This document shows, piece by piece, positions 1 through 64,000 of a stretch of 64,000 nucleotides of DNA (position 1 is the first letter of the stretch; the number at the start of each line of letters is the position of its first letter). Position numbers and translations under genes: made by a program. The stretch is from Nitrospirota bacterium (GTDB taxonomy: Bacteria > Nitrospirota > Leptospirillia > Leptospirillales > Leptospirillaceae), in NCBI GenBank assembly GCA_021826965.1, contig JAKAYA010000005.1, positions 1 to 64,000 on the forward strand, read 5' to 3'. A model generated the notes under the pieces. That model did no database searches. It saw only the letters and a list, made by a program, of their open reading frames with translations, and was not told where the DNA came from.

Positions 1-2
1 CG

Positions 3-161
3 GTGCAGACCTTCGGAGGACTCCTCGATGATCTGGGAACCCTCGTCAAAAACATGATGCAGGCGGGAAAAGACGAGGGTGCGTGCTTCGCCATGCTGAC
101 CCGGAGCACGCCCTTCCAGCAGAAAGCGCTGGATCTCCTGGGGGTTGGCCCGAATCTCTGA
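3..161 (+). CDS. C-terminal fragment of probable DDE transposase (IS1634-like), truncated by window edge
   Basis: Open frame from the window edge: VQTFGGLLDDLGTLVKNMMQAGKDEGACFAMLTRSTPFQQKALDLLGVGPNL*; the tail resembles IS1634-type transposase C-termini; followed by a long palindrome. Confidence 0.45.
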   Translation: MQTFGGLLDDLGTLVKNMMQAGKDEGACFAMLTRSTPFQQKALDLLGVGPNL

Positions 162-180
162 ACGTAGTCAGACTCTGCAG

Positions 181-224
181 GGTCAAAAAAGGCAGAATTG
201 TCATATCTGCCGCCTTTTTTGACC
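181..224. terminator. Long palindrome GGTCAAAAAAGGCAGA...TCTGCCgCCTTTTTTGACC; terminator and/or IS end
   Basis: Inverted arms GGTCAAAAAAGG (181-192) and CCTTTTTTGACC (213-224), 20 nt after the transposase-like stop. Confidence 0.6.
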
Positions 225-287
225 ATTTTTGTTTCTGGAAGTTTAGATTAAGAAGTGGCAATACGGACGAGAGGTCGGTTCAAAAAT

Positions 288-318
288 AAAAAAGGCCCGG
301 GATCCCGGGCCTTTTAAA
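288..318. terminator. Bidirectional rho-independent terminator
   Basis: aaaaggcccgggatcccgggcctttt, perfect palindrome flanked by A and T runs. Confidence 0.8.
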
Positions 319-355
319 AGGAAAAAATAAGAGCTGATTAGGGAAGAGAATCGAA

Positions 356-475
356 TTATCCACCCTTGGGAAGATAAAACGGCGCCGAACCCACGTAAGT
401 AAACAACCAAGTCCACAACAGGCCAAGGACGATGGCTACTACAACGAGGCCATTAGCCCCCTTGTTCACATCCAT
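356..475 (-). CDS. 39-aa single-TM micro-ORF
   Basis: MDVNKGANGLVVVAIVLGLLWTWLFTYVGSAPFYLPKGG*; RBS AAGGGGGG upstream of ATG; terminator downstream at 288-318; below the ORF-track size cutoff. Confidence 0.6.
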   Translation of the reverse strand: MDVNKGANGLVVVAIVLGLLWTWLFTYVGSAPFYLPKGG

Positions 476-513
476 GGAGAGTCCCCCCTTTCCGCGTTGT
501 TTGTCAGCGGACG

Positions 514-2652
514 TTAACGCCCGCTGCCGACCCGGACCTCCCGATCAGCCCCCACCTCAGCGATGGCCTCTTTACGGGAAAGCCGGATTTTCCCCTGTCG
601 ATCAACCTCCAGAGCCTTGACAAGAATGAGGTCTCCTTCGGACACGACATCGGAAACCTTTTCGACACGACGGTCTTCCAGTTGAGATATGTGGCACAAT
701 CCGGTCGTACCCGGAAATAATTCCACAAATGCCCCGTAGTCTGCAACTGTTTTTACACGGCCGAGATAAACCTTTCCGACCTGCACTTCTTCGACGATCT
801 GGTTGATCATGTCGATCGCCTTTTGCGCGGCGACCTCATCTGTCGATGCGATCTGAATCAGTCCCGAATCATCGATTTCTATTTTGACACCTGTCTTTTC
901 TGTGATTCCCCGAATCACTTTTCCGCCAGGCCCGATCACTTCCCTTATCTTGTCCTGTTTGATCTTGAGGGTCAATATCCTCGGAGCAAACGGAGACATG
1001 GTGTTTCGAGAGGAAGGCAACGCCATCTTCATTTTTTCCATAATATGGAGCCGACCTTCGCGCGCTTTCTGAAGAGCTTCCCTCATCAGTCCGACCGTAA
1101 TCCCGGTGATCTTGATATCCATCTGGACGGCAGTGATCCCGTTTTCCGTCCCCGTCACCTTGAAGTCCATGTCTCCCAAGTGATCTTCCAGACCCAGAAT
1201 ATCGGAAAGGATCGCGATTCTCTCGCCTTCCTTGATCAACCCCATCGCAATACCTGCGACCGGAGCCTTGATCGGAATTCCGGCATCCATCATCGCAAGA
1301 GAACCACCACAAACGGTCGCCATGGAGGAAGATCCGTTTGATTCAAGAATGTCCGAAACCAATCGAATGGAATAAGGAAATGTTTCCCGTGAAGGGAGAA
1401 CATGCTTCAAAGCCCGTTCAGCCAGATTCCCGTGCCCGATCTCCCGACGACCGGGGCCTCTCATCGGTTTTGTTTCACCGACCGAAAAAGGAGGGAAGTT
1501 GTAATGGAGCATGAACCGCTTTGTCGACTCGCCTTCAAGCGCATCAATTCTCTGTTCGTCATCGGATGTCCCCAGCGTCGCGACAGAAAGGCTCTGAGTC
1601 TCGCCTCTGGTAAACAAAGCCGACCCGTGGGTACGGGGAAGGATTCCGACTTCAATCGTGATGGGACGAATATCCGAAAGTCCTCTTCCGTCTGCACGAA
1701 CCTTGTGGTCCAGGATCATCTCGCGCATGATCTGGCGTTCGAGCTCATGAAAAGCGTTATTGATCTCACGGTCTCCGACAGGAGATTCGGAGGTGTCCGG
1801 GGACTCCTGAAGAATTTTTTCCCGAATATCCCCGAGAATCTGGGCTGTCCGTTCCTGGCGTTCCTGCTTTACCGCAATTTTCAAAGCTTCCCGAAGTTTT
1901 TCAAGTCCCAGGGACTGAACAAGCTCCATAACCCTTGGCGAGATCGGGACTTCCGGAAGAGGCCGTTTCTCTTTTCCTGCCATCGCCCGGAGTTTTTCCT
2001 GGGCTTCGATCAGAGGAAGAATCGATTTGTGCGCCAGATCGATCGCAGCCAAAAACGTCTCTTCCGAAATTTCACTCCCCTGCCCTTCGACCATCATGAT
2101 GGCGTCACGCGTACCAGCGACAACGAGATCCAGGGAAGACCGTTCCTGCTCTTCCAATGTCGGGTTGACGATAAAAGTTCCGTCCACACAACCCACCTTG
2201 ACTGCTCCGACCGGACTCATAAAAGGAATGTCCGAAACATACAGGGCTGCCGAGGATGCCACAACAGCCATAACATCCGAGATTCCACCCCTGTCGATCG
2301 AGATGACACTTGCAATCAATTGGGTATCAAAGAAAAAACCTTCCGGGAACAATGGTCTCAATGGTCGATCGATGAGTCTGCTGTTCAGAACCTCTCGCTC
2401 GGAGGGTTTTCCTTCACGCTTGAAAAATCCTCCGGGAATCTTCCCCGCAGCATAAGCTCTTTCCTGGTAATCAACGGTTAGAGGCAGGAAATCGATACCT
2501 GGCTTGCTCACCTTCGAAGCGACAGCTGTAGCGATGACGACTGTTCCATCCGCCCAGACGACAACAGATCCGTCTGCCTGCTTGGCCATCCGCCCTGTCT
2601 CCAGGCGGACCGATTTTCCGCCGACAACGGCTTCCACAACAATGGGGTTCAT
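514..2652 (-). CDS. pnp: Polyribonucleotide nucleotidyltransferase
   Basis: 712 aa with duplicated RNase PH domains, KH (IGPGGKVIRGI) and S1 domains. Confidence 0.97.
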   Translation of the reverse strand: MNPIVVEAVVGGKSVRLETGRMAKQADGSVVVWADGTVVIATAVASKVSKPGIDFLPLTVDYQERAYAAGKIPGGFFKREGKPSEREVLNSRLIDRPLRPLFPEGFFFDTQLIASVISIDRGGISDVMAVVASSAALYVSDIPFMSPVGAVKVGCVDGTFIVNPTLEEQERSSLDLVVAGTRDAIMMVEGQGSEISEETFLAAIDLAHKSILPLIEAQEKLRAMAGKEKRPLPEVPISPRVMELVQSLGLEKLREALKIAVKQERQERTAQILGDIREKILQESPDTSESPVGDREINNAFHELERQIMREMILDHKVRADGRGLSDIRPITIEVGILPRTHGSALFTRGETQSLSVATLGTSDDEQRIDALEGESTKRFMLHYNFPPFSVGETKPMRGPGRREIGHGNLAERALKHVLPSRETFPYSIRLVSDILESNGSSSMATVCGGSLAMMDAGIPIKAPVAGIAMGLIKEGERIAILSDILGLEDHLGDMDFKVTGTENGITAVQMDIKITGITVGLMREALQKAREGRLHIMEKMKMALPSSRNTMSPFAPRILTLKIKQDKIREVIGPGGKVIRGITEKTGVKIEIDDSGLIQIASTDEVAAQKAIDMINQIVEEVQVGKVYLGRVKTVADYGAFVELFPGTTGLCHISQLEDRRVEKVSDVVSEGDLILVKALEVDRQGKIRLSRKEAIAEVGADREVRVGSGR

Positions 2653-2683
2653 TTTTTATCCTTTCAACTCCCGAATCCTCATA

Positions 2684-2756
2684 TAAAAAAGGCGGTATTC
2701 AGATGGCCATGCAAGAGCCTTCGAAAAGCTCCTGAATGCCCGTCTGAATCCGCCCC
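2684..2756 (-). terminator. rpsO-pnp intergenic hairpin with U-tract
   Basis: Minus-strand GGCGGATTCAGA...TCTGAATACCGCCTTTTTTAT. Confidence 0.65.
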
Positions 2757-2767
2757 AGACAACAAGC

Positions 2768-3037
2768 CTACTTCCTGAGCCCCAACCGCGTGATCACATC
2801 CTGATACTTGGCAAGGTTCACTCTTTGAAGATAATTCAGATGACGCCTCCTGAGACTGACCATCAGGAGAAGCCCCCGACGGGAGTGCTTGTCTTTCGGG
2901 AACTTGCGAAAATGTTCCCCCAACTGGTTGATGCGCTCAGTCAGGATGGCGATCTGAACTTCGGGTGACCCGGTATCCTTGGGGTTCATCTGAAAACTGT
3001 TGATAACCGATTGTTTTTTTTCTTTGGACAAAGCCAT
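2768..3037 (-). CDS. rpsO: 30S ribosomal protein S15
   Basis: 89 aa, S15 signature [19 protein letters not shown]...[20 protein letters not shown]. Confidence 0.98.
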
Positions 3038-3094
3038 GCCAACAAACCTCTCGATTGAACGATTGTTCCAGTGGAACTGTTGTTTTCGTACTGT

Positions 3095-4072
3095 TCAGAG
3101 CCCGTCGACCAGCTTGTCGATACGGGCCACGGGCAATCCCTTGGGAAGCCGGTCAAGCTCGGAGCTCGATACGGACGCCTTGCCCACAGCAATGCATTTG
3201 CCTTTACGGTCCGATATTCTAACGATTTCTGACAAATTAAACAATCCACTTGTGCGATAAATCTGAAAAGCCAGGAGCAAGGCCCCCCGATGAATATCCG
3301 GAAGATGAACATCCAATATGCGGATTTCCGGCAAACTTTCCAGGATTTCGGCCGGACTCCATAGGTAGGAGTGGAACCCATTCTCGGTTTCCCCGGAAAT
3401 CAGATCCGGAAGAGAAACAGCGTCTTGAATCCGAAAACGTCCGAACTCTTCCCGCCTCAAGGAAACAACGTGACCTCCAAGACCCATTGCCTCGCCTATT
3501 TCCTCTGCGATCGTCCGTACAAAAGTTCCCTTCGAGCATCTCATCCGGAATGAGGCGATTTTCCCTTCAGCCGGATAGCCTGTCAATTCCAGGGAGTGAA
3601 TCTCTATCCGGCGAGATTCCCTCTCGACCTCTATCCCCTTGCGAGCAAGCCGGTAAAGAGGTGTCCCGTTTTTTTTGACCGCCGAATACATCGGAGGTTT
3701 CTGGAATCTGACTCCCGTAAATTCCGAAAGCAAAGATTCGAGTCTCACGGAATCCAGGCGATCAAACTCCTTGAAGGATATCGGCCTGCCTTCCGCATCC
3801 CCGGTATCTGTCCTGATTCCGAAGAGAACATCGAAACGATAAGTTTTGTCATAGCCGTGAATCAGCTCTGACAGACGTGTCGATTTCCCCACAAATACGG
3901 GGAGGACGCCAGTGGCCATCGGATCAAGTGTTCCACCATGACCGACTCGGGTGAATCCGAGTTCCTTTCGAACTCGGGCAACAACATCATGCGATGTCAA
4001 ACCGGAGGGTTTGTCGACAAGAAACATGCCCGATATCTTTTCCGTCAGCGAAGGCGATGCCACCCGGTTCAT
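3095..4072 (-). CDS. truB: tRNA pseudouridine(55) synthase
   Basis: FLVDKPSGLTSHDVV, GHGGTLDPMATGVLPV motifs. Confidence 0.97.
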   Translation of the reverse strand: MNRVASPSLTEKISGMFLVDKPSGLTSHDVVARVRKELGFTRVGHGGTLDPMATGVLPVFVGKSTRLSELIHGYDKTYRFDVLFGIRTDTGDAEGRPISFKEFDRLDSVRLESLLSEFTGVRFQKPPMYSAVKKNGTPLYRLARKGIEVERESRRIEIHSLELTGYPAEGKIASFRMRCSKGTFVRTIAEEIGEAMGLGGHVVSLRREEFGRFRIQDAVSLPDLISGETENGFHSYLWSPAEILESLPEIRILDVHLPDIHRGALLLAFQIYRTSGLFNLSEIVRISDRKGKCIAVGKASVSSSELDRLPKGLPVARIDKLVDGL

Positions 4073-4479
4073 CGGTCACCTTCCAGTTCGTCCATGAGAG
4101 AAGAGGAGTTCCTCTTGTTGTCGGACTTTTCTCCATGTCTGTGTCCGTCGGAAGAATTCTGTCCCGGACTTCCTCCTCCACCCATCCCTGGAGGGACGAC
4201 GAACTCGATATCCGGAATCCATTTCATCCGAAGAAGCTTTCCGACTTCCCGGCGAATAAGGCCTTTGTACCGTAACAGCAACCGTTCATAGTGCTGGGGA
4301 TCCTCACCAGGAAATACGGAATAGAGGACGCGCGCAACCTTCAGGTCATCGGTCAGATCAACATGGATGACAGTCAGACGACCCAAAGCCGGTTCTGCGG
4401 AAAAACGCGAAAGCACCAATGCGATGATTTCCCGGATTTCAGAAGAGACCCGGTCAGCCCTGCGATATACTGGTTTCAT
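4069..4479 (-). CDS. rbfA: Ribosome-binding factor A
   Basis: RbfA-type sequence, position between infB and truB. Confidence 0.9.
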   Translation of the reverse strand: MKPVYRRADRVSSEIREIIALVLSRFSAEPALGRLTVIHVDLTDDLKVARVLYSVFPGEDPQHYERLLLRYKGLIRREVGKLLRMKWIPDIEFVVPPGMGGGGSPGQNSSDGHRHGEKSDNKRNSSSLMDELEGDR

Positions 4480-4778
4480 CAGATATACTCTTGGATTTCA
4501 TCCAGAACCTGAATTTCCGGATGAGAGGCAACAAAGGATGCGACAGAGGATAGCGTTTTCTCTACCTGCACGCGGTTGGCCGATACATACACAACTTCAA
4601 GGACGGATTTTTGCCAAAGGTCCATATCGCCCGTCTCCGCGATTGAGACATGGAATCTGTCCTGGATCTTTTTTTTCAATCCGGAAAGATGGAATCGCTT
4701 TTCCTTCAACGAATGGGAAAAGGGGAAATGAAGGACCAGGATCAGATGTCCGATCGAGCTGTGGCTACTTCCTCCCAA
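4479..4778 (-). CDS. DUF503 (YlxP-like) protein
   Basis: LHFPFSHSLKEKRFHLSGLKKKIQDRFHVSIAETG; between infB and rbfA. Confidence 0.85.
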   Translation of the reverse strand: MGGSSHSSIGHLILVLHFPFSHSLKEKRFHLSGLKKKIQDRFHVSIAETGDMDLWQKSVLEVVYVSANRVQVEKTLSSVASFVASHPEIQVLDEIQEYI

Positions 4779-4797
4779 CGTCCTTCATATCCTCGAC

Positions 4798-7398
4798 CTA
4801 TCCTTCCAGTTTTGCGGCGATCTTTTCTTCCGTGAAGCATTCGATTATATCGCCTGGCTTGATATCCTGATAGTTCTCGATGGAAACACCACACTCATAT
4901 CCGAAGGCAACTTCCTTGACGTCGTCCTTGAATCTCTTGAGCTGGTTGATTTTGCCGGTATAAACGACAACATCATCTCGAAGAAGGCGGACAGAAGCTC
5001 CCCCCTTCTGGATCATGCCCTCCAGCACATAGCAGCCGGCAACTGTTCCAACTTTACTGATGAAATAAACCTCACGGACCTCGACACGACCCAGAATTTT
5101 TTCTCGTATCGTGGGAGCGAGAAGACCTTCCATGGCTTTTCGGACATCTTCAATGGCATCGTAAATAACCGAATAAAACTTGACATCCACTTTCTCTTTT
5201 TCTGCCAGAATGGCCGCCTTCGAATCCGGGCGAACATTGAACCCGAGGATGATAGCGTTTGACGCTTGTGCCAGAAGAACATCGGTTTCCCTTATACCTC
5301 CGACACCTTCATGAATGAAGCGCACCCGGACCTGGGACGTACCGATTTTGCCCAACGCATGCCGGATCGGCTCCAGGGAGCCTTGCACATCCACTTTCAG
5401 AATCAGGTTCAGCTCCTTCGTTTCCCCATCTTGCATCTGGGCGTAGAAGTCTTCCAGGGAAACCTTCTTCTGGCGAATCATCTGAGCCGACCGCTGTTTA
5501 AGCAATCGGCTCTGTGCCACCTGTCTGCCACTCTTCTCGTCTTCGACCACAACAAAAGACTCTCCCGGCTGTGGAACTCCGTCCAGCCCGATGATTTCCG
5601 CCGGGAAAGATGGAAGGACCTCCTGGACTCTCTGGCCTCGATCATTGATCAAGCTGCGGACGCGACCGAAGTTCCCTCCAACAACAAGAAAGTCTCCCAC
5701 ACGCAAAGTCCCGTTCTGGACAAGGGCAGTCGCCACTGGACCACGCCCCTTGTCCAGTTTTGATTCGATCACCACACCCTGAGATCGTCTGTCGGGATTC
5801 GCCTTCAGATCAAGAATATCCGCCTGCAAAAGCACCATTTCCAGAAGATGGTCGAGGCCTGTTCTTTTTTTGGCCGAAACAGGACAATAGATCGTTTGAC
5901 CTCCCCATGCCTCGGGAATCAGTCCCATGCCAGAAAGTTCCTGCATGACACGGTCCGGATTGGCCTCCGGTTTATCGACCTTGTTCAGCGCGACAATAAT
6001 GGGAACATTCGCAGCTTTCGAGTGATTGATCGCCTCAATCGTCTGGGGCATGACGCCGTCATCGGCTGCGACAACCAGAATGACAACATCCGTGACCTTG
6101 GCCCCGCGGGCTCTCATGGCGGTAAACGCTTCGTGTCCCGGAGTGTCCAGGAATGTGATGTTCCGATCCCTCTCCGTGATGGTGTAGGCACCGATATGCT
6201 GGGTGATTCCACCAGCTTCCGCCTCGGCAATCTTTGACTTTCGAATGGCATCCAGAAGCGTTGTCTTTCCGTGGTCCGTGTGCCCCATGATCGTCACGAC
6301 CGGAGGACGGGAAACAAGATGCCCAGGATCTTCGCCTTCGGTTCCGAGCAGAACGTCCTCAGACTCTTCCGATTGAACCTCCACCCCGATTCCGAGGGAT
6401 TCGGCCAGAAGGACGGCGGCATCCGGGTCGATCGGCTGATTGATTGTGACCATCACCCCCATGCCCATCAGCTTCATAATGACTTCCTGGGCTTTAAGCC
6501 CCAGGCGGTCCGCATACTCCTTGACACTGATCCCTTCCTCGATCTTGATACTTTTTTTACGCGTTTTTGTCCCTTCTGGCATAGCCGGAGCCGAACGGGA
6601 AAAACTGCGATCTTTTCGCCGGTGAAAGCTGTTCTTCTTGCCAGCCTGTTGACGGAATCCTGTGTTATTTTGGGGTCGAGAAGCCTCTTTGGGTGGCATT
6701 CCGGGAAGCACCGCGCTCTGAGGCATGCGATTCACCGGAGCGGAAGACTTCGGCTGCACGGACTCTGCCGGCGCTTCCACTTCCCCCACTTCTTCCGTTT
6801 CGAGAAGTTCCTCTGAGCCCAACAGGAGAAGCCTGTCGGACTTACGGGGCCTGTCCTTCACAGGCTTTACGGTCTTCCCCTTCTTGTCCAGCGACGGTTT
6901 TCCATCCTTGTCGCGGCCTTTTTTCTCGTCTTTCCCTGCGGGTTCGGGCGCAGCGTTCCGTTCGAGCAAACTTTCCTTTTTCGGATGTAAACCGGCTTGT
7001 TCAAGAGAAGAAACCGAAGAAGAGGGTTCTGATACCTGCGTAACGGGAGAGACCTCTTCTTTGGGACGAATGGTCTCTTCTTCCTGATCATGCGCTGACC
7101 GGGGAAGCAGTGAATGGTCCGCCTGGTCCTCTGGTGACGGGGATTCTCCCTCGGAAGAAGAATTCTCATTTTCCGAGGCGAGCGCAGGAGAGCTTGTCTT
7201 CTTCTTGATCAAAATCGATTTTTTCTTTTCCTGGGGGGGTTCGTCACCCTTTTTGAATCGAACCTTGATCTGAGCAACGGTCTTCTCATCCAGCACACTC
7301 ATGTGATTGGGGGCATGAATCCCCCACCCCTTAAGTTTAGCCAGAAGAGCCTTGCTCTCCATTTTCAGATCTCTTGCCAGCTCATAGACTTTGATCAA
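4798..7398 (-). CDS. infB: Translation initiation factor IF-2
   Basis: 866 aa, GTPase [27 protein letters not shown]. Confidence 0.98.
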
Positions 7399-7431
7399 GC
7401 GAAAAAACTCCCTTGTTAAATCATGTCAACA

Positions 7432-8805
7432 TCAATCTTGATTCGATTGTGCTTGATTCGATTGTGAAAGTTCTGGAGATCCCGGCTCTGAAGTCGGTTC
7501 TCCCAGGAAGTCCTGGGCTGTCTGAATCAGTTTGGCAGCTGTCTTTGGACCGAACTTTGGCAATGCCGAAATTGCTTCCACAGAAGCTTGGGCTATGGCT
7601 TTCAGTGTATCAAACCCGGCATCCTTCAGGATTTCGGCCATATTGCCTCCAACACCCGGGAGGTCTTCAATACGGAGGAGGCTTGTATCTCCGCTTTGAG
7701 CGCCGAACGACTCCGCAAGAGAAGCGACCCTTTCCGCCCGTTCGTCCATCCCAGGCTCCGACTGCATCTGGGTTTCGCTGAAAATATCCACCTTCCAGCC
7801 GGTCAGCTTGGCCGCAAGACGCACGTTATGTCCGCGACGTCCGATAGCAAGCGAAAGCTGGGAATCCTGAACGACCACGGTTGCGACTTTTTCGGCCCCC
7901 ATGTCTTTTATGGACACCCTTACCGCCTTTGCCGGGCTCAAGGCACGAGCAATGAAAGTGGGGGCATCCGGATTCCATTCGATAATGTCCACTTTCTCAC
8001 CATGCAGCTCCCGGACGACCGCCTGAACACGAACTCCTTTGACTCCCACGCACGAACCCACAGGATCGACGTTGGGATCACGGGAGTAAACGGCAATCTT
8101 GGCCCGCTCGCCCGGTTCCCGAACAACACTCCGTATCTCAAGCACCCCTTCGGCAATTTCCGGAACTTCCTTTTCGAACAGCCGGGCAACAAAATCGGGA
8201 TGCGTCCGGGACAACACAAGTTGTGGTCCCCGACTGGTCGTCCGCATATCCAGAAGAAGCGCCTTGATCCTGTCTCCCCGCCGGAAACTTTCGCGCGGCA
8301 TTTGCTCTCTCAAAGGAAGGATTGACTCTGTCTTACCCAGGTCAACAATATAATTTTTCCGTTCATGACCGATGATTACCCCGTTGACAATATCACCTTG
8401 TCGCCCGCCGAACTCTTTCGTGACAACATCCCACTCGGCTTCGCGCACCTTCTGAAACATCACCTGTTTTGCCGCCTGGGCTGCGATCCTCCCAAAGTCA
8501 TCGATCTCAAGATAGGAGCCAATTTCGTCACCGATTTCGGCTTCCGGGTCCGACTCCAGCGCTTCAGACAGAGAAACCTCTTCCGATGGGTTTTCTACCT
8601 GTTCGACGATGCGACGGATCTGAAGGACTTGAACCTCACCCGTTCTCGGGTTGATTTCCACCTGAAAATTTTCTCCTCCTCCGTAACGCTTGCGCGCAGC
8701 AGCCAACAATGCCGACTCAAGTGCTACAATGAGGGTTTCCTGGGAAATCCCCTTTTCCCGGTGCAGTTGATCGATCACGCTTAAAAGTTCTTGATTCACC
8801 ATCAC
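7432..8805 (-). CDS. nusA: Transcription termination/antitermination factor NusA
   Basis: N-terminal NusA, S1, KH and helix-hairpin-helix C-terminus. Confidence 0.97.
   Translation of the reverse strand: MMVNQELLSVIDQLHREKGISQETLIVALESALLAAARKRYGGGENFQVEINPRTGEVQVLQIRRIVEQVENPSEEVSLSEALESDPEAEIGDEIGSYLEIDDFGRIAAQAAKQVMFQKVREAEWDVVTKEFGGRQGDIVNGVIIGHERKNYIVDLGKTESILPLREQMPRESFRRGDRIKALLLDMRTTSRGPQLVLSRTHPDFVARLFEKEVPEIAEGVLEIRSVVREPGERAKIAVYSRDPNVDPVGSCVGVKGVRVQAVVRELHGEKVDIIEWNPDAPTFIARALSPAKAVRVSIKDMGAEKVATVVVQDSQLSLAIGRRGHNVRLAAKLTGWKVDIFSETQMQSEPGMDERAERVASLAESFGAQSGDTSLLRIEDLPGVGGNMAEILKDAGFDTLKAIAQASVEAISALPKFGPKTAAKLIQTAQDFLGEPTSEPGSPELSQSNQAQSNQD
7437..7466. repeat. 15-bp tandem duplication at the nusA 3' end
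   Basis: CTTGATTCGATTGTG twice, encoding the QSNQAQSNQ tail. Confidence 0.8.
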
Positions 8806-8809
8806 CCTT

Positions 8810-9364
8810 TCAGAATCCCACGGAGGGATCCCCTCCCTCAGTTAGTCGGACCGGATCTTCACCCGGATTTCTGGAATTGCCAGAGACAGCATCTAACCAG
8901 AACTCGGCTCTGGCCTCAGCAACAATACCAAGCGGAATTGAATGTCTGATCTGTTTTTTACCTTCGGTCGAAGAAATCAGAAGGACGCCATCCTGAACGC
9001 TCTCGATAATCCCCCGGAAAACCCGTTGCCCCTGGAGGGACTCCATCGTTTTGACTTTGATGTGTTTCCCGAGATGGATCAACAGGTCTTCCGGTACACG
9101 AAGTATTCGGTCGAGACCGGGAGAACTGACTTCAAGCCGATATTTGCCAGGGAATGGATCCAGGACATCGAGAAGATCGCTGATGCGGCGACTGACTGTT
9201 TCCAGCTGATCAAGACCGACACCTTCGGGGTGATCCACGAAGACCTTGAACACCCCCCCGCTTTTACCCGGAAGTACGAGGTCGTGCAGACTGAGCCCCA
9301 TCGGGGTCAGAATATGGTCAAGTTCCTTTTCGAAATGCATTTTAAAATCCAAAGAAGAAATCAT
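8810..9364 (-). CDS. rimP: Ribosome maturation factor RimP
   Basis: Size, position upstream of nusA, GLDRILRVPEDL. Confidence 0.9.
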   Translation of the reverse strand: MISSLDFKMHFEKELDHILTPMGLSLHDLVLPGKSGGVFKVFVDHPEGVGLDQLETVSRRISDLLDVLDPFPGKYRLEVSSPGLDRILRVPEDLLIHLGKHIKVKTMESLQGQRVFRGIIESVQDGVLLISSTEGKKQIRHSIPLGIVAEARAEFWLDAVSGNSRNPGEDPVRLTEGGDPSVGF

Positions 9365-9442
9365 ATCTTTCTAACATGCTCCCACAGACAAAATCAATAA
9401 AACACATGATTCAGGCACCCGCACAAGAACGAACCAGGACAG

Positions 9443-9667
9443 TCAGTGCGTTTCCACCGGTGTTCCGAAGGGTGGTCTATTTGCATAGGGGACGAACCCC
9501 TCCCTGGCCTTTTTCTGCATCGTGGCTGCAGAATCGGATTTCGGAACCGTCTTGTCGGCTGCCGCGTGCCCTCCGTTCTCATGAGCCTTCGTGCAAGACA
9601 CAAAAAAGACCAGCATTACCGGAATCCAGATCCACCTACTATTCAAGAATAAACATTTTTTCATCAT
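9443..9667 (-). CDS. Small putative lipoprotein
   Basis: Signal peptide with lipobox-like FFVSC, 74 aa. Confidence 0.5.
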   Translation of the reverse strand: MMKKCLFLNSRWIWIPVMLVFFVSCTKAHENGGHAAADKTVPKSDSAATMQKKAREGFVPYANRPPFGTPVETH

Positions 9668-9703
9668 TCGTCGTCCGTCTTCCGCCTGCCTGTCGTCCCC
9701 ACA

Positions 9704-10306
9704 CTAACGCAAAAAAAGAAAATACCCATTCGAAAAAATTGTCAGACCCAAAACTCCGAGCCCTATGCTCACATACCATAACATGGAGCGGCGAAGCATG
9801 ACTGCCATAGAGGATAACACAATACTGACCTGAAAACAGACGACGCTGACAGCAAAAGAATGATGGTGCTTTAAAGCCTTCTCGGATTCGGCGTTCAACT
9901 CATCACGTTTACGTTCAAACTCCGCCGCTCCCTTGCGGATACCCTGAACCTGCTTCTTGTACTTCTCCACCAACCCGGACAATTTTAGCAAGTCACCAGA
10001 AGGAGCTTTCATGACCTTTTCCAGCATGAGCTGATTTTCCGACATATGAAGCTTGATCTTTTTGGCCTGATAAAATGACCATTGATCGGATGACTTGGCT
10101 TGGTAGAAGATGGCGGAATTCTTGAGAAGAATCGCCTCCGACGTTTTTTGTTCGGACTCCAGATTCGACAAAGCCGCGAGAACAGCAAGGATGGATGTCG
10201 TCAACGCGACCCGGATGTTCCATTCATCTCTTTTATGCTCCCGTTCATCCAGCGATTCCGTAACCGATTCGATCAGGTCATGCGCCTCAAGAGACTCTTG
10301 TCCCAT
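9704..10306 (-). CDS. DUF4337-like membrane protein
   Basis: MGQESLEAHDLIESVTESLDEREHKRDEWNIRVALTTSILAVLAALSNLES...; C-terminal TMs. Confidence 0.65.
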   Translation of the reverse strand: MGQESLEAHDLIESVTESLDEREHKRDEWNIRVALTTSILAVLAALSNLESEQKTSEAILLKNSAIFYQAKSSDQWSFYQAKKIKLHMSENQLMLEKVMKAPSGDLLKLSGLVEKYKKQVQGIRKGAAEFERKRDELNAESEKALKHHHSFAVSVVCFQVSIVLSSMAVMLRRSMLWYVSIGLGVLGLTIFSNGYFLFLR

Positions 10307-10313
10307 TCCGGAC

Positions 10314-11336
10314 CTATTCCTTTCCTGAGGCAATTGGATTCAGGGACGGACTCCCGGTCAGGGCCTCCATCGGGAGGCTATTTTTTTCCAGTATCTTTTC
10401 GACAATGGCAACGAACCCTTCCGGATCGAACTTGACAATATAGTCATCGGCTCCTGCCTCTTTTCCTTTTCTCACATTTTCTTTCCCGGACATCGAAGAA
10501 TGCATGAGAATCGGAAGAGCCCTCAGTGTAGGGTCAGCCTTGACCTCCTTGGTGAGAGTGTATCCGTCCATGACAGGCATCTCGACATCCGTAATCAAAA
10601 GAGCGACCCTGTTCATAACGTCTTTTCCTGGGTCCAGATCCCGTTGGGCACGGAGCTTTTCGATCGCTTCCTGGCCGTTCTTCACCCCCATCACGGAGAA
10701 TCCGCCTTTCTGCAGAGCTTTTGTCAACATGCTGAGAGCCACAGGACTGTCATCCGCTGCCAGAATATAACGCGCCTCCCTGATTTTTCTTTCCGTCATG
10801 CGCTCGAGGGTTTCCTCCTGACGTCCGAAGATCCCCATTTCCTCAACGATGGACTCGAAATCGAGGATCAAAAGAACTTCATCATCCGAAAGCTTGACCG
10901 TCCCGGTCACCTTGCTTCCCGTATGGCGCCCGGACGTCGCCATCGTGATGGGCACAATTTCTTTCCAAGATATCCGGCGGATCTGGGAAGCCTTGTGCAC
11001 AACGAACCCCAGTCGCACGGAACTGAACTCCGTAACAACAATCTGTTTGTTTTTCTGCTCGATACAGTCCGGCTCTTTTATCTTCATCCACTTGGCCAGA
11101 TTGATTACGGGAATAACCTGTCCCCGAAGGTTAATGATACCCGCCTGGTATGGGTTCGAATCAGGAACAGGCGTCAGACTTGGAGGCATCCGGATGATTT
11201 CGATGACTTTTGACACATTGATACCATAGATCCCTTCCCGAATGTTTCCACCGTCCTCTTCCTGATACATCCGGAAATCCACAAGTTCCATCTGATTCGT
11301 TCCGACCTGCAGAATCAGGTTATCCAACTGGCTCAT
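10314..11336 (-). CDS. cheV: CheV-type chemotaxis protein (CheW + receiver)
   Basis: CheW-like domain followed by receiver (LLITDVEMPVMDGYTLTKEVK). Confidence 0.88.
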   Translation of the reverse strand: MSQLDNLILQVGTNQMELVDFRMYQEEDGGNIREGIYGINVSKVIEIIRMPPSLTPVPDSNPYQAGIINLRGQVIPVINLAKWMKIKEPDCIEQKNKQIVVTEFSSVRLGFVVHKASQIRRISWKEIVPITMATSGRHTGSKVTGTVKLSDDEVLLILDFESIVEEMGIFGRQEETLERMTERKIREARYILAADDSPVALSMLTKALQKGGFSVMGVKNGQEAIEKLRAQRDLDPGKDVMNRVALLITDVEMPVMDGYTLTKEVKADPTLRALPILMHSSMSGKENVRKGKEAGADDYIVKFDPEGFVAIVEKILEKNSLPMEALTGSPSLNPIASGKE

Positions 11337-11560
11337 CCCGGTATCCTCCCGTCAAAAACCGATGCACGTTCTCCATCCGAATCACAACTCCGCGACCATG
11401 TCTTCCTGTATCCCGAGCAATCCGCAAGGAAGCCTGGAGTAACCCACTTTTGTACCGAATCACGGACCGCGCTCGAATGTATCATTTTGGCAGAAAACAA
11501 CACGGATCCTTCGAACAAGCAGAAAATAACGAGATGCGGCGCAAAGAGGAATGCAGGTGT

Positions 11561-11636
11561 TGGAGCTCCTGCGCGGAATTGAACCGCGAACCTTCCGCTT
11601 ACAAGGCGGGTGCTCTGCCAATTGAGCTACAGGAGC
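11561..11636 (-). tRNA. tRNA-Thr(TGT)
   Basis: GCTCCTGTAGCTCAATTGGCAGAGCACCCGCCTTGTAAGCGGAAGGTTCGCGGTTCAATTCCGCGCAGGAGCTCCA; cloverleaf fits, anticodon TGT, encoded CCA. Confidence 0.97.
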
Positions 11637-11880
11637 ACACATTTTTCCCCTCTTATTTTAAACAACTGTGTTGAAAAAAGGCAACACGCTCTGAGACATC
11701 TCAGAAATGTGGCCGCGGGTTCCGGAAGTTGACGGGGCGAAGGAGACAACCCGCAAGCCTGTCCAGTTCCGAATGGTCGGATTGATTCTCGTCACATTCC
11801 ATGCGCCCCAAAGAACAAATCCCCCCATTTCTGACAGATGACCAAGAGAACATCCCCCCGAGCCAATATACACATAGGGG

Positions 11881-11909
11881 TTGGGCGGGTAGTTCAAATC
11901 AGCTATAAT
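11881..11909 (+). promoter_or_regulatory. Putative promoter (TTGGGC-N17-TATAAT)
   Basis: Perfect -10 TATAAT at 11904-11909, weak -35. Confidence 0.4.
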
Positions 11910-12020
11910 CTTATCGGTCCTGACACACTTCCAGACCACAGCTTCATCACGGGATTCCTGGGAGTGGCTTCGAAGGCATATTCGACCATAGAATGGCAAA
12001 GGAGAGGGGAAGGTATACCA

Positions 12021-12998
12021 TTGACAGATCATTCGGCCCAGAAAAATCTTTTTTTCCCGTTGGGGTGGACTGCATTTCTCTTCCTCGTCATCTTTCCACA
12101 CGATCGACCGCATGTTTCCCGGGCTTACGCTGCAACACCTCCTCCCGTATCCCAAAAGGCGACAGGGCAACCGGGAACAACAGGACAAGCCGCACTTCAG
12201 GATAAGTTTCGCAAGGTCATCACCTCTTCCCTGACCATGCAAAAAGTCCCCTTCAAGAACTTTACCTGGCTCGATCCCAAAGAGGTTACCGGAAACGTTA
12301 CAGCTTTTCCGTTTGCCATCGATATCGGAAACAGAAGGATCGTTTCAGTCGTTTATCTTGTCAACGGACGCTACCTGGCCACATCACCCCTCCTTGACAT
12401 CACGGACAACTACAAACCGGTACCTGCTATCCCTCCTCCGACCACGATCAGCATGAACATTCCGTCCTCGGCCTTTTCCCTCGCAAACTTTCCCAGCAGC
12501 GGAAAGGTTTCAGACACGGCCGAAGTGATCGAGTTTGGCGACGATCAATGTCCGGTCTGCCGGAAATGGAACCAGAACGAAGAACAGAAAGTTTTACACG
12601 ACACGTCCATCCGGTTCACCTATATTCCGATGCCGCTGGTCAACATTCATCAGAACGCCCTCAAGGCGGCTCTCTTCGAGATGTGCGCATTCCGGATCCG
12701 TCCATCTTCCTTCTGGACGATACACGACCTTCTGAACAGGAGGGTAGAGCTTGGCAGCGTCGAAGAGAAAGATCTTGACGGAGTTCTGTCCGGTATCATG
12801 TCAAGCCAGGCACTTCCTGCGACAAAAATGAACCAGTGCATGGACCAGCAGATTCCATTGTCGGACATTGAGACGGCAGATAATACACTGACCCAAAAAA
12901 CCGGCATCCCTTCAACGCCGACCTTTATCGTTGGGGGTCGGGTCAAAACCGGATACATCTCCTACGAAGACATGAAGAAGTTGCTCGGCCAGAAATAA
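12021..12998 (+). CDS. Periplasmic thioredoxin-fold (DsbA/DsbC-like) protein
   Basis: FGDDQCPVCRKW redox motif, thioredoxin-like C-terminus (GIPSTPTFIVGG); TTG start proposed after AGGGGAAGG and before a signal peptide. Confidence 0.75.
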   Translation: MTDHSAQKNLFFPLGWTAFLFLVIFPHDRPHVSRAYAATPPPVSQKATGQPGTTGQAALQDKFRKVITSSLTMQKVPFKNFTWLDPKEVTGNVTAFPFAIDIGNRRIVSVVYLVNGRYLATSPLLDITDNYKPVPAIPPPTTISMNIPSSAFSLANFPSSGKVSDTAEVIEFGDDQCPVCRKWNQNEEQKVLHDTSIRFTYIPMPLVNIHQNALKAALFEMCAFRIRPSSFWTIHDLLNRRVELGSVEEKDLDGVLSGIMSSQALPATKMNQCMDQQIPLSDIETADNTLTQKTGIPSTPTFIVGGRVKTGYISYEDMKKLLGQK

Positions 12999-13038
12999 AA
13001 CCCAGGAAATTCTGATTGCCGGCCTCTGGCAAGGAGGA

Positions 13039-13878
13039 ATGATGACTGAAGGTAGCGCAGAAACCTCCGTTGGTTTAAAATACAGAGTCAAACCCGGTTC
13101 AAAGTTCCGCCTGGAAGACATTTCCGCGGATTGCCCCGATCTTTTCAAGGGGAAGGAGGGGAAGGAGAAAGCTGAGCGTCACATTGTGGATAATCTGGAG
13201 CAGATCGGATCGCTCCAGAATGTTCTCTACGCCTCCAGGAAAGCGGCTTTGCTCGTCGTACTCCAGGGGATCGATGCCGCCGGAAAAGACGGAGTCATCA
13301 AGCATGTTTTGTCGGGGGTCAATCCCCAGGGATGCTTCGTTCGTTCCTTCAAGGTCCCGACGGAAGAAGAAAGACTTCATGACGTCTTGTGGCGCGTCCA
13401 CAGACACACACCCGAACGAGGGGTCATCGGCATTTTCAATCGGTCGCACTACGAAGAGGTTCTTGTGGCCCGCGTCCACAAGCTGAAGCCCAAATCGATC
13501 TGGCAAAAACATTATGAACAGTTCAATGCGTTTGAAAAAATGCTTTCCGATAACGGCACCGTCATCCTCAAATTCTTTCTGCGCGTTACGCAAGAAGAAC
13601 AACTGAGAAGGATTGAGGAACGACTGACCCGCCCGGACAAGAAATGGAAATATTCTCCCAGCGACCTTGTTGAAAGAGAGTACTGGGACGACTACCAGAG
13701 GGCTTATGAGGACATGCTGAACAAGTGTTCAACCGAATATGCCCCCTGGTTTGTTATTCCGTCGGACAAGAAATGGTTTCGCAACTATCTGGTGTCCGCC
13801 ATTCTGCTCGACACACTGAAGGGATTGGATCTCAAATACCCGGATGCGAAGCAAGAACTTGCGAACCAAGGCCATTAA
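13039..13878 (+). CDS. Polyphosphate kinase 2 family protein
   Basis: LQGIDAAGKDGVIKHV, GVIGIFNRSHYEEVLVARVH. Confidence 0.93.
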   Translation: MMTEGSAETSVGLKYRVKPGSKFRLEDISADCPDLFKGKEGKEKAERHIVDNLEQIGSLQNVLYASRKAALLVVLQGIDAAGKDGVIKHVLSGVNPQGCFVRSFKVPTEEERLHDVLWRVHRHTPERGVIGIFNRSHYEEVLVARVHKLKPKSIWQKHYEQFNAFEKMLSDNGTVILKFFLRVTQEEQLRRIEERLTRPDKKWKYSPSDLVEREYWDDYQRAYEDMLNKCSTEYAPWFVIPSDKKWFRNYLVSAILLDTLKGLDLKYPDAKQELANQGH

Positions 13879-13925
13879 GCCTTTGCCCCCACAACAAGCA
13901 CAAATCAACCAGGAGATCAGCAAAG

Positions 13926-14243
13926 ATGTTGAACAAATGGACCGATTTCGACCGGTGGACAGAAATTGATCTGGACGATCTCACGGCCCAGTCGGAAAAA
14001 CTGTCCAACGACTCCAACAAGGACGTAATCAAGGACGCTCTCTACACCATCAAGAACTCCTTCACTTTACTGGAAAAGAAAAAATCGACCAAAGAAAAAA
14101 GGGACAGGATGACGAAAGAGAGGATCAATATTCTGATCCGTCTGGGTTTCGAAATTCACTTCAGACCTCCTGTCCAGCCGGAACAAACTCCGGCTGAATC
14201 CCCAACGCAGTCCGAAGCGACTCCAGCCGAAGCTTCCCAATGA
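13926..14243 (+). CDS. Hypothetical protein, Pro/Glu/Thr-rich tail
   Basis: 105 aa ORF directly downstream of PPK2. Confidence 0.55.
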   Translation: MLNKWTDFDRWTEIDLDDLTAQSEKLSNDSNKDVIKDALYTIKNSFTLLEKKKSTKEKRDRMTKERINILIRLGFEIHFRPPVQPEQTPAESPTQSEATPAEASQ

Positions 14244-14491
14244 CTGTCGCAAACAACAATGATGAGAACAGAAGAGGACAGGGCTTTCTTTCGAAATAGC
14301 CGGATCTTTCCTCTCCATCGCACCGGATGCGCGAACCCGGCACTCTCCCTTCCGGACAAGTTTCGCTTTTCTCTTTAGTGTGGAGATGACCGGAAAAAAG
14401 ACAATCTTTTTTTGGCAATGCATCTGGGAGAAAACCGCTCGGAAGGCGGATTGACCATGCCGAATTGCTCTGCCCACTCGAGATTTTGCTC

Positions 14492-15283
14492 ATGATTTCC
14501 CAGGATCTTTTTCTGGAACTTCTTTATATTCTGGTGGGTCTGTTCTGGGGGAGCTTTCTCGGCGTTGTTGCCGACCGGGTTCCCCGTGGCGAGTCCATCG
14601 TCTTCCCTCCATCCAGATGCATCTCTTGCCAGCGTCGCCTTTCCCCCTCGGATCTTCTCCCTCTTTGGTCTTGGCTTCGAGCCCAGGGTACTTGCCGATA
14701 TTGCGGGACACCGATCGATCCCCTGCTCCCCGCATGCGAAGTTGTCACAGGACTCTTCTTTGGAATCCTCCCCTTCCTGAAAATCGGCTTTCGTCAGGAA
14801 TTCCTGCTGACAGTTTTTTTCTCCTTCGCGCTCCCCCTTTCCCTGATCGACTGGCGACACCGGAGACTTCCGCATCTCCTCACCTGGACAGCAAGCCTTA
14901 CCGGATGCGCGTTCGGCTGGACTGGTCCGGAAAACTTCCTCTGGCCCGTCTGGGGATTTCTGTCGGGATTCCTTACACTCGGACTACTTTCCACTCTTCA
15001 TCCGAAGGGAATGGGGATGGGCGACGCGTTCTGGATTGGAGCGATCGGCACGTTTGTCGGTGCCACAGGTGTTCTGGAAACTCTTTTTTTCTCTTCGTCG
15101 TTGGCCATCCTTTCCCTCCTCCCCTCCTTCCTCTTCAAACGGACGAACGGGTCAATCCCCTGGTACAAGACGTCTCTCCCATTCGGGCCTTATCTATCGT
15201 TGGGCGCTCTCCTTGTCATGATCGATCCGGGCCATTGGCTCGAAGTGTTGCAGTCGTCCGCACGACTGAGTATTCCGTTGTAG
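14492..15283 (+). CDS. Prepilin peptidase (A24 family)
   Basis: WGSFLGVVADRVPRGESI, two CxxC pairs, DWRHRRLP, GMGMGDA. Confidence 0.93.
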   Translation: MISQDLFLELLYILVGLFWGSFLGVVADRVPRGESIVFPPSRCISCQRRLSPSDLLPLWSWLRAQGTCRYCGTPIDPLLPACEVVTGLFFGILPFLKIGFRQEFLLTVFFSFALPLSLIDWRHRRLPHLLTWTASLTGCAFGWTGPENFLWPVWGFLSGFLTLGLLSTLHPKGMGMGDAFWIGAIGTFVGATGVLETLFFSSSLAILSLLPSFLFKRTNGSIPWYKTSLPFGPYLSLGALLVMIDPGHWLEVLQSSARLSIPL

Positions 15284-15447
15284 TTCTGTCTCACCGTTTT
15301 CCGGACCCGGCAACCCCGGATCGGCTCAGTTCCGGAGAATACACTTATTTCTGCAAATCGGATGAGCGCGGAAGACATTCCGGCCTGAGAGGAGATTGCC
15401 ATCAAAACTGTATTGTATTGAGGTTCGGACTGTGGTAGAACCGTTTC

Positions 15448-15984
15448 ATGTCTATTCCTTTTAGGACGATTGCCTTTCCTTATGATTTGACTCCTGTTCC
15501 ATCGGGAACGATGGAAACAGTGAGAAACATCCTGAACGGCGGCACTTCCTGTCTTCACGTTTTTCATGTCATGAACATTTATGAAGAAACTCCGATGGGA
15601 TACTCTCTCCCCCCCGAATATTCCGCCGAAATGGAAAAGGTCGTCTGCCAGGAGGTGATGAGCCTGGCGGACTCTTTTCGGATGGATGGCCTTGAAACCT
15701 CCGCGGGCGTTTACCGGGGAAGAGCCGACCGGACAATCATCGAAGTCGCTCTCGCCCGGCAAGCGGATGCCATTTTGCTCTTGTCCCACGGGAAAGGAAT
15801 CGTGGGCCGCATTTTGCTCGGATCGGTTTCCATTTCGGTTCTGCACCATTCTCCCCTGCCTGTGATCCTGCTCAAACCGGACGATGTCCGAAAAGATCTC
15901 CTCCGGGAATTTTCGGGGAACTCCCACCCGGAAAATCTGTTGGATGCGTTTGCCCGGAACGGTTCGTCCGGGCAAGGTTTTTGA
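15448..15984 (+). CDS. Universal stress protein family
   Basis: AFPYDLTPVPSG..., ADAILLLSHGKGIVGRILLGSVSISVLHHSPLPVILLK. Confidence 0.87.
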   Translation: MSIPFRTIAFPYDLTPVPSGTMETVRNILNGGTSCLHVFHVMNIYEETPMGYSLPPEYSAEMEKVVCQEVMSLADSFRMDGLETSAGVYRGRADRTIIEVALARQADAILLLSHGKGIVGRILLGSVSISVLHHSPLPVILLKPDDVRKDLLREFSGNSHPENLLDAFARNGSSGQGF

Positions 15985-16979
15985 TGGATCCCATACAAAA
16001 AACCTTCGACCTCCCGGAAGGGATTGATCATGCTTCGTTTTTTGGAGAGCTGAACCACCATCTCCGATTGTTCGAACAGGCCTTCGGAATACGCTTGACG
16101 GCCAGCGGACACCATCTGACCGCAACGGGAGAGGAAAGCCGCGTCCGCCAGGGAGAAAAGGTTATCGTGGAACTCGCTTCTCTGATGGCATCGGGTTATT
16201 CCATCCGGGAAGAAGAAATCCGACAGGCCATCAACCTGACAAAAACCACCCCTCACATCACCCTTCGGGATCTCGTCTCGGAGTACCTGCCCATCAACAG
16301 TCGTAAAAGGGTCATTTTTCCGAAATCGGCCAACCAGTTGCACTATATCCAGGCCATCAAAGCCCACGATATCGTTTTTGGAATTGGTCCCGCAGGGACG
16401 GGGAAAACTTACCTTGCCATGGCCATGGCCGTGTTCTACCTCTTGAAGCACTCCTTCCGACGGATCATTCTGGTGAGGCCTGCCGTCGAAGCCGGTGAGA
16501 AACTGGGATTTCTTCCAGGGGACATCGCCGAAAAGATCAATCCCTATCTTCGCCCTCTTTATGACGCTCTCTTCGACATGATTGACGTCGACAAGGTCAA
16601 CAAGATGATCGACAAGAGGGAAATTGAAATCGCACCCCTGGCCTTCATGCGCGGACGAACCCTGAACGATTCATTTGTTATCCTGGATGAAGCGCAGAAT
16701 GCGACCATTGAGCAGATGAAGATGTTTCTGACCCGGATTGGCTTCAACTCCAAGGCCGTGATCACGGGAGACGTCACTCAGATCGACCTCCCGCAAGGGC
16801 GGACCAGCGGCCTGATAGAGGTCCAGAACATTCTGAAGAATATATCCGGGATCGAATTTCTCTATTTCAACGAGGTCGATGTCGTCCGTCACCGCCTTGT
16901 ACAGGAAATCATCAAGGCTTATGAGCGATATGAGAATCCAGACAATAGCCAAAAAACTGCTGCGGATAAATCGGCCTGA
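15984..16979 (+). CDS. PhoH family ATPase
   Basis: FGIGPAGTGKTYLAMAMAV, FVILDEAQNATIEQMKMFLTRIG. Confidence 0.96.
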   Translation: MDPIQKTFDLPEGIDHASFFGELNHHLRLFEQAFGIRLTASGHHLTATGEESRVRQGEKVIVELASLMASGYSIREEEIRQAINLTKTTPHITLRDLVSEYLPINSRKRVIFPKSANQLHYIQAIKAHDIVFGIGPAGTGKTYLAMAMAVFYLLKHSFRRIILVRPAVEAGEKLGFLPGDIAEKINPYLRPLYDALFDMIDVDKVNKMIDKREIEIAPLAFMRGRTLNDSFVILDEAQNATIEQMKMFLTRIGFNSKAVITGDVTQIDLPQGRTSGLIEVQNILKNISGIEFLYFNEVDVVRHRLVQEIIKAYERYENPDNSQKTAADKSA

Positions 16980-18507
16980 CCTGAAAACGGACAGGCTTCT
17001 TTTCCTCTTGTCGGGAACAGCTCTTTTCCTGGGGGGAATGATCTGGAACAGGAGCGTTTCTCCCGTGTTCCCGGTAGAGCCGTCAACAACTCCCGTCGCT
17101 CATCCGGACACCTGGAGTTTTCCTTTTCTATCGAGCGGCCTCCTGATGATCTTTCTGGTCTTGACAGCAGCCCGTTCTATCCGGCAGGCCGTCAATGCTC
17201 CACCCGACACGTTCGAACAGATCAACCGGAAATCGGTGAATTCCCTTTTTTTCACTCTCCTTTGCGGGACATGGATCCTGACCGTTTTTGCGGCGCCCTG
17301 GCTCTTCGATCCCAGCCGATTCGACCTTCCTCCAGAGAGCCGGGTCACCATTTTGTCTCTCCCTTTTCTCGTTGCCTCCGCACTTTCGACCCACCTTATG
17401 GGAAGACGTCAATCTGTCGCCCTTGCCCTGATTGGCAGCCTTTCCTTGAGCATCCTTTTCCGCTCCCCTTCCTGGACTTCCGTCTTCATTCTGATCGCTT
17501 GCATCTTTTCCGGATACTCGACTTCCCTCTTCCGGGGTCGAATCGGGTTTATCAAGTCCGGAATGCTCACAGGCCTCTTCCTGGTCCTGATGGAATTATC
17601 CGCCCATCTTTACTGGAACGAACCCGGCCGATTCGCATTCCTGAACCCGTTTTTGACGGGACTCTCAACAGGCCTGCTTTCCGCCCTGAGTGCGGTGTTC
17701 CTTCTCCCGCTTCTCGAGCGCGGCTTCGGAATCCTGTCCGACATGGCCCTGACAGAACTTCTGGATGTCAACCACCCTCTTCTCCGCGAGTTCTATCTGA
17801 AAGCGCCCGGCTCCTACCAGCACAGCATGTCCCTTGCCTATCTGTCCGAGGCGGCCGCCACAACCATTGGAGAAAACTCGAAACTCGCCAGAATCAGTGC
17901 CTATTATCATGACATCGGAAAAATGGAACGGCCCCAGTATTTCATTGAGAACCAGGCCGCCTATAACCGCCATGAACTCCTTACACCCAGGATGAGCGCT
18001 ATCATTTTGATCGACCATGTCCGGCGGGGTATCGAAATCGGACATCGTTTCCACTTGCCGCAGACCGTTATCGATGCCATTCCGGAACATCACGGCACCC
18101 GTCTGATGCAATTTTTTTACCGGAAAGCATTCGAACAGGAATCCGAAGGGTACCGAATGGGTCCGGATTCGGACTTTCGATACCCGGGCCCCAAACCCCA
18201 TTCACGGATCACGGCCATCATCATGCTCGCCGATGCGGTGGAAGCGGCCGGCCGCGTTCTGCAGCGGTCCTCCCCCACTCCCGCAAGGATCCAGGGGATG
18301 ATCGAAGACGTGTTTTCGGATATTATAAAGGACGGGCAACTGGATGAGTCTCCGCTCACTCTGGAAGAAATCGCCGCCATCAAACGCACTTTCACCCAGA
18401 TTCTGGTGTCGATATATCACCATCGAATCCCCTATCCCAAAGCGATTCCTTCCGGACAGAGAAAGAGCATTTCCGCCCGGGCACAGGAGGCTCTGAATGC
18501 CCGTTGA
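16930..18507 (+). CDS. Membrane HDIG phosphohydrolase (PgpH/YqfF-like)
   Basis: Multiple TMs, HD domain GSYQHSMSLAYLSEAAA...YYHDIGKMERPQYFIENQ. Confidence 0.92.
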   Translation: MRIQTIAKKLLRINRPDLKTDRLLFLLSGTALFLGGMIWNRSVSPVFPVEPSTTPVAHPDTWSFPFLSSGLLMIFLVLTAARSIRQAVNAPPDTFEQINRKSVNSLFFTLLCGTWILTVFAAPWLFDPSRFDLPPESRVTILSLPFLVASALSTHLMGRRQSVALALIGSLSLSILFRSPSWTSVFILIACIFSGYSTSLFRGRIGFIKSGMLTGLFLVLMELSAHLYWNEPGRFAFLNPFLTGLSTGLLSALSAVFLLPLLERGFGILSDMALTELLDVNHPLLREFYLKAPGSYQHSMSLAYLSEAAATTIGENSKLARISAYYHDIGKMERPQYFIENQAAYNRHELLTPRMSAIILIDHVRRGIEIGHRFHLPQTVIDAIPEHHGTRLMQFFYRKAFEQESEGYRMGPDSDFRYPGPKPHSRITAIIMLADAVEAAGRVLQRSSPTPARIQGMIEDVFSDIIKDGQLDESPLTLEEIAAIKRTFTQILVSIYHHRIPYPKAIPSGQRKSISARAQEALNAR

Positions 18508-19003
18508 GATTGAAAATTGCCAGAGAAAGTTTCCAGTGGACATACGTGCTCTTTCCCTCCTGGCAAACGAGGCACAGAAGAGTCTGGGGGAAAAGAAGAA
18601 AAACTACACGATCACCTTCGTCAACAATCGCCGCATCCGTCGGATCAACCAGGAATTCCGCGGAAAAAACAGTGCCACGGACGTCCTTTCGTTTTCCTAT
18701 CCCAATGCCTCTGCTCCGGAGATCCCCTTTCCGGACGGCGAGATACTCATCTCCACCGAAAAAGCAGACCGGCAAGCACGCGAACAAAACATTTCCCTGG
18801 AGGCCGAGATCCTCAACCTGATCATTCATGGACTCTGCCACCTGGCCGGTTACGATCATGAGGCGGATCCCGCAGAATCCCTCCGGATGAAAAGGGCGGA
18901 ACGAAAGATCGCGGAACTTCTCCGAAAAACCCTTCATCAATCCGGCGTTTCTTTTTCGGGAGCAAAACCACAAAGCGGGATTCAGGGAAAAATTCCCGAT
19001 TGA
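18497..19003 (+). CDS. ybeY: Endoribonuclease YbeY
   Basis: Zn motif HGLCHLAGYDHEAD. Confidence 0.95.
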   Translation: MPVEIENCQRKFPVDIRALSLLANEAQKSLGEKKKNYTITFVNNRRIRRINQEFRGKNSATDVLSFSYPNASAPEIPFPDGEILISTEKADRQAREQNISLEAEILNLIIHGLCHLAGYDHEADPAESLRMKRAERKIAELLRKTLHQSGVSFSGAKPQSGIQGKIPD

Positions 19004-19034
19004 GACCCGCTTTCAGGAAAGGGATACGTTTTTC

Positions 19035-19967
19035 ATGAACATCTTGCAACGACTGGGATCCGGTCTTAAAAAAACGCGGGAAAAACTTGGAAGCAGTCTG
19101 GCTCAACTGTTCGGGAAAGAACGCTCCCCCCAATTCTACGAAGAACTGGAGGATCTCCTGGTCCTTTCGGACGTCGGTCCCGAACAGGCATCCCTCCTGA
19201 TTCGGGACCTGAAAAACTGGGAAAGAGATTCAGAAAACGACAACGGGAAAGATCCGGTTCTCTTCCTGGAAGAGAGAATCGCAAGCTTTTTTCCCCTTGA
19301 TCCTCCCGTTTGGGTCGAACAACCCGACTGGAAGCCCGTCGTCATTCTGATGGTGGGCGTAAACGGAGTGGGAAAAACCACGACGACCGGAAAACTCGCT
19401 CACCGCTTCCGGGAGGAAGGGAAATCCGTTATTCTGGGGGCAGCTGACACATTCCGCGCCGCCGCAGTCCAGCAACTTCGCCTCTGGGGGGAAAAACTGG
19501 ACATCCCTGTCGTGCATCAAAAAGAAGGTGCCGATCCGGCCGCAGTTGCTTTCGATACCGTCAAGGCGGCCCTCGCGCGAAAGATCGACGTTGCCATCAT
19601 CGACACGGCAGGACGTCTGCAGACGAAACACAACCTGATGGCAGAACTCGGAAAAATCTACGGGTTGGTCAAACGGGAAATGGAAGACCGGCCGTTCGAG
19701 ACACTGATCGTTCTTGATGCCACCCTCGGACAGAATACCATCAGTCAGCTCGAAAACTTCCGCAAGGCCATCCCCGTCACAGGCATGATCCTGACCAAGC
19801 TCGACGGCACATCCAAGGGCGGAATCGTCGTCAGCCTGGCCCGGAAGTTCCACCTTCCCGTCCGGTATGTGGGATTGGGGGAAGGCAAGGACGACCTCGT
19901 CGAGTTCGATCCGGTCCTCTACGCCCGAGCTCTCCTCCGGCCGGAAGAGTCGCTCCGCTCCTCCTAG
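19035..19967 (+). CDS. ftsY: SRP receptor FtsY
   Basis: GVNGVGKTTTTGKLAH, DTAGRLQTKHNLM, TKLDGTSKGG. Confidence 0.97.
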   Translation: MNILQRLGSGLKKTREKLGSSLAQLFGKERSPQFYEELEDLLVLSDVGPEQASLLIRDLKNWERDSENDNGKDPVLFLEERIASFFPLDPPVWVEQPDWKPVVILMVGVNGVGKTTTTGKLAHRFREEGKSVILGAADTFRAAAVQQLRLWGEKLDIPVVHQKEGADPAAVAFDTVKAALARKIDVAIIDTAGRLQTKHNLMAELGKIYGLVKREMEDRPFETLIVLDATLGQNTISQLENFRKAIPVTGMILTKLDGTSKGGIVVSLARKFHLPVRYVGLGEGKDDLVEFDPVLYARALLRPEESLRSS

Positions 19968-20860
19968 TCCCCTCTCCTTCCCGAGAAATCCGGATCGAAA
20001 GAAAGACTTCTCCCCAGCTTCCTGTGAAGAGCTTCGGCCATCACGGCTCGGGGAGCCGGATGTCCGGTCCATATCTCGAAAGAGAGGGCTCCCTGCTCCA
20101 GCAGCATTCCAAGTCCGTCTTCTCCGGGGATCTTCCGATCCGACCCCGCCTTGAGAAAAGCGGTTGGAAGCCCATCCGGACGGTAGGACAAGTCGAAGAA
20201 ACCTTTTATCCCGGAACAGTCCACCCCTTCCAGAACGTGGAAACTTTCCGGAAAGGCTTCCCGGGAAAGGGCGTTGATCAGGATATCACCCTCTCCCGTT
20301 CCCTTTTCGGAGAACTCTTCCAGAGAAAGCACAAAGATCCCCTCCTTTTCCGGACCGGGAAAAAGAGAGTCCAGAAGAGCCCGTGCTTTTCCGGGGGAAC
20401 GGTTTACGAGGGTCATCCGACGAAAGCCCTCTTCGCGGAGAGCGAAAACGACGCTTCGGGAAGACCCGCCGGCACCGAGTACAATCGGGTGAAAGAGTTC
20501 CTTTTTGATTTTCTTCTCAACGAAAAGACGGAAAGCCGTCCGGAATCCTGGCACGTCCGTATTGGCACCGGACCATCCTTCCGGTCGTCTCGATACGGTA
20601 TTGACGGCTCCGACCAGTCTTGAAACACGATCCTGAGAGGCGATCAACCCGGAAATCGTTTCCTTGTGCGGCAATGTGACATTAAACCCCTCCACCCCCA
20701 GGATTTCAAGCGCCTGCAATGCGCCATTGAGCCTGTCCGGTGGAATTTCAAAAGGAACATACGCGGCATCGAGGCCCAGGGATTCCAGTGCGGCCTGCTG
20801 AAAAACCGGAGAAAGGGAATGGGCCACGGGATATCCGATGACGCCGTAAAGTTTCTTCAT
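19964..20860 (-). CDS. aroE: Shikimate dehydrogenase
   Basis: YGVIGYPVAHSLSPVFQQAAL, FNVTLPHKE, GAGGSSRSVVFAL. Confidence 0.95.
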   Translation of the reverse strand: MKKLYGVIGYPVAHSLSPVFQQAALESLGLDAAYVPFEIPPDRLNGALQALEILGVEGFNVTLPHKETISGLIASQDRVSRLVGAVNTVSRRPEGWSGANTDVPGFRTAFRLFVEKKIKKELFHPIVLGAGGSSRSVVFALREEGFRRMTLVNRSPGKARALLDSLFPGPEKEGIFVLSLEEFSEKGTGEGDILINALSREAFPESFHVLEGVDCSGIKGFFDLSYRPDGLPTAFLKAGSDRKIPGEDGLGMLLEQGALSFEIWTGHPAPRAVMAEALHRKLGRSLSFDPDFSGRRGD

Positions 20861-20901
20861 CGTGTCCGGAAAATCGATCGACTGGTGGTATCGGACATCA
20901 T

Positions 20902-21156
20902 CTAGGCGATCTCCTTGAGGACGTAACGGAAAACGACCCACAGGATGATGCCCGCCAGAAGAGTGACCCCGGCGATCAGCGCAGCCTTTGGACCAGCAAA
21001 GATCATATAGAAAAAAACGAACAGCAGAAAAAGACCGAGGACGAAGTAGACAAAAACTCTCACCCAGTCCCGAAGTGTCATTTTTTCTTCGTCGGCCTGG
21101 ACAGGTTCTGTTTCCACGTCTTTTTCACGGGTATCGGGCAAACCTGCCGGATCCAT
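20902..21156 (-). CDS. Small two-TM membrane protein
   Basis: MDPAGLPDTREKDVETEPVQADEEKMTLRDWVRVFVYFVLGLFLLFVFF...; start shortened from the 399-aa ORF that runs antisense to uvrC. Confidence 0.6.
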   Translation of the reverse strand: MDPAGLPDTREKDVETEPVQADEEKMTLRDWVRVFVYFVLGLFLLFVFFYMIFAGPKAALIAGVTLLAGIILWVVFRYVLKEIA

Positions 21157-21252
21157 CTGGAACCTCACTTCCAAAACAGAATGGTTGAGTCCTCTTTCTC
21201 GCGGGTCCCTATAGTATAATGAACCCATTCGGCAGAGAACAATGGAGGGAAC

Positions 21253-23151
21253 GTGACTAAATCGGAAAATCCTTCTGCAGATTCCCGTGTGTCCCCGCTC
21301 GAAGACCGTCTCCGGACACTCTCGGAGGAACCCGGCGTATACCTGATGAAGAGCGAATCGGGCGAAGTCCTCTACGTCGGCAAATCCCGGAGTCTCAAAG
21401 ACCGTGTCCGCTCCTACTTCCAGGAGACCCGAACCCGTTCTGCCCGAATCTCCCTTCTCGTCTCGCGTGTCTGGGACATCGAAATCATCCGGACCAAGAC
21501 AGAACTGGACGCGCTGATCCTCGAAAATACGCTGATCAAACGATACCGGCCGCGCTACAATGTTCTGCTTCGGGACGACAAGACGTATCCTTATCTGAAG
21601 TTCAGCTGGAACGACTCGTTTCCCCGACTGACCATCACCCGACGGGTCCGGAATGACGGGAACCTCTACTTCGGTCCTTACCCTAACCCCTCCGCGATGA
21701 AAGACACCTTGCGTCTCATTCGCCGGACCTTTCCCCTTGCCACCTGCACGATTCCTCTGGACAAGCCCACGCTCGAGCGTCCGTGCGTCGAATACCAGAT
21801 AAAGCGGTGTCTCGGTCCATGTGTCCAGGGATTGACAAGCGAAGATGAATACCGACAGGTGGCAACGGCCGTGAAGCTTTTTCTCCAGGGAAAAAGCAGC
21901 GACCTCCTGATGCTCCTGGAAAGGGAAATGAAGGCCTGCGCCAGGTCTCTCGAATTCGAAAAGGCTGCTGTCGTTCGCGACCGATACAGAAACGTCCTTC
22001 AGGTTCTGGAAAAGCATGCCGTCTCTTTTCCGTTCCAGCATCCGATTGACGGACTGTACCTCGCGCGCACCAGAGAACTCTCTCTCATGGTGGTTTTGCA
22101 TATCCGGAACGGACTTCTGATCGGGAAAAAAGAGGTCGAGCTGAAGAATACCGAGGATGCGCCGGACGCAGAGATCCTCGTCGCTTTCCTGGAACAGTTC
22201 TACGGGAAAGAATCCGCCTGTCTTCCGGGGGAAATCCTTCTTCCGATGCCCTTGCCCGAAGATGATCTCATGACCCTTTCCTGGATGTCCGAAAAGAAAG
22301 GGGAAGACCCCGTCCGGATCATCTTCCCAAGACGAGGAGACAAAAAAATGATTCTGGACCTGGTCAGGGAAAATGCCGAAGAAGCCCTTCGGGCAAGGGC
22401 GAAACGAAAAATCGCCCCCGAAACCCTGCTTGAAGAGACCCGGTCACTCCTGAACCTGGACCGGCTCCCGCACACAATGTGCTGCGTGGATATCTCCAAT
22501 ATAGGAGACCTTTTTCCGGTTGCTTCTCTCGTGACGTTTCAGGAAGGGCGTCCGGAGAAGTCTCTTTACCGGAAATTCCGGATTCGTTATGAAAAAGGCC
22601 AGGACGATTTCAAGATGCTGAGCGAAGTGATGGAACGACAGTTTGGAGAAAATCCTCTTCCGGATCTTCTGGTTATCGACGGAGGCCCCTTACAGCTCGA
22701 TGCCTGTGTCCGCACACTGAAAGCGATGGGGCATGCGGATGCCTCCCGGCGCGTTGTGTCGCTGGCCAAGGAAAGAGTTGCAAAAAACAAGATGGAACGC
22801 ATTTTTTTCCCGGGTCTGGATGCTCCCCTCGTCCTCCCAGGCCACCATCCCGTGACCCATCTGCTGGTCCGCCTGCGCGATGAGGCCCACCGGTTTGCCT
22901 TGAAATATCACCGGACTTTGAGAGAGGAATACCTCACGCATTCCAGACTTTTGAACATTGCGGGAGTGGGCCCGGCACGGGAGAAAAAACTCCTCCTTTC
23001 CTTCGGTTCTGTCCGGGGTCTGATGGAGGCGACGGTCGAGGAAATCGTTCAAAAGACAGGGCTTTCCACGATTCTTGCAGCTTCCATCCACCAGTCTCTT
23101 CGGGAACATCCTCCCGGCCCGGATCCGACAACCCCCGGGATGCCTTCATGA
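21253..23151 (+). CDS. uvrC: Excinuclease ABC subunit C
   Basis: GVYLMKSESGEVLYVGKSRSLKDRVRSYF; UvrC and HhH domains; GTG start after GGAGGG. Confidence 0.97.
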   Translation: MTKSENPSADSRVSPLEDRLRTLSEEPGVYLMKSESGEVLYVGKSRSLKDRVRSYFQETRTRSARISLLVSRVWDIEIIRTKTELDALILENTLIKRYRPRYNVLLRDDKTYPYLKFSWNDSFPRLTITRRVRNDGNLYFGPYPNPSAMKDTLRLIRRTFPLATCTIPLDKPTLERPCVEYQIKRCLGPCVQGLTSEDEYRQVATAVKLFLQGKSSDLLMLLEREMKACARSLEFEKAAVVRDRYRNVLQVLEKHAVSFPFQHPIDGLYLARTRELSLMVVLHIRNGLLIGKKEVELKNTEDAPDAEILVAFLEQFYGKESACLPGEILLPMPLPEDDLMTLSWMSEKKGEDPVRIIFPRRGDKKMILDLVRENAEEALRARAKRKIAPETLLEETRSLLNLDRLPHTMCCVDISNIGDLFPVASLVTFQEGRPEKSLYRKFRIRYEKGQDDFKMLSEVMERQFGENPLPDLLVIDGGPLQLDACVRTLKAMGHADASRRVVSLAKERVAKNKMERIFFPGLDAPLVLPGHHPVTHLLVRLRDEAHRFALKYHRTLREEYLTHSRLLNIAGVGPAREKKLLLSFGSVRGLMEATVEEIVQKTGLSTILAASIHQSLREHPPGPDPTTPGMPS

Positions 23152-26100
23152 TACTCGCAATCGCCATGGTTCTGGCCGGAACCGGATGGGTGATTCTGAC
23201 ATCCTTTTTCCGGACGGTTGTGGATCCCTGGTTCAACGCCTACCCGCTTCTGTCCGCGCTTGTCGTAGCAACCGTGCTCCTCACCTATGCCACGATTCTG
23301 CTCCTCGCCGGGAGCAATTTCGGAAAACCTCTGCCGGAAAAAAAGAAAGTCAAGGGATCTTTTTCCTCCACACCTCCCCTGTACTATATCCTCCAATGGT
23401 CGCTCGTCGGAGGTGTTTTCATCCTTTCCGGCTTCTTCACACTCGGTATGGTTCCGTATCTGTCCGGATTCCTGTGGCTCACCGGTACCGTCACATTGCT
23501 TTCCCAGCTCCTTTTCCTGATGATTCCCGGAAACTTCCGGCAAGAATCCGAGGCGGGCAAGGTGGACCTGATCCCGAATCGTCTCCGTCTCCGGGAGAAG
23601 GCCTACCACTTCTGGGACATGTGCATCATGGCCGGCGGTTTTTTCCTGGTGACCGGGGCGCTTTTGAAACCCATTTCCGTCGTTGCCGGACTCCTGTCAA
23701 TCGGGACCGGCTTTTCCTGGCTTCTGGGAGCCGTTTCTTTTTCCCTGGTCAGCACAGTCCACCTTTCCGGAGCGTTCCGGAAAAAGACACCACCATCATC
23801 CTATACGGTCCCGGAAGATACGCTTTCCGTCTTTCCCAGGAACAACCCGGCAAGGATCGCTCTGATCGAAGCCTATTCGGCCCACATGAATACCAGGTCC
23901 TTCTTCAGCTCCAAAAAGAACGGAATTCTCCTCTGGGGTCCTTCCGTCAAAGCTTGCCACACGTTCTTCCGGGCATTGGCCGGAGAGACGGGACGGGCTT
24001 ATATCGGGTTTGAACTGTCGTCCCTCCGGGGACTTTCGACTTCTGCCGTCGAGCACGAGATACGGAACATCCTTTACAGGATTCATCTGTATAAACCGGT
24101 CCTGGTCCACATCACCGACTACGAATCCTCCGTCCTGTCCATTTCCCAGCCGGAAAGGGACTCTGTCAAAAAACAACTGCTCCGGCTTTTGACACAGAAA
24201 CATGCCCTTGTCGTCATGGACGCGCGTCAGATCGAAGATCTTCCTCCCGAGTTCAAAACCCCTCCCGTCGTCCACTGGGTGATCGAATCGGGAGAATGCG
24301 ATGTTGCCACACGCATGACGTTCTTCCGTCTCTCTCTCAGGGAATTGGCCCGGAGAAACGAGCTTCTGCCCGGCCAGATTCCTCTTCTGACCCTCGAAAT
24401 GATCGATGGCTACGACTTGTACAAACTTGCGGAAATGACGGAAGGGTTTTCCCCCGAGGACATCGACGACGTCTTGCACCGGAGCCTCAAGAGCGCCCGT
24501 TCACTCCGGAGATCGCTGCGACAACTCGATATCGACGTGTCGATCCGCCGAAAAATGCAAGGATGGCAGGATCCGACACTCGAACCCATGGAGTCGGTGC
24601 GCGCACGTCTGACCGAAGAAGCGATCGCTCCCGCCCTTGTCATCAGCGCTTCCGAAAAGATCCTGAAACAGAAGCGCCATGCCAGCGAATCCCTGCTGAT
24701 CATCGGAAAAATTCCGAGCCTCCGCCAAAAACTCGCGCAGCTGCTGGCCCAAAAGGAAAATTACCACTTCTCCGCCATTGCCCAGAAAGAGTTCTCCCGG
24801 GACAGTCTGGGCACGTTCCGGAACTTCGTGATCCAGAACAAGAAACTTCGTCCCGCTGTCCTTTACGTCGACCCTCTGGAGCTACTTTTTCCGCGGGTCC
24901 AGCTTTCCCACTTCAGCTATCACGGAGAAATCTACAACCAGAAAGTGATTGAGCTCTCACAGGTTCTTCAGGAAAGACAGTTCTGGCTGATTTGCGGAAC
25001 TTCGGGCATCAACGACATCGATCCCATGATTCTCCGGAAGTTCTCGCGTGTGCTGGAAATCGGAGATGTCCAGAAAGAATTTCTTCAGGATGTCGAAACC
25101 TATGCGATGGAAAAACTTCTGGAAGGATTTTCTTCCGAGGATATCGACTTTTCCCGTTTTCACCTCTTCACCGGAGAGTTGTCCATGAAGAACCAACCGG
25201 CAGGGGAGACAATTCAGAAAACCTCGCCGACATTCAGCCTGGCCCTTCCTGAAGGAGAACCGCCCCCCATCCGTGGCTATTTTGGCCGGGAAGCCCTTCA
25301 GAACGAGATTCTTGGAATTCTGGAAGCGGGACGTCTGAAAATCCGCAAGGAAGGCTCGGGGCTTCGTGGAACATTCTTCTTTCTCGGACCTCCCCAGAGC
25401 GGCCGAAAGGCTCTTGCCCAGGCTCTTGCCCGTCAGGTATACGAAAACGAAGACGCTTTCGTCTATCGCGACATGGGCCTGTTCGACGAGCTGTTCTTTG
25501 CGGAACAGTTCCTGAAAAAACCCGTCTCGTCCTCGCAGACGAATCCGATTCTGCCAGACGACATCTGGGATGTCTTCGCCAAAAATCCTGCACGACTTCT
25601 TTATCTGGACAACGTGGAAAGGGCTCATCCAAGCCTCTGGACCGCCCTTCTCCCGGTGCTCCGGACGGGTCGCCTCACATGGCAGGAAAACGCGCGAAAC
25701 ATTTCCGACAGCACTTTCATCCTGGCGTCCGGTCTTTTTTCACCCCAGGAATTTGCGCAGGTCGACCCCTGGGAAAGACCGGACGTCATGATTCGGACCA
25801 TTCAGAACAGCAACAGAAGACTGGCCTACCTGCCTGTTTTCCAACCGACCTTTCTCCAGCACGTGGATCTGATCCTTCCATTTTCCGAGTATGGCACGGA
25901 AGAAATTCACACGATTCTCCGCCAGACGGTAACAGGGATTTTGCAAAATTTTGCAGAAAACTTCCCGTTTGAGGGGTCTCTTGCAGTGGATCCGGGACTT
26001 TTCGAGCAAATGATGTCAAAATTCGACATTCCCCGGAGAGGCATGGAGGGGATCGACCGAAAACTTGAAATCCTGCTCCTCCCCGCTCTGGCAAAGATTC

Positions 26101-26228
26101 GCGCATCGGCCGAAAGAGAGCCCGGTCCCCATAACTATGTCCTCTCCTGGGACGCGGGCGATATCACGCTCCGCCCTGTTGCTCCCCCCGAGCGACACAG
26201 CGAAGAAATGGCTACCACGACTCCCTGA
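23148..26228 (+). CDS. Large membrane protein with three degenerate AAA+-like modules
   Basis: Several N-terminal TMs; ILLWGPSVKACHTF; SLLIIGKIPSLRQKL; FFLGPPQSGRKALAQALA...LLYLDNVERAHPSLWTALLPVLRTGRLT (ClpB D2-like). ATGA overlap with uvrC. Confidence 0.7.
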   Translation: MILAIAMVLAGTGWVILTSFFRTVVDPWFNAYPLLSALVVATVLLTYATILLLAGSNFGKPLPEKKKVKGSFSSTPPLYYILQWSLVGGVFILSGFFTLGMVPYLSGFLWLTGTVTLLSQLLFLMIPGNFRQESEAGKVDLIPNRLRLREKAYHFWDMCIMAGGFFLVTGALLKPISVVAGLLSIGTGFSWLLGAVSFSLVSTVHLSGAFRKKTPPSSYTVPEDTLSVFPRNNPARIALIEAYSAHMNTRSFFSSKKNGILLWGPSVKACHTFFRALAGETGRAYIGFELSSLRGLSTSAVEHEIRNILYRIHLYKPVLVHITDYESSVLSISQPERDSVKKQLLRLLTQKHALVVMDARQIEDLPPEFKTPPVVHWVIESGECDVATRMTFFRLSLRELARRNELLPGQIPLLTLEMIDGYDLYKLAEMTEGFSPEDIDDVLHRSLKSARSLRRSLRQLDIDVSIRRKMQGWQDPTLEPMESVRARLTEEAIAPALVISASEKILKQKRHASESLLIIGKIPSLRQKLAQLLAQKENYHFSAIAQKEFSRDSLGTFRNFVIQNKKLRPAVLYVDPLELLFPRVQLSHFSYHGEIYNQKVIELSQVLQERQFWLICGTSGINDIDPMILRKFSRVLEIGDVQKEFLQDVETYAMEKLLEGFSSEDIDFSRFHLFTGELSMKNQPAGETIQKTSPTFSLALPEGEPPPIRGYFGREALQNEILGILEAGRLKIRKEGSGLRGTFFFLGPPQSGRKALAQALARQVYENEDAFVYRDMGLFDELFFAEQFLKKPVSSSQTNPILPDDIWDVFAKNPARLLYLDNVERAHPSLWTALLPVLRTGRLTWQENARNISDSTFILASGLFSPQEFAQVDPWERPDVMIRTIQNSNRRLAYLPVFQPTFLQHVDLILPFSEYGTEEIHTILRQTVTGILQNFAENFPFEGSLAVDPGLFEQMMSKFDIPRRGMEGIDRKLEILLLPALAKIRASAEREPGPHNYVLSWDAGDITLRPVAPPERHSEEMATTTP

Positions 26229-26272
26229 GAGCGCCGAAAGCTTTCTCCAAGATTCCTGAACCGCGAAAAAAA

Positions 26273-26302
26273 TTGACAGACCCAGAACACGCATAATAAA
26301 AT
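26273..26302 (+). promoter_or_regulatory. Putative sigma70 promoter of thiC
   Basis: TTGACA (26273-26278) -N18- TAAAAT (26297-26302). Confidence 0.6.
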
Positions 26303-26333
26303 CGGGCGTATGGTGAACTCTCGGCTCAGCTAA

Positions 26334-27854
<1,521 letters not shown>

Positions 27855-27922
27855 TCAAACTATTGACCACGATTATCCGGAGGGGAGGGGCTCCCGCCCC
27901 CTCCCGCCGGGTCTGGAAACAT

Positions 27923-27982
27923 CCGTATCGGGCACAACCCGAAGGACCTTCGGTTCCCGATGCGGTTTTTCCTGTTTTTCTT
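27923..27982 (+). terminator. thiC terminator
   Basis: CCGtATCGGG...CCCGATgCGG with nested CCGAAG/CTTCGG, followed by TTTTTCCTGTTTTTC. Confidence 0.7.
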
Positions 27983-28034
27983 TTTTCCTCACTCCCCCTT
28001 CTTTGCCCGGTTCCCGGTAAATCAGGGAGAACTC

Positions 28035-28748
28035 ATGCCTTCCATGCGGATCGGATCCCCTGTTTTTTTCAACAATATCCCCTTTGAGATTGAAGAACGC
28101 CAGATTCTCCGGGAAATGCGCATTCCCCGAAAATCCTTCCTGAAAGAACTCGATGAGCCCGGACTCGCAAACCAGATCCGTAAAGCCATTGACGAAGGAT
28201 ACAGACTGATCCGGGGGAAAGGCGTCTATCGCACACTCGCCCTGACCGGCCAGGAAGACCAAAAGGTCCTGACCCGGGAAAGTTCGACGCTTTTCGTCGG
28301 AGAAAAAATGGTCAAACTTCTTCGGTATTGTGATTACGCATCCCTGTTGGTCGCAACGATCGGTCCCGACCTCGAAACCCGTGTCGACCAGCTTGCTGCC
28401 GATGAGCCGGCCTACGCCTTTTTCCTGGAACGGGTCGGGGCCTGGATGGCGGATTACATGGGAATCCTGGTTGACCGGGCGATCGAAAAGGAAGCCAAAC
28501 GATTCGGGTATGGCCGGACGTTTCGCTTTGGCGTCGGGTACGGAGACTGGCCCCTTTCCAGGCAAGCGGAGGTCATGGAGCTGACACAAGCGCAGAGGAT
28601 CGGCGTATCGCTCACCGAATCCTTCATCATGATTCCCCGACTATCCGTTTCGGCCGTAATCGGATGGGAAAGAACGCTGGATGTTCCCGACAAAAAGAAA
28701 ACTGCGACGAAAAAGGACAACGAAGAAGAAAACGAGGACGAGGCGTGA
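28035..28748 (+). CDS. Stand-alone MetH reactivation-domain-like protein
   Basis: Methionine synthase activation-domain-like (RFGVGYGDWPLSRQAEVMEL), directly upstream of metH. Confidence 0.85.
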   Translation: MPSMRIGSPVFFNNIPFEIEERQILREMRIPRKSFLKELDEPGLANQIRKAIDEGYRLIRGKGVYRTLALTGQEDQKVLTRESSTLFVGEKMVKLLRYCDYASLLVATIGPDLETRVDQLAADEPAYAFFLERVGAWMADYMGILVDRAIEKEAKRFGYGRTFRFGVGYGDWPLSRQAEVMELTQAQRIGVSLTESFIMIPRLSVSAVIGWERTLDVPDKKKTATKKDNEEENEDEA

Positions 28749-31189
28749 AACCACTTTTGGAAAGACTGAAAACCGAGATCCTGTTGCTGGACGGATCCAT
28801 GGGAGCGCTCCTCCAGTCCCGTGGCCTTCCCGCGGGATATGCTCCGGATCTCTGGAACCTGGAACGCCCCCAGGATATCCAGCAAGTCCACGCTGAATAT
28901 GTCCAGGCCGGCTCCGACATCATCCTGACCAACACGTTCGGAAGCTCGCGTCTTCGTCTCCGGGAGTACGAAGCGGAGGATCAGATTCGCCAGATCAACG
29001 AGGCTGGTGTGGAGATGGCCCGAAGGGCGGCGAGAGACAAGGCTTATGTGGCGGGAGACATCGGTCCCTCCGGAACAACCATCGCTCCGTTCGGAGACCT
29101 GCCTTTTGACGATGCCATCGGCATCTTTTACGAACAGGCCCGGATCCTTCTGGAAGCCGGCGTCGACCTGATCGCGATCGAAACCATGTTCGACATCCAG
29201 GAAATGCGGGCGGCCCTGATCGGGGTCCGGGAAGCTGTCGGCTCGAGGGTCCCTCTCATGGCCCTCATGACGTTCAACAACGATGGCATCACAGACTCCG
29301 GATCCGATCCGGAAACGGCGGCTTCTGTGCTGGAAGGATTTGGCGTCGACATCCTGGGACTGAACTGTTCGGTCGGTCCGGAAGCCATGGTTCCGGTCGT
29401 ACGCCGTCTGGGGCAGACTTCCTCCACCTTTATCGCTGTCGAACCAAACGCCGGTCTTCCCGTTCATCGGGACGGCCGCACGGTCTATCCGGCCAACGCC
29501 GAAGAGGTGGCCCGTTTCGCTCCGCAGTTCGTGGAAGCGGGGGCGAACATCATCGGAGGATGTTGTGGTACAACCCCCGAATACGTTCGTCTCCTGTCCC
29601 GCATGCTAAAGGGGACATCACCCATTTCACGGCCTGCCCCGTCGCTGATGAAAATCTCGTCCCGGACGCACATGACCCTTGTCGGACCGGGCGTTCCTTT
29701 TCTCATCGTCGGAGAAAAGATCAATCCGACAGGAAAAAAGAAATTCTCGGAGGCCATCGCCGCCGGTCAGACCGACCTCATTGTCGCCGAAGCCCGAAAG
29801 GAGATGGAAGCCGGAGCCGGAGCTCTCGACGTCAACGTCGGCGTTCCCCTGGTCAACGAAGCCGAGATGATGGCCAAAGCCCTGACGGCTATCCAGAACG
29901 TCGTCCAGTTGCCGATCGTCATTGACTCATCCTACGCTTCGGCATTGGAAGCCGGCCTCAAGGTCTACCCCGGACGCGCATTGGTCAACTCGGTGAACGC
30001 CGAAGAGGAACGTCTGGAAGAGGTTCTGCCGATCATCAAAAAATATGGGGCGGCTGTGATCGCCCTCGTCTCCGGGGACGATATCCCGGAACGGGCTTCC
30101 GACCGTCTCAAGAACGCCGAAAAGATCCTCCGGCGGGCTCTGGAAATCGGCCTGACTCCCCGCGATCTCATCTTCGACACCTTGGCCCTGACCGTTTCCG
30201 CCGTCCAGGAAGCTTCCCGCCAGACGCTTGAAACGATTCGTGCGATCCGTCAGGAACTGGGACTCCCAACGATCCTGGGGCTGTCCAATGTCTCCTTCGG
30301 GCTTCCGGCGAGAAAGCTCATTCACGACAACTTTCTTGCCATGGCGATCGGAGCGGGCCTGGATGCGGCCATCTGCGATCCTTACGACCCGGTTCTCCAC
30401 CAGACGGTCGCGGCCGCCAGCGTTTTTGCCGGACGCGACCCGGACTGCCGGATTTATATCGACAAATCGGCTCAATGGGCATCACCGGATGCCAAAGACG
30501 TCTCCATCCGGAGCACCCAGCCACAAAAACCGCTGACGACCGTCGAATCCATCCGCAAGGCCATCGAAGAAGGAGAGCGCGAATCGATCTCCGGTCTCGT
30601 CCAGAAGGCGCTGGCCGAAGGCGAATCCCCTTTCGCTATCTTTCTGGATCACATGACACCGGCCATTCGCCACTTGGGCGATTTGTTCGGCCAGCGGATC
30701 AAGTTCATCCCCCATCTTATCGCCGGGGCAGACACCATGAAAAAAGGTGTTGAAGTTCTCCAGCCCTATCTGGAAAGCGACGGTCCCGTCGAAAAAAAGG
30801 GAACGATCGTTTTTGCGACGGTCAAGGGAGACATCCACGATATCGGAAAAAACATCTGTATTCTGATGCTCCGGAACTTCGGCTTCAATGTCATCGACCT
30901 GGGACGGAACGTGCCATTGGACACCATTCTGGAGGCCGCCGGGGAACACAAGGCCCAGATCGTCGCATTGAGCGCACTCATGACGACAACCATGATGCAG
31001 ATGAAACTGGCGATCGATACAATCCGCGAACGGAACCTTCCTTACAAGGTCATGATCGGGGGGGCAGTCGTCACTCCGAAATTTTCCGATGAAATCCGGT
31101 CGGACGGGTACGGAAAGGACGTTGGCGCTATCGTGCCTCTCGCCGAACAGCTGATCCAGTCCTGCCTGGAAATAAAGCCTCCCGCCTAG
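28745..31189 (+). CDS. metH: Cobalamin-dependent methionine synthase lacking the activation domain
   Basis: Hcy-binding, pterin-binding and B12-binding (DIHDIGKNI) domains; 814 aa; GTG start. Confidence 0.94.
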   Translation: MKPLLERLKTEILLLDGSMGALLQSRGLPAGYAPDLWNLERPQDIQQVHAEYVQAGSDIILTNTFGSSRLRLREYEAEDQIRQINEAGVEMARRAARDKAYVAGDIGPSGTTIAPFGDLPFDDAIGIFYEQARILLEAGVDLIAIETMFDIQEMRAALIGVREAVGSRVPLMALMTFNNDGITDSGSDPETAASVLEGFGVDILGLNCSVGPEAMVPVVRRLGQTSSTFIAVEPNAGLPVHRDGRTVYPANAEEVARFAPQFVEAGANIIGGCCGTTPEYVRLLSRMLKGTSPISRPAPSLMKISSRTHMTLVGPGVPFLIVGEKINPTGKKKFSEAIAAGQTDLIVAEARKEMEAGAGALDVNVGVPLVNEAEMMAKALTAIQNVVQLPIVIDSSYASALEAGLKVYPGRALVNSVNAEEERLEEVLPIIKKYGAAVIALVSGDDIPERASDRLKNAEKILRRALEIGLTPRDLIFDTLALTVSAVQEASRQTLETIRAIRQELGLPTILGLSNVSFGLPARKLIHDNFLAMAIGAGLDAAICDPYDPVLHQTVAAASVFAGRDPDCRIYIDKSAQWASPDAKDVSIRSTQPQKPLTTVESIRKAIEEGERESISGLVQKALAEGESPFAIFLDHMTPAIRHLGDLFGQRIKFIPHLIAGADTMKKGVEVLQPYLESDGPVEKKGTIVFATVKGDIHDIGKNICILMLRNFGFNVIDLGRNVPLDTILEAAGEHKAQIVALSALMTTTMMQMKLAIDTIRERNLPYKVMIGGAVVTPKFSDEIRSDGYGKDVGAIVPLAEQLIQSCLEIKPPA

Positions 31190-31974
31190 GAGGCGAGAGA
31201 AACATCCCGGCGGGGAATCGAGACAGTCATTCCGTCAAATGCGGCTTGAACGCCGGAAGGGAGTTGAGTCTTCAGCTGGTTGTAATCAATCCGGTGGGAG
31301 AGGTGCGTCAGAAATGCCTGCCTCGGCTGGATCCGCTCGATAAGTTCCAACGCTTGCCAGATTCCAAAATGGGAAGCGTGCGGTTCATAAAGCACTGCTC
31401 CGATGATCAGTGTGTCCACCCCCTTCATCACCACCATTCCTTCTTCCGACACTTCGTTGCAATCGGTCAGATACACCATATCATCCATTCGAAGTGCATG
31501 GTTGTAGACCGGACCATGCTTGACCGGAAACGGTGTCACCCGGATTTCTCCGACATTCATGGGCCCGTGTATTTCATGCGGGACCAGACGGGGCCGTGTC
31601 AGGCCACCCCTGTTCTCTTCCGAAAAGGCATAAGGGAACATGCGCATGACCGTCCCCAGGGTTTCCGGATCGGCAAAAACAGGAATTTCTTCCTTCTGCC
31701 AGAAGTTGAATGTCCGGAGTTCGTCGATTCCCAGGATATGGTCGGCATGCGGATGGGTGAAAATGACAGCATCAATGCGGGTAATGTGGTTTCTCAGCGA
31801 CTGCATCCGGAGATCGGGAGAGGTATCGACAAGGATGTTCTTCCCGTGAATCCGGACGAGAATGGAAGAGCGGGTCCGTTCGTTTTTTGGATCTGAGGAA
31901 TGGCAGACGGCACAGTTGCATCCAATCATGGGGACGCCCGTCGACGCCCCCGTCCCCATGAAGAGAACCTCCAT
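31186..31974 (-). CDS. MBL-fold metallohydrolase (PhnP-like)
   Basis: FMGTGASTGVPMIGCNCAVCHSSDPKNERTRSSI, THPHADHILGIDELR. Confidence 0.88.
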   Translation of the reverse strand: MEVLFMGTGASTGVPMIGCNCAVCHSSDPKNERTRSSILVRIHGKNILVDTSPDLRMQSLRNHITRIDAVIFTHPHADHILGIDELRTFNFWQKEEIPVFADPETLGTVMRMFPYAFSEENRGGLTRPRLVPHEIHGPMNVGEIRVTPFPVKHGPVYNHALRMDDMVYLTDCNEVSEEGMVVMKGVDTLIIGAVLYEPHASHFGIWQALELIERIQPRQAFLTHLSHRIDYNQLKTQLPSGVQAAFDGMTVSIPRRDVSLAS

Positions 31975-32035
31975 GGCGTCCCCTGACACGCTTTCCGCGG
32001 ATGACGAGGTCCCTGCTCCCATCACAGTTTCCGGA

Positions 32036-32692
32036 TCAGGGGTTGACCCGAAAGATTTTCACATGCTGGATGACGACAGGAGTCTGGGGCCGATCCCGCC
32101 TGTCCGACGGAACTTCCGAAATTTTATCCGCCACGGATTGACCGGAAACCACTTGCCCGAAAATGGAATAGTTTCCATTGAGCCAGGGAGCCGGGGCGAC
32201 GGTGATGAAGAACTGGCTTCCGTTGGTGTTCGGACCGGCATTGGCCATCGCCAGAACACCCTTGTGGGAGAAATCCCGGGTCGCATCAATCTCGTCATCG
32301 AACTGATAGCCAGGACCACCCGTTCCATTTCCAAGGGGATCCCCTCCCTGGATCATGAAATTCTTGATGACCCGGTGAAAGACGAGTCCGTCGTAAAAGG
32401 GACGCTTGACCATCTTTCCCGATTGAGGATCCTGAAACTCCTTTGTCCCTTCCGCCAGACCCACGAAATTTTCCACCGTATGTGGTGCCGACTGGGGAAA
32501 GAGCTGACAGACAATCGTTCCCATCGATGTATCAAATTCCGCGTACTCTCCCGGAGGAAGAGCGGGTTTTGCCGTTTCGTCCGCATTGGCCAAGTTGAAT
32601 CCTCCTGTACCCGGTAATCCCATAAACCCCAGAAGCAATATCCAGACTGAGGCAAGGGTTATCACTGTTCGTTTCCGTTCCAGACAGAGCAT
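32036..32692 (-). CDS. Peptidylprolyl isomerase, cyclophilin type, exported
   Basis: FDTSMGTIVCQLFPQSAPHTVENFVGLAEG...FHRVIKNFMIQGGDPLGNGTGGPGY; N-terminal signal. Confidence 0.95.
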   Translation of the reverse strand: MLCLERKRTVITLASVWILLLGFMGLPGTGGFNLANADETAKPALPPGEYAEFDTSMGTIVCQLFPQSAPHTVENFVGLAEGTKEFQDPQSGKMVKRPFYDGLVFHRVIKNFMIQGGDPLGNGTGGPGYQFDDEIDATRDFSHKGVLAMANAGPNTNGSQFFITVAPAPWLNGNYSIFGQVVSGQSVADKISEVPSDRRDRPQTPVVIQHVKIFRVNP

Positions 32693-32702
32693 CCAGATTC
32701 CC

Positions 32703-34532
32703 CTATTTTTTGGATGAACGTTTGCGTTCGTTTTCCGTCAGGAATTTCTTTCGAATCCGGAGATTTTCCGGAGTCACCTCCAGAAGCTCGTCATCCTCCA
32801 GGAATTCGAGCGTCTGTTCGAGACTCAGATGACGCGGAGGCGTTAAGGTGATCGCATCCTCCGCCGTCGACGAGCGGATGTTGGTCAAATGTTTTTTCTT
32901 GCAGGGATTGACCGCCAGATCCGTCGGACGGGAGTGTGCCCCGATGACCATTCCTTCGTAGACCCGGACACCGGCTCCCAAAAAGAGGACCCCGCGTTCC
33001 TGCACGTTCTCCAGGGCATAGGCAACGGATTCTCCTGTCTCCATCGAAATGAGAGCACCATTGTTACGACCGGGAATATCGCCTTTATACTCGCCGTAAC
33101 CGTGAAATGTATGCGTCAAAAGACCCGTTCCCCGTGTATCGGACAGGAATTCGCTCCGGTAACCCAGAAGCCCCCGAGCCGGAATAAGGAATTCAAGACG
33201 CACATGACCGTCTTTCTGGGGAGCCATGTTCAGCATCTCGCCCTTCCGGGGCCCGAGCTTTTCGATGACAGTGCCGACATACTCCTCCGCAACGTCGATC
33301 ACGAGGTATTCGTATGGTTCCTGTCTTTGTGAGCCTTCCCCCCGAAAAAGCACCTTGGGGCGGGAAACCTGAAACTCATAGCCTTCGCGTCGCATGGTTT
33401 CGATCAGGATCCCGAGATGAAGCTCTCCGCGGCCCGAGACCTTGAAAGAGTCGGGGCTTTCTGTTTCTTCGACACGCAGGGCAACGTTGGACTTGATTTC
33501 CCGGAAGAGCCTGTCGCGAAGGTTCCGCGAAGTCACGAACTTCCCTTCCTGACCCGCGAAAGGGGAGTTGTTCACCAGAAATTCCATGGAAATTGTCGGC
33601 TCGCCGATCTCGATCGGCGGAAGTTCGCCGATGGTATTCACATCGGACAGGACTTCACCGATGCGAAGATCCGGGAAAGCGGCCAGAAGAACGATATCCC
33701 CCGCCTGTACGGACTCGACCTCCACCTTCTTGAGGCCTTCGAACGACAACAGCTTCTTGATTTTCCCCTTTTCCTTCAGCTCTCCGGCCACAACACGACC
33801 GATCGTCTCCCCGACCGACACCTTTCCCCGCACGACCCGTCCCAGGGCCATCTGCCCGATATAGGAATCGTACTCAAGGCTGGTCACCTGCATGAGGAAG
33901 GGGCCGGACAGGTCCGCTTCAGGAGGCGGAATATGGCTGATAATGGTTTCGAAGAGGGGAATCAGGTTTTCGCTGACCTGAGCAAGATCCCGCATCGCGA
34001 ATCCCTTCTTGGCCGAAGCGTAAACAACAGGAAACTCCATCTGCTCGTCCGTTGCGCCAAGCTCGATGAAAAGATTGAAAACGTCGTTGAGGGCTTCGAC
34101 TGGACGGGCATCCGAACGGTCAATCTTGTTCAGGACCACGATCGGCTTCAGTCCCAGGGAAAGGGCCTTGTTCAGCACGAAACGCGTCTGTGGCATGGGC
34201 CCGTCGAAAGCGTCCACCACCAGAAGGACTCCGTCCACCATCGTCAGGATCCGTTCAACCTCTCCGGAGAAGTCGGCGTGACCGGGAGTGTCGACGATGT
34301 TGATCTTGTAATCGAGGTAGTGGACCGCAGTGTTTTTCGCGAGGATCGTAATTCCCCGCTCTTTCTCAAGCTGGTTCGAATCCATGACCCGCTCTTCCAC
34401 CTGTTCGTTTGCCCTGAAGACATTGCCTTGCTGCAAAAGCTTGTCAACCAGCGTGGTTTTACCGTGGTCGACATGGGCGATGATGGCAAGATTGCGGATA
34501 TGAAGGAGACTGGTCGAGGTCTGGTTTTCCAT
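32703..34532 (-). CDS. typA: GTP-binding protein TypA/BipA
   Basis: [38 protein letters not shown]. Confidence 0.97.
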
Positions 34533-34704
34533 AAAGCCTTCCATGAAAAATTTAAAATGGGCCAAATTCCCTGAGAATTCTTTCGACAAAATCATGAATC
34601 TTGTCATTCTACTTTGTCGAGAGGCCAAGGGTCAAACCAATCGAGCTCTCCTGCCTTTACGACATGTTCCCTGACGACCGCACAAATCGTCCGGGCATTT
34701 CTGC

Positions 34705-35880
34705 TCAAAGAATCAGCGAGAGACATTTCAGATAATCCGTTTCCGGCATCGCGACGACGCGAGGGTGGTCCATTGACGCGCGACCCTGATAGACGAGCCT
34801 TGCCGTCCGCCTTTTTTTGCGTAAAACGTTCCGGAGGATTCCAAAAAGGTCTTCCCACTCCAGAAGGGCGGAACACGAACATGTCACGAGCATCCCTCCG
34901 GGTCTTACCAGGGAGATGGCGAGCTCATTGGCCGAATAGTATCCCTTCAGGCCTTCCTCCTTTTTTTTTCGGCTTTTGATAAAAGAAGGAGGATCGAGGA
35001 CGACGACATCGTATTCCTCTTTTTTCCGGACCGCTTCCGTGGCCCAGTCAAAGAAATCCGCGCGGACAGTCGAGACAGATGTTCCGGAAGCGAAAGGGGT
35101 CAGGTTTTCTTCATAAAATTCCAGCGCAGAACCGGATTCATCAACGCCAACAACAGAAGTCGCGCCTTCCAGCGCGGCTCCCGCCGACCAACCTCCCACG
35201 TAACTGAACGCATCCAGAACACGTTGTCCGGAAAAATGTCTCGCCAAAGCACGGATATTGTCTTTCTGGTCCAGAAACAACCCGGTTTTCTGCCCCTCTC
35301 GAAAGGGAAAACGCATCATCACCCCACCCACCGGGACCGAAAGAGTTTCCGGGACATCTCCCCAGCAATCGTTCCCTTCGGTCGGGAGTCCTTCCGTAAG
35401 GCGCGCAGGGACGCTATTGTCCGTCCGTATCCCTTTGGGTGACAGGAGCCGCGAAAGGATCTCCAGAATCGTCCCGCGGTACTCATCCATCAGTCGCGTG
35501 GTGATCTGGAGGGAAAGCCAATGCGAAAAACGGTCGACAATCAAACCCGGAAGACCGTCTGCTTCAGAATGGATCAGACGAAAAGCAGCCTCTCCTTCCC
35601 GGGCACGACGGACAGGCAATCGAACAGCTTCTGTAATCTGTTCATCGAGGTATCCGGAAAAATCCCGAAACCTGCCGTGTCTCAGAAGCCTCACCGCAAG
35701 CAAAGTGTGGGGATTATACATCCCGGTCCCAAGATAGGAGCCCCCGTTTCCGTAGACATCGACAAGACCTGCCGGAGCAGCTTCAGCCCGTTCGACCTCG
35801 TTGCTGAAGATCCAGAGATGTCCGGAGCGGACCCTTCGGTCTTCCCCTTTCCGTAAAACGATTCGGGGCCTCTCAGTCAT
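34705..35880 (-). CDS. Class I rRNA methyltransferase (RlmI-like, PUA + Rossmann)
   Basis: SGHLWIFSNEVE, LFLDQKDNIRALARHFSGQRVLDAFSYVGGWS, VVLDPPSFIKS. Confidence 0.92.
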   Translation of the reverse strand: MTERPRIVLRKGEDRRVRSGHLWIFSNEVERAEAAPAGLVDVYGNGGSYLGTGMYNPHTLLAVRLLRHGRFRDFSGYLDEQITEAVRLPVRRAREGEAAFRLIHSEADGLPGLIVDRFSHWLSLQITTRLMDEYRGTILEILSRLLSPKGIRTDNSVPARLTEGLPTEGNDCWGDVPETLSVPVGGVMMRFPFREGQKTGLFLDQKDNIRALARHFSGQRVLDAFSYVGGWSAGAALEGATSVVGVDESGSALEFYEENLTPFASGTSVSTVRADFFDWATEAVRKKEEYDVVVLDPPSFIKSRKKKEEGLKGYYSANELAISLVRPGGMLVTCSCSALLEWEDLFGILRNVLRKKRRTARLVYQGRASMDHPRVVAMPETDYLKCLSLIL

Positions 35881-36176
35881 CTGTCGCTTTCCTTTCTCGT
35901 CCATCGGGAACTCGTGGACTCCGCTGTCCACCGTTTCCGGCTAAACACCGGAAATGGTGGACAAGCTTCGGGGTTCTCCCATAGTATTGGATTTTGTATT
36001 GCTTTTCAGGAACCAGCGCCGAGGTTTGGTCCGAAGCTGTAAAGACGTTCCGGGTCTGCTTCACTGCAGACACTGCCCGATCTTTCGCGCTCGCCCGGCA
36101 GCCCATTCAATCTTGAAATCGCACGACTGCCAACATCCTAGCACCGGCCTATTTCTGGAGACAAAGTCCGCCCCGA

Positions 36177-37189
36177 TGAACACTGAAGAAGCAACCGGTT
36201 TGAGAATGAATACCGGCAATCACCGGCTTTGGAAATACACAAAATTTTTTGGATTCTCACTCTTCGCAGGAATTCTGATCGCCGCGACCTCCATGATTTC
36301 CCGTGGTCAGGCGGCTCCGCCAGCCGATACCGTCACCCTGGATCAGGATCTTTCCGGACCGTCTTCATCCACGGCATCTTCCCCCTCTTCCGGAGAATCC
36401 GCGAATGGTCCATGGAAACTCACGCTTCTTCCCGACCAGGACCCGTTCACTCCCCTTCTGGCGGACCCTCGTCAGCCGACGACTTCCATCAACTTTCTCA
36501 CCCTGTCCAACCAGCCGTTTATCCAGTTCAACGGCAATTTCGGGGCAGACATCGGAGTTGCCCGATGGGAATCCCCCAGCGAAGGAATCAACGAATCCAT
36601 CCAGGTCGGCGTGATGGGAGCCAGCTTTTCCCGATTTTCCATCATCCGGTCCTCCACCTATCTGGAAGACGCGGACTACGTCATCGGCGTTCCGGTCACA
36701 TTCCGGTATGGATCCTTTTCCGGGCGCGTCTTTTTCTACCACGAAAGCTCGCACACGGGATACAATTACACTACCATCATGCATATTTCGAAAATTTCCG
36801 ATTTCGGCAACGAGATCCTGCAAGTCATCCCTTCCTGGGACATCACTCCGAACATCCGGATTTATGGTGGAGCGGAATATCGGGTTTTCGGCCTTTATTA
36901 TTATCCGACCACAGAAGACTCGACGACCTTTCTGGGCGGGATCGAAGCCTATTCACCGGAAATCCCCTCCCTGTCGGCCCGGGGGTATCTCGCTTTCAAT
37001 CTGGAGTCCCGTGGAATCAACGGCTATACTCCGGACGAGGATCTTCAACTGGGTCTTCTTTTTCACCGTCCCGGTGCCTACCTGCAAATTCGGCCGGCGA
37101 TCGACTTCTACAACGGATATTCCTACATGGGAGATCTTCTCTTCGAGAAAGAGCATTATGTTTCCCTTGGAGTCTACTTTGACTTTTAG
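36177..37189 (+). CDS. DUF1207-like probable outer-membrane protein
   Basis: Signal peptide; GNFGADIGVARWE...VTFRYGSFSGRVFFYHESSHTG. Confidence 0.7.
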
Positions 37190-37371
37190 TCATCAACCTG
37201 CAAAAATTCGGAGATTGCCAGTCGGGAAGACAGATTTTCCCAAACCGTTTTCCGGTTCGGGCGTTCCTGTCGTCATTTCGCCCGAACACCAGTCCGTCTC
37301 TGACTCGAACATATCGGTTATACTCTGCTACCAGCCTGGCTGAGATCTGCTCCTGACCAGGCGGAGGTCCA

Positions 37372-38028
37372 TTGATTCTTTCGCTTTTTCCTGCCAGAGG
37401 TTGTCACTGCCCTTCGCGTTATCTTCTTCACCGAAGGAGAATTTTCCGGGGATTGCTTCCCTTCTTCTCCATCTTTTCCATCTTTTTCCTTATGACCCTG
37501 CTTCCCCTGCGAACAGCCTCCGCCCTCGACCTGCAGTTTCTTGGAGACCTGACGATCGCACCGGTCTCCCCTCTCCAGAATGCAGGGATCGTCGGGGGAG
37601 GCGGAGACATTCGCGTCCTCTGGGAGGTCCTTCCGGACTGGGACGCCATGTTCTCCGCCGGCATCCAGGTCTTTCCGACAGGCACGACTCCGGGTCCCAA
37701 CACGGTGACTTTCGAGCCCAATACCGGGGGGATCGTCTCGATCGTCCCCGTAACTTTCGGCTTCTCCCATGTCATTTACCGCACACGAAAGAAAAACACT
37801 TTTTTTCTGACCGGCGGAATCGGCCCCGGATTTGAGTTTTCCTATGGAGCGAACCATCCGGAAGTCGAGCCATATGCGGAAATCGGAGGAGGGTTCAGCT
37901 GGAAGGAGTTTTTCCTCGAAGAAAGAGTCGGAGCCATGCCGCTCGCCTATGGAGCCTACCAGCCGGCCGGTTCCGGCCCACTGATCATGTTCATGACATC
38001 TTTTGGGATCCACTTCTTCCAGTTCTGA
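37372..38028 (+). CDS. Putative outer-membrane beta-barrel protein
   Basis: Signal-like N-terminus, beta-rich sequence ending FGIHFFQF. Confidence 0.6.
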   Translation: MILSLFPARGCHCPSRYLLHRRRIFRGLLPFFSIFSIFFLMTLLPLRTASALDLQFLGDLTIAPVSPLQNAGIVGGGGDIRVLWEVLPDWDAMFSAGIQVFPTGTTPGPNTVTFEPNTGGIVSIVPVTFGFSHVIYRTRKKNTFFLTGGIGPGFEFSYGANHPEVEPYAEIGGGFSWKEFFLEERVGAMPLAYGAYQPAGSGPLIMFMTSFGIHFFQF

Positions 38029-38053
38029 CTTTTTCGCCCGAATCGAATGCGTT

Positions 38054-38794
38054 CTATACGATGCTGATCGGCAAGGCGTCGACGGTTTTCCATCCCCGGA
38101 CGCGACAGGACAGGATTCTGTCCAGAAATTCCACCGATTGCCGGACGGTCGAAAAATCGACCTCCACCGTTTCCGGCCGTCTCCCGACCTTCTCGAGAAA
38201 ACGCAGAATCTCCGCAGTCACTCTCAATCCATCTTCCGCTTCCCCGCTGTTTCCGAGACAAGCGGTGCAAAGCACGCGTCCGTCCATCGGATAGTAACAG
38301 AGCGTTTTCCTTCCCGGAATGACCCGGCAAACGCTGCAGGCATCCGCGCGGATCTGGTATCCAAGGAGATCCAGAGAGCATGTCGCAAAACGGATCCAGG
38401 AAAGGGCGGGGGAGGCTCCGGCCCCCGACAACGACTCCAGATAGTGGACTGCATTGTCAAAAACAAGGGGTTCCGGAAGGGCCGGAGGAAGAAGACCCAT
38501 GAGAAAACGGACAGCCATTCCCGCCCAATAGGAGCGGTCCAGATCGGACTTGATGTTTGAGAAGGGATTCAGAATGGCGGATTTATGTATGCGGTAGAGG
38601 GTTCCTTCGAGATGAGATCGTCCTACGATCAAAGAAAGTGTCAATGCCTCCAGGGAAGCTCCGAAACGGTTCGACATGCCGGCGGCACCCCGGGCGAACC
38701 CGGTGAGCACCCCTTCTTCCCTCGAAAAGAAGGTGACCACCCTGTCCGACTCCAGGTAACGCACCGACCGCAGAATCAAGGAACGTTGTTCCAA
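38054..38794 (-). CDS. recO: DNA repair protein RecO
   Basis: LILRSVRYLESDRVVTFFSREEGVLTGFARGA, Zn Cys motif. Confidence 0.92.
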   Translation of the reverse strand: MEQRSLILRSVRYLESDRVVTFFSREEGVLTGFARGAAGMSNRFGASLEALTLSLIVGRSHLEGTLYRIHKSAILNPFSNIKSDLDRSYWAGMAVRFLMGLLPPALPEPLVFDNAVHYLESLSGAGASPALSWIRFATCSLDLLGYQIRADACSVCRVIPGRKTLCYYPMDGRVLCTACLGNSGEAEDGLRVTAEILRFLEKVGRRPETVEVDFSTVRQSVEFLDRILSCRVRGWKTVDALPISIV

Positions 38795-38814
38795 GAAGTC
38801 TCCTCATCGTTATC

Positions 38815-39777
38815 CTATTCCGGCATATATCCGAGATCCCGAAGCATGCCCGGATTCTCCCGCCAGCCCTCGGAAACGCGAACATCCAGACGCAAGAATA
38901 CCTTTCCACCCACCAGTTTTTCGATATCCATCCGGGCTGCCTGGCTGATTTCGCGGATTCTTTCACCCTTCTGTCCGATCAGAATCCCTTTTTGGGAAAG
39001 TCGTTCGACAAAAATCGATCCCGTGATGCGCGTCACTTCCCCCGGAGATTCCGATTCCTCAAATTCCTCGATGAGAACGGCGGCCTGGTGCGGGACCTCT
39101 TCCCGCATCTGAAGGAAAATCTTTTCCTGAATGAACTCGCGCGCCAGCTGGCGAACTGTTTGACTGGTATACCAGTCCCGATCGAAGACGGGGTCCCCCG
39201 CCGGCAGAAGATCGAAAAGCAGGTCGATGAAACGGTCGAGGTTACGACTCTTCAATCCGGAGACCGGAACGATCTCGCCCGGGAAACCCCATTTTTCGAT
39301 CTCCAGAAGACGCGGGATCATCCCCTGGGATTTCGCACGGTCCATTTTCGTCGCAGCAATCACAAGAGGCCGGTCACCGAGGGCTGGAAGAAGAATCCGG
39401 CGCATCTTTTCCACATCCTGAGGGCCGGGTAACGGATCGAGACTCACAACCCAGACCACGACATCGGCCGTCAGAACGGCTTCCTTTGCGACGGTTCCCA
39501 TCAGCTGGTTGAAGGCGTGGGACAAACGATGAAAACCCGGCGTATCATAAAATACGATCTGGCCTCGCGAGGTCGTGTGGATTCCCTGGATCAGGGTTCG
39601 GGTCGTCTGCGCGACCGGAGAGGTCGCCGCAATCTTCTCCCCGACAATCGCATTGACCAGGGTCGACTTCCCCGAGTTCGGAAGACCGACCAGAGCGACA
39701 AACCCTGATCGGGAAAGGGTGTTCTTGCGGATTTCCTCTTCGGAAGAGGAGAGGGAAAGAAGGGACTTATTCGGCAT
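38815..39777 (-). CDS. era: GTPase Era
   Basis: GFVALVGLPNSGKSTLVNAIVGEKIAATSP, KH domain. Confidence 0.96.
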   Translation of the reverse strand: MPNKSLLSLSSSEEEIRKNTLSRSGFVALVGLPNSGKSTLVNAIVGEKIAATSPVAQTTRTLIQGIHTTSRGQIVFYDTPGFHRLSHAFNQLMGTVAKEAVLTADVVVWVVSLDPLPGPQDVEKMRRILLPALGDRPLVIAATKMDRAKSQGMIPRLLEIEKWGFPGEIVPVSGLKSRNLDRFIDLLFDLLPAGDPVFDRDWYTSQTVRQLAREFIQEKIFLQMREEVPHQAAVLIEEFEESESPGEVTRITGSIFVERLSQKGILIGQKGERIREISQAARMDIEKLVGGKVFLRLDVRVSEGWRENPGMLRDLGYMPE

Positions 39778-39865
39778 TTCGGGCCTTTCAGGTCATCAGC
39801 AGAACCACTGTCCTGCCAGAGTGAATAGTCAAAACATTTCAAGTTTATCACGGACACGGTCGACT

Positions 39866-40699
39866 ATGAAAATCGAATCGAAAAACCCGGAGGCAGCCAC
39901 CTCTACCCGCAGCCCGACCCGCACTCCCGTTTTTTCCCGGATTTTTCTGACCGGCGCGTCGTCGGGTCTCGGACGGGCCCTCGCGCTGGAAGCCGCATTA
40001 CCCGGGGTCACACTTGGCATACTTGCCCGGCGAAAAGACCGGTTGGAGTCCCTTGCCTGCGAACTTCAGCTCAAGGGCGCCAATACTGTGCTCTATACAG
40101 GAGATGTCCGGGACAAAGCGTTCATGGAATGGGCGGGAAAGGATTTTTGGGAACATGTCGGAAGCCCGGACTGTCTTATTGCCAACGCCGGGATCCGGGG
40201 ACCTTTGCATGCCGGCCTCAATGACCGGCAGGAAGACGAAATCATGGAGACAAACTTTCACGGGGCACGAAACACAATCCTCCCGTTCCTTCCGGAAATG
40301 ATGCGAAACCGGAATGGGACGATCCTCGTCATCTCCAGTCTTGCAGCCTTCCTGGCGTTACCGGAAACCGGAGGCTACTGCGCTTCAAAGGCCGCCCTGA
40401 ACATGTGGTGCGGATCCCTCCGCTACGAACTGAAACCCTTCGGCATCACCCTGACGACCGTCAATCCGGGATTCATCCGGACCGAAATGACCCGGGACAA
40501 CCCCTACCCCATGCCGTTCGTCCTGGAAGCGGACACGGCCGCCCGCCGGATTCTTCAGGCGGCCCGCCGGAAAAAATCGGTCTATTCGTTTCCGCCCGGT
40601 CTGTCGTGGCCGTTGCGTCTGATGGGACTGCTCCCGACACCCCTGCGAGAGACTCTCCTGAGGATCGCAATCCGGCAAAAACATTCTTCCCGGCTCTGA
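39866..40699 (+). CDS. SDR-family oxidoreductase
   Basis: IFLTGASSGLGRALALEAA, NAGIRG, YCASKAAL. Confidence 0.93.
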   Translation: MKIESKNPEAATSTRSPTRTPVFSRIFLTGASSGLGRALALEAALPGVTLGILARRKDRLESLACELQLKGANTVLYTGDVRDKAFMEWAGKDFWEHVGSPDCLIANAGIRGPLHAGLNDRQEDEIMETNFHGARNTILPFLPEMMRNRNGTILVISSLAAFLALPETGGYCASKAALNMWCGSLRYELKPFGITLTTVNPGFIRTEMTRDNPYPMPFVLEADTAARRILQAARRKKSVYSFPPGLSWPLRLMGLLPTPLRETLLRIAIRQKHSSRL

Positions 40700-40724
40700 G
40701 AGAATCCGCTCCCGAACACTCAGG

Positions 40725-41411
40725 TCATTTTTTCACAGAATCTTTCGGACAGGCCGCCCGGACAGCTTCGAGAACCCGGTCATAAAAAAGACCGTCCCCG
40801 CAATCCCCGGAACCATCCAAAGAGACGACACGAGAAGGATCCGGCCCGTCCCATGCCGAAAACCGTTCGGGAGGGAGGGAAAAGACCCGAAGAAGGTGCT
40901 CCCCTGCCTTGCGGCATTCTTTCAGGAACCGGCATTCCCTCCGCCAGATGCCCGGCTTGAGAAACATGCGGGGGAAAAGCCGGTTCATGAATTCGTCCTG
41001 GGAATATTCGGGTTCGATCACCGGCGTTCCCCGGGCCCAGCGGACGGCGCTGTCGTAGCCGGACCTTGCGACGACAAACCAGCGGCTTCCCGGGCAGATC
41101 TCCGCACCAAAAAAACGGTTCTGGACAAGAACCACCTCCGGACCCGGATAAATCGACAGATCCGGCAGGGGAAACCGGATCCGGTCACTCTCACATGCCT
41201 GAATCAGATCCCAGACGCACGGTACTTCGCAAACGAACTCCTGCGGACGAGCCCGGTTTCCCGCGACAAGGCGCTGAATCTCTTCCGGCAAAATTTCTTT
41301 CTTCTCCCCTTCCGATGTAAGACGGAAAAAAGACGCCTTTGGCAGGTTCGGACTTTCACCGAGATACCAGAAAGCTTCGTTGACGGCATCTTGCCCTTTC
41401 ACACGAATCAT
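40725..41411 (-). CDS. Hypothetical protein
   Basis: 228-aa ORF starting MIRVKGQDAVNEAFWYLGESPN, after an AGGGAGG-type RBS. Confidence 0.6.
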   Translation of the reverse strand: MIRVKGQDAVNEAFWYLGESPNLPKASFFRLTSEGEKKEILPEEIQRLVAGNRARPQEFVCEVPCVWDLIQACESDRIRFPLPDLSIYPGPEVVLVQNRFFGAEICPGSRWFVVARSGYDSAVRWARGTPVIEPEYSQDEFMNRLFPRMFLKPGIWRRECRFLKECRKAGEHLLRVFSLPPERFSAWDGPDPSRVVSLDGSGDCGDGLFYDRVLEAVRAACPKDSVKK

Positions 41412-41524
41412 GATCCACCTCCCTGGCTGATCAGACGGTTTATGGCGAAAAATGCCACTCACGCTGACGCTCTCACGCCAGCTCTTTCTTTCAGTATATC
41501 ACCGGTCGAGGCGGACCCTCGGCA

Positions 41525-41797
41525 TCAGGCCGAAATCCGGGGCCGATTGCGCCCCGAAAAAAATTTCGACAACCCCATGCGCCCCAGAAATGTCAGCGAA
41601 TCGACAGGCCTGCCCACATAAGGGCTTGCCCTCCGTTGGCCGTAGGCACATTCCGCACACATACCCGACGCGCGGATCGCCCCCCATTCCTCCGGAATTC
41701 TTTTTTCCCGGCAGGCGGGACAGATCAAAAAATCCGACAAACGCAGAACTCCATGGGAAAGAGCTTTTTTGTCCAGGACCATCGACCAGGGAACCAT
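41525..41797 (-). CDS. Small zinc-ribbon-like protein
   Basis: CPAC...CAEC motif; MVPWSMVLDKKALSHGVLRLSDFLICPACREKR. Confidence 0.5.
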   Translation of the reverse strand: MVPWSMVLDKKALSHGVLRLSDFLICPACREKRIPEEWGAIRASGMCAECAYGQRRASPYVGRPVDSLTFLGRMGLSKFFSGRNRPRISA

Positions 41798-42000
41798 CAA
41801 ACCACCTCCTGACAGTCTGCGGGCCCGTGTCCCGAAAATCTTTTGAACACCCGAGACCATAAAGCTGCATTTGGCAAAAAGGTTTTTTACAGTCTTTTTC
41901 TCTTCCGGGACCAGGACCGGGAACGACCTGAATAAACTTTCCGGAACGGATGCCGAACCGATCGTGCACCGACACCGCTACCGGAGGACGGCCCGAAAAG

Positions 42001-42066
42001 GTCCCTGCGGCGGGACGGCCCTTTCGGCACAAAGGGCCGCAATATCGAAAAGGGGAAAACCACCCC
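42001..42066. other. Three consecutive intergenic hairpins
   Basis: GTCCC/GGGAC (42001-42016), GGCCCTTT/AAAGGGCC (42017-42038), GGGG/CCCC (42052-42066). Confidence 0.5.
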
Positions 42067-42312
42067 CCAATGGCATTCTTTGGAAAAATGACTGACAAAC
42101 AGGCACTTCATGATGGTGTCACAATACCACCATACGAACAATTGTCAATGAATTTTGAAACGGACACAGGGACAAAACCGTTGCCAAAAAATCCCATTTT
42201 TGATAGGTTCAAGCGACTTCGAGCCCCCTGTCGAAGCTTTCCCGGCCGGCCGAAAAGACCCTTACCGGAACGGATCGGCATACACCACCACAATCATGAA
42301 GGAGCCCCGGAG

Positions 42313-43788
42313 ATGTGGTTCGGCATCATCATGGCGGGCGGTTCAGGCACCCGGTTCTGGCCCTTGAGCCGGGAACTCTATCCCAAACAGTTCCTCTCTC
42401 TCGACGGGGGATCTTCTCTTCTCCAGGGAACCATCGACAGGGTCGTCCCGCTCATTCCCCAGGAACGCCTCTGGATCATGGTGGGCCCAAAACACGAAGC
42501 CGAAACCCGGCGCGTTCTGCGCCTGGCGGAACGGGAAGGTCTTCCCGCACGTGTCTTCGTCGAACCGAACTCCAGGAATACGCTGGCACCCCTGGCAGTC
42601 GCAGCGGCGCGTCTCGTTCGGTCCGATCCGGACGCCGTTCTGGCCGTCATGGCCAGCGACCATCTGATCGCTCCACAGGAAAAGTTTCTGGCCCTCCTGA
42701 AACAGGCCTGCACGATCGCCGAAAAACAGGAGGTGATCCTGACCTTCGGCGTGTTGCCGACCCGTCCGGAAACCGGCTTCGGATATATCGAAATGGGGGA
42801 AGTCGTCCAGGAAGAATCCAACGGACTCTCCTCCGTCTTTCAGGTCAAAAGTTTTGTCGAAAAACCGGATCGGGAACGGGCCGAACGATACGTCGCCGGA
42901 AAACGGCATCTCTGGAACAGCGGGATGCTGGCCTTCCGGGCTCATGTCTTTCTGGAAGAACTCCGTCTGCATCAGCCAGAATTTCACAAAGCCCTCGAAA
43001 CCTATTCGGAGGCGATCCAGACGGAAAGGGAGGACCGGGCTCTCGCGGAACTTTACGCCAAGGCTCCGTCGACATCTGTCGATTACGGGCTCCTGGAAAA
43101 GTCCTGCCGGGTCTGGACGATATCGGCCGATCTCGACTGGAAGGACGTCGGTTCGTGGAGTGCCCTGGACGACATTTCCGAAAAGGACGACGGAGGCAAC
43201 ATCATCCGGGGCAATGTCGTCTCCCTTCACAACCAGAACTGCATCCTTTACGGAGACAAACGTATCCTTGCCACCATCGGCCTGAAGGACCTGGTCATCG
43301 TCGACACCGACGACGCCACGCTCGTCTGCCACAAGGACGAAGCCCAGAAAGTCCGGGAGGTCGTCACCGAACTGAAGAGCCGGAACTGCGTCGAAGCCCA
43401 GGAACACCGGACGACCCATCGGCCGTGGGGGCACTATACCATCCTCGACCAGGGCCCGAATTACAAGATCAAGAACGTGACAGTCAACCCCCGGTCCCGG
43501 CTCAGCTACCAGATGCACCTTCATCGCTCCGAACATTGGGTCGTCATCGCCGGGACCGCCCGGATCACGCTGGAAGGCCAGGACATTTTCCTGCACGTCA
43601 ACCAGAGCATCGACATTCCGAAGACGACCCGGCACAGGATCGAGAATCCGGGCAAGGTGCCTCTTGTCATCATCGAAGTCCAGAACGGAGAATACCTCGA
43701 AGAAGACGACATCATCCGATTTTCGGACGACTACCAGCGACAGACGGAAGAAACCCGGACAGGACCGTCGGCAGGAGAGAAAACGTGA
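42313..43788 (+). CDS. manC: Mannose-1-phosphate guanylyltransferase/mannose-6-phosphate isomerase
   Basis: IIMAGGSGTRFWPLSRELYPKQFL; C-terminal cupin HRSEHWVVIAGTA. Confidence 0.96.
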   Translation: MWFGIIMAGGSGTRFWPLSRELYPKQFLSLDGGSSLLQGTIDRVVPLIPQERLWIMVGPKHEAETRRVLRLAEREGLPARVFVEPNSRNTLAPLAVAAARLVRSDPDAVLAVMASDHLIAPQEKFLALLKQACTIAEKQEVILTFGVLPTRPETGFGYIEMGEVVQEESNGLSSVFQVKSFVEKPDRERAERYVAGKRHLWNSGMLAFRAHVFLEELRLHQPEFHKALETYSEAIQTEREDRALAELYAKAPSTSVDYGLLEKSCRVWTISADLDWKDVGSWSALDDISEKDDGGNIIRGNVVSLHNQNCILYGDKRILATIGLKDLVIVDTDDATLVCHKDEAQKVREVVTELKSRNCVEAQEHRTTHRPWGHYTILDQGPNYKIKNVTVNPRSRLSYQMHLHRSEHWVVIAGTARITLEGQDIFLHVNQSIDIPKTTRHRIENPGKVPLVIIEVQNGEYLEEDDIIRFSDDYQRQTEETRTGPSAGEKT

Positions 43789-45188
43789 TCCATCCTGATC
43801 CGAAGATCTTTCGCGAATACGACATCCGGGGAAACGCCGACCGCGACCTGTCCGATCCGATCGTCTACGCCATTGGAAAGGCCTATGCCTCCCTTCTGAA
43901 AGAGTCGGGGGGAAAACGGGTGGCCCTGGGCCAGGACGTCCGGCTCTCCTCTCCGCGAATCGCCAAGGCCATGGAAGACGCACTCCTGTCTTCGGGCATC
44001 GACGTTTTCGACATCGGCAAGGCACCCACGCCGCTTCTTTATTTCTCCCTCTTCAAGCTGCCGGTGGACGGAGGAATCATGATCACCGGCAGCCACAACC
44101 CGTCGGCGGACAACGGGATCAAGATGGCCCTCGGCCGGGAAACGATCTTCGGAGATGCCATCCAGGAAATCCGCCAGAGAACGCCTCTTTCCCCTTCTTC
44201 CAACGGACATCCGGTCCGAAAAGGGACCCGAACAGACTCCCCCGTGCGTGAGACCTACCTCTCGGAAATGTCCACAAACTTCGGCAAGCTCCCCCTCTTC
44301 CACAATCGCCCGCTCCGGGTCGTGCTCGACTGCGGAAACGGTACGGCCGGACTTGTCGCCCGGGAGCTTTACACCGCCCTTGGAGTCGAAGTGCACTGCC
44401 TGTACGAAGAACCGGACGGACATTTTCCCAACCACCACCCGGATCCGACCGTACCGGAAAATCTGTCCGGATTGATCGCCCATGTCCGAAAAAACCAGGC
44501 GGACCTGGGCATCGCCTTCGACGGCGACTCCGACCGCATCGGGGTCGTGACCGAAACTGGCGACATTCTTTTCGGAGATCAGCTGCTGCTGCTCTTCGCC
44601 CGCCAGGTTCTCGACCAGCTTCCCGGAGCCGTGATCCTCTCGGAAGTCAAGGCATCCAGGATCCTTTACGACGAAGTCGCCCGCATGGGAGGACGGCCGT
44701 TGATGTGGAAAGCCGGACATTCCCTGATCAAGGCTAAGATGCGGGAAATGAAAGCACCTCTCGCCGGAGAGATGAGCGGTCATGTCTTTTTTTCTGATCG
44801 CTATTACGGGTACGATGACGCGCTGTATGCCGGAATCCGGCTTCTGGAACTCCTGACACTTCACCAAATGTCCCTGACCGGGCTGTTGGCCCCTTTTCCC
44901 AAGGCCTTCGCAACACCGGAAATTCGCCGAGACTCGTCCGATGAACGAAAATTTCTGGTTGTGAACCGGCTACGGGAAATCCTGCTGCAAAAAGGATATG
45001 CATTTTCCGATATCGATGGTGTTCGCATCGACTTTCCGGACGGTTGGGGACTCGTCCGGGCCTCGAACACCCAGCCAGTCCTTGTCCTGCGGTTCGAAGG
45101 CCCATCGCCGGAAAAAAGAGACGCCATCCAGCACGAAATCGAAGTGCTCCTGGCCGAAGCGGAAAACACCCTGCCACCCTCCCCATAA
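43785..45188 (+). CDS. Phosphomannomutase/phosphoglucomutase
   Basis: FREYDIRGNADRDL, TGSHNPSADNGIKM, DGDSDRIGVV; GTG start overlaps manC stop. Confidence 0.95.
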   Translation: MIHPDPKIFREYDIRGNADRDLSDPIVYAIGKAYASLLKESGGKRVALGQDVRLSSPRIAKAMEDALLSSGIDVFDIGKAPTPLLYFSLFKLPVDGGIMITGSHNPSADNGIKMALGRETIFGDAIQEIRQRTPLSPSSNGHPVRKGTRTDSPVRETYLSEMSTNFGKLPLFHNRPLRVVLDCGNGTAGLVARELYTALGVEVHCLYEEPDGHFPNHHPDPTVPENLSGLIAHVRKNQADLGIAFDGDSDRIGVVTETGDILFGDQLLLLFARQVLDQLPGAVILSEVKASRILYDEVARMGGRPLMWKAGHSLIKAKMREMKAPLAGEMSGHVFFSDRYYGYDDALYAGIRLLELLTLHQMSLTGLLAPFPKAFATPEIRRDSSDERKFLVVNRLREILLQKGYAFSDIDGVRIDFPDGWGLVRASNTQPVLVLRFEGPSPEKRDAIQHEIEVLLAEAENTLPPSP

Positions 45189-45263
45189 TGCCATCCTCTC
45201 TCCGACCGGATTCCTGGAGGATGACCACGCATCTGTTCCTCCCAGCGGGTTCGGTCGGGCATC

Positions 45264-45319
45264 TTGATTTACGCATTCTAAATGAATAATATATCCAGGA
45301 TGCATATTTTAAGGATGCA
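45264..45319 (+). promoter_or_regulatory. Putative globin promoter (TTGATT-N17-TAATAT) and TGCAT-N9-ATGCA operator
   Basis: -35 45264-45269, -10 45287-45292; TGCATATTTTAAGGATGCA 45301-45319. Confidence 0.5.
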
Positions 45320-45395
45320 GAGAAGAGATGAGCCTTTTCCGGCCATCGAATGCCCTCGGAAAACCCGAGGGTTGTCCGGTCAACAAGGAGGAGAG

Positions 45396-45800
45396 ATGAT
45401 GTCTATCAACACCGAAGCAATCAAGAAGAGTGTCGACGTCCTGGCACCGCACGGCACAAAGGTTACGGAATATTTTTACAATTATTTGTTCCGGAAGTAT
45501 CCCGAAGTGCGTCCCATGTTTCCCGCCGACATGGGTCCCCAAGCCAAGCGTCTTCTGGACTCGGTCGTCTACATCGCCAGCAATATCGACAACCTGGACA
45601 AGCTTGTCCCCTACCTCCAACGGCTGGGTGCGGGTCACACGAAATACAACACCCGTCCCGAACACTATCCGGCCGTCGGCGATGCCCTTCTGACGACCCT
45701 CGAGCATTTCGCCGGCCCCGCATGGACTCCGGAACTGGCCCAATCCTGGAGCGAAGCCTATTCCATCGCTTCCGACGTCATGATCAAGGCCGCGCAGTAA
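45396..45800 (+). CDS. Single-domain globin (flavohemoglobin-type)
   Basis: LFRKYPEVRPMFP, GAGHTKYNTRPEHYPAVGDALLTTLEHFAGPAWTPELAQSW; RBS AAGGAGGAG. Confidence 0.93.
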   Translation: MMSINTEAIKKSVDVLAPHGTKVTEYFYNYLFRKYPEVRPMFPADMGPQAKRLLDSVVYIASNIDNLDKLVPYLQRLGAGHTKYNTRPEHYPAVGDALLTTLEHFAGPAWTPELAQSWSEAYSIASDVMIKAAQ

Positions 45801-45812
45801 CAACCGACATCA

Positions 45813-45864
45813 CCAGCCCGGCTGGCTCCCATCAGGGAATCACCCGCCGGGCTGGCCTGTTTTT
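45813..45864 (+). terminator. Globin terminator
   Basis: CCAGCCCGGC...GCCGGGCTGG followed by cctgTTTTT. Confidence 0.85.
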
Positions 45865-45932
45865 GGGCAGCCGGTTCCGGCCAGGACATACCCGACACTG
45901 TACCGTTTTCGGCTGACTGGATGTGGACTCCG

Positions 45933-46127
45933 CTATTCGGACTTGAAATGGAGACGGGAATGGGTCCCGTCGCAGAACGGCTTCTTGGAAGAGCCTCCGC
46001 AACGGCACAGATGGTAGGTTCCGGAACCGTCCTGGCTGACTTTCTTGCCATTGGCATCGGTGATTTCGACGTCTCCCTGAATTTCATACGGACCATTCTT
46101 GAAACATTTCACGACTGTCTTTTCCAT
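45933..46127 (-). CDS. CDGSH iron-sulfur domain protein
   Basis: 64 aa; YHLCRCGGSSKKPFCDGTHSRLHF. Confidence 0.93.
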   Translation of the reverse strand: MEKTVVKCFKNGPYEIQGDVEITDANGKKVSQDGSGTYHLCRCGGSSKKPFCDGTHSRLHFKSE

Positions 46128-46246
46128 GGCATCCTCCTGAGAATGTTGAGAAGAGCTGATCGGGAACAGAAATGCCGACCATGCGGGACGATCGGCTCTT
46201 CCCGACACGGCCGGAGCGTGTCCGCACTCCCCGGAGACAGCGGAAA

Positions 46247-46609
46247 TCAGGGCTTGCGAAACGTCTTGATGTAGGCAAAAACGTCCTGGATGTCCTGTTT
46301 GGAGATCACATCCCACCAGGGCGGCATTTTTCCGTAGTTGTATCCGTTTGTGATCACATCAATGAAAAAGGAGTCTGGCTTGTTTTTCCAGAGGGCCGGG
46401 TCCCGAAAGTTTGAGGGGGGAGGAAAAGCGACCCCTCCGACTTCTCCCTTGCCGTCTCCGTTGATTCCGTGACACTTGTAGCAATACTGGTTGTAGACCT
46501 CCTTGCCGCGGGAGGCGTCACCGGGTTCAAGTCCCCATGCCACCTTTCCTCCGCCACTCAACCAGAAAACCAGAACAGCGATCACCAGACCTGCCTTAAC
46601 GATTCGCAC
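46247..46609 (-). CDS. Monohaem c-type cytochrome
   Basis: CYKCHG haem motif; GTG start after AGGAGGG; signal anchor VIAVLVFWLSGGG. Confidence 0.85.
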   Translation of the reverse strand: MRIVKAGLVIAVLVFWLSGGGKVAWGLEPGDASRGKEVYNQYCYKCHGINGDGKGEVGGVAFPPPSNFRDPALWKNKPDSFFIDVITNGYNYGKMPPWWDVISKQDIQDVFAYIKTFRKP

Positions 46610-46884
46610 GCAATCCCTCCTGTTTTTCCCCGGACGTTCGTTTCGACAATCTTCCAATTTTTTCAAGGCACGATGGGCCCATCATAACGATAGCCGGCCG
46701 AAACAATCAACCTCATTTTTCTTTTCTGTTTTCCTCCGGCCTTGCGGGAAAACCATTTTTCCGAAAGTCTCCCGCAGCCACTCTTCGGAAGAATCGATAT
46801 GCTATCCTTGAAACTGAAGCTTGGCGCATCGTCACAAGCAACAGACAATTGTCCGGAAATCACCCTCTGGAGGCGAGAGCACAG

Positions 46885-47631
46885 ATGGAAACCGTCGGAT
46901 CCTTTTCCCGCAAAGGTCTTGTCGCCGAAAACACACTCTTTTTTCAGATCGAAATCCCGCAGGACATCAAAGACCGGTTCATCCCCGGACAATACGTCCA
47001 CATGGAATGGGTGACCCCGGTCGCTCCCGAGGAAAAAGGAGACGGACGGGACTTTTCGATCGCTTCCCCGCCCGAGGAATGGCCGCGACTGTCCTTTGCC
47101 ACCCGACTGACGGGATCGGCCTTCAAAAAACACCTGGAAGACTTTCCCGATGGAACCCCCATACGGGTATCGGGCCCTTACGGAGAATTTACCTTGCCAT
47201 CAGGACTTGAAGAGAGAAAATGGAACGAACCCGTCGTCTTGATCGCCGGAGGGATCGGCATCACGCCCTTCCGGAGCATTCTCTTGCACGCGCTGGGACG
47301 GTTCCCTTCCGTTCCATTCTTTCTGTTCACGACCAATCGGACGGTGAAATCCATCCCCTTTCTGGACGAACTCCGGAATCTGGCACGCAATCAAAAGAAC
47401 CTTTTCCTGGAGCAGATCGTGTCCAAAACCGACATCCCGCTTCCGCCGGACCTCGAAAGCGGCATCCTCACCCCGGACCGGATGTTCGAAGCTATCGGCG
47501 AACGCGCAAAAAACGGCGACTATTATATCGCCGGGACCCCTTCCCTGGTATCCTCGTTTTCGACCGCACTCGAAGGGAGCCATATTCGCCATGAAAGGAT
47601 TCACGCCGATCCGTTCTTCGGGTACCCCTGA
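46885..47631 (+). CDS. Stand-alone FAD/NAD(P) ferredoxin-reductase-like protein
   Basis: RDFSIASPPEE, GPYGEFTLP, VVLIAGGIGITPFRSIL. Confidence 0.9.
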   Translation: METVGSFSRKGLVAENTLFFQIEIPQDIKDRFIPGQYVHMEWVTPVAPEEKGDGRDFSIASPPEEWPRLSFATRLTGSAFKKHLEDFPDGTPIRVSGPYGEFTLPSGLEERKWNEPVVLIAGGIGITPFRSILLHALGRFPSVPFFLFTTNRTVKSIPFLDELRNLARNQKNLFLEQIVSKTDIPLPPDLESGILTPDRMFEAIGERAKNGDYYIAGTPSLVSSFSTALEGSHIRHERIHADPFFGYP

Positions 47632-47717
47632 CAACCCTCCGTCAGAGAGCCGGAAAAACAGAATCTTCCTCTTTGTTCACTAATGGCATTTCTCTCCGCT
47701 CCCCGATGAGAGAGGAC

Positions 47718-47909
47718 CTACTCCTTGCGTCCCAGGCAATCCTTTCGCCAAATGCAGTCAAGCTGAGAACAGATCCCTTCCATTGCGCTTTTGAAACAAT
47801 CGAAGTTGCCTTCGCGCCGCTGGATGGAGCGGATCAGATCTGCCTTTCTCAAATGTCCCGGCGCCACATGCTTTTCCTGGGCGATCTTTCGGATCTCCTG
47901 CATGTTCAT
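47718..47909 (-). CDS. Small SAP/Rho-N-domain-like protein
   Basis: MNMQEIRKIAQEKHVAPGHLRKADLIRSIQRREGNFDCF. Confidence 0.8.
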   Translation of the reverse strand: MNMQEIRKIAQEKHVAPGHLRKADLIRSIQRREGNFDCFKSAMEGICSQLDCIWRKDCLGRKE

Positions 47910-47931
47910 GATGTCCTCCTTCCGGAAGCAA

Positions 47932-48456
47932 TCAAGCGATTCCCGTCTTGGCCTCCAATCCGGGACCTCGAGGCGAAGCGGCCTCATCCTTGAACGACAG
48001 GACATCTCCCGTCCTATTTCGAATGCGATCGATCAGAATGGGCTTCAAAAGACCGATGTTCCCTGTAATATCGGCGAGGGTATAACCGTCCAGCGTGTTC
48101 AGAAATGCGAAAAGCGCCGTCCGAAAAACGGATTTGAGGCTGCAGACCTGGTCGATGGGACATTCGGACAGTTCCTCCCCCAGACATTCCACGAGACGGA
48201 AATCCGGTTCCGTTTCCCGGATGAGGGCTCCCAACGAGATCTCTTTCGGATCCCGGCCGAGAACCATTCCTCCTTTTTTCCCCCGTGTCGTCCGGACGTA
48301 CCCGTTCAGGGAAAGGTTGTGGACGACCTTGACGAGATGATTTTTGGAAATCCCGAAGGAGTCTGCCACTTCGGAAATCGTCGCCGGACCTTCTGTCTTT
48401 GCCGCAAGATAAAGAAGAACCCGAATCGAATAGTCCGTGTACAGGGTCAACTGCAT
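47932..48456 (-). CDS. Rrf2-family regulator, NsrR-like
   Basis: MQLTLYTDYSIRVLLYLA..., three-Cys cluster ECLGEELSECPIDQVCSLK. Confidence 0.9.
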   Translation of the reverse strand: MQLTLYTDYSIRVLLYLAAKTEGPATISEVADSFGISKNHLVKVVHNLSLNGYVRTTRGKKGGMVLGRDPKEISLGALIRETEPDFRLVECLGEELSECPIDQVCSLKSVFRTALFAFLNTLDGYTLADITGNIGLLKPILIDRIRNRTGDVLSFKDEAASPRGPGLEAKTGIA

Positions 48457-48707
48457 CGATCTGCCTCCATCCTATGCTCTTCAGTCCCCTCTGTTCCCCG
48501 GTTTCCATCGGACAATCTTCTTCCGGGCTCCGGGGAACCTTTCACTTCTATATGTATGTATTATAACCCGGCCGACCCCGTCAGTCGCAGATTCGAAAAC
48601 ATCGTCTTGATGCAAGACCGGATGTTGATCCATTCCTTATTTCTCCGGTCATGCGGCTTGCGTCCGCCTCGAAAAAAACGGTAAAAACGATCGATCTGGA
48701 GGCAAGA

Positions 48708-49340
48708 ATGACAATCCCGTTTTCCATCCTGTTCAGTCGTCCCCGAATCCGGACGGCTCTCATTGCCATTCCGCTCTGCGTCTCGGGGATCGCACTCATT
48801 TTCTGGCTTAAACCCGCATCGGGCTCGACGATCCGGGGGCTTTCCCTCCTGACCGCCGCGATACAGGCGCTCGGAGCGCTTTCCATCGTCCTCTTTTTCG
48901 TGGCTCTCCGGGAATATCGGAGCCTTATGGAATCCCGCCGGAAAATCCACCGTACGGCTATCGGGAAGAAGGCACTCCTTGAGAAGGCCCGAAAAATCGG
49001 ACGGAATTGTTGCGTCGACACATCGCCCAACCCTGAACACATCGAAGAATGGATCGAAAACGCCGGCTCATTTTTCCGGGGAAGCCTGATGGACCTGATG
49101 GATGCCCATCCTGTGGCTTCGGCAGACTTTTCCGAAGTTACAGCCGCCGTCGAGGAGGGTTTTCGCTCCCTCCTCGAGACCCAAAACCGGAACCGGGAAG
49201 AAAGCAGTCTGTCTCTTTCCACCCCGGAGATTCTGGGACTGGTCCCCCCGATTTTCCGGGAGATTGAAAAAGACCATGAAGTCCAATACCGGCTTGAAAA
49301 AGAGATCCCTGCCCCACTTCTACCCGAAGGCCAGGAGTGA
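48708..49340 (+). CDS. Hypothetical two-TM membrane protein
   Basis: MTIPFSILFSRPRIRTALIAIPLCVSGIALIFWL...; convergent with the acyl-ligase gene. Confidence 0.5.
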   Translation: MTIPFSILFSRPRIRTALIAIPLCVSGIALIFWLKPASGSTIRGLSLLTAAIQALGALSIVLFFVALREYRSLMESRRKIHRTAIGKKALLEKARKIGRNCCVDTSPNPEHIEEWIENAGSFFRGSLMDLMDAHPVASADFSEVTAAVEEGFRSLLETQNRNREESSLSLSTPEILGLVPPIFREIEKDHEVQYRLEKEIPAPLLPEGQE

Positions 49341-52046
49341 CCGGACGGCCTCTTCCAGCACAGCGGTGATCCGGGGGGCGGTTTTCCCTTCGAACTGACT
49401 GGAAGGAATCACCTTCCCAATTCTGAGGCGGATTGGGAAGGGACGGGGCAAGCGACGGTGCCTCGGCCAGGCGTTGAAGGCCCCGACGATCGCGCACGGA
49501 ATCACCGGCACGGGACAGGCCGACAGAATGTATCCGGTTCCCGGGCGGAACGACTGAAGACTTCCGGAAAGCGATCGCTCTCCTTCCGGAAAAATCGCCA
49601 GGGCTTTCCCTCTCCGAAGGAGATGGTAGCCGATCCTGAGACCGGTGACTGCCTCTTCGGGATCGATGGAAACGACCCCGAGGACGTTTTTCAGTTTTTT
49701 CAGGACACCGTGTTCGAACAACGGCGAATACCCCCAGAATATCAGGGAGTGGAGAAGATCCGGCGGCAGCATCAGGGAAAGAAGAATCCCGTCCAGGTAG
49801 CTCTCGTGGTTCGCAACAAGAACGAACGGACCAGAGGGCCAGGAAACCTGCTCTCCTCCCGCAACGGTCGCCTGCCATCCGGCTTCGGTCCGGATGACCG
49901 TCGGCCAGCGCACACCGAAAACGACCGAGAACACGCCTCTCAGAAACGTGTGAAGAAAGCGGAACCACAAGGGGGGAGCGCCATTTGCCTTCGCGGGACG
50001 GCGAGGAATGAATGTTTCCTCGGCATCGGTGAGCGAAGGCTCCAGAATGCGCGCATCGGCTTTTTCTCCCGAGGTCTTCACCAGTCTGCCGGACATCTTT
50101 TCGAGCAAGTCTCCGACCGTCCGGACCGAATCGAACATCTCCTCTTCAAGAGCCCCCCCGGTCAGCTCCTCGAGACGTCCCGCGAGTTCGATCCTTCCCA
50201 GCGAATCCAGGCCCAGGTCCACTTCCAGATGGTCGGAAAGGGACAAGGGCCTGTCCAGACCCGTCACGTCTTCCAGAACGCGCAAAATCTCCCGCTTGGC
50301 CGGATCGTCCAGAACCCCTTCCGGAACGGGAGAGGCGCTATGGCGTCTTTCCAGAGAGGAGACGATTTCGGGGAGGGCAAAACGTTTGAGCTTTCCCAGA
50401 CGTGTCCGGGGCATCGGTTCGAGCGTCAGGGAAAACCCGCCGATCCGGCTATGGCCCGGCAAGCGCGCGTTCAGGCCGGCGACTCTGGATTCCATGACGG
50501 GTCTCATCTGGACAATGTGCCGGCGAGAAAACGCTTCTTCATCCGGGCGGATCAAAAGCCAGGGAACACCGTTGTAGAGGGTCAGGGCGAGTTCCGAAAC
50601 AAGCTCGTCCTTTCCCAGCAATCCTTCGACCGCTTCGGGCTGAAGCTTCTTCCCGTTGGGCAATACGAGCAGCTCTTTTTCCCTCCCTTTCAGAAAAAGA
50701 AAACCGTCCTCCAGGCAACCGATGTCCCCGGTCGAAAACCAGCCGTCCGCATCCCGGACGGGACGACGCGTCTTGCAATCGAGGAGGTATTCCGAAGCGA
50801 CGTTGCTTCCGCGAGCCTGAACCTCACCTTCCCCCACCGCATGGTCTTCAAGAGGACGGATACGGAGTTCCACCCCGTCCACAGCCCGACCCACCGAACC
50901 GAACCGGAAATGACCGGGGGTGTTGAAGGTCAGGACCGGCGCCGTTTCGGTGAGCCCGTATCCTTCAAGCATCGTCAGCCCCCAGGACCAGAAGTCGACG
51001 GAAGCCTGACGCGAAAGCGCCGCCCCGCCTGAAGCCAGAATTTCCATCGAAGGGCCGAACCTTTCATGAAGAGAGCGGAAGAAGAGCCGGCCGGGATTGA
51101 AACCCGCCTTCAAGCGGCAGCGGAGCACCAGGGGCATGAGGACATGACAGACGATCCAGCGCATTCGCCTTCCCCGCTGTTCGATGCCTTCCCATATACG
51201 GCGGTGAAAGTTTTCCCACAGGGAAGGAACACCGGGAAAAAGTGTCGGAGCAAAGGTCGTGAGACACGAAAGGAGCGTCGCCGGCTGAAGATCGGGCGCA
51301 AACGCAACGGTCGCACCGTGACCGACCGGAAGATAGAGGAGAGACATCAGGGGATAGGCGTGATGAAGGGGAAGCACCCCGAACACCCGCGACTCCCGAT
51401 GATAGATTCCGAGTTTTGCGATGCTCCGGACATTGGAAAAAAGGTTGGCATGCGTCAGTGCGACTCCCCGGGGAAAGCCGGTCGTTCCGGAGGTCAGAAG
51501 AAGGCAGGCCTCCCGGTTCGTATCCCGGGAAACGAGACGAACGGTTTCCTCGAGGAGCCCCCGCCAACTTTCCTCTCCGGGAAAGGGCGGCTTATCCGGA
51601 TGCCGGGGAAACGTGTGCACGGGGATTTCCTCCGGACCATCCCCCAGACTTTCCCAAAGCCCTTCTTCGATAAACAAAGCTTCCGCTCCGAAGTTTTTCA
51701 GGATGGACCTCATTTCCGCTGGAGGCATGGCGTGGTCGAGAAGAACCGGGAGCAAATCTTCGGCTTCAAGTGCCAGCAACGTCCGGATGAACGCCGGCCC
51801 CGGAGCGGCGGATACCCCGACCGGGGTGCGGACCGGAAGCTTCAGGGAACGAACGGATCCCCTGAACTCCAGGGCCGAAAGGACCATTTCCCGGTAGGAC
51901 CAGGTCCGGGGGGAAAGTCTTTGCCCATCATGCAGCCATTCCACGACAAACGGACAGTCCGGCTCAAGCTTCGACCATCCCAGGACAGTATGAAAAAGGG
52001 TCTCCGGGGTGCCTTCCGGCAACAACTGTCTCACAGGTTTTTTCAC
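49320..52046 (-). CDS. Acyl-AMP ligase / ACP / PlsC acyltransferase fusion
   Basis: LLLTSGTTGFPRGVALTH; ACP DLGLDSLGRIELA; PlsC NHESYLDG and FPEGERS. Confidence 0.92.
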   Translation of the reverse strand: MKKPVRQLLPEGTPETLFHTVLGWSKLEPDCPFVVEWLHDGQRLSPRTWSYREMVLSALEFRGSVRSLKLPVRTPVGVSAAPGPAFIRTLLALEAEDLLPVLLDHAMPPAEMRSILKNFGAEALFIEEGLWESLGDGPEEIPVHTFPRHPDKPPFPGEESWRGLLEETVRLVSRDTNREACLLLTSGTTGFPRGVALTHANLFSNVRSIAKLGIYHRESRVFGVLPLHHAYPLMSLLYLPVGHGATVAFAPDLQPATLLSCLTTFAPTLFPGVPSLWENFHRRIWEGIEQRGRRMRWIVCHVLMPLVLRCRLKAGFNPGRLFFRSLHERFGPSMEILASGGAALSRQASVDFWSWGLTMLEGYGLTETAPVLTFNTPGHFRFGSVGRAVDGVELRIRPLEDHAVGEGEVQARGSNVASEYLLDCKTRRPVRDADGWFSTGDIGCLEDGFLFLKGREKELLVLPNGKKLQPEAVEGLLGKDELVSELALTLYNGVPWLLIRPDEEAFSRRHIVQMRPVMESRVAGLNARLPGHSRIGGFSLTLEPMPRTRLGKLKRFALPEIVSSLERRHSASPVPEGVLDDPAKREILRVLEDVTGLDRPLSLSDHLEVDLGLDSLGRIELAGRLEELTGGALEEEMFDSVRTVGDLLEKMSGRLVKTSGEKADARILEPSLTDAEETFIPRRPAKANGAPPLWFRFLHTFLRGVFSVVFGVRWPTVIRTEAGWQATVAGGEQVSWPSGPFVLVANHESYLDGILLSLMLPPDLLHSLIFWGYSPLFEHGVLKKLKNVLGVVSIDPEEAVTGLRIGYHLLRRGKALAIFPEGERSLSGSLQSFRPGTGYILSACPVPVIPCAIVGAFNAWPRHRRLPRPFPIRLRIGKVIPSSQFEGKTAPRITAVLEEAVRSLLAFG

Positions 52047-53479
52047 CTCTTCGCCACCCTTCCGGTTCTGGACGACATTTTTTCCGTCAGTTCGACCGTC
52101 TCATGCAGAGCCGGAACATGCACGTTTTTCCATCCCGTATTCTCCAGTTTTTCCCGGAAAGACGAGAGGGAGCGGTGCTCTCCGTGAATCAGAAAAACAC
52201 GTTCCGGAACTTTCATCGACCCACACCACTTCAGAAGGTCCGCCTGATCGGCGTGGGCCGAGAAACCATTGATGGAATGGAGACCGATCCGGACATCTTT
52301 CTCTACCCCCTGGATCCGTACGGTCTTGCGGCCTTCCAGAATGGCCCGTCCCAGTGTCCCCTCCGCCTGATATCCGACAAACACCAGGCTGGAACGAGGA
52401 TTCTCCGCCTCCTGGGCCAGATGATAGAGGATCCTTCCTCCGGACACCATCCCCGATCCGGCGAGAACAACGGCACGAGGACCCGCGCCCGCGATCGTCC
52501 GGGATTCGTCGACCGTACGCATGAATTTGAGTTCGGGAAACAGGAAGGGATCCTTTCGCTTCTTAAATTGCTCGAGAAGACGATCGGCCAGAAGCATCGG
52601 AAAACGCTCATAAATATGCGTGACATTGATCGCCATCGGAGAGTCCAGAAAATACGGCTGCCGTCCCGGCAAGCGTCCTTCGCTCTTCCATTCGCGAAAA
52701 AAGAACAGGAGGTCCTGAGCCCGTTCGACCGCGAACGTGGGGATCAGGACCTTCCCGCCCCGGGAATACGTATCGGAAAGGACTTCCAGAAGCTCCTCCT
52801 TCGACTCCTCGAAAGACCGGTGAAGTCTGTCTCCATAGGTCGTTTCCATCACGACGTAGTCCGAATCCTCCGGAGGAGAAGCCGGAGCCAGAAGGGCGGG
52901 TTGTCCCGGCCCCAGGTCACCGGAGAACAGGATCCGGGTCTTCCGGCCGGGCCGCGAAACGGTGATCTGGACGGAGGCCGAACCCAGGATATGGCCGGCG
53001 TTATAAAACGTGGCATCGATTCCGGGGGCAAGATTCACCGGAACGTCGTATTCGGCGGCCCGGACAAAAAGCGCCATCGTATCGATCACGTCCGCAATCC
53101 GGTAGGCCGTCGAACGGGAGGAGGGACGGTGAGTTCCCTTCTGCCGCCCTTTCTCCGGAAGATGCTCTTCCTGCAAATGGGCAGCGTCCCACAGGACGAT
53201 TTCGGACAAATAACGCGTCGGAGAAGTGGCGTAGACCGGACCTGAAAACCCCTGCCGGACGAGATAGGGAAGCCTCCCGCAATGATCGAGGTGGGCATGT
53301 GTCAAAACGACCGCGGAAATGGAGTCCGGCGCGAATCCGAAGGGCTTCAGGTTCGAGCGGAACATTTCGTCGCCTCCCTGAAACATCCCGCAATCGATCA
53401 GGATCCGGAAGCCGTCCACGTCCAGGAGATGGCAGGACCCGGTCACACAGGAAGCCGCTCCGTGAAAAGACAGTTGCAT
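52043..53479 (-). CDS. MBL-fold/beta-CASP RNA exonuclease-like protein
   Basis: MQLSFHGAASCVTGSCHLLDVDG, LTHAHLDHCGRLP, GFSAHADQADLLKW. Confidence 0.95.
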   Translation of the reverse strand: MQLSFHGAASCVTGSCHLLDVDGFRILIDCGMFQGGDEMFRSNLKPFGFAPDSISAVVLTHAHLDHCGRLPYLVRQGFSGPVYATSPTRYLSEIVLWDAAHLQEEHLPEKGRQKGTHRPSSRSTAYRIADVIDTMALFVRAAEYDVPVNLAPGIDATFYNAGHILGSASVQITVSRPGRKTRILFSGDLGPGQPALLAPASPPEDSDYVVMETTYGDRLHRSFEESKEELLEVLSDTYSRGGKVLIPTFAVERAQDLLFFFREWKSEGRLPGRQPYFLDSPMAINVTHIYERFPMLLADRLLEQFKKRKDPFLFPELKFMRTVDESRTIAGAGPRAVVLAGSGMVSGGRILYHLAQEAENPRSSLVFVGYQAEGTLGRAILEGRKTVRIQGVEKDVRIGLHSINGFSAHADQADLLKWCGSMKVPERVFLIHGEHRSLSSFREKLENTGWKNVHVPALHETVELTEKMSSRTGRVAKR

Positions 53480-53616
53480 GATTCCTCCTCCCTTAAACCC
53501 TTCTCCGGTTTTCCTCTTCCGTTCCGGATCAGGAAAAGCCACGAAAATTCCCCACGATTCTAGCGCATAGACCGAGAGACCGCCAGAAGATCCTTCTCCG
53601 GCCTCCAGGGCCCGGA

Positions 53617-53666
53617 TTGACACGAAGACCGGAGTCCATTAAAATCGAACTTGAGAATCAATCTCA
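53617..53666 (+). promoter_or_regulatory. FTR1 promoter with Fur-like box
   Basis: TTGACA (53617) -N17- TAAAAT (53640); TGAGAATCAATCTCA at 53652-53666 matches 7-1-7 Fur consensus TGATAATnATTATCA at 11 of 14. Confidence 0.7.
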
Positions 53667-53693
53667 AATAAAAGGGAGCGACGAGGACATCTT

Positions 53694-54569
53694 ATGGAAA
53701 CCTACCTGATCCTGGCAAGGGAAACCCTGGAGGCCTCCCTTCTTGTGGGGATTCTGGCCACCACACTGAAACGTCTGGGACGGACGTCCGATCTGAAGCG
53801 CGTCTGGGGGGGTGCTGCGGTTGCCGTGATCACCTGTCTCGTTCTGGGGATCCTCGCCAACCGGCTGGAGTCTTTCCTGTCGGGCCCCGTCAAAACATGG
53901 CTGGACATCGCGATTTTTTTCCTCGCGGCCATTTTCCTCTCTTTCATGGTTCTCTGGATGACCCAGAACGCGCCATCCATGAAAGGCCGGATCCAGGGGA
54001 AAGCCATGACGGCGCTCGAATCGGGACATGGCGAGGTGTTGTTCCTCCTGGCGTTCATGGGAGTGTTCCGGGAAGGTCTGGAAACCATCCTGTTTCTCTG
54101 GGGAATCGCCCTCCAGGACAGCTCCTCCGGAATCGCCATCCCCTTGCTCGAAGGAATTTCGGGCGTGGCCACAGGCGTCCTTGTCGTCTTCGCCCTTTTC
54201 AAGGGATTTTCGCGCGTTCCAATGGCCCTGTTCTTCCGTTTGACATCGGTTCTTCTGATCCTGATGGCTGCAGGCATGATCGCGTCCGGCGTTGGACGCC
54301 TGATTTCGATCGGCGTTCTCTCCCCCCTGGTCTTCCAGGTCTGGGACACAAGCAACCTCCTGAACGAACACTCCCTGGTCGGAACCCTTTTCTCGGACTT
54401 CTTCGGCTACCGGGCCCGCCCGTCCCTCATGACGCTGATTACGGTCTGGGGCTATCTCGCCGTCATGTTCGCCGGCCTCTGGCGTCTTTCCCAGACGCGA
54501 AACGCAACATCGGGGGGAGCGCTTCCGGAAAAAGCCGCCCGATCGACCGGGCATCCGGGTCGTCGTTGA
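53694..54569 (+). CDS. FTR1-family iron permease
   Basis: LILARETLEASLLVGIL, FREGLETILFLWG (duplicated REXXE-type motifs), 7 TM-like. Confidence 0.94.
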   Translation: METYLILARETLEASLLVGILATTLKRLGRTSDLKRVWGGAAVAVITCLVLGILANRLESFLSGPVKTWLDIAIFFLAAIFLSFMVLWMTQNAPSMKGRIQGKAMTALESGHGEVLFLLAFMGVFREGLETILFLWGIALQDSSSGIAIPLLEGISGVATGVLVVFALFKGFSRVPMALFFRLTSVLLILMAAGMIASGVGRLISIGVLSPLVFQVWDTSNLLNEHSLVGTLFSDFFGYRARPSLMTLITVWGYLAVMFAGLWRLSQTRNATSGGALPEKAARSTGHPGRR

Positions 54570-54943
54570 TGCCAGGCCGTCTCCACCGTTTTTCCCGGGC
54601 GATCGAAACGGCATGCCTGTCCGGCCTTCTTCTCGCGGCCGCTCTCCTTCTCCCGCCTTGCGCCCGGGCAACGACGACAGGCTCCTATGCCCTCCATCTG
54701 AAAAAACACGTCTTCGCCCCGGACAGCCTGACCGTTCCCGCCCGTCAGCCGTTCGTCCTGCACGTCTCCAACGAGGACAATCATCCGGAAGAGTTTGAGA
54801 GCTACGATCTCGAGTTCGAGATCATCGTCCTGCCCCATCACTCCATCGACGTCCCTGTCCGGCCCCTTCCTCCCGGTACATATGAATTTTTCGGGGATTT
54901 CCATCCCCGGACCGCCCGCGGACATATCACTGTCCATCCCTGA
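54569..54943 (+). CDS. Exported cupredoxin-domain protein
   Basis: Signal peptide; KHVFAPDSLTVPARQPFVLHVSNEDNHPEEFES...GTYEFFGDFHP (EfeO-N-like). Confidence 0.85.
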   Translation: MPGRLHRFSRAIETACLSGLLLAAALLLPPCARATTTGSYALHLKKHVFAPDSLTVPARQPFVLHVSNEDNHPEEFESYDLEFEIIVLPHHSIDVPVRPLPPGTYEFFGDFHPRTARGHITVHP

Positions 54944-54968
54944 ACCCTTTTTCCGGAGAACGATATTG

Positions 54969-56636
54969 ATGCGATTACGCTTGCGGCAGGTTCTCCCCGT
55001 TTTGCTTGCGATATCCCAGACTTTTGTACTCGATGTTCCGAAAATCCTCGCCCGGCCTTCGACGGAACTCTCCGGTTGGGCTCCCCTTCCCCGAACCAAC
55101 GTTCAGATTTATCGCATCAACCCGAAGACCGGACGAAACATGGGACTCCTGGATATCCGGAAAACCGACCGGAAAGGTTTTTTTCGATTTCGGCCGTCCC
55201 GTCGTTTTCCCACGAGACTTCTCTGGTTCGCTCCTCCGGACCGTTGCTCTTCCGGCGGCCCATCCGCTTCATACTCCGCCGTTGTCCTGTCGCCGCCCAC
55301 AAATGACGCAACAGTCCGGGTCGACTTTGTGGACAGCACGAAGGACAGGCGCGCGACATCCGAGTATCATGCGAAAAAAGGACGGCGTTCCTGGTCGTCT
55401 TTTTATCCGCAGGCTTCCCGCTGGACCGACCGGACTCTGGGGATTGAAGGAAAGGCATTCTCCCTCCGGGAAGGCCCTCTCCCGTTCGAACGGATTCTCG
55501 GAGAACTGGCCGGCTGGAGGGGAGGAAAGGCATGGGACGCGGGCTCGGTCCTTGCAGAGGACTTGACCGACGGACGTCTGGACGGCCGCAAAAATCTTCG
55601 GCCGCTCGTCTTCTGCGGTCAGACGACGCCCGCCCTTCTCGGAACAACCGAATGGCGTGAAGCCGTCTGGCTGGAAGCGGGACGACAGGGTTTTCTTGAA
55701 GACCCTGTCCGGAAACAGCTTCTCTTCCGGACCATCACCCGGTTCGAACGACTTGCTCCCGGTCCCGGACGCCAATGGGATTTTTTGCCGGCGATGCCGA
55801 CCGAACGGGATTCGGTCCTGGTCGTGGGCGGCCCCGGTGTCCCGCCGACCGTCATCGGTGGAGAGACCAACCAGGGGATTTCCGCGGCAGTCGAACGCTA
55901 CGATCCGGATCACCGCCGCTGGACCGCTCTCCCTTCCTATCCCCTCGGGGTGGCCTATGCATCCGGAGTCGCCTTGCCTGGCGGAAAGATTTTCGTGACA
56001 GGCGGATTCAACAGTCAGGGTTTTACCAATCGAAGCTTCCTCTTCGATCCCCACGTCCGGAAATGGGTGCCGGTGGCAACCGCACCCGTTTCCCGGGCAG
56101 CCAGTACGGCGGTCCTCCTGCCAGACAGTGAAATTCTTGTCACAGGCGGAGAGGACGACAAGGGGCTGACAGCCAGGACGGACCGTTATGACCTTCGCAA
56201 AAATCGGTGGATTCGGGAAAAGGACGCTCCCCTGGGCCGGATCGGAGGAGTCTCCGCCTTTCTTCCGGACGGACGGGTCTGGGTCGGAGAAGGACTCGTC
56301 AGCACAGGCGGCATTACGGGAAAAGGATTTTTCTACGACCCGGAAAGTCGCCGGTGGAGCACTGCACCCGCCGCACCGACTCCACGCCTGTACCCCGCGG
56401 AAGCGGTTCTCCCGGACGGACGGGTCATTGTGCTGGACGGACTGAACAGAACGGGGGTTCTCGATACGGCCGACCTCTTCGATCCCGTGAAAAACACCTG
56501 GACGCTGCTCGGATCACGTGACCGGATCCGCCGGAAAGAAACCGGAGCGGCCCTTCTGGGTGACGGGTCCCTGCTCCTGGTCGGAGGGGAGGACGCCTCC
56601 GGAAATTCGGTCGGCACCGCTACTCGCCTTCACTGA
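54969..56636 (+). CDS. Exported kelch-repeat beta-propeller protein
   Basis: Repeated kelch blades: ...GGKIFVTGGFNSQGFTNRSFLFDP...SEILVTGGEDDKG...GRVIVLDGLNRTG...GSLLLVGGEDASG. Confidence 0.85.
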   Translation: MRLRLRQVLPVLLAISQTFVLDVPKILARPSTELSGWAPLPRTNVQIYRINPKTGRNMGLLDIRKTDRKGFFRFRPSRRFPTRLLWFAPPDRCSSGGPSASYSAVVLSPPTNDATVRVDFVDSTKDRRATSEYHAKKGRRSWSSFYPQASRWTDRTLGIEGKAFSLREGPLPFERILGELAGWRGGKAWDAGSVLAEDLTDGRLDGRKNLRPLVFCGQTTPALLGTTEWREAVWLEAGRQGFLEDPVRKQLLFRTITRFERLAPGPGRQWDFLPAMPTERDSVLVVGGPGVPPTVIGGETNQGISAAVERYDPDHRRWTALPSYPLGVAYASGVALPGGKIFVTGGFNSQGFTNRSFLFDPHVRKWVPVATAPVSRAASTAVLLPDSEILVTGGEDDKGLTARTDRYDLRKNRWIREKDAPLGRIGGVSAFLPDGRVWVGEGLVSTGGITGKGFFYDPESRRWSTAPAAPTPRLYPAEAVLPDGRVIVLDGLNRTGVLDTADLFDPVKNTWTLLGSRDRIRRKETGAALLGDGSLLLVGGEDASGNSVGTATRLH

Positions 56637-57403
56637 GGATTCGAAGGAGGCCCCTCCCAGCGACCATCGACAAAACGGTATCCCCGGCGGGTCAACTCGG
56701 TCGCCGGATGCACGATGTAGGCCCCGGAGGGCAACATTTCCGTGAGAGCCTGCCTGTCCTCCTGCAAAATCTTTCCTCCTTCCGGCCCCTTCACAAGAGG
56801 GACCAGACCGGAGCCCAACCGGTCCTGCACCCGTTTTTTCCGACGTTCTTTCCGGAGGCTCTCCGCGAGTTTCTTCTTCTCCCGGGATTTCTCCGCTTCC
56901 CATTCGGACCGGAGAACCACGACCGTTCCCACGTAACGATACCGGTAGGGAGCTCCAAACAAGGGATATTTCCATTCGCCCTCCGGGTGATTTTCGGACG
57001 CCTCGACGATGGAACGGGAGTAGTCCATCAGGTAGTAATGGGCTTTGACCGAATGCGGTTCGATCTGGCGCAGAAATTCCGGAAAACTGATGTGATGGAC
57101 CGTTTCGAGGCTCCCTTTTCGGATGACGATGACCTCCGAAGAGCGCGAAGGAACCGGAAGAGTCCTGACATAAAACCGGGTCGAATGATCGTCCAGGAGA
57201 AGATGCTGGGGAATAACGGTTGCGTCCGGCGCCGTCGCGCAGGCCCCCATCAGGAGAAAGATCAGCCCGCCACCCCCCATGAAGGCCTTTTCCAAAAAAG
57301 CGTCCCTTTTTCCGTCCCCCGACACTGTCTTGTCTGTCCCCGTTTTTTTCACCCGATGTCTCCCTGATTGATGTGCGGTTGTGGCATACCGGTGGCTTTC
57401 CAT
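56630..57403 (-). CDS. Putative lipoprotein
   Basis: LIFLLMGACATAPD lipobox-like; 257 aa or less (start uncertain). Confidence 0.55.
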   Translation of the reverse strand: MESHRYATTAHQSGRHRVKKTGTDKTVSGDGKRDAFLEKAFMGGGGLIFLLMGACATAPDATVIPQHLLLDDHSTRFYVRTLPVPSRSSEVIVIRKGSLETVHHISFPEFLRQIEPHSVKAHYYLMDYSRSIVEASENHPEGEWKYPLFGAPYRYRYVGTVVVLRSEWEAEKSREKKKLAESLRKERRKKRVQDRLGSGLVPLVKGPEGGKILQEDRQALTEMLPSGAYIVHPATELTRRGYRFVDGRWEGPPSNPQ

Positions 57404-57584
57404 TACACCGTTCGGCGTCGCCGAAAATCAAGCACGTCTTCTCAAAGGGGTTTCCTTGCCCGCTCCGGGACAAGACAAAACCGGTCCGACGGAAGGGTGT
57501 ATACTGTCCTCATCAGGATCATTCCGGTGGAAAACCATCCTTATCCGCCGGCCATCACACGTTCAGGATCCAAGGAGGTTCGTT

Positions 57585-58088
57585 ATGTTGCGCAAGGGTT
57601 TTGTCCGCTTCTTCCTCGGTCTTTTGACCTTTTCTCTTGTCGGTTTCGCGGGGGTCTCTCCGGCTTCGGCCCATATGCACCATCACGGCGACATGATGAT
57701 GCAGGGTGGTCCCATCCCCTTCTACCTGATGAACCAGGACCGGATCGGGTTGTCCAAAACGCAGGTGACGAAACTTCTGAAACTCAAGGAAACATTCCTG
57801 AAGACCGCGATCATGGAACGGGCCCGCATCCGCATCCTGCACATGGACATCATGGAAAACATGATGCACCACAAGATCGACACATCCGCTGTCCGCAAAG
57901 ATATGGACCAGATCCTGGCCCATAAAAGAACCCTCATGCACGGCTATCTCGACATGATCGCCCGTGCCCATGCCGTCCTGACCGCCCAGCAGTTCGAGAA
58001 AGTCAAGAGTCTGTGGCGCGAAATGATGATGATGCATCACGAAATGATGATGGGCCCCCACCACGGACACATGGACCATCATCAGTAA
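57585..58088 (+). CDS. Periplasmic Spy/ZraP-like His/Met-rich protein
   Basis: Signal peptide, HMHHHGDMMM and MMMMHHEMMMGPHHGHMDHHQ, LTAQQ motif. Confidence 0.75.
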   Translation: MLRKGFVRFFLGLLTFSLVGFAGVSPASAHMHHHGDMMMQGGPIPFYLMNQDRIGLSKTQVTKLLKLKETFLKTAIMERARIRILHMDIMENMMHHKIDTSAVRKDMDQILAHKRTLMHGYLDMIARAHAVLTAQQFEKVKSLWREMMMMHHEMMMGPHHGHMDHHQ

Positions 58089-58148
58089 CCGGTCGGAACA
58101 ACCGGAGAGCCGGAACGACAGACCGGCTTTCCGGAACTTCCGAGGAGT

Positions 58149-58186
58149 TTGACGGGCTGCCCATTCTTTGATATATATCGAAGAAT
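58149..58186 (+). promoter_or_regulatory. arsRC promoter and near-perfect 24-bp palindromic operator
   Basis: TTGACG (58149) -N17- TATATA (58172); ATTCTTTGATATATATCGAAGAAT 58163-58186, one mismatched pair. Confidence 0.75.
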
Positions 58187-58958
58187 GAATATTCCTGAAA
58201 CCGATTGTTTTTTCGCCCTCAATCATCCCTTCCGACGCCGGGCCCTTCTCCTTCTTCTGGAAAAGGGCCCCTTGTGCGTCTGCCATCTGGAGGATCAGCT
58301 GGGTTCCTCCCAGCCGGCCATCTCCCGGCAGATGGGGATTCTCCGGGAGAAAGGGATCGTCCAGTCGCGCCGGCAGGGGCAGTGGATCTACTACGACCTT
58401 TCCCGGGACCTTCCCGGCTGGGTCAGGACCGTTCTGAAAGCATTGCCCGATACAACGCTTCCGGACCGTTCCGGATCGGGGAGTCTCTGTCCGGTTCAGG
58501 AGCCTTTCCGTCTCCTTTTTCTGTGCACCCAAAACGCGTGCCGCTCCCAGATCGCCTCCGGATGGGCGACGGCTCTCGGGGGACCCCGGGTTGAAGCGCG
58601 TTCGGCCGGCACCCGCCCCCATCCGGAGGGGGTGAACCCGCTGGCCATCGCGGTCATGCATGAAGAAGGGATCGATCTTTCCGGCCAACCGTCGACAGGA
58701 CTCGATATCGGCTTGCTCCGGTGGGCGAATCTTGTCGTCACCGTTTGCGGGGAAGCGGATGAATCCTGTCCGGCCCTTCCACCCGGCGTCCGGAAAGAAC
58801 ATTGGCCGATCGCGGATCCCGACCGGGCCCTCGGATCTTCGCGAGAAATTTTCCAGGTTTTCACCCGCACCCGTGACGAAATCGGCGATCGGGTCCGGGA
58901 CCTTTTCCGTCGCCTCGACATCCCGGAAGTCTCCCTGACTCGAAAGCTGACCCGTTAA
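58185..58958 (+). CDS. Fused ArsR repressor / LMW-phosphatase-type arsenate reductase
   Basis: ArsR wHTH (LCVCHLEDQLGSSQPAISRQMGILREKGIVQSRRQG) joined to LFLCTQNACRSQIASGWA (ArsC CX5R). Confidence 0.95.
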   Translation: MNIPETDCFFALNHPFRRRALLLLLEKGPLCVCHLEDQLGSSQPAISRQMGILREKGIVQSRRQGQWIYYDLSRDLPGWVRTVLKALPDTTLPDRSGSGSLCPVQEPFRLLFLCTQNACRSQIASGWATALGGPRVEARSAGTRPHPEGVNPLAIAVMHEEGIDLSGQPSTGLDIGLLRWANLVVTVCGEADESCPALPPGVRKEHWPIADPDRALGSSREIFQVFTRTRDEIGDRVRDLFRRLDIPEVSLTRKLTR

Positions 58959-58961
58959 TTC

Positions 58962-60281
58962 ATGCTGGCCGCCGTCGTCTTCGTCCTCACTCTCGTTCTG
59001 GTCATCTGGCAGCCCCGGGGACTTGGAATCGGCTGGAGCGCCCTGATCGGAGCCGCGATCGATCTCTCTCTTGGCGTGGTCCACTGGAAAGACGTTCCGA
59101 TCGTCTGGGGTATCATATGGGACGCCACCTTCACCTTCGTCGCACTCATCATCCTTTCCCTTCTTCTGGACGAGGCGGGGTTCTTCCACTGGGCCGCGTT
59201 GCATATGGGGAAACTGGGACAGGGCCGGCAGGCCCGCCTGTTCCTCTTCGTCATCCTTCTCGGTGCGGGAGTCTCTGCCGTCTTTGCCAACGATGGCGCC
59301 GCCCTGATCCTGACACCAATCGTCCTGGCAATGCTCCTCTCCCTGGGACTGACGCCGGCCGGTGCCCTGGCTTTCGTCATCGCCACCGGATTTGTCGCAG
59401 ACACCACGTCGCTCCCCTTTGTCATTTCGAACCTTGTGAACATCGTCTCGGCCGATTTTTTCCACATCTCCTTCACCCGCTATGCCCAGGTCATGGTGCC
59501 GGTGGACATCGTCTCGGGACTTTCGACCCTCCTGGTGCTCTGGCTGTACTACCGGCGCCACCTCCCGGAGTCTTATGACCTGTCTCTCCTGGAACCTCCC
59601 GGGCACGCCATCCGCGACCCTGTCGTCTTCCGCTGGGGGTTCGGCCTTCTCTTCCTGCTCCTGATCGCCTACATTGCGAGCGCGCCCCTCGGCATTCCGG
59701 TTTCACTGGTCACATCTTCGGCGGCCGGTCTCCTGCTTCTGATCGCGGCCCGCGCCTACAAGGGCGGGAAGGGGCGCCTCATTCCGGTCGTCCGCGTCCT
59801 GAAAGAAGCGCCCTGGCAAATCGTTCTCTTCAGCATGGGGATGTACCTGGTCGTCTACGGACTGAAAAACGCGAATCTGACCGTCCTGCTCTCGAATGTC
59901 CTCGGACATCTGGCTTCTCACGGACTCTGGGTGGCGACCATCGGCACCGGATTTCTTTCCGCCCTCCTGTCCTCGCTCATGAACAATATGCCGTCCGTTC
60001 TCGTCGGCGCATTGTCCATCCAGGGAGCAGGCCCCTTTCCCGACGGCATCCGGGAATCCATGATCTATGCGAACGTGATCGGATGCGACCTGGGACCGAA
60101 ATTCACGCCGATCGGAAGCCTGGCAACTCTTCTCTGGCTGCACGTCCTGGAGAAAAAGGGGGAGCGCATCGGTTGGGGTCTGTACATGCGTGTCGGCATT
60201 GTCCTGACAGTGCCGGTCCTTCTGGCGACCCTGGCCGGCCTGGCTGCCTGGATCTCCATTCTGGGGCATGCACATCCCTGA
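58962..60281 (+). CDS. arsB: Arsenite efflux permease
   Basis: 439 aa polytopic; [15 protein letters not shown]; adjacent to arsRC. Confidence 0.95.
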
Positions 60282-60439
60282 CCATATATTTGATGTGCAT
60301 CCCCCGGCCCTTGAGCTTTTCCCGTTCTTCCGGAATATCCTCAAGGTCTCTTTATAAGTTGTCCTGCTTTTCTGTTGGAAATTCCTCGCCGGATTGTGAC
60401 GGAAATCCTGCCGCGTTGCGTCATTTTCTAGACATATCT

Positions 60440-60469
60440 TTGACGTGGAATTGATCTCCCCGGGATAAA
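60440..60469 (+). promoter_or_regulatory. Putative promoter TTGACG-N18-GATAAA
   Basis: Upstream of the 61-aa ORF. Confidence 0.45.
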
Positions 60470-60527
60470 GTGAACCCAGGTCGCCAACCGAGCGACGAAC
60501 CTGCCATTACAGTCCAAGGAGGATTCC

Positions 60528-60713
60528 ATGTCGCAACTCAGCGAGATTCTCAGCAAAAAAGATCTTTTTTGTACCCAATGCGTCAAGACCCTGGAGAAAG
60601 TTTCCGACCTCGAGAAACGGGAAAAAGATCAGATCAATTCTCTTCTTCTTTTCATGGCCGGGGTCTATCTGTACTGGATTGTCGGGCTGATCGCTCTGGT
60701 TCGCCTCTCTTGA
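60528..60713 (+). CDS. 61-aa single-TM protein
   Basis: RBS AAGGAGG; MSQLSEILSKKDLFCTQCVKTLEKV..., CxxC. Confidence 0.65.
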   Translation: MSQLSEILSKKDLFCTQCVKTLEKVSDLEKREKDQINSLLLFMAGVYLYWIVGLIALVRLS

Positions 60714-60788
60714 GGTGTCCGTCCCCCCTCCCGGAAAAAGCATTGTCCCCTTCCAGCCCCTTGCCATCTCCTTCCTGGATCGCCTGCC

Positions 60789-60834
60789 GGAACCGGCCGC
60801 AGACCTAATCCCTTCAGGGAATGCGGCCGGTTCC
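60789..60834 (+). terminator. Strong hairpin terminator
   Basis: GGAACCGGCCGCA/TGCGGCCGGTTCC, 13-bp perfect stem followed by cggTTTT. Confidence 0.75.
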
Positions 60835-60987
60835 CGGTTTTCAACCGCAGACAACCGTCAACCGGAAGAACGTCGGAGGGTGTTTTCGATCGTTCAATGC
60901 CCTCCCGGATCGTCGTATTGTCACCGCCGGTGAGGGATTTCACGGGACCTGTCTCCCCAAGTTCAAATCCTTGCGTTCGCCCGTCTA

Positions 60988-61020
60988 TTGGAACCCGAAA
61001 TTCGACTCCGGGTGTATAGT
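60988..61020 (+). promoter_or_regulatory. Putative MerR-type promoter/operator
   Basis: TTGGAA, dyad ACCCGaaattcgactcCGGGT (60993-61013), TATAGT; long spacer. Confidence 0.45.
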
Positions 61021-61130
61021 GTAGGCATCTCCACCATCCGGCCGCTTTTCCGGCACGCGATTTTCCGCGCGCCTTTCCGGCGGCAGCGCATTTTTTTGGA
61101 AGAAGAGCATTCTTTCAGAAGGAGATCCTC

Positions 61131-61442
61131 ATGATGTCATCGATTCGGACCATCGTAGCCGTCCTGGCCGTCGGAGCCTCGCTCATTCTTCCCGCAGCGG
61201 CCGTCAGCGCTCCGCAAAAGCTGACGCTCAAGCTGGGCGGACAGTACTGCAACTTCTATCTCGACGACGTCACGAAAGCCCTCATGGGCGTCCCTGGCGT
61301 GCGCCACGTCTCCTACAACAAGGCCCAGGACCAGGTGACGGTTCAGGGAGACGCTGCCACGCTCAAGGAATCGTCCGTGATCCGGACGATCGACGGAGTC
61401 AAGGGAAGTTCCTGGTTCTGCAAAGCCCATCCGATGCATTGA
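61131..61442 (+). CDS. Exported HMA-like (heavy-metal-associated fold) protein
   Basis: Signal peptide; LGGQYCNFYLDDVTKALMGVPGVRHVSYNKAQDQVTVQGD; no CxxC. Confidence 0.7.
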   Translation: MMSSIRTIVAVLAVGASLILPAAAVSAPQKLTLKLGGQYCNFYLDDVTKALMGVPGVRHVSYNKAQDQVTVQGDAATLKESSVIRTIDGVKGSSWFCKAHPMH

Positions 61443-61719
61443 AGATTCCGGGCCGAACAAAAGGGAACAATCCCGAGACTCCTTCCCGGAACAGGAAAGT
61501 CGGGCCGCCGGAAGTGCGAGGGGAGCAGGAGGCCCTCTTTCTTCTGAAACGGGAATGACCAGTTGTGCTACACTTCTCCGACAGAGGACCGGAAGTTTCC
61601 GACCAATCCCGCCGGACGCTTCCGAATGTCTCTTCTGTGCACATTTTTTTGGACGACCGACGACCGCCACTTCCAGACCCGTCCGGTTTCCCGAACAGCC
61701 AGCAAAGGAGGTCGGCCCC

Positions 61720-62322
61720 ATGTCCCCAATCACGCCCGGAGGGGGATCCTTCCGTCTTACCGGGAAGTTCCGCATTCTGACCCTGTTTGTCGCCACCCTT
61801 TCCGTTCTTTCCGGTTGTGCGCTTTTTGACTCGCCCCCTTTTCCCAAACAGGAAGTCCGATGGGCCGACCGGGGAATTTTATTCCGGAACATCGCCCATC
61901 ACCCGAAATCCCTTGAGGGTCAGCATGTCATTCTCGGGGGCAAGATCCTGAACATTACCCGGAAGGGAATGGTCAGTACGATCATCGTGAAAGAATACCC
62001 GCTCGGAAAAGAACTCCATCCCGACACGGAAAAGCCTTCCATGGGGCTCTTCGAGATCGTCACCGACGAATTCCTTCCCGCAGACCGTTACAAGCCGGGG
62101 CATAAGGTGGAAGTGATCGGGACGGTGATCGGTCCGACAGATCTCCGGACAGCGGGTGGCCGAACTGTCCGCGTCCCGGTCATCAAGGGACGCCATCTTC
62201 ATGCCCAGGCGCCCGCTCCGCCTCCCATGCCGATGGACATGATGGATCCGGGATTCATGGATCCGGGGTTCATGGGACCAGGGTTCATGGGGCCCGGCAT
62301 GATGATGCCCGGGTTCTTCTGA
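61720..62322 (+). CDS. Slp-family outer-membrane lipoprotein
   Basis: LSVLSGCALF lipobox; Slp-like core; Met/Pro/Gly-rich tail. Confidence 0.8.
   Translation: MSPITPGGGSFRLTGKFRILTLFVATLSVLSGCALFDSPPFPKQEVRWADRGILFRNIAHHPKSLEGQHVILGGKILNITRKGMVSTIIVKEYPLGKELHPDTEKPSMGLFEIVTDEFLPADRYKPGHKVEVIGTVIGPTDLRTAGGRTVRVPVIKGRHLHAQAPAPPPMPMDMMDPGFMDPGFMGPGFMGPGMMMPGFF
62244..62310. repeat. 15-bp tandem repeats encoding (D/G)PGFM
   Basis: gatccgggattcatg gatccggggttcatg ggaccagggttcatg ggg... Confidence 0.8.
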
Positions 62323-62547
62323 AGAGCCTCTCCTCACCGGTCCGGAAGGAGCCCGGGAAAAGAATCCCGGGCCCTTCTTCCGGACGTCTCTGCCGGAGGT
62401 GATTGAACAACCCGCTTCCTCCGGCGATAATGGAAAAAATGTCCTGGACCAGACCGGAAGGTGACTTCGGGTCAAGCCGTCGTCCGGGATCCCGTGTCTC
62501 TTCATTTGCCCGCTGTTTGCCCATGCTCACGAAAGGATGGAAGATTC

Positions 62548-63183
62548 ATGTCTGCCGCACCGGCCAGAAAAAACACCTTGCTCTCCCGTTGGCCTCTTAT
62601 TCTCGTTTTGTTCATCCTGACCGTTTTCTTCGTCTACGTCAGCCGACAGAAAAATCCCGCGGAAGACACGGCGGCCACCGTTTCGGCCCCGACTCAGACG
62701 GCGCCCGCAGCGCCACCGGCATCCGCAGCAACAGACGCGTCCCAGCCGGGCATCTTTTATCCGTCGCAGGGACACGACCACTGGGACCTGTCCCGGCTGG
62801 AAAAGTTTTCGTACAATTCCAATCCGCCGACCTCGGGACCGCACATGGAGCAGTTCATCGACAGCTACACGCCGTCCGCCCCCCTGCCGGCCTATATCCA
62901 GGTTCACCTGCTGGAGCACGGAAACATTTTGCTCCAGTACAACTGCACCTGTCCCGGTACCGTCGACGCGCTCAAGAAAATCGCTTCCTCCTTCGACACC
63001 TATTCCCCTTCCCTGGGACTCGAGGAAGGAAAAGCGGTGATCGTGGCCCCCAATCCATCTCTTCCGCACCGGATCGTCCTCACCGCATGGACAAGACTTC
63101 TGGGAATGGACACTCTCGACGAAAAAACCGCCCGTCAGTTCATCTCCGCATGGCTCGGGAACGCCCAGAACACCCGGCAATAG
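62548..63183 (+). CDS. DUF3105-like membrane-anchored protein
   Basis: NSNPPTSGPHMEQFIDSYTP...LLEHGNILLQYNC. Confidence 0.8.
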   Translation: MSAAPARKNTLLSRWPLILVLFILTVFFVYVSRQKNPAEDTAATVSAPTQTAPAAPPASAATDASQPGIFYPSQGHDHWDLSRLEKFSYNSNPPTSGPHMEQFIDSYTPSAPLPAYIQVHLLEHGNILLQYNCTCPGTVDALKKIASSFDTYSPSLGLEEGKAVIVAPNPSLPHRIVLTAWTRLLGMDTLDEKTARQFISAWLGNAQNTRQ

Positions 63184-63229
63184 CCGTCCCTGAAATCGCC
63201 CGTTTCCTCCGGGAGGCGGGAAGGCCCCG

Positions 63230-63267
63230 CGGTACGCAGTCCACGAACTCCTGAGGACTGCGTACCG
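63230..63267. promoter_or_regulatory. 13-bp perfect inverted repeat upstream of the RND gene
   Basis: CGGTACGCAGTCC (63230-63242) / GGACTGCGTACCG (63255-63267), no T-run. Confidence 0.6.
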
Positions 63268-63295
63268 GGCAGAATGCCAAGGAGGACCCGGCATC

Positions 63296-64000
63296 ATGTT
63301 TCTTGTTCGCATTGCGGTCAAACGCCCGTATACCATCTTCGTGATGGCCGCCATCATCCTGATCATGGGCGTGATCTCCTTCAACCGCATGGTTCTGGAT
63401 ATTTTCCCCTCCATCGACATTCCTGTCGTCAACGTGGTCTGGAACTATCCGGGACTCTCCGCCCTGGACATGGAAGAGCGCATCGTCCTGATTGCGGAGC
63501 GGGCCTACTCGACTACCGTCAACGGTATCAGCCGCATCGAAAGCGAATCGATCAACGGAACCGGTCTCATCAAGGTCTATTTCCACCAGAACGAAAGTCT
63601 GGGAGCCGCCATTGCCCAGATCAGCGCCGTCAGCGAAACGCTTTTGCGAATCGCCCCTCCCGGAACGATGCCTCCCAACATCATCCAGTACAACGCGTCC
63701 AACGTTCCGGTCGTCCAGATGGAGGTCCAGGGGCACAAATACTCGGAACAGCAGCTGTTCGACTACGGGCTGAACTTCATCCGGATGGGCCTCTTCACGA
63801 TCCCGGGCCTTTCAACCCCCGCGCCTTTTGGAGGAAAGATCCGCCAGGTCATGGTGGATGTCTACCCTGACAAGCTGGCCGGGTACGGACTGTCCCCGAA
63901 CGACATCGTCAACACGCTGACGCATTCGAACATCATCGTACCGGGGGGAACCGCCAAGATCGGCGATCTGGAGATGAATGTCCAGATCAACGGAAGCCCC
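63296..64000 (+). CDS. RND-family efflux permease, N-terminal part (truncated by window end)
   Basis: MFLVRIAVKRPYTIFVMAAIILIMGVISFNRMVLDIFPSIDIPVVNVVWNYPG...; open to the window edge. Confidence 0.93.
   Translation, partial: MFLVRIAVKRPYTIFVMAAIILIMGVISFNRMVLDIFPSIDIPVVNVVWNYPGLSALDMEERIVLIAERAYSTTVNGISRIESESINGTGLIKVYFHQNESLGAAIAQISAVSETLLRIAPPGTMPPNIIQYNASNVPVVQMEVQGHKYSEQQLFDYGLNFIRMGLFTIPGLSTPAPFGGKIRQVMVDVYPDKLAGYGLSPNDIVNTLTHSNIIVPGGTAKIGDLEMNVQINGSP

Follow-up and report, generated by a model that had tools for sequence, protein, structure and literature searches.

A Leptospirillum family membrane protein with three AAA+ modules lacking the catalytic glutamate: a putative non-hydrolysing scaffold

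We describe a conserved membrane protein of the Leptospirillum family in which six predicted transmembrane (TM) helices are followed by three AAA+ modules, the Walker B catalytic Glu being replaced in all three modules in the 19 aligned orthologues. We lean towards a model in which this protein acts as a membrane-anchored, non-hydrolysing AAA+ scaffold specific to the family, its AAA bodies oligomerising and its conserved surfaces binding a partner or client. The gene was found in the window, i.e. the whole stretch of 64,000 nucleotides analysed here, which is part of a genome assembly of 2.2 Mb being 89% complete. The open reading frame is intact and encodes 1026 amino acids:

23148..26228, + strand: whole ORF of the six-TM, triple pseudo-AAA+ protein, single copy in 21/21 family genomes

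Membrane domain and AAA+ modules

The domain organisation is as follows:

23151..23771, + strand: N-terminal membrane domain with six predicted TM helices, from hydropathy, loop charges and the model; only in the Leptospirillum family
23811..24509, + strand: module 1, classical AAA (p97-like), residues 222-454; PDB profile p97 D2 E 3e-26, AAA-core secondary structure
24603..25217, + strand: module 2, classical AAA (VCP/p97-like), residues 486-690, the lid being one helix; VCP E 3e-11, Pfam AAA in 19/19
25260..26177, + strand: module 3, ClpB-D2-like AAA+, residues 705-1010; Pfam AAA_2 1.1e-10, ClpB D2 E about 2e-24

A preliminary description, made from the sequence of the window, had proposed N-terminal TM segments followed by three AAA+ modules, and both were recovered. 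Family-averaged hydropathy yields six TM segments, placed by the model at residues 2-31, 33-58, 78-98, 103-124, 152-173 and 178-208, with positive charge in the loops 54-80, 125-152 and after 205. This positive-inside pattern suggests an N-in orientation with the AAA modules being cytoplasmic. On the outside, hydropathy and predicted topology give very short loops, leaving almost no periplasmic ones. A profile of the TM domain found no relative in the PDB, and a composition of three repeated hairpins was rejected, hhalign giving a probability of just 0.5-3.5%.

The AlphaFold2 model of the full-length protein, calculated with 19 sequences, reached a mean pLDDT of 76.5 and a pTM of 0.36, the latter making the relative positions of the modules unusable. 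All three modules show the AAA-type strand-helix order in this model, and each has the alpha-beta-alpha AAA+ core by profile or fold, so that the AAA+ fold was found in each of the three regions by sequence profile and by structure prediction. The nearest Foldseek matches of the whole model are ClpC/ClpB/Hsp104 (E 4e-19). In the window protein Pfam identifies AAA_2 (1.1e-10) and AAA (4e-8), which together with the profile matches of the three modules puts AAA+ homology far above coincidence. Module 2 folded alone gave a pLDDT of 84.4 with p97 D1 as best Foldseek match (E 6e-7, TMq 0.52), and hhalign aligns modules 1 and 2 with one another (E 1.7e-5). The lid segments earlier assigned to the ends of modules 1 and 2 were recovered in part: for module 1, Pfam AAA_lid_3 (0.011) and a p97 alignment running through the lid give weak support, and for module 2 the model contains a single helix, 638-658, followed by a poorly predicted linker.

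Modules 1 and 2 resemble p97/VCP/CDC48 in forming two tandem classical AAA modules, sequence-related to p97 D1/D2. In contrast to these, the pseudo-AAA+ protein is membrane-anchored, has lost Walker A and B in modules 1 and 2 and has a third, ClpB-like module added. The window protein has no Pfam match to the p97 N domain and carries TM helices instead.

Loss of the catalytic residues

The catalytic positions were placed by HMMER alignments to PDB sequences (p97, VCP and ClpB D2) and counted over the 19 aligned orthologues:

23937..23960, + strand: degenerate Walker A of module 1, GPSVKACH, family GxSxxGR[T/N/K]; Lys position R in 17, C in 1 and Q in 1 of 19
24096..24122, + strand: degenerate Walker B of module 1, PVLVHITDY, family xxxYIENY / xxxIxDY; DE pair T/P/V/E/D then D/N
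24705..24728, + strand: lost Walker A of module 2, GKIPSLRQ, family GxxxxxR; second Gly and Lys missing in 19/19
24852..24875, + strand: Walker B of module 2, YVDP, Asp kept and Glu replaced by an invariant Pro; D575 and P576 in 19/19
25035..25037, + strand: invariant Arg630 of module 2 in an SRH-like DPxIxR; 19/19, aligned with the p97 Arg-finger region
25386..25409, + strand: Walker A of module 3, GPPQSGRK in the window, GxxxxGK[K/R/L/M/I] in other species; Lys in 18/19 plus L022
25515..25556, + strand: place of ClpB pore loop 1 (GYVG) in module 3, here KKPVSSSQTNPILP, from the ClpB and family alignments; no aromatic residue
25596..25613, + strand: Walker B of module 3, LLYLDN, Asn for the catalytic Glu; D821 and N822 in 19/19
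25857..25862, + strand: Arg-finger position of module 3 (ClpB 'NR'); position variable, no conserved Arg

The P-loop-like blocks quoted in the preliminary description are present at residues 264 (GPSVKACHTF), 520 (GKIPSLRQKL) and 747 (GPPQSGRKAL), as is LLYLDNVERAHPS. None of the modules shows a Walker A of the form GxxxxGK[S/T] or a Walker B of the form hhhhDE, the DE position being occupied by TD, PD, VD, EN or DN in module 1, by DP in module 2 and by DN in module 3. The P-loop Lys is missing from modules 1 and 2 in all 19 aligned orthologues, with R at the module 2 position, and none of the 19 has a fully intact Walker A and B. An Arg-finger is absent in module 3, and module 2 retains the SRH-like invariant Arg.

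Module 3 differs from the other two in its P-loop. Both Gly residues are kept in 19/19, and 19 of 20 orthologues retain GxxxxGK, among them L022 (GTGK), a twentieth sequence read in addition to the 19 aligned ones; Ser or Thr does not follow the Lys position in any of the 19 aligned sequences. The window species alone carries an Arg (codon CGA, 25404-25406) in place of this Lys at residue 753. A point sequencing error is unlikely here because CGA is at least two changes away from a Lys codon, and judged from the aligned sequences the loss is a late or recent, local event in the window species. The family-wide feature is the loss of the catalytic Glu and not that of the module 3 Lys.

These counts refine the earlier proposal of three inactivated modules. 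Its observation of three deviating P-loops holds for the window species; in module 3 of the 19 other orthologues read, the Lys is kept. The DN in place of DE in the module 3 Walker B turned out to be invariant (19/19), and the loss of Lys and Glu in all orthologues, put forward there for checking, applies to Glu in every module and to Lys in modules 1 and 2, but not to the module 3 Lys. We consider the protein to be better described as having three non-hydrolysing modules, one of them probably binding ATP in most species.

Module 3 aligns with the D2 domain of ClpB/Hsp104/ClpC from the P-loop through the strand following the Arg-finger, but it has DN for DE and lacks Ser/Thr after the Lys, the Arg-finger and the GYVG motif. 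The protein differs further from these in being membrane-anchored and in lacking the ClpB N domain, the M domain and a Clp-type D1, and it scores 47.6 bits with the NCBIfam ClpB model versus a curated cut-off of 1232. As the modules have lost the residues needed to hydrolyse ATP and, as far as checked, also the substrate-gripping pore loop, the protein is not expected to work as a threading unfoldase.

The module 3 P-loop opens the alternative that this module is still a slow ATPase or an ATP switch, driving conformational change through the dead modules. GxxxxGK in 19 of 20 species and the invariant Walker B Asp speak for it, and the retention of Lys and this Asp in most species also counts against a scaffold, as does the ATP hydrolysis by certain AAA+ proteins despite unusual motifs. 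However, the catalytic Glu is an invariant Asn, the Mg-coordinating Ser/Thr, the Arg-finger and the pore loop are all missing, and in the window species the Lys is gone while the gene remains intact, so that we regard residual ATPase or switch activity as quite unlikely.

Distribution and selection

A search of 60 relatives revealed full-length orthologues in 20/20 other family genomes, with an identity of 36-57%, and partial matches of the ClpB/ClpC type only in the 40 genomes outside the Leptospirillum family. In two genomes (G002 and G020) the gene is divided over two contigs, which we read as assembly breaks. A profile search of 295 Nitrospirota found the protein full-length or nearly so in 21 family members; it is absent from the other 274, which gave only module 3 matches to what look like ordinary Clp ATPases. 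The TM domain alone was found in just the 21 family genomes among 148 searched. Within the searched Nitrospirota the protein hence appears to be specific to the Leptospirillum family.

Several origins were considered and rejected. Profile searches inside Nitrospirota found nothing outside the family that matches the full length or the TM domain and could represent an intact ancestor within the phylum. Single-sequence searches gave generic Clp matches and nothing closer in phages, and no relative of residues 1-694 in plasmids. As for a defence system, the window protein has no PADLOC match, and one orthologue has weak generic AAA matches only. A search of the open literature for papers on the protein found nothing.

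All modules are under purifying selection: pairwise dN/dS of close pairs is mostly 0.04-0.14 in every module, and for the most distant pair (window versus L004) it is 0.14-0.20, with dS near saturation. The lowest values are usually found in module 2, whose active site has degenerated furthest. Mostly low dN/dS, usually lowest in the most degenerate module, suggests the protein being kept for a non-catalytic reason. The loss of the catalytic motifs could also be expected of a decaying pseudogene; we give this reading practically no credence, as it is ruled out by the dN/dS values, the ORF is intact in all but the two fragmented assemblies, and 154 residues are invariant at an identity of 35-56%. 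Neither is the protein a decayed copy of the sole membrane AAA protease, since a separate FtsH is encoded in 20/21 family genomes.

In the 19-sequence alignment, in which 15% of columns are invariant overall, the conservation peaks fall outside the active sites:

24873..24962, + strand: most conserved stretch, PLELLFPRVQLSHFSYHGEIYNQKVIELSQ, 20/30 columns invariant
24510..24602, + strand: invariant linker between modules 1 and 2, RxLRQLDxDVxIRxKxQxxxDPTxxPM, 18/31 columns invariant

The strongest peak, residues 576-605, begins at the end of the module 2 Walker B. The second, residues 457-486 (17/30 columns invariant), is in the linker between modules 1 and 2, a region having no catalytic role in AAA proteins. 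Both stretches are candidate contacts to a partner or to the protein itself.

Genomic context

21253..23151, + strand: uvrC, upstream and translationally adjacent across the whole Leptospirillum family

In the window, the two genes overlap by four nucleotides (ATGA), start codon on uvrC stop, an overlap that the preliminary description had noted. This junction is conserved: each of the 20 orthologue junctions read has uvrC immediately upstream in the same orientation, with the start at -4, -1 or +2 nt relative to the uvrC stop. Farther upstream of uvrC the compared loci have genes in common that we take from their sequences to be ftsY, ybeY-like and phoH-like; downstream of the pseudo-AAA+ gene four genera share what is presumably a thiC-metH-like order and a fifth has another. 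Gene neighbours apart from uvrC vary, and as the downstream ones differ between genera, it is the pairing with uvrC that has lasted. Different genes come after uvrC in 30 other Nitrospirota, the close followers being by eye presumably glutaredoxin-like, inositol-phosphatase-like or endonuclease-IV-like. The pairing is hence family-specific, and what it documents is coupled expression and not a shared function; the earlier term "coupled to uvrC" holds as a statement on gene organisation only.

The tight start-stop junction in 20/20 orthologues read would fit a joint role with UvrC in which the protein ties nucleotide excision repair to the membrane. We judge this very improbable, as the protein has no DNA-binding or repair domain, the uvrC of other Nitrospirota lying beside unrelated genes shows that uvrC needs no such partner, and such gene pairs often reflect shared expression only. 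The variable neighbourhood beyond uvrC points to no partner for a scaffold either and counts against that reading as well.

Two further observations concern this genome. A short hydrophobic ORF, MTLRDWVRVFVYFVLGLFLLFVFFYMIFAGPKAALIAGVTLLAGIILWVVFRYVLKEIA, lies on the minus strand at 20902-21250 (the end of ORF 20902-22101), divergent from uvrC and between an aroE-like gene and uvrC, and a family of small ORFs of 84-148 amino acids occupies this position in 6/8 loci compared. Moreover, the genome encodes two AAA proteins of ~600 amino acids with intact Walker motifs, which we take to be Mpa/ARC-like: L056 (G000:C97:47000-50500) and L057 (G000:C20:30500-33500), the latter ~16 kb from ftsH on the same contig.

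Discussion

The AAA bodies are kept, the motor chemistry is lost and dead modules with known roles exist elsewhere; together these favour a membrane-anchored scaffold. The scaffold or assembly factor proposed in the preliminary description is thus supported as the best reading, with no aligned orthologue having intact Walker motifs and none of the three regions lacking an AAA+ fold. According to this model, the six TM helices would hold the protein in the inner membrane with the three AAA+ modules in the cytoplasm. The AAA bodies may drive oligomerisation, probably into a ring, and at the membrane a partner or client would dock onto the conserved non-catalytic surfaces at residues 457-486 and 576-605. 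Module 3 may in most species keep an ATP bound, as a ligand with a structural or sensing role, without turning it over. Against this model, the pTM of the full-length model makes the module arrangement unreliable.

Three systems offer parallels. FtsH and the plastid FtsHi/Ycf2 proteins are likewise membrane-anchored AAA proteins, and Ycf2-FtsHi is among the module 2 fold matches; in plastids, the FtsHi belong to a membrane AAA complex as enzymatically dead members (PMC8197885). The pseudo-AAA+ protein differs in being bacterial, in having six TM helices versus two or so and in carrying three AAA modules per chain; no M41 peptidase domain was matched by Pfam in the window protein, the FtsH of the genome being encoded elsewhere. 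EccC/EssC of type VII secretion also combine N-terminal TM helices with several P-loop domains in one chain, and some of the EccC P-loop domains, e.g. the DUF domain, are degenerate and do not bind ATP while still being needed (PMC11154593). Here the EccC domains are of the FtsK/HerA type and not classical AAA or ClpB-D2, and EccC D1 is active; FtsK/SpoIIIE is not among the Pfam results for our protein, and no ESX genes were seen beside its gene. ATAD2/Abo1 likewise contains an AAA module without nucleotide-binding motifs, its second one (AAA2), which forms an inert base of the ring (PMC10539301); ATAD2 differs in being soluble and having an active AAA1. ATAD2 AAA2, the EccC DUF domain and plastid FtsHi suggest dead AAA modules serving as assembly bases or regulators.

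The most interesting alternative, which we consider unlikely, is that the protein is the inactive member of a mixed complex, where it anchors or regulates an active AAA+ protein of the same cell (FtsH, one of the two proteasome-type ATPases or ClpB) and perhaps provides an Arg in trans from module 2. The invariant Arg of the SRH-like DPxIxR in module 2, the presence of FtsH and the two Mpa/ARC-like ATPases in the same genome and the Ycf2-FtsHi complex among the module 2 fold matches would agree with this, and a precedent exists in the inactive FtsHi subunits beside FtsH12 in chloroplasts (PMC8197885). However, the gene is not linked to any AAA partner, the three-module architecture does not fit the one-ring geometry of FtsH, and the module 2 Arg could be kept for structure alone.

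Taken more broadly, a motorless three-module membrane AAA+ body could, as we tentatively propose, serve the entire bacterial family in one of two ways, as a fixed platform on the cytoplasmic side of the inner membrane or as one subunit of a mixed AAA+ complex; if true, it would have its counterpart in plastids, in the dead AAA subunits of the Ycf2-FtsHi import motor. Pseudo-AAA+ proteins are a known kind, single dead AAA modules being known beside live ones in p97 relatives, ATAD2, EccC and FtsHi, and it is the architecture that is new: here every module of a conserved bacterial membrane protein is devoid of the catalytic Glu, yet all are under strong selection. The protein offers a clean example from nature for the question of what use an AAA+ body has when it does not turn over ATP, and the window species, in which the last P-loop Lys is gone too, is a natural comparison with its Lys-keeping relatives. 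The finding marks an uncharacterised conserved membrane component of extreme acidophiles used in bioleaching and suggests that in these relatives of the iron-oxidising Leptospirillum the parts of a motor now serve as a scaffold and not as an engine.
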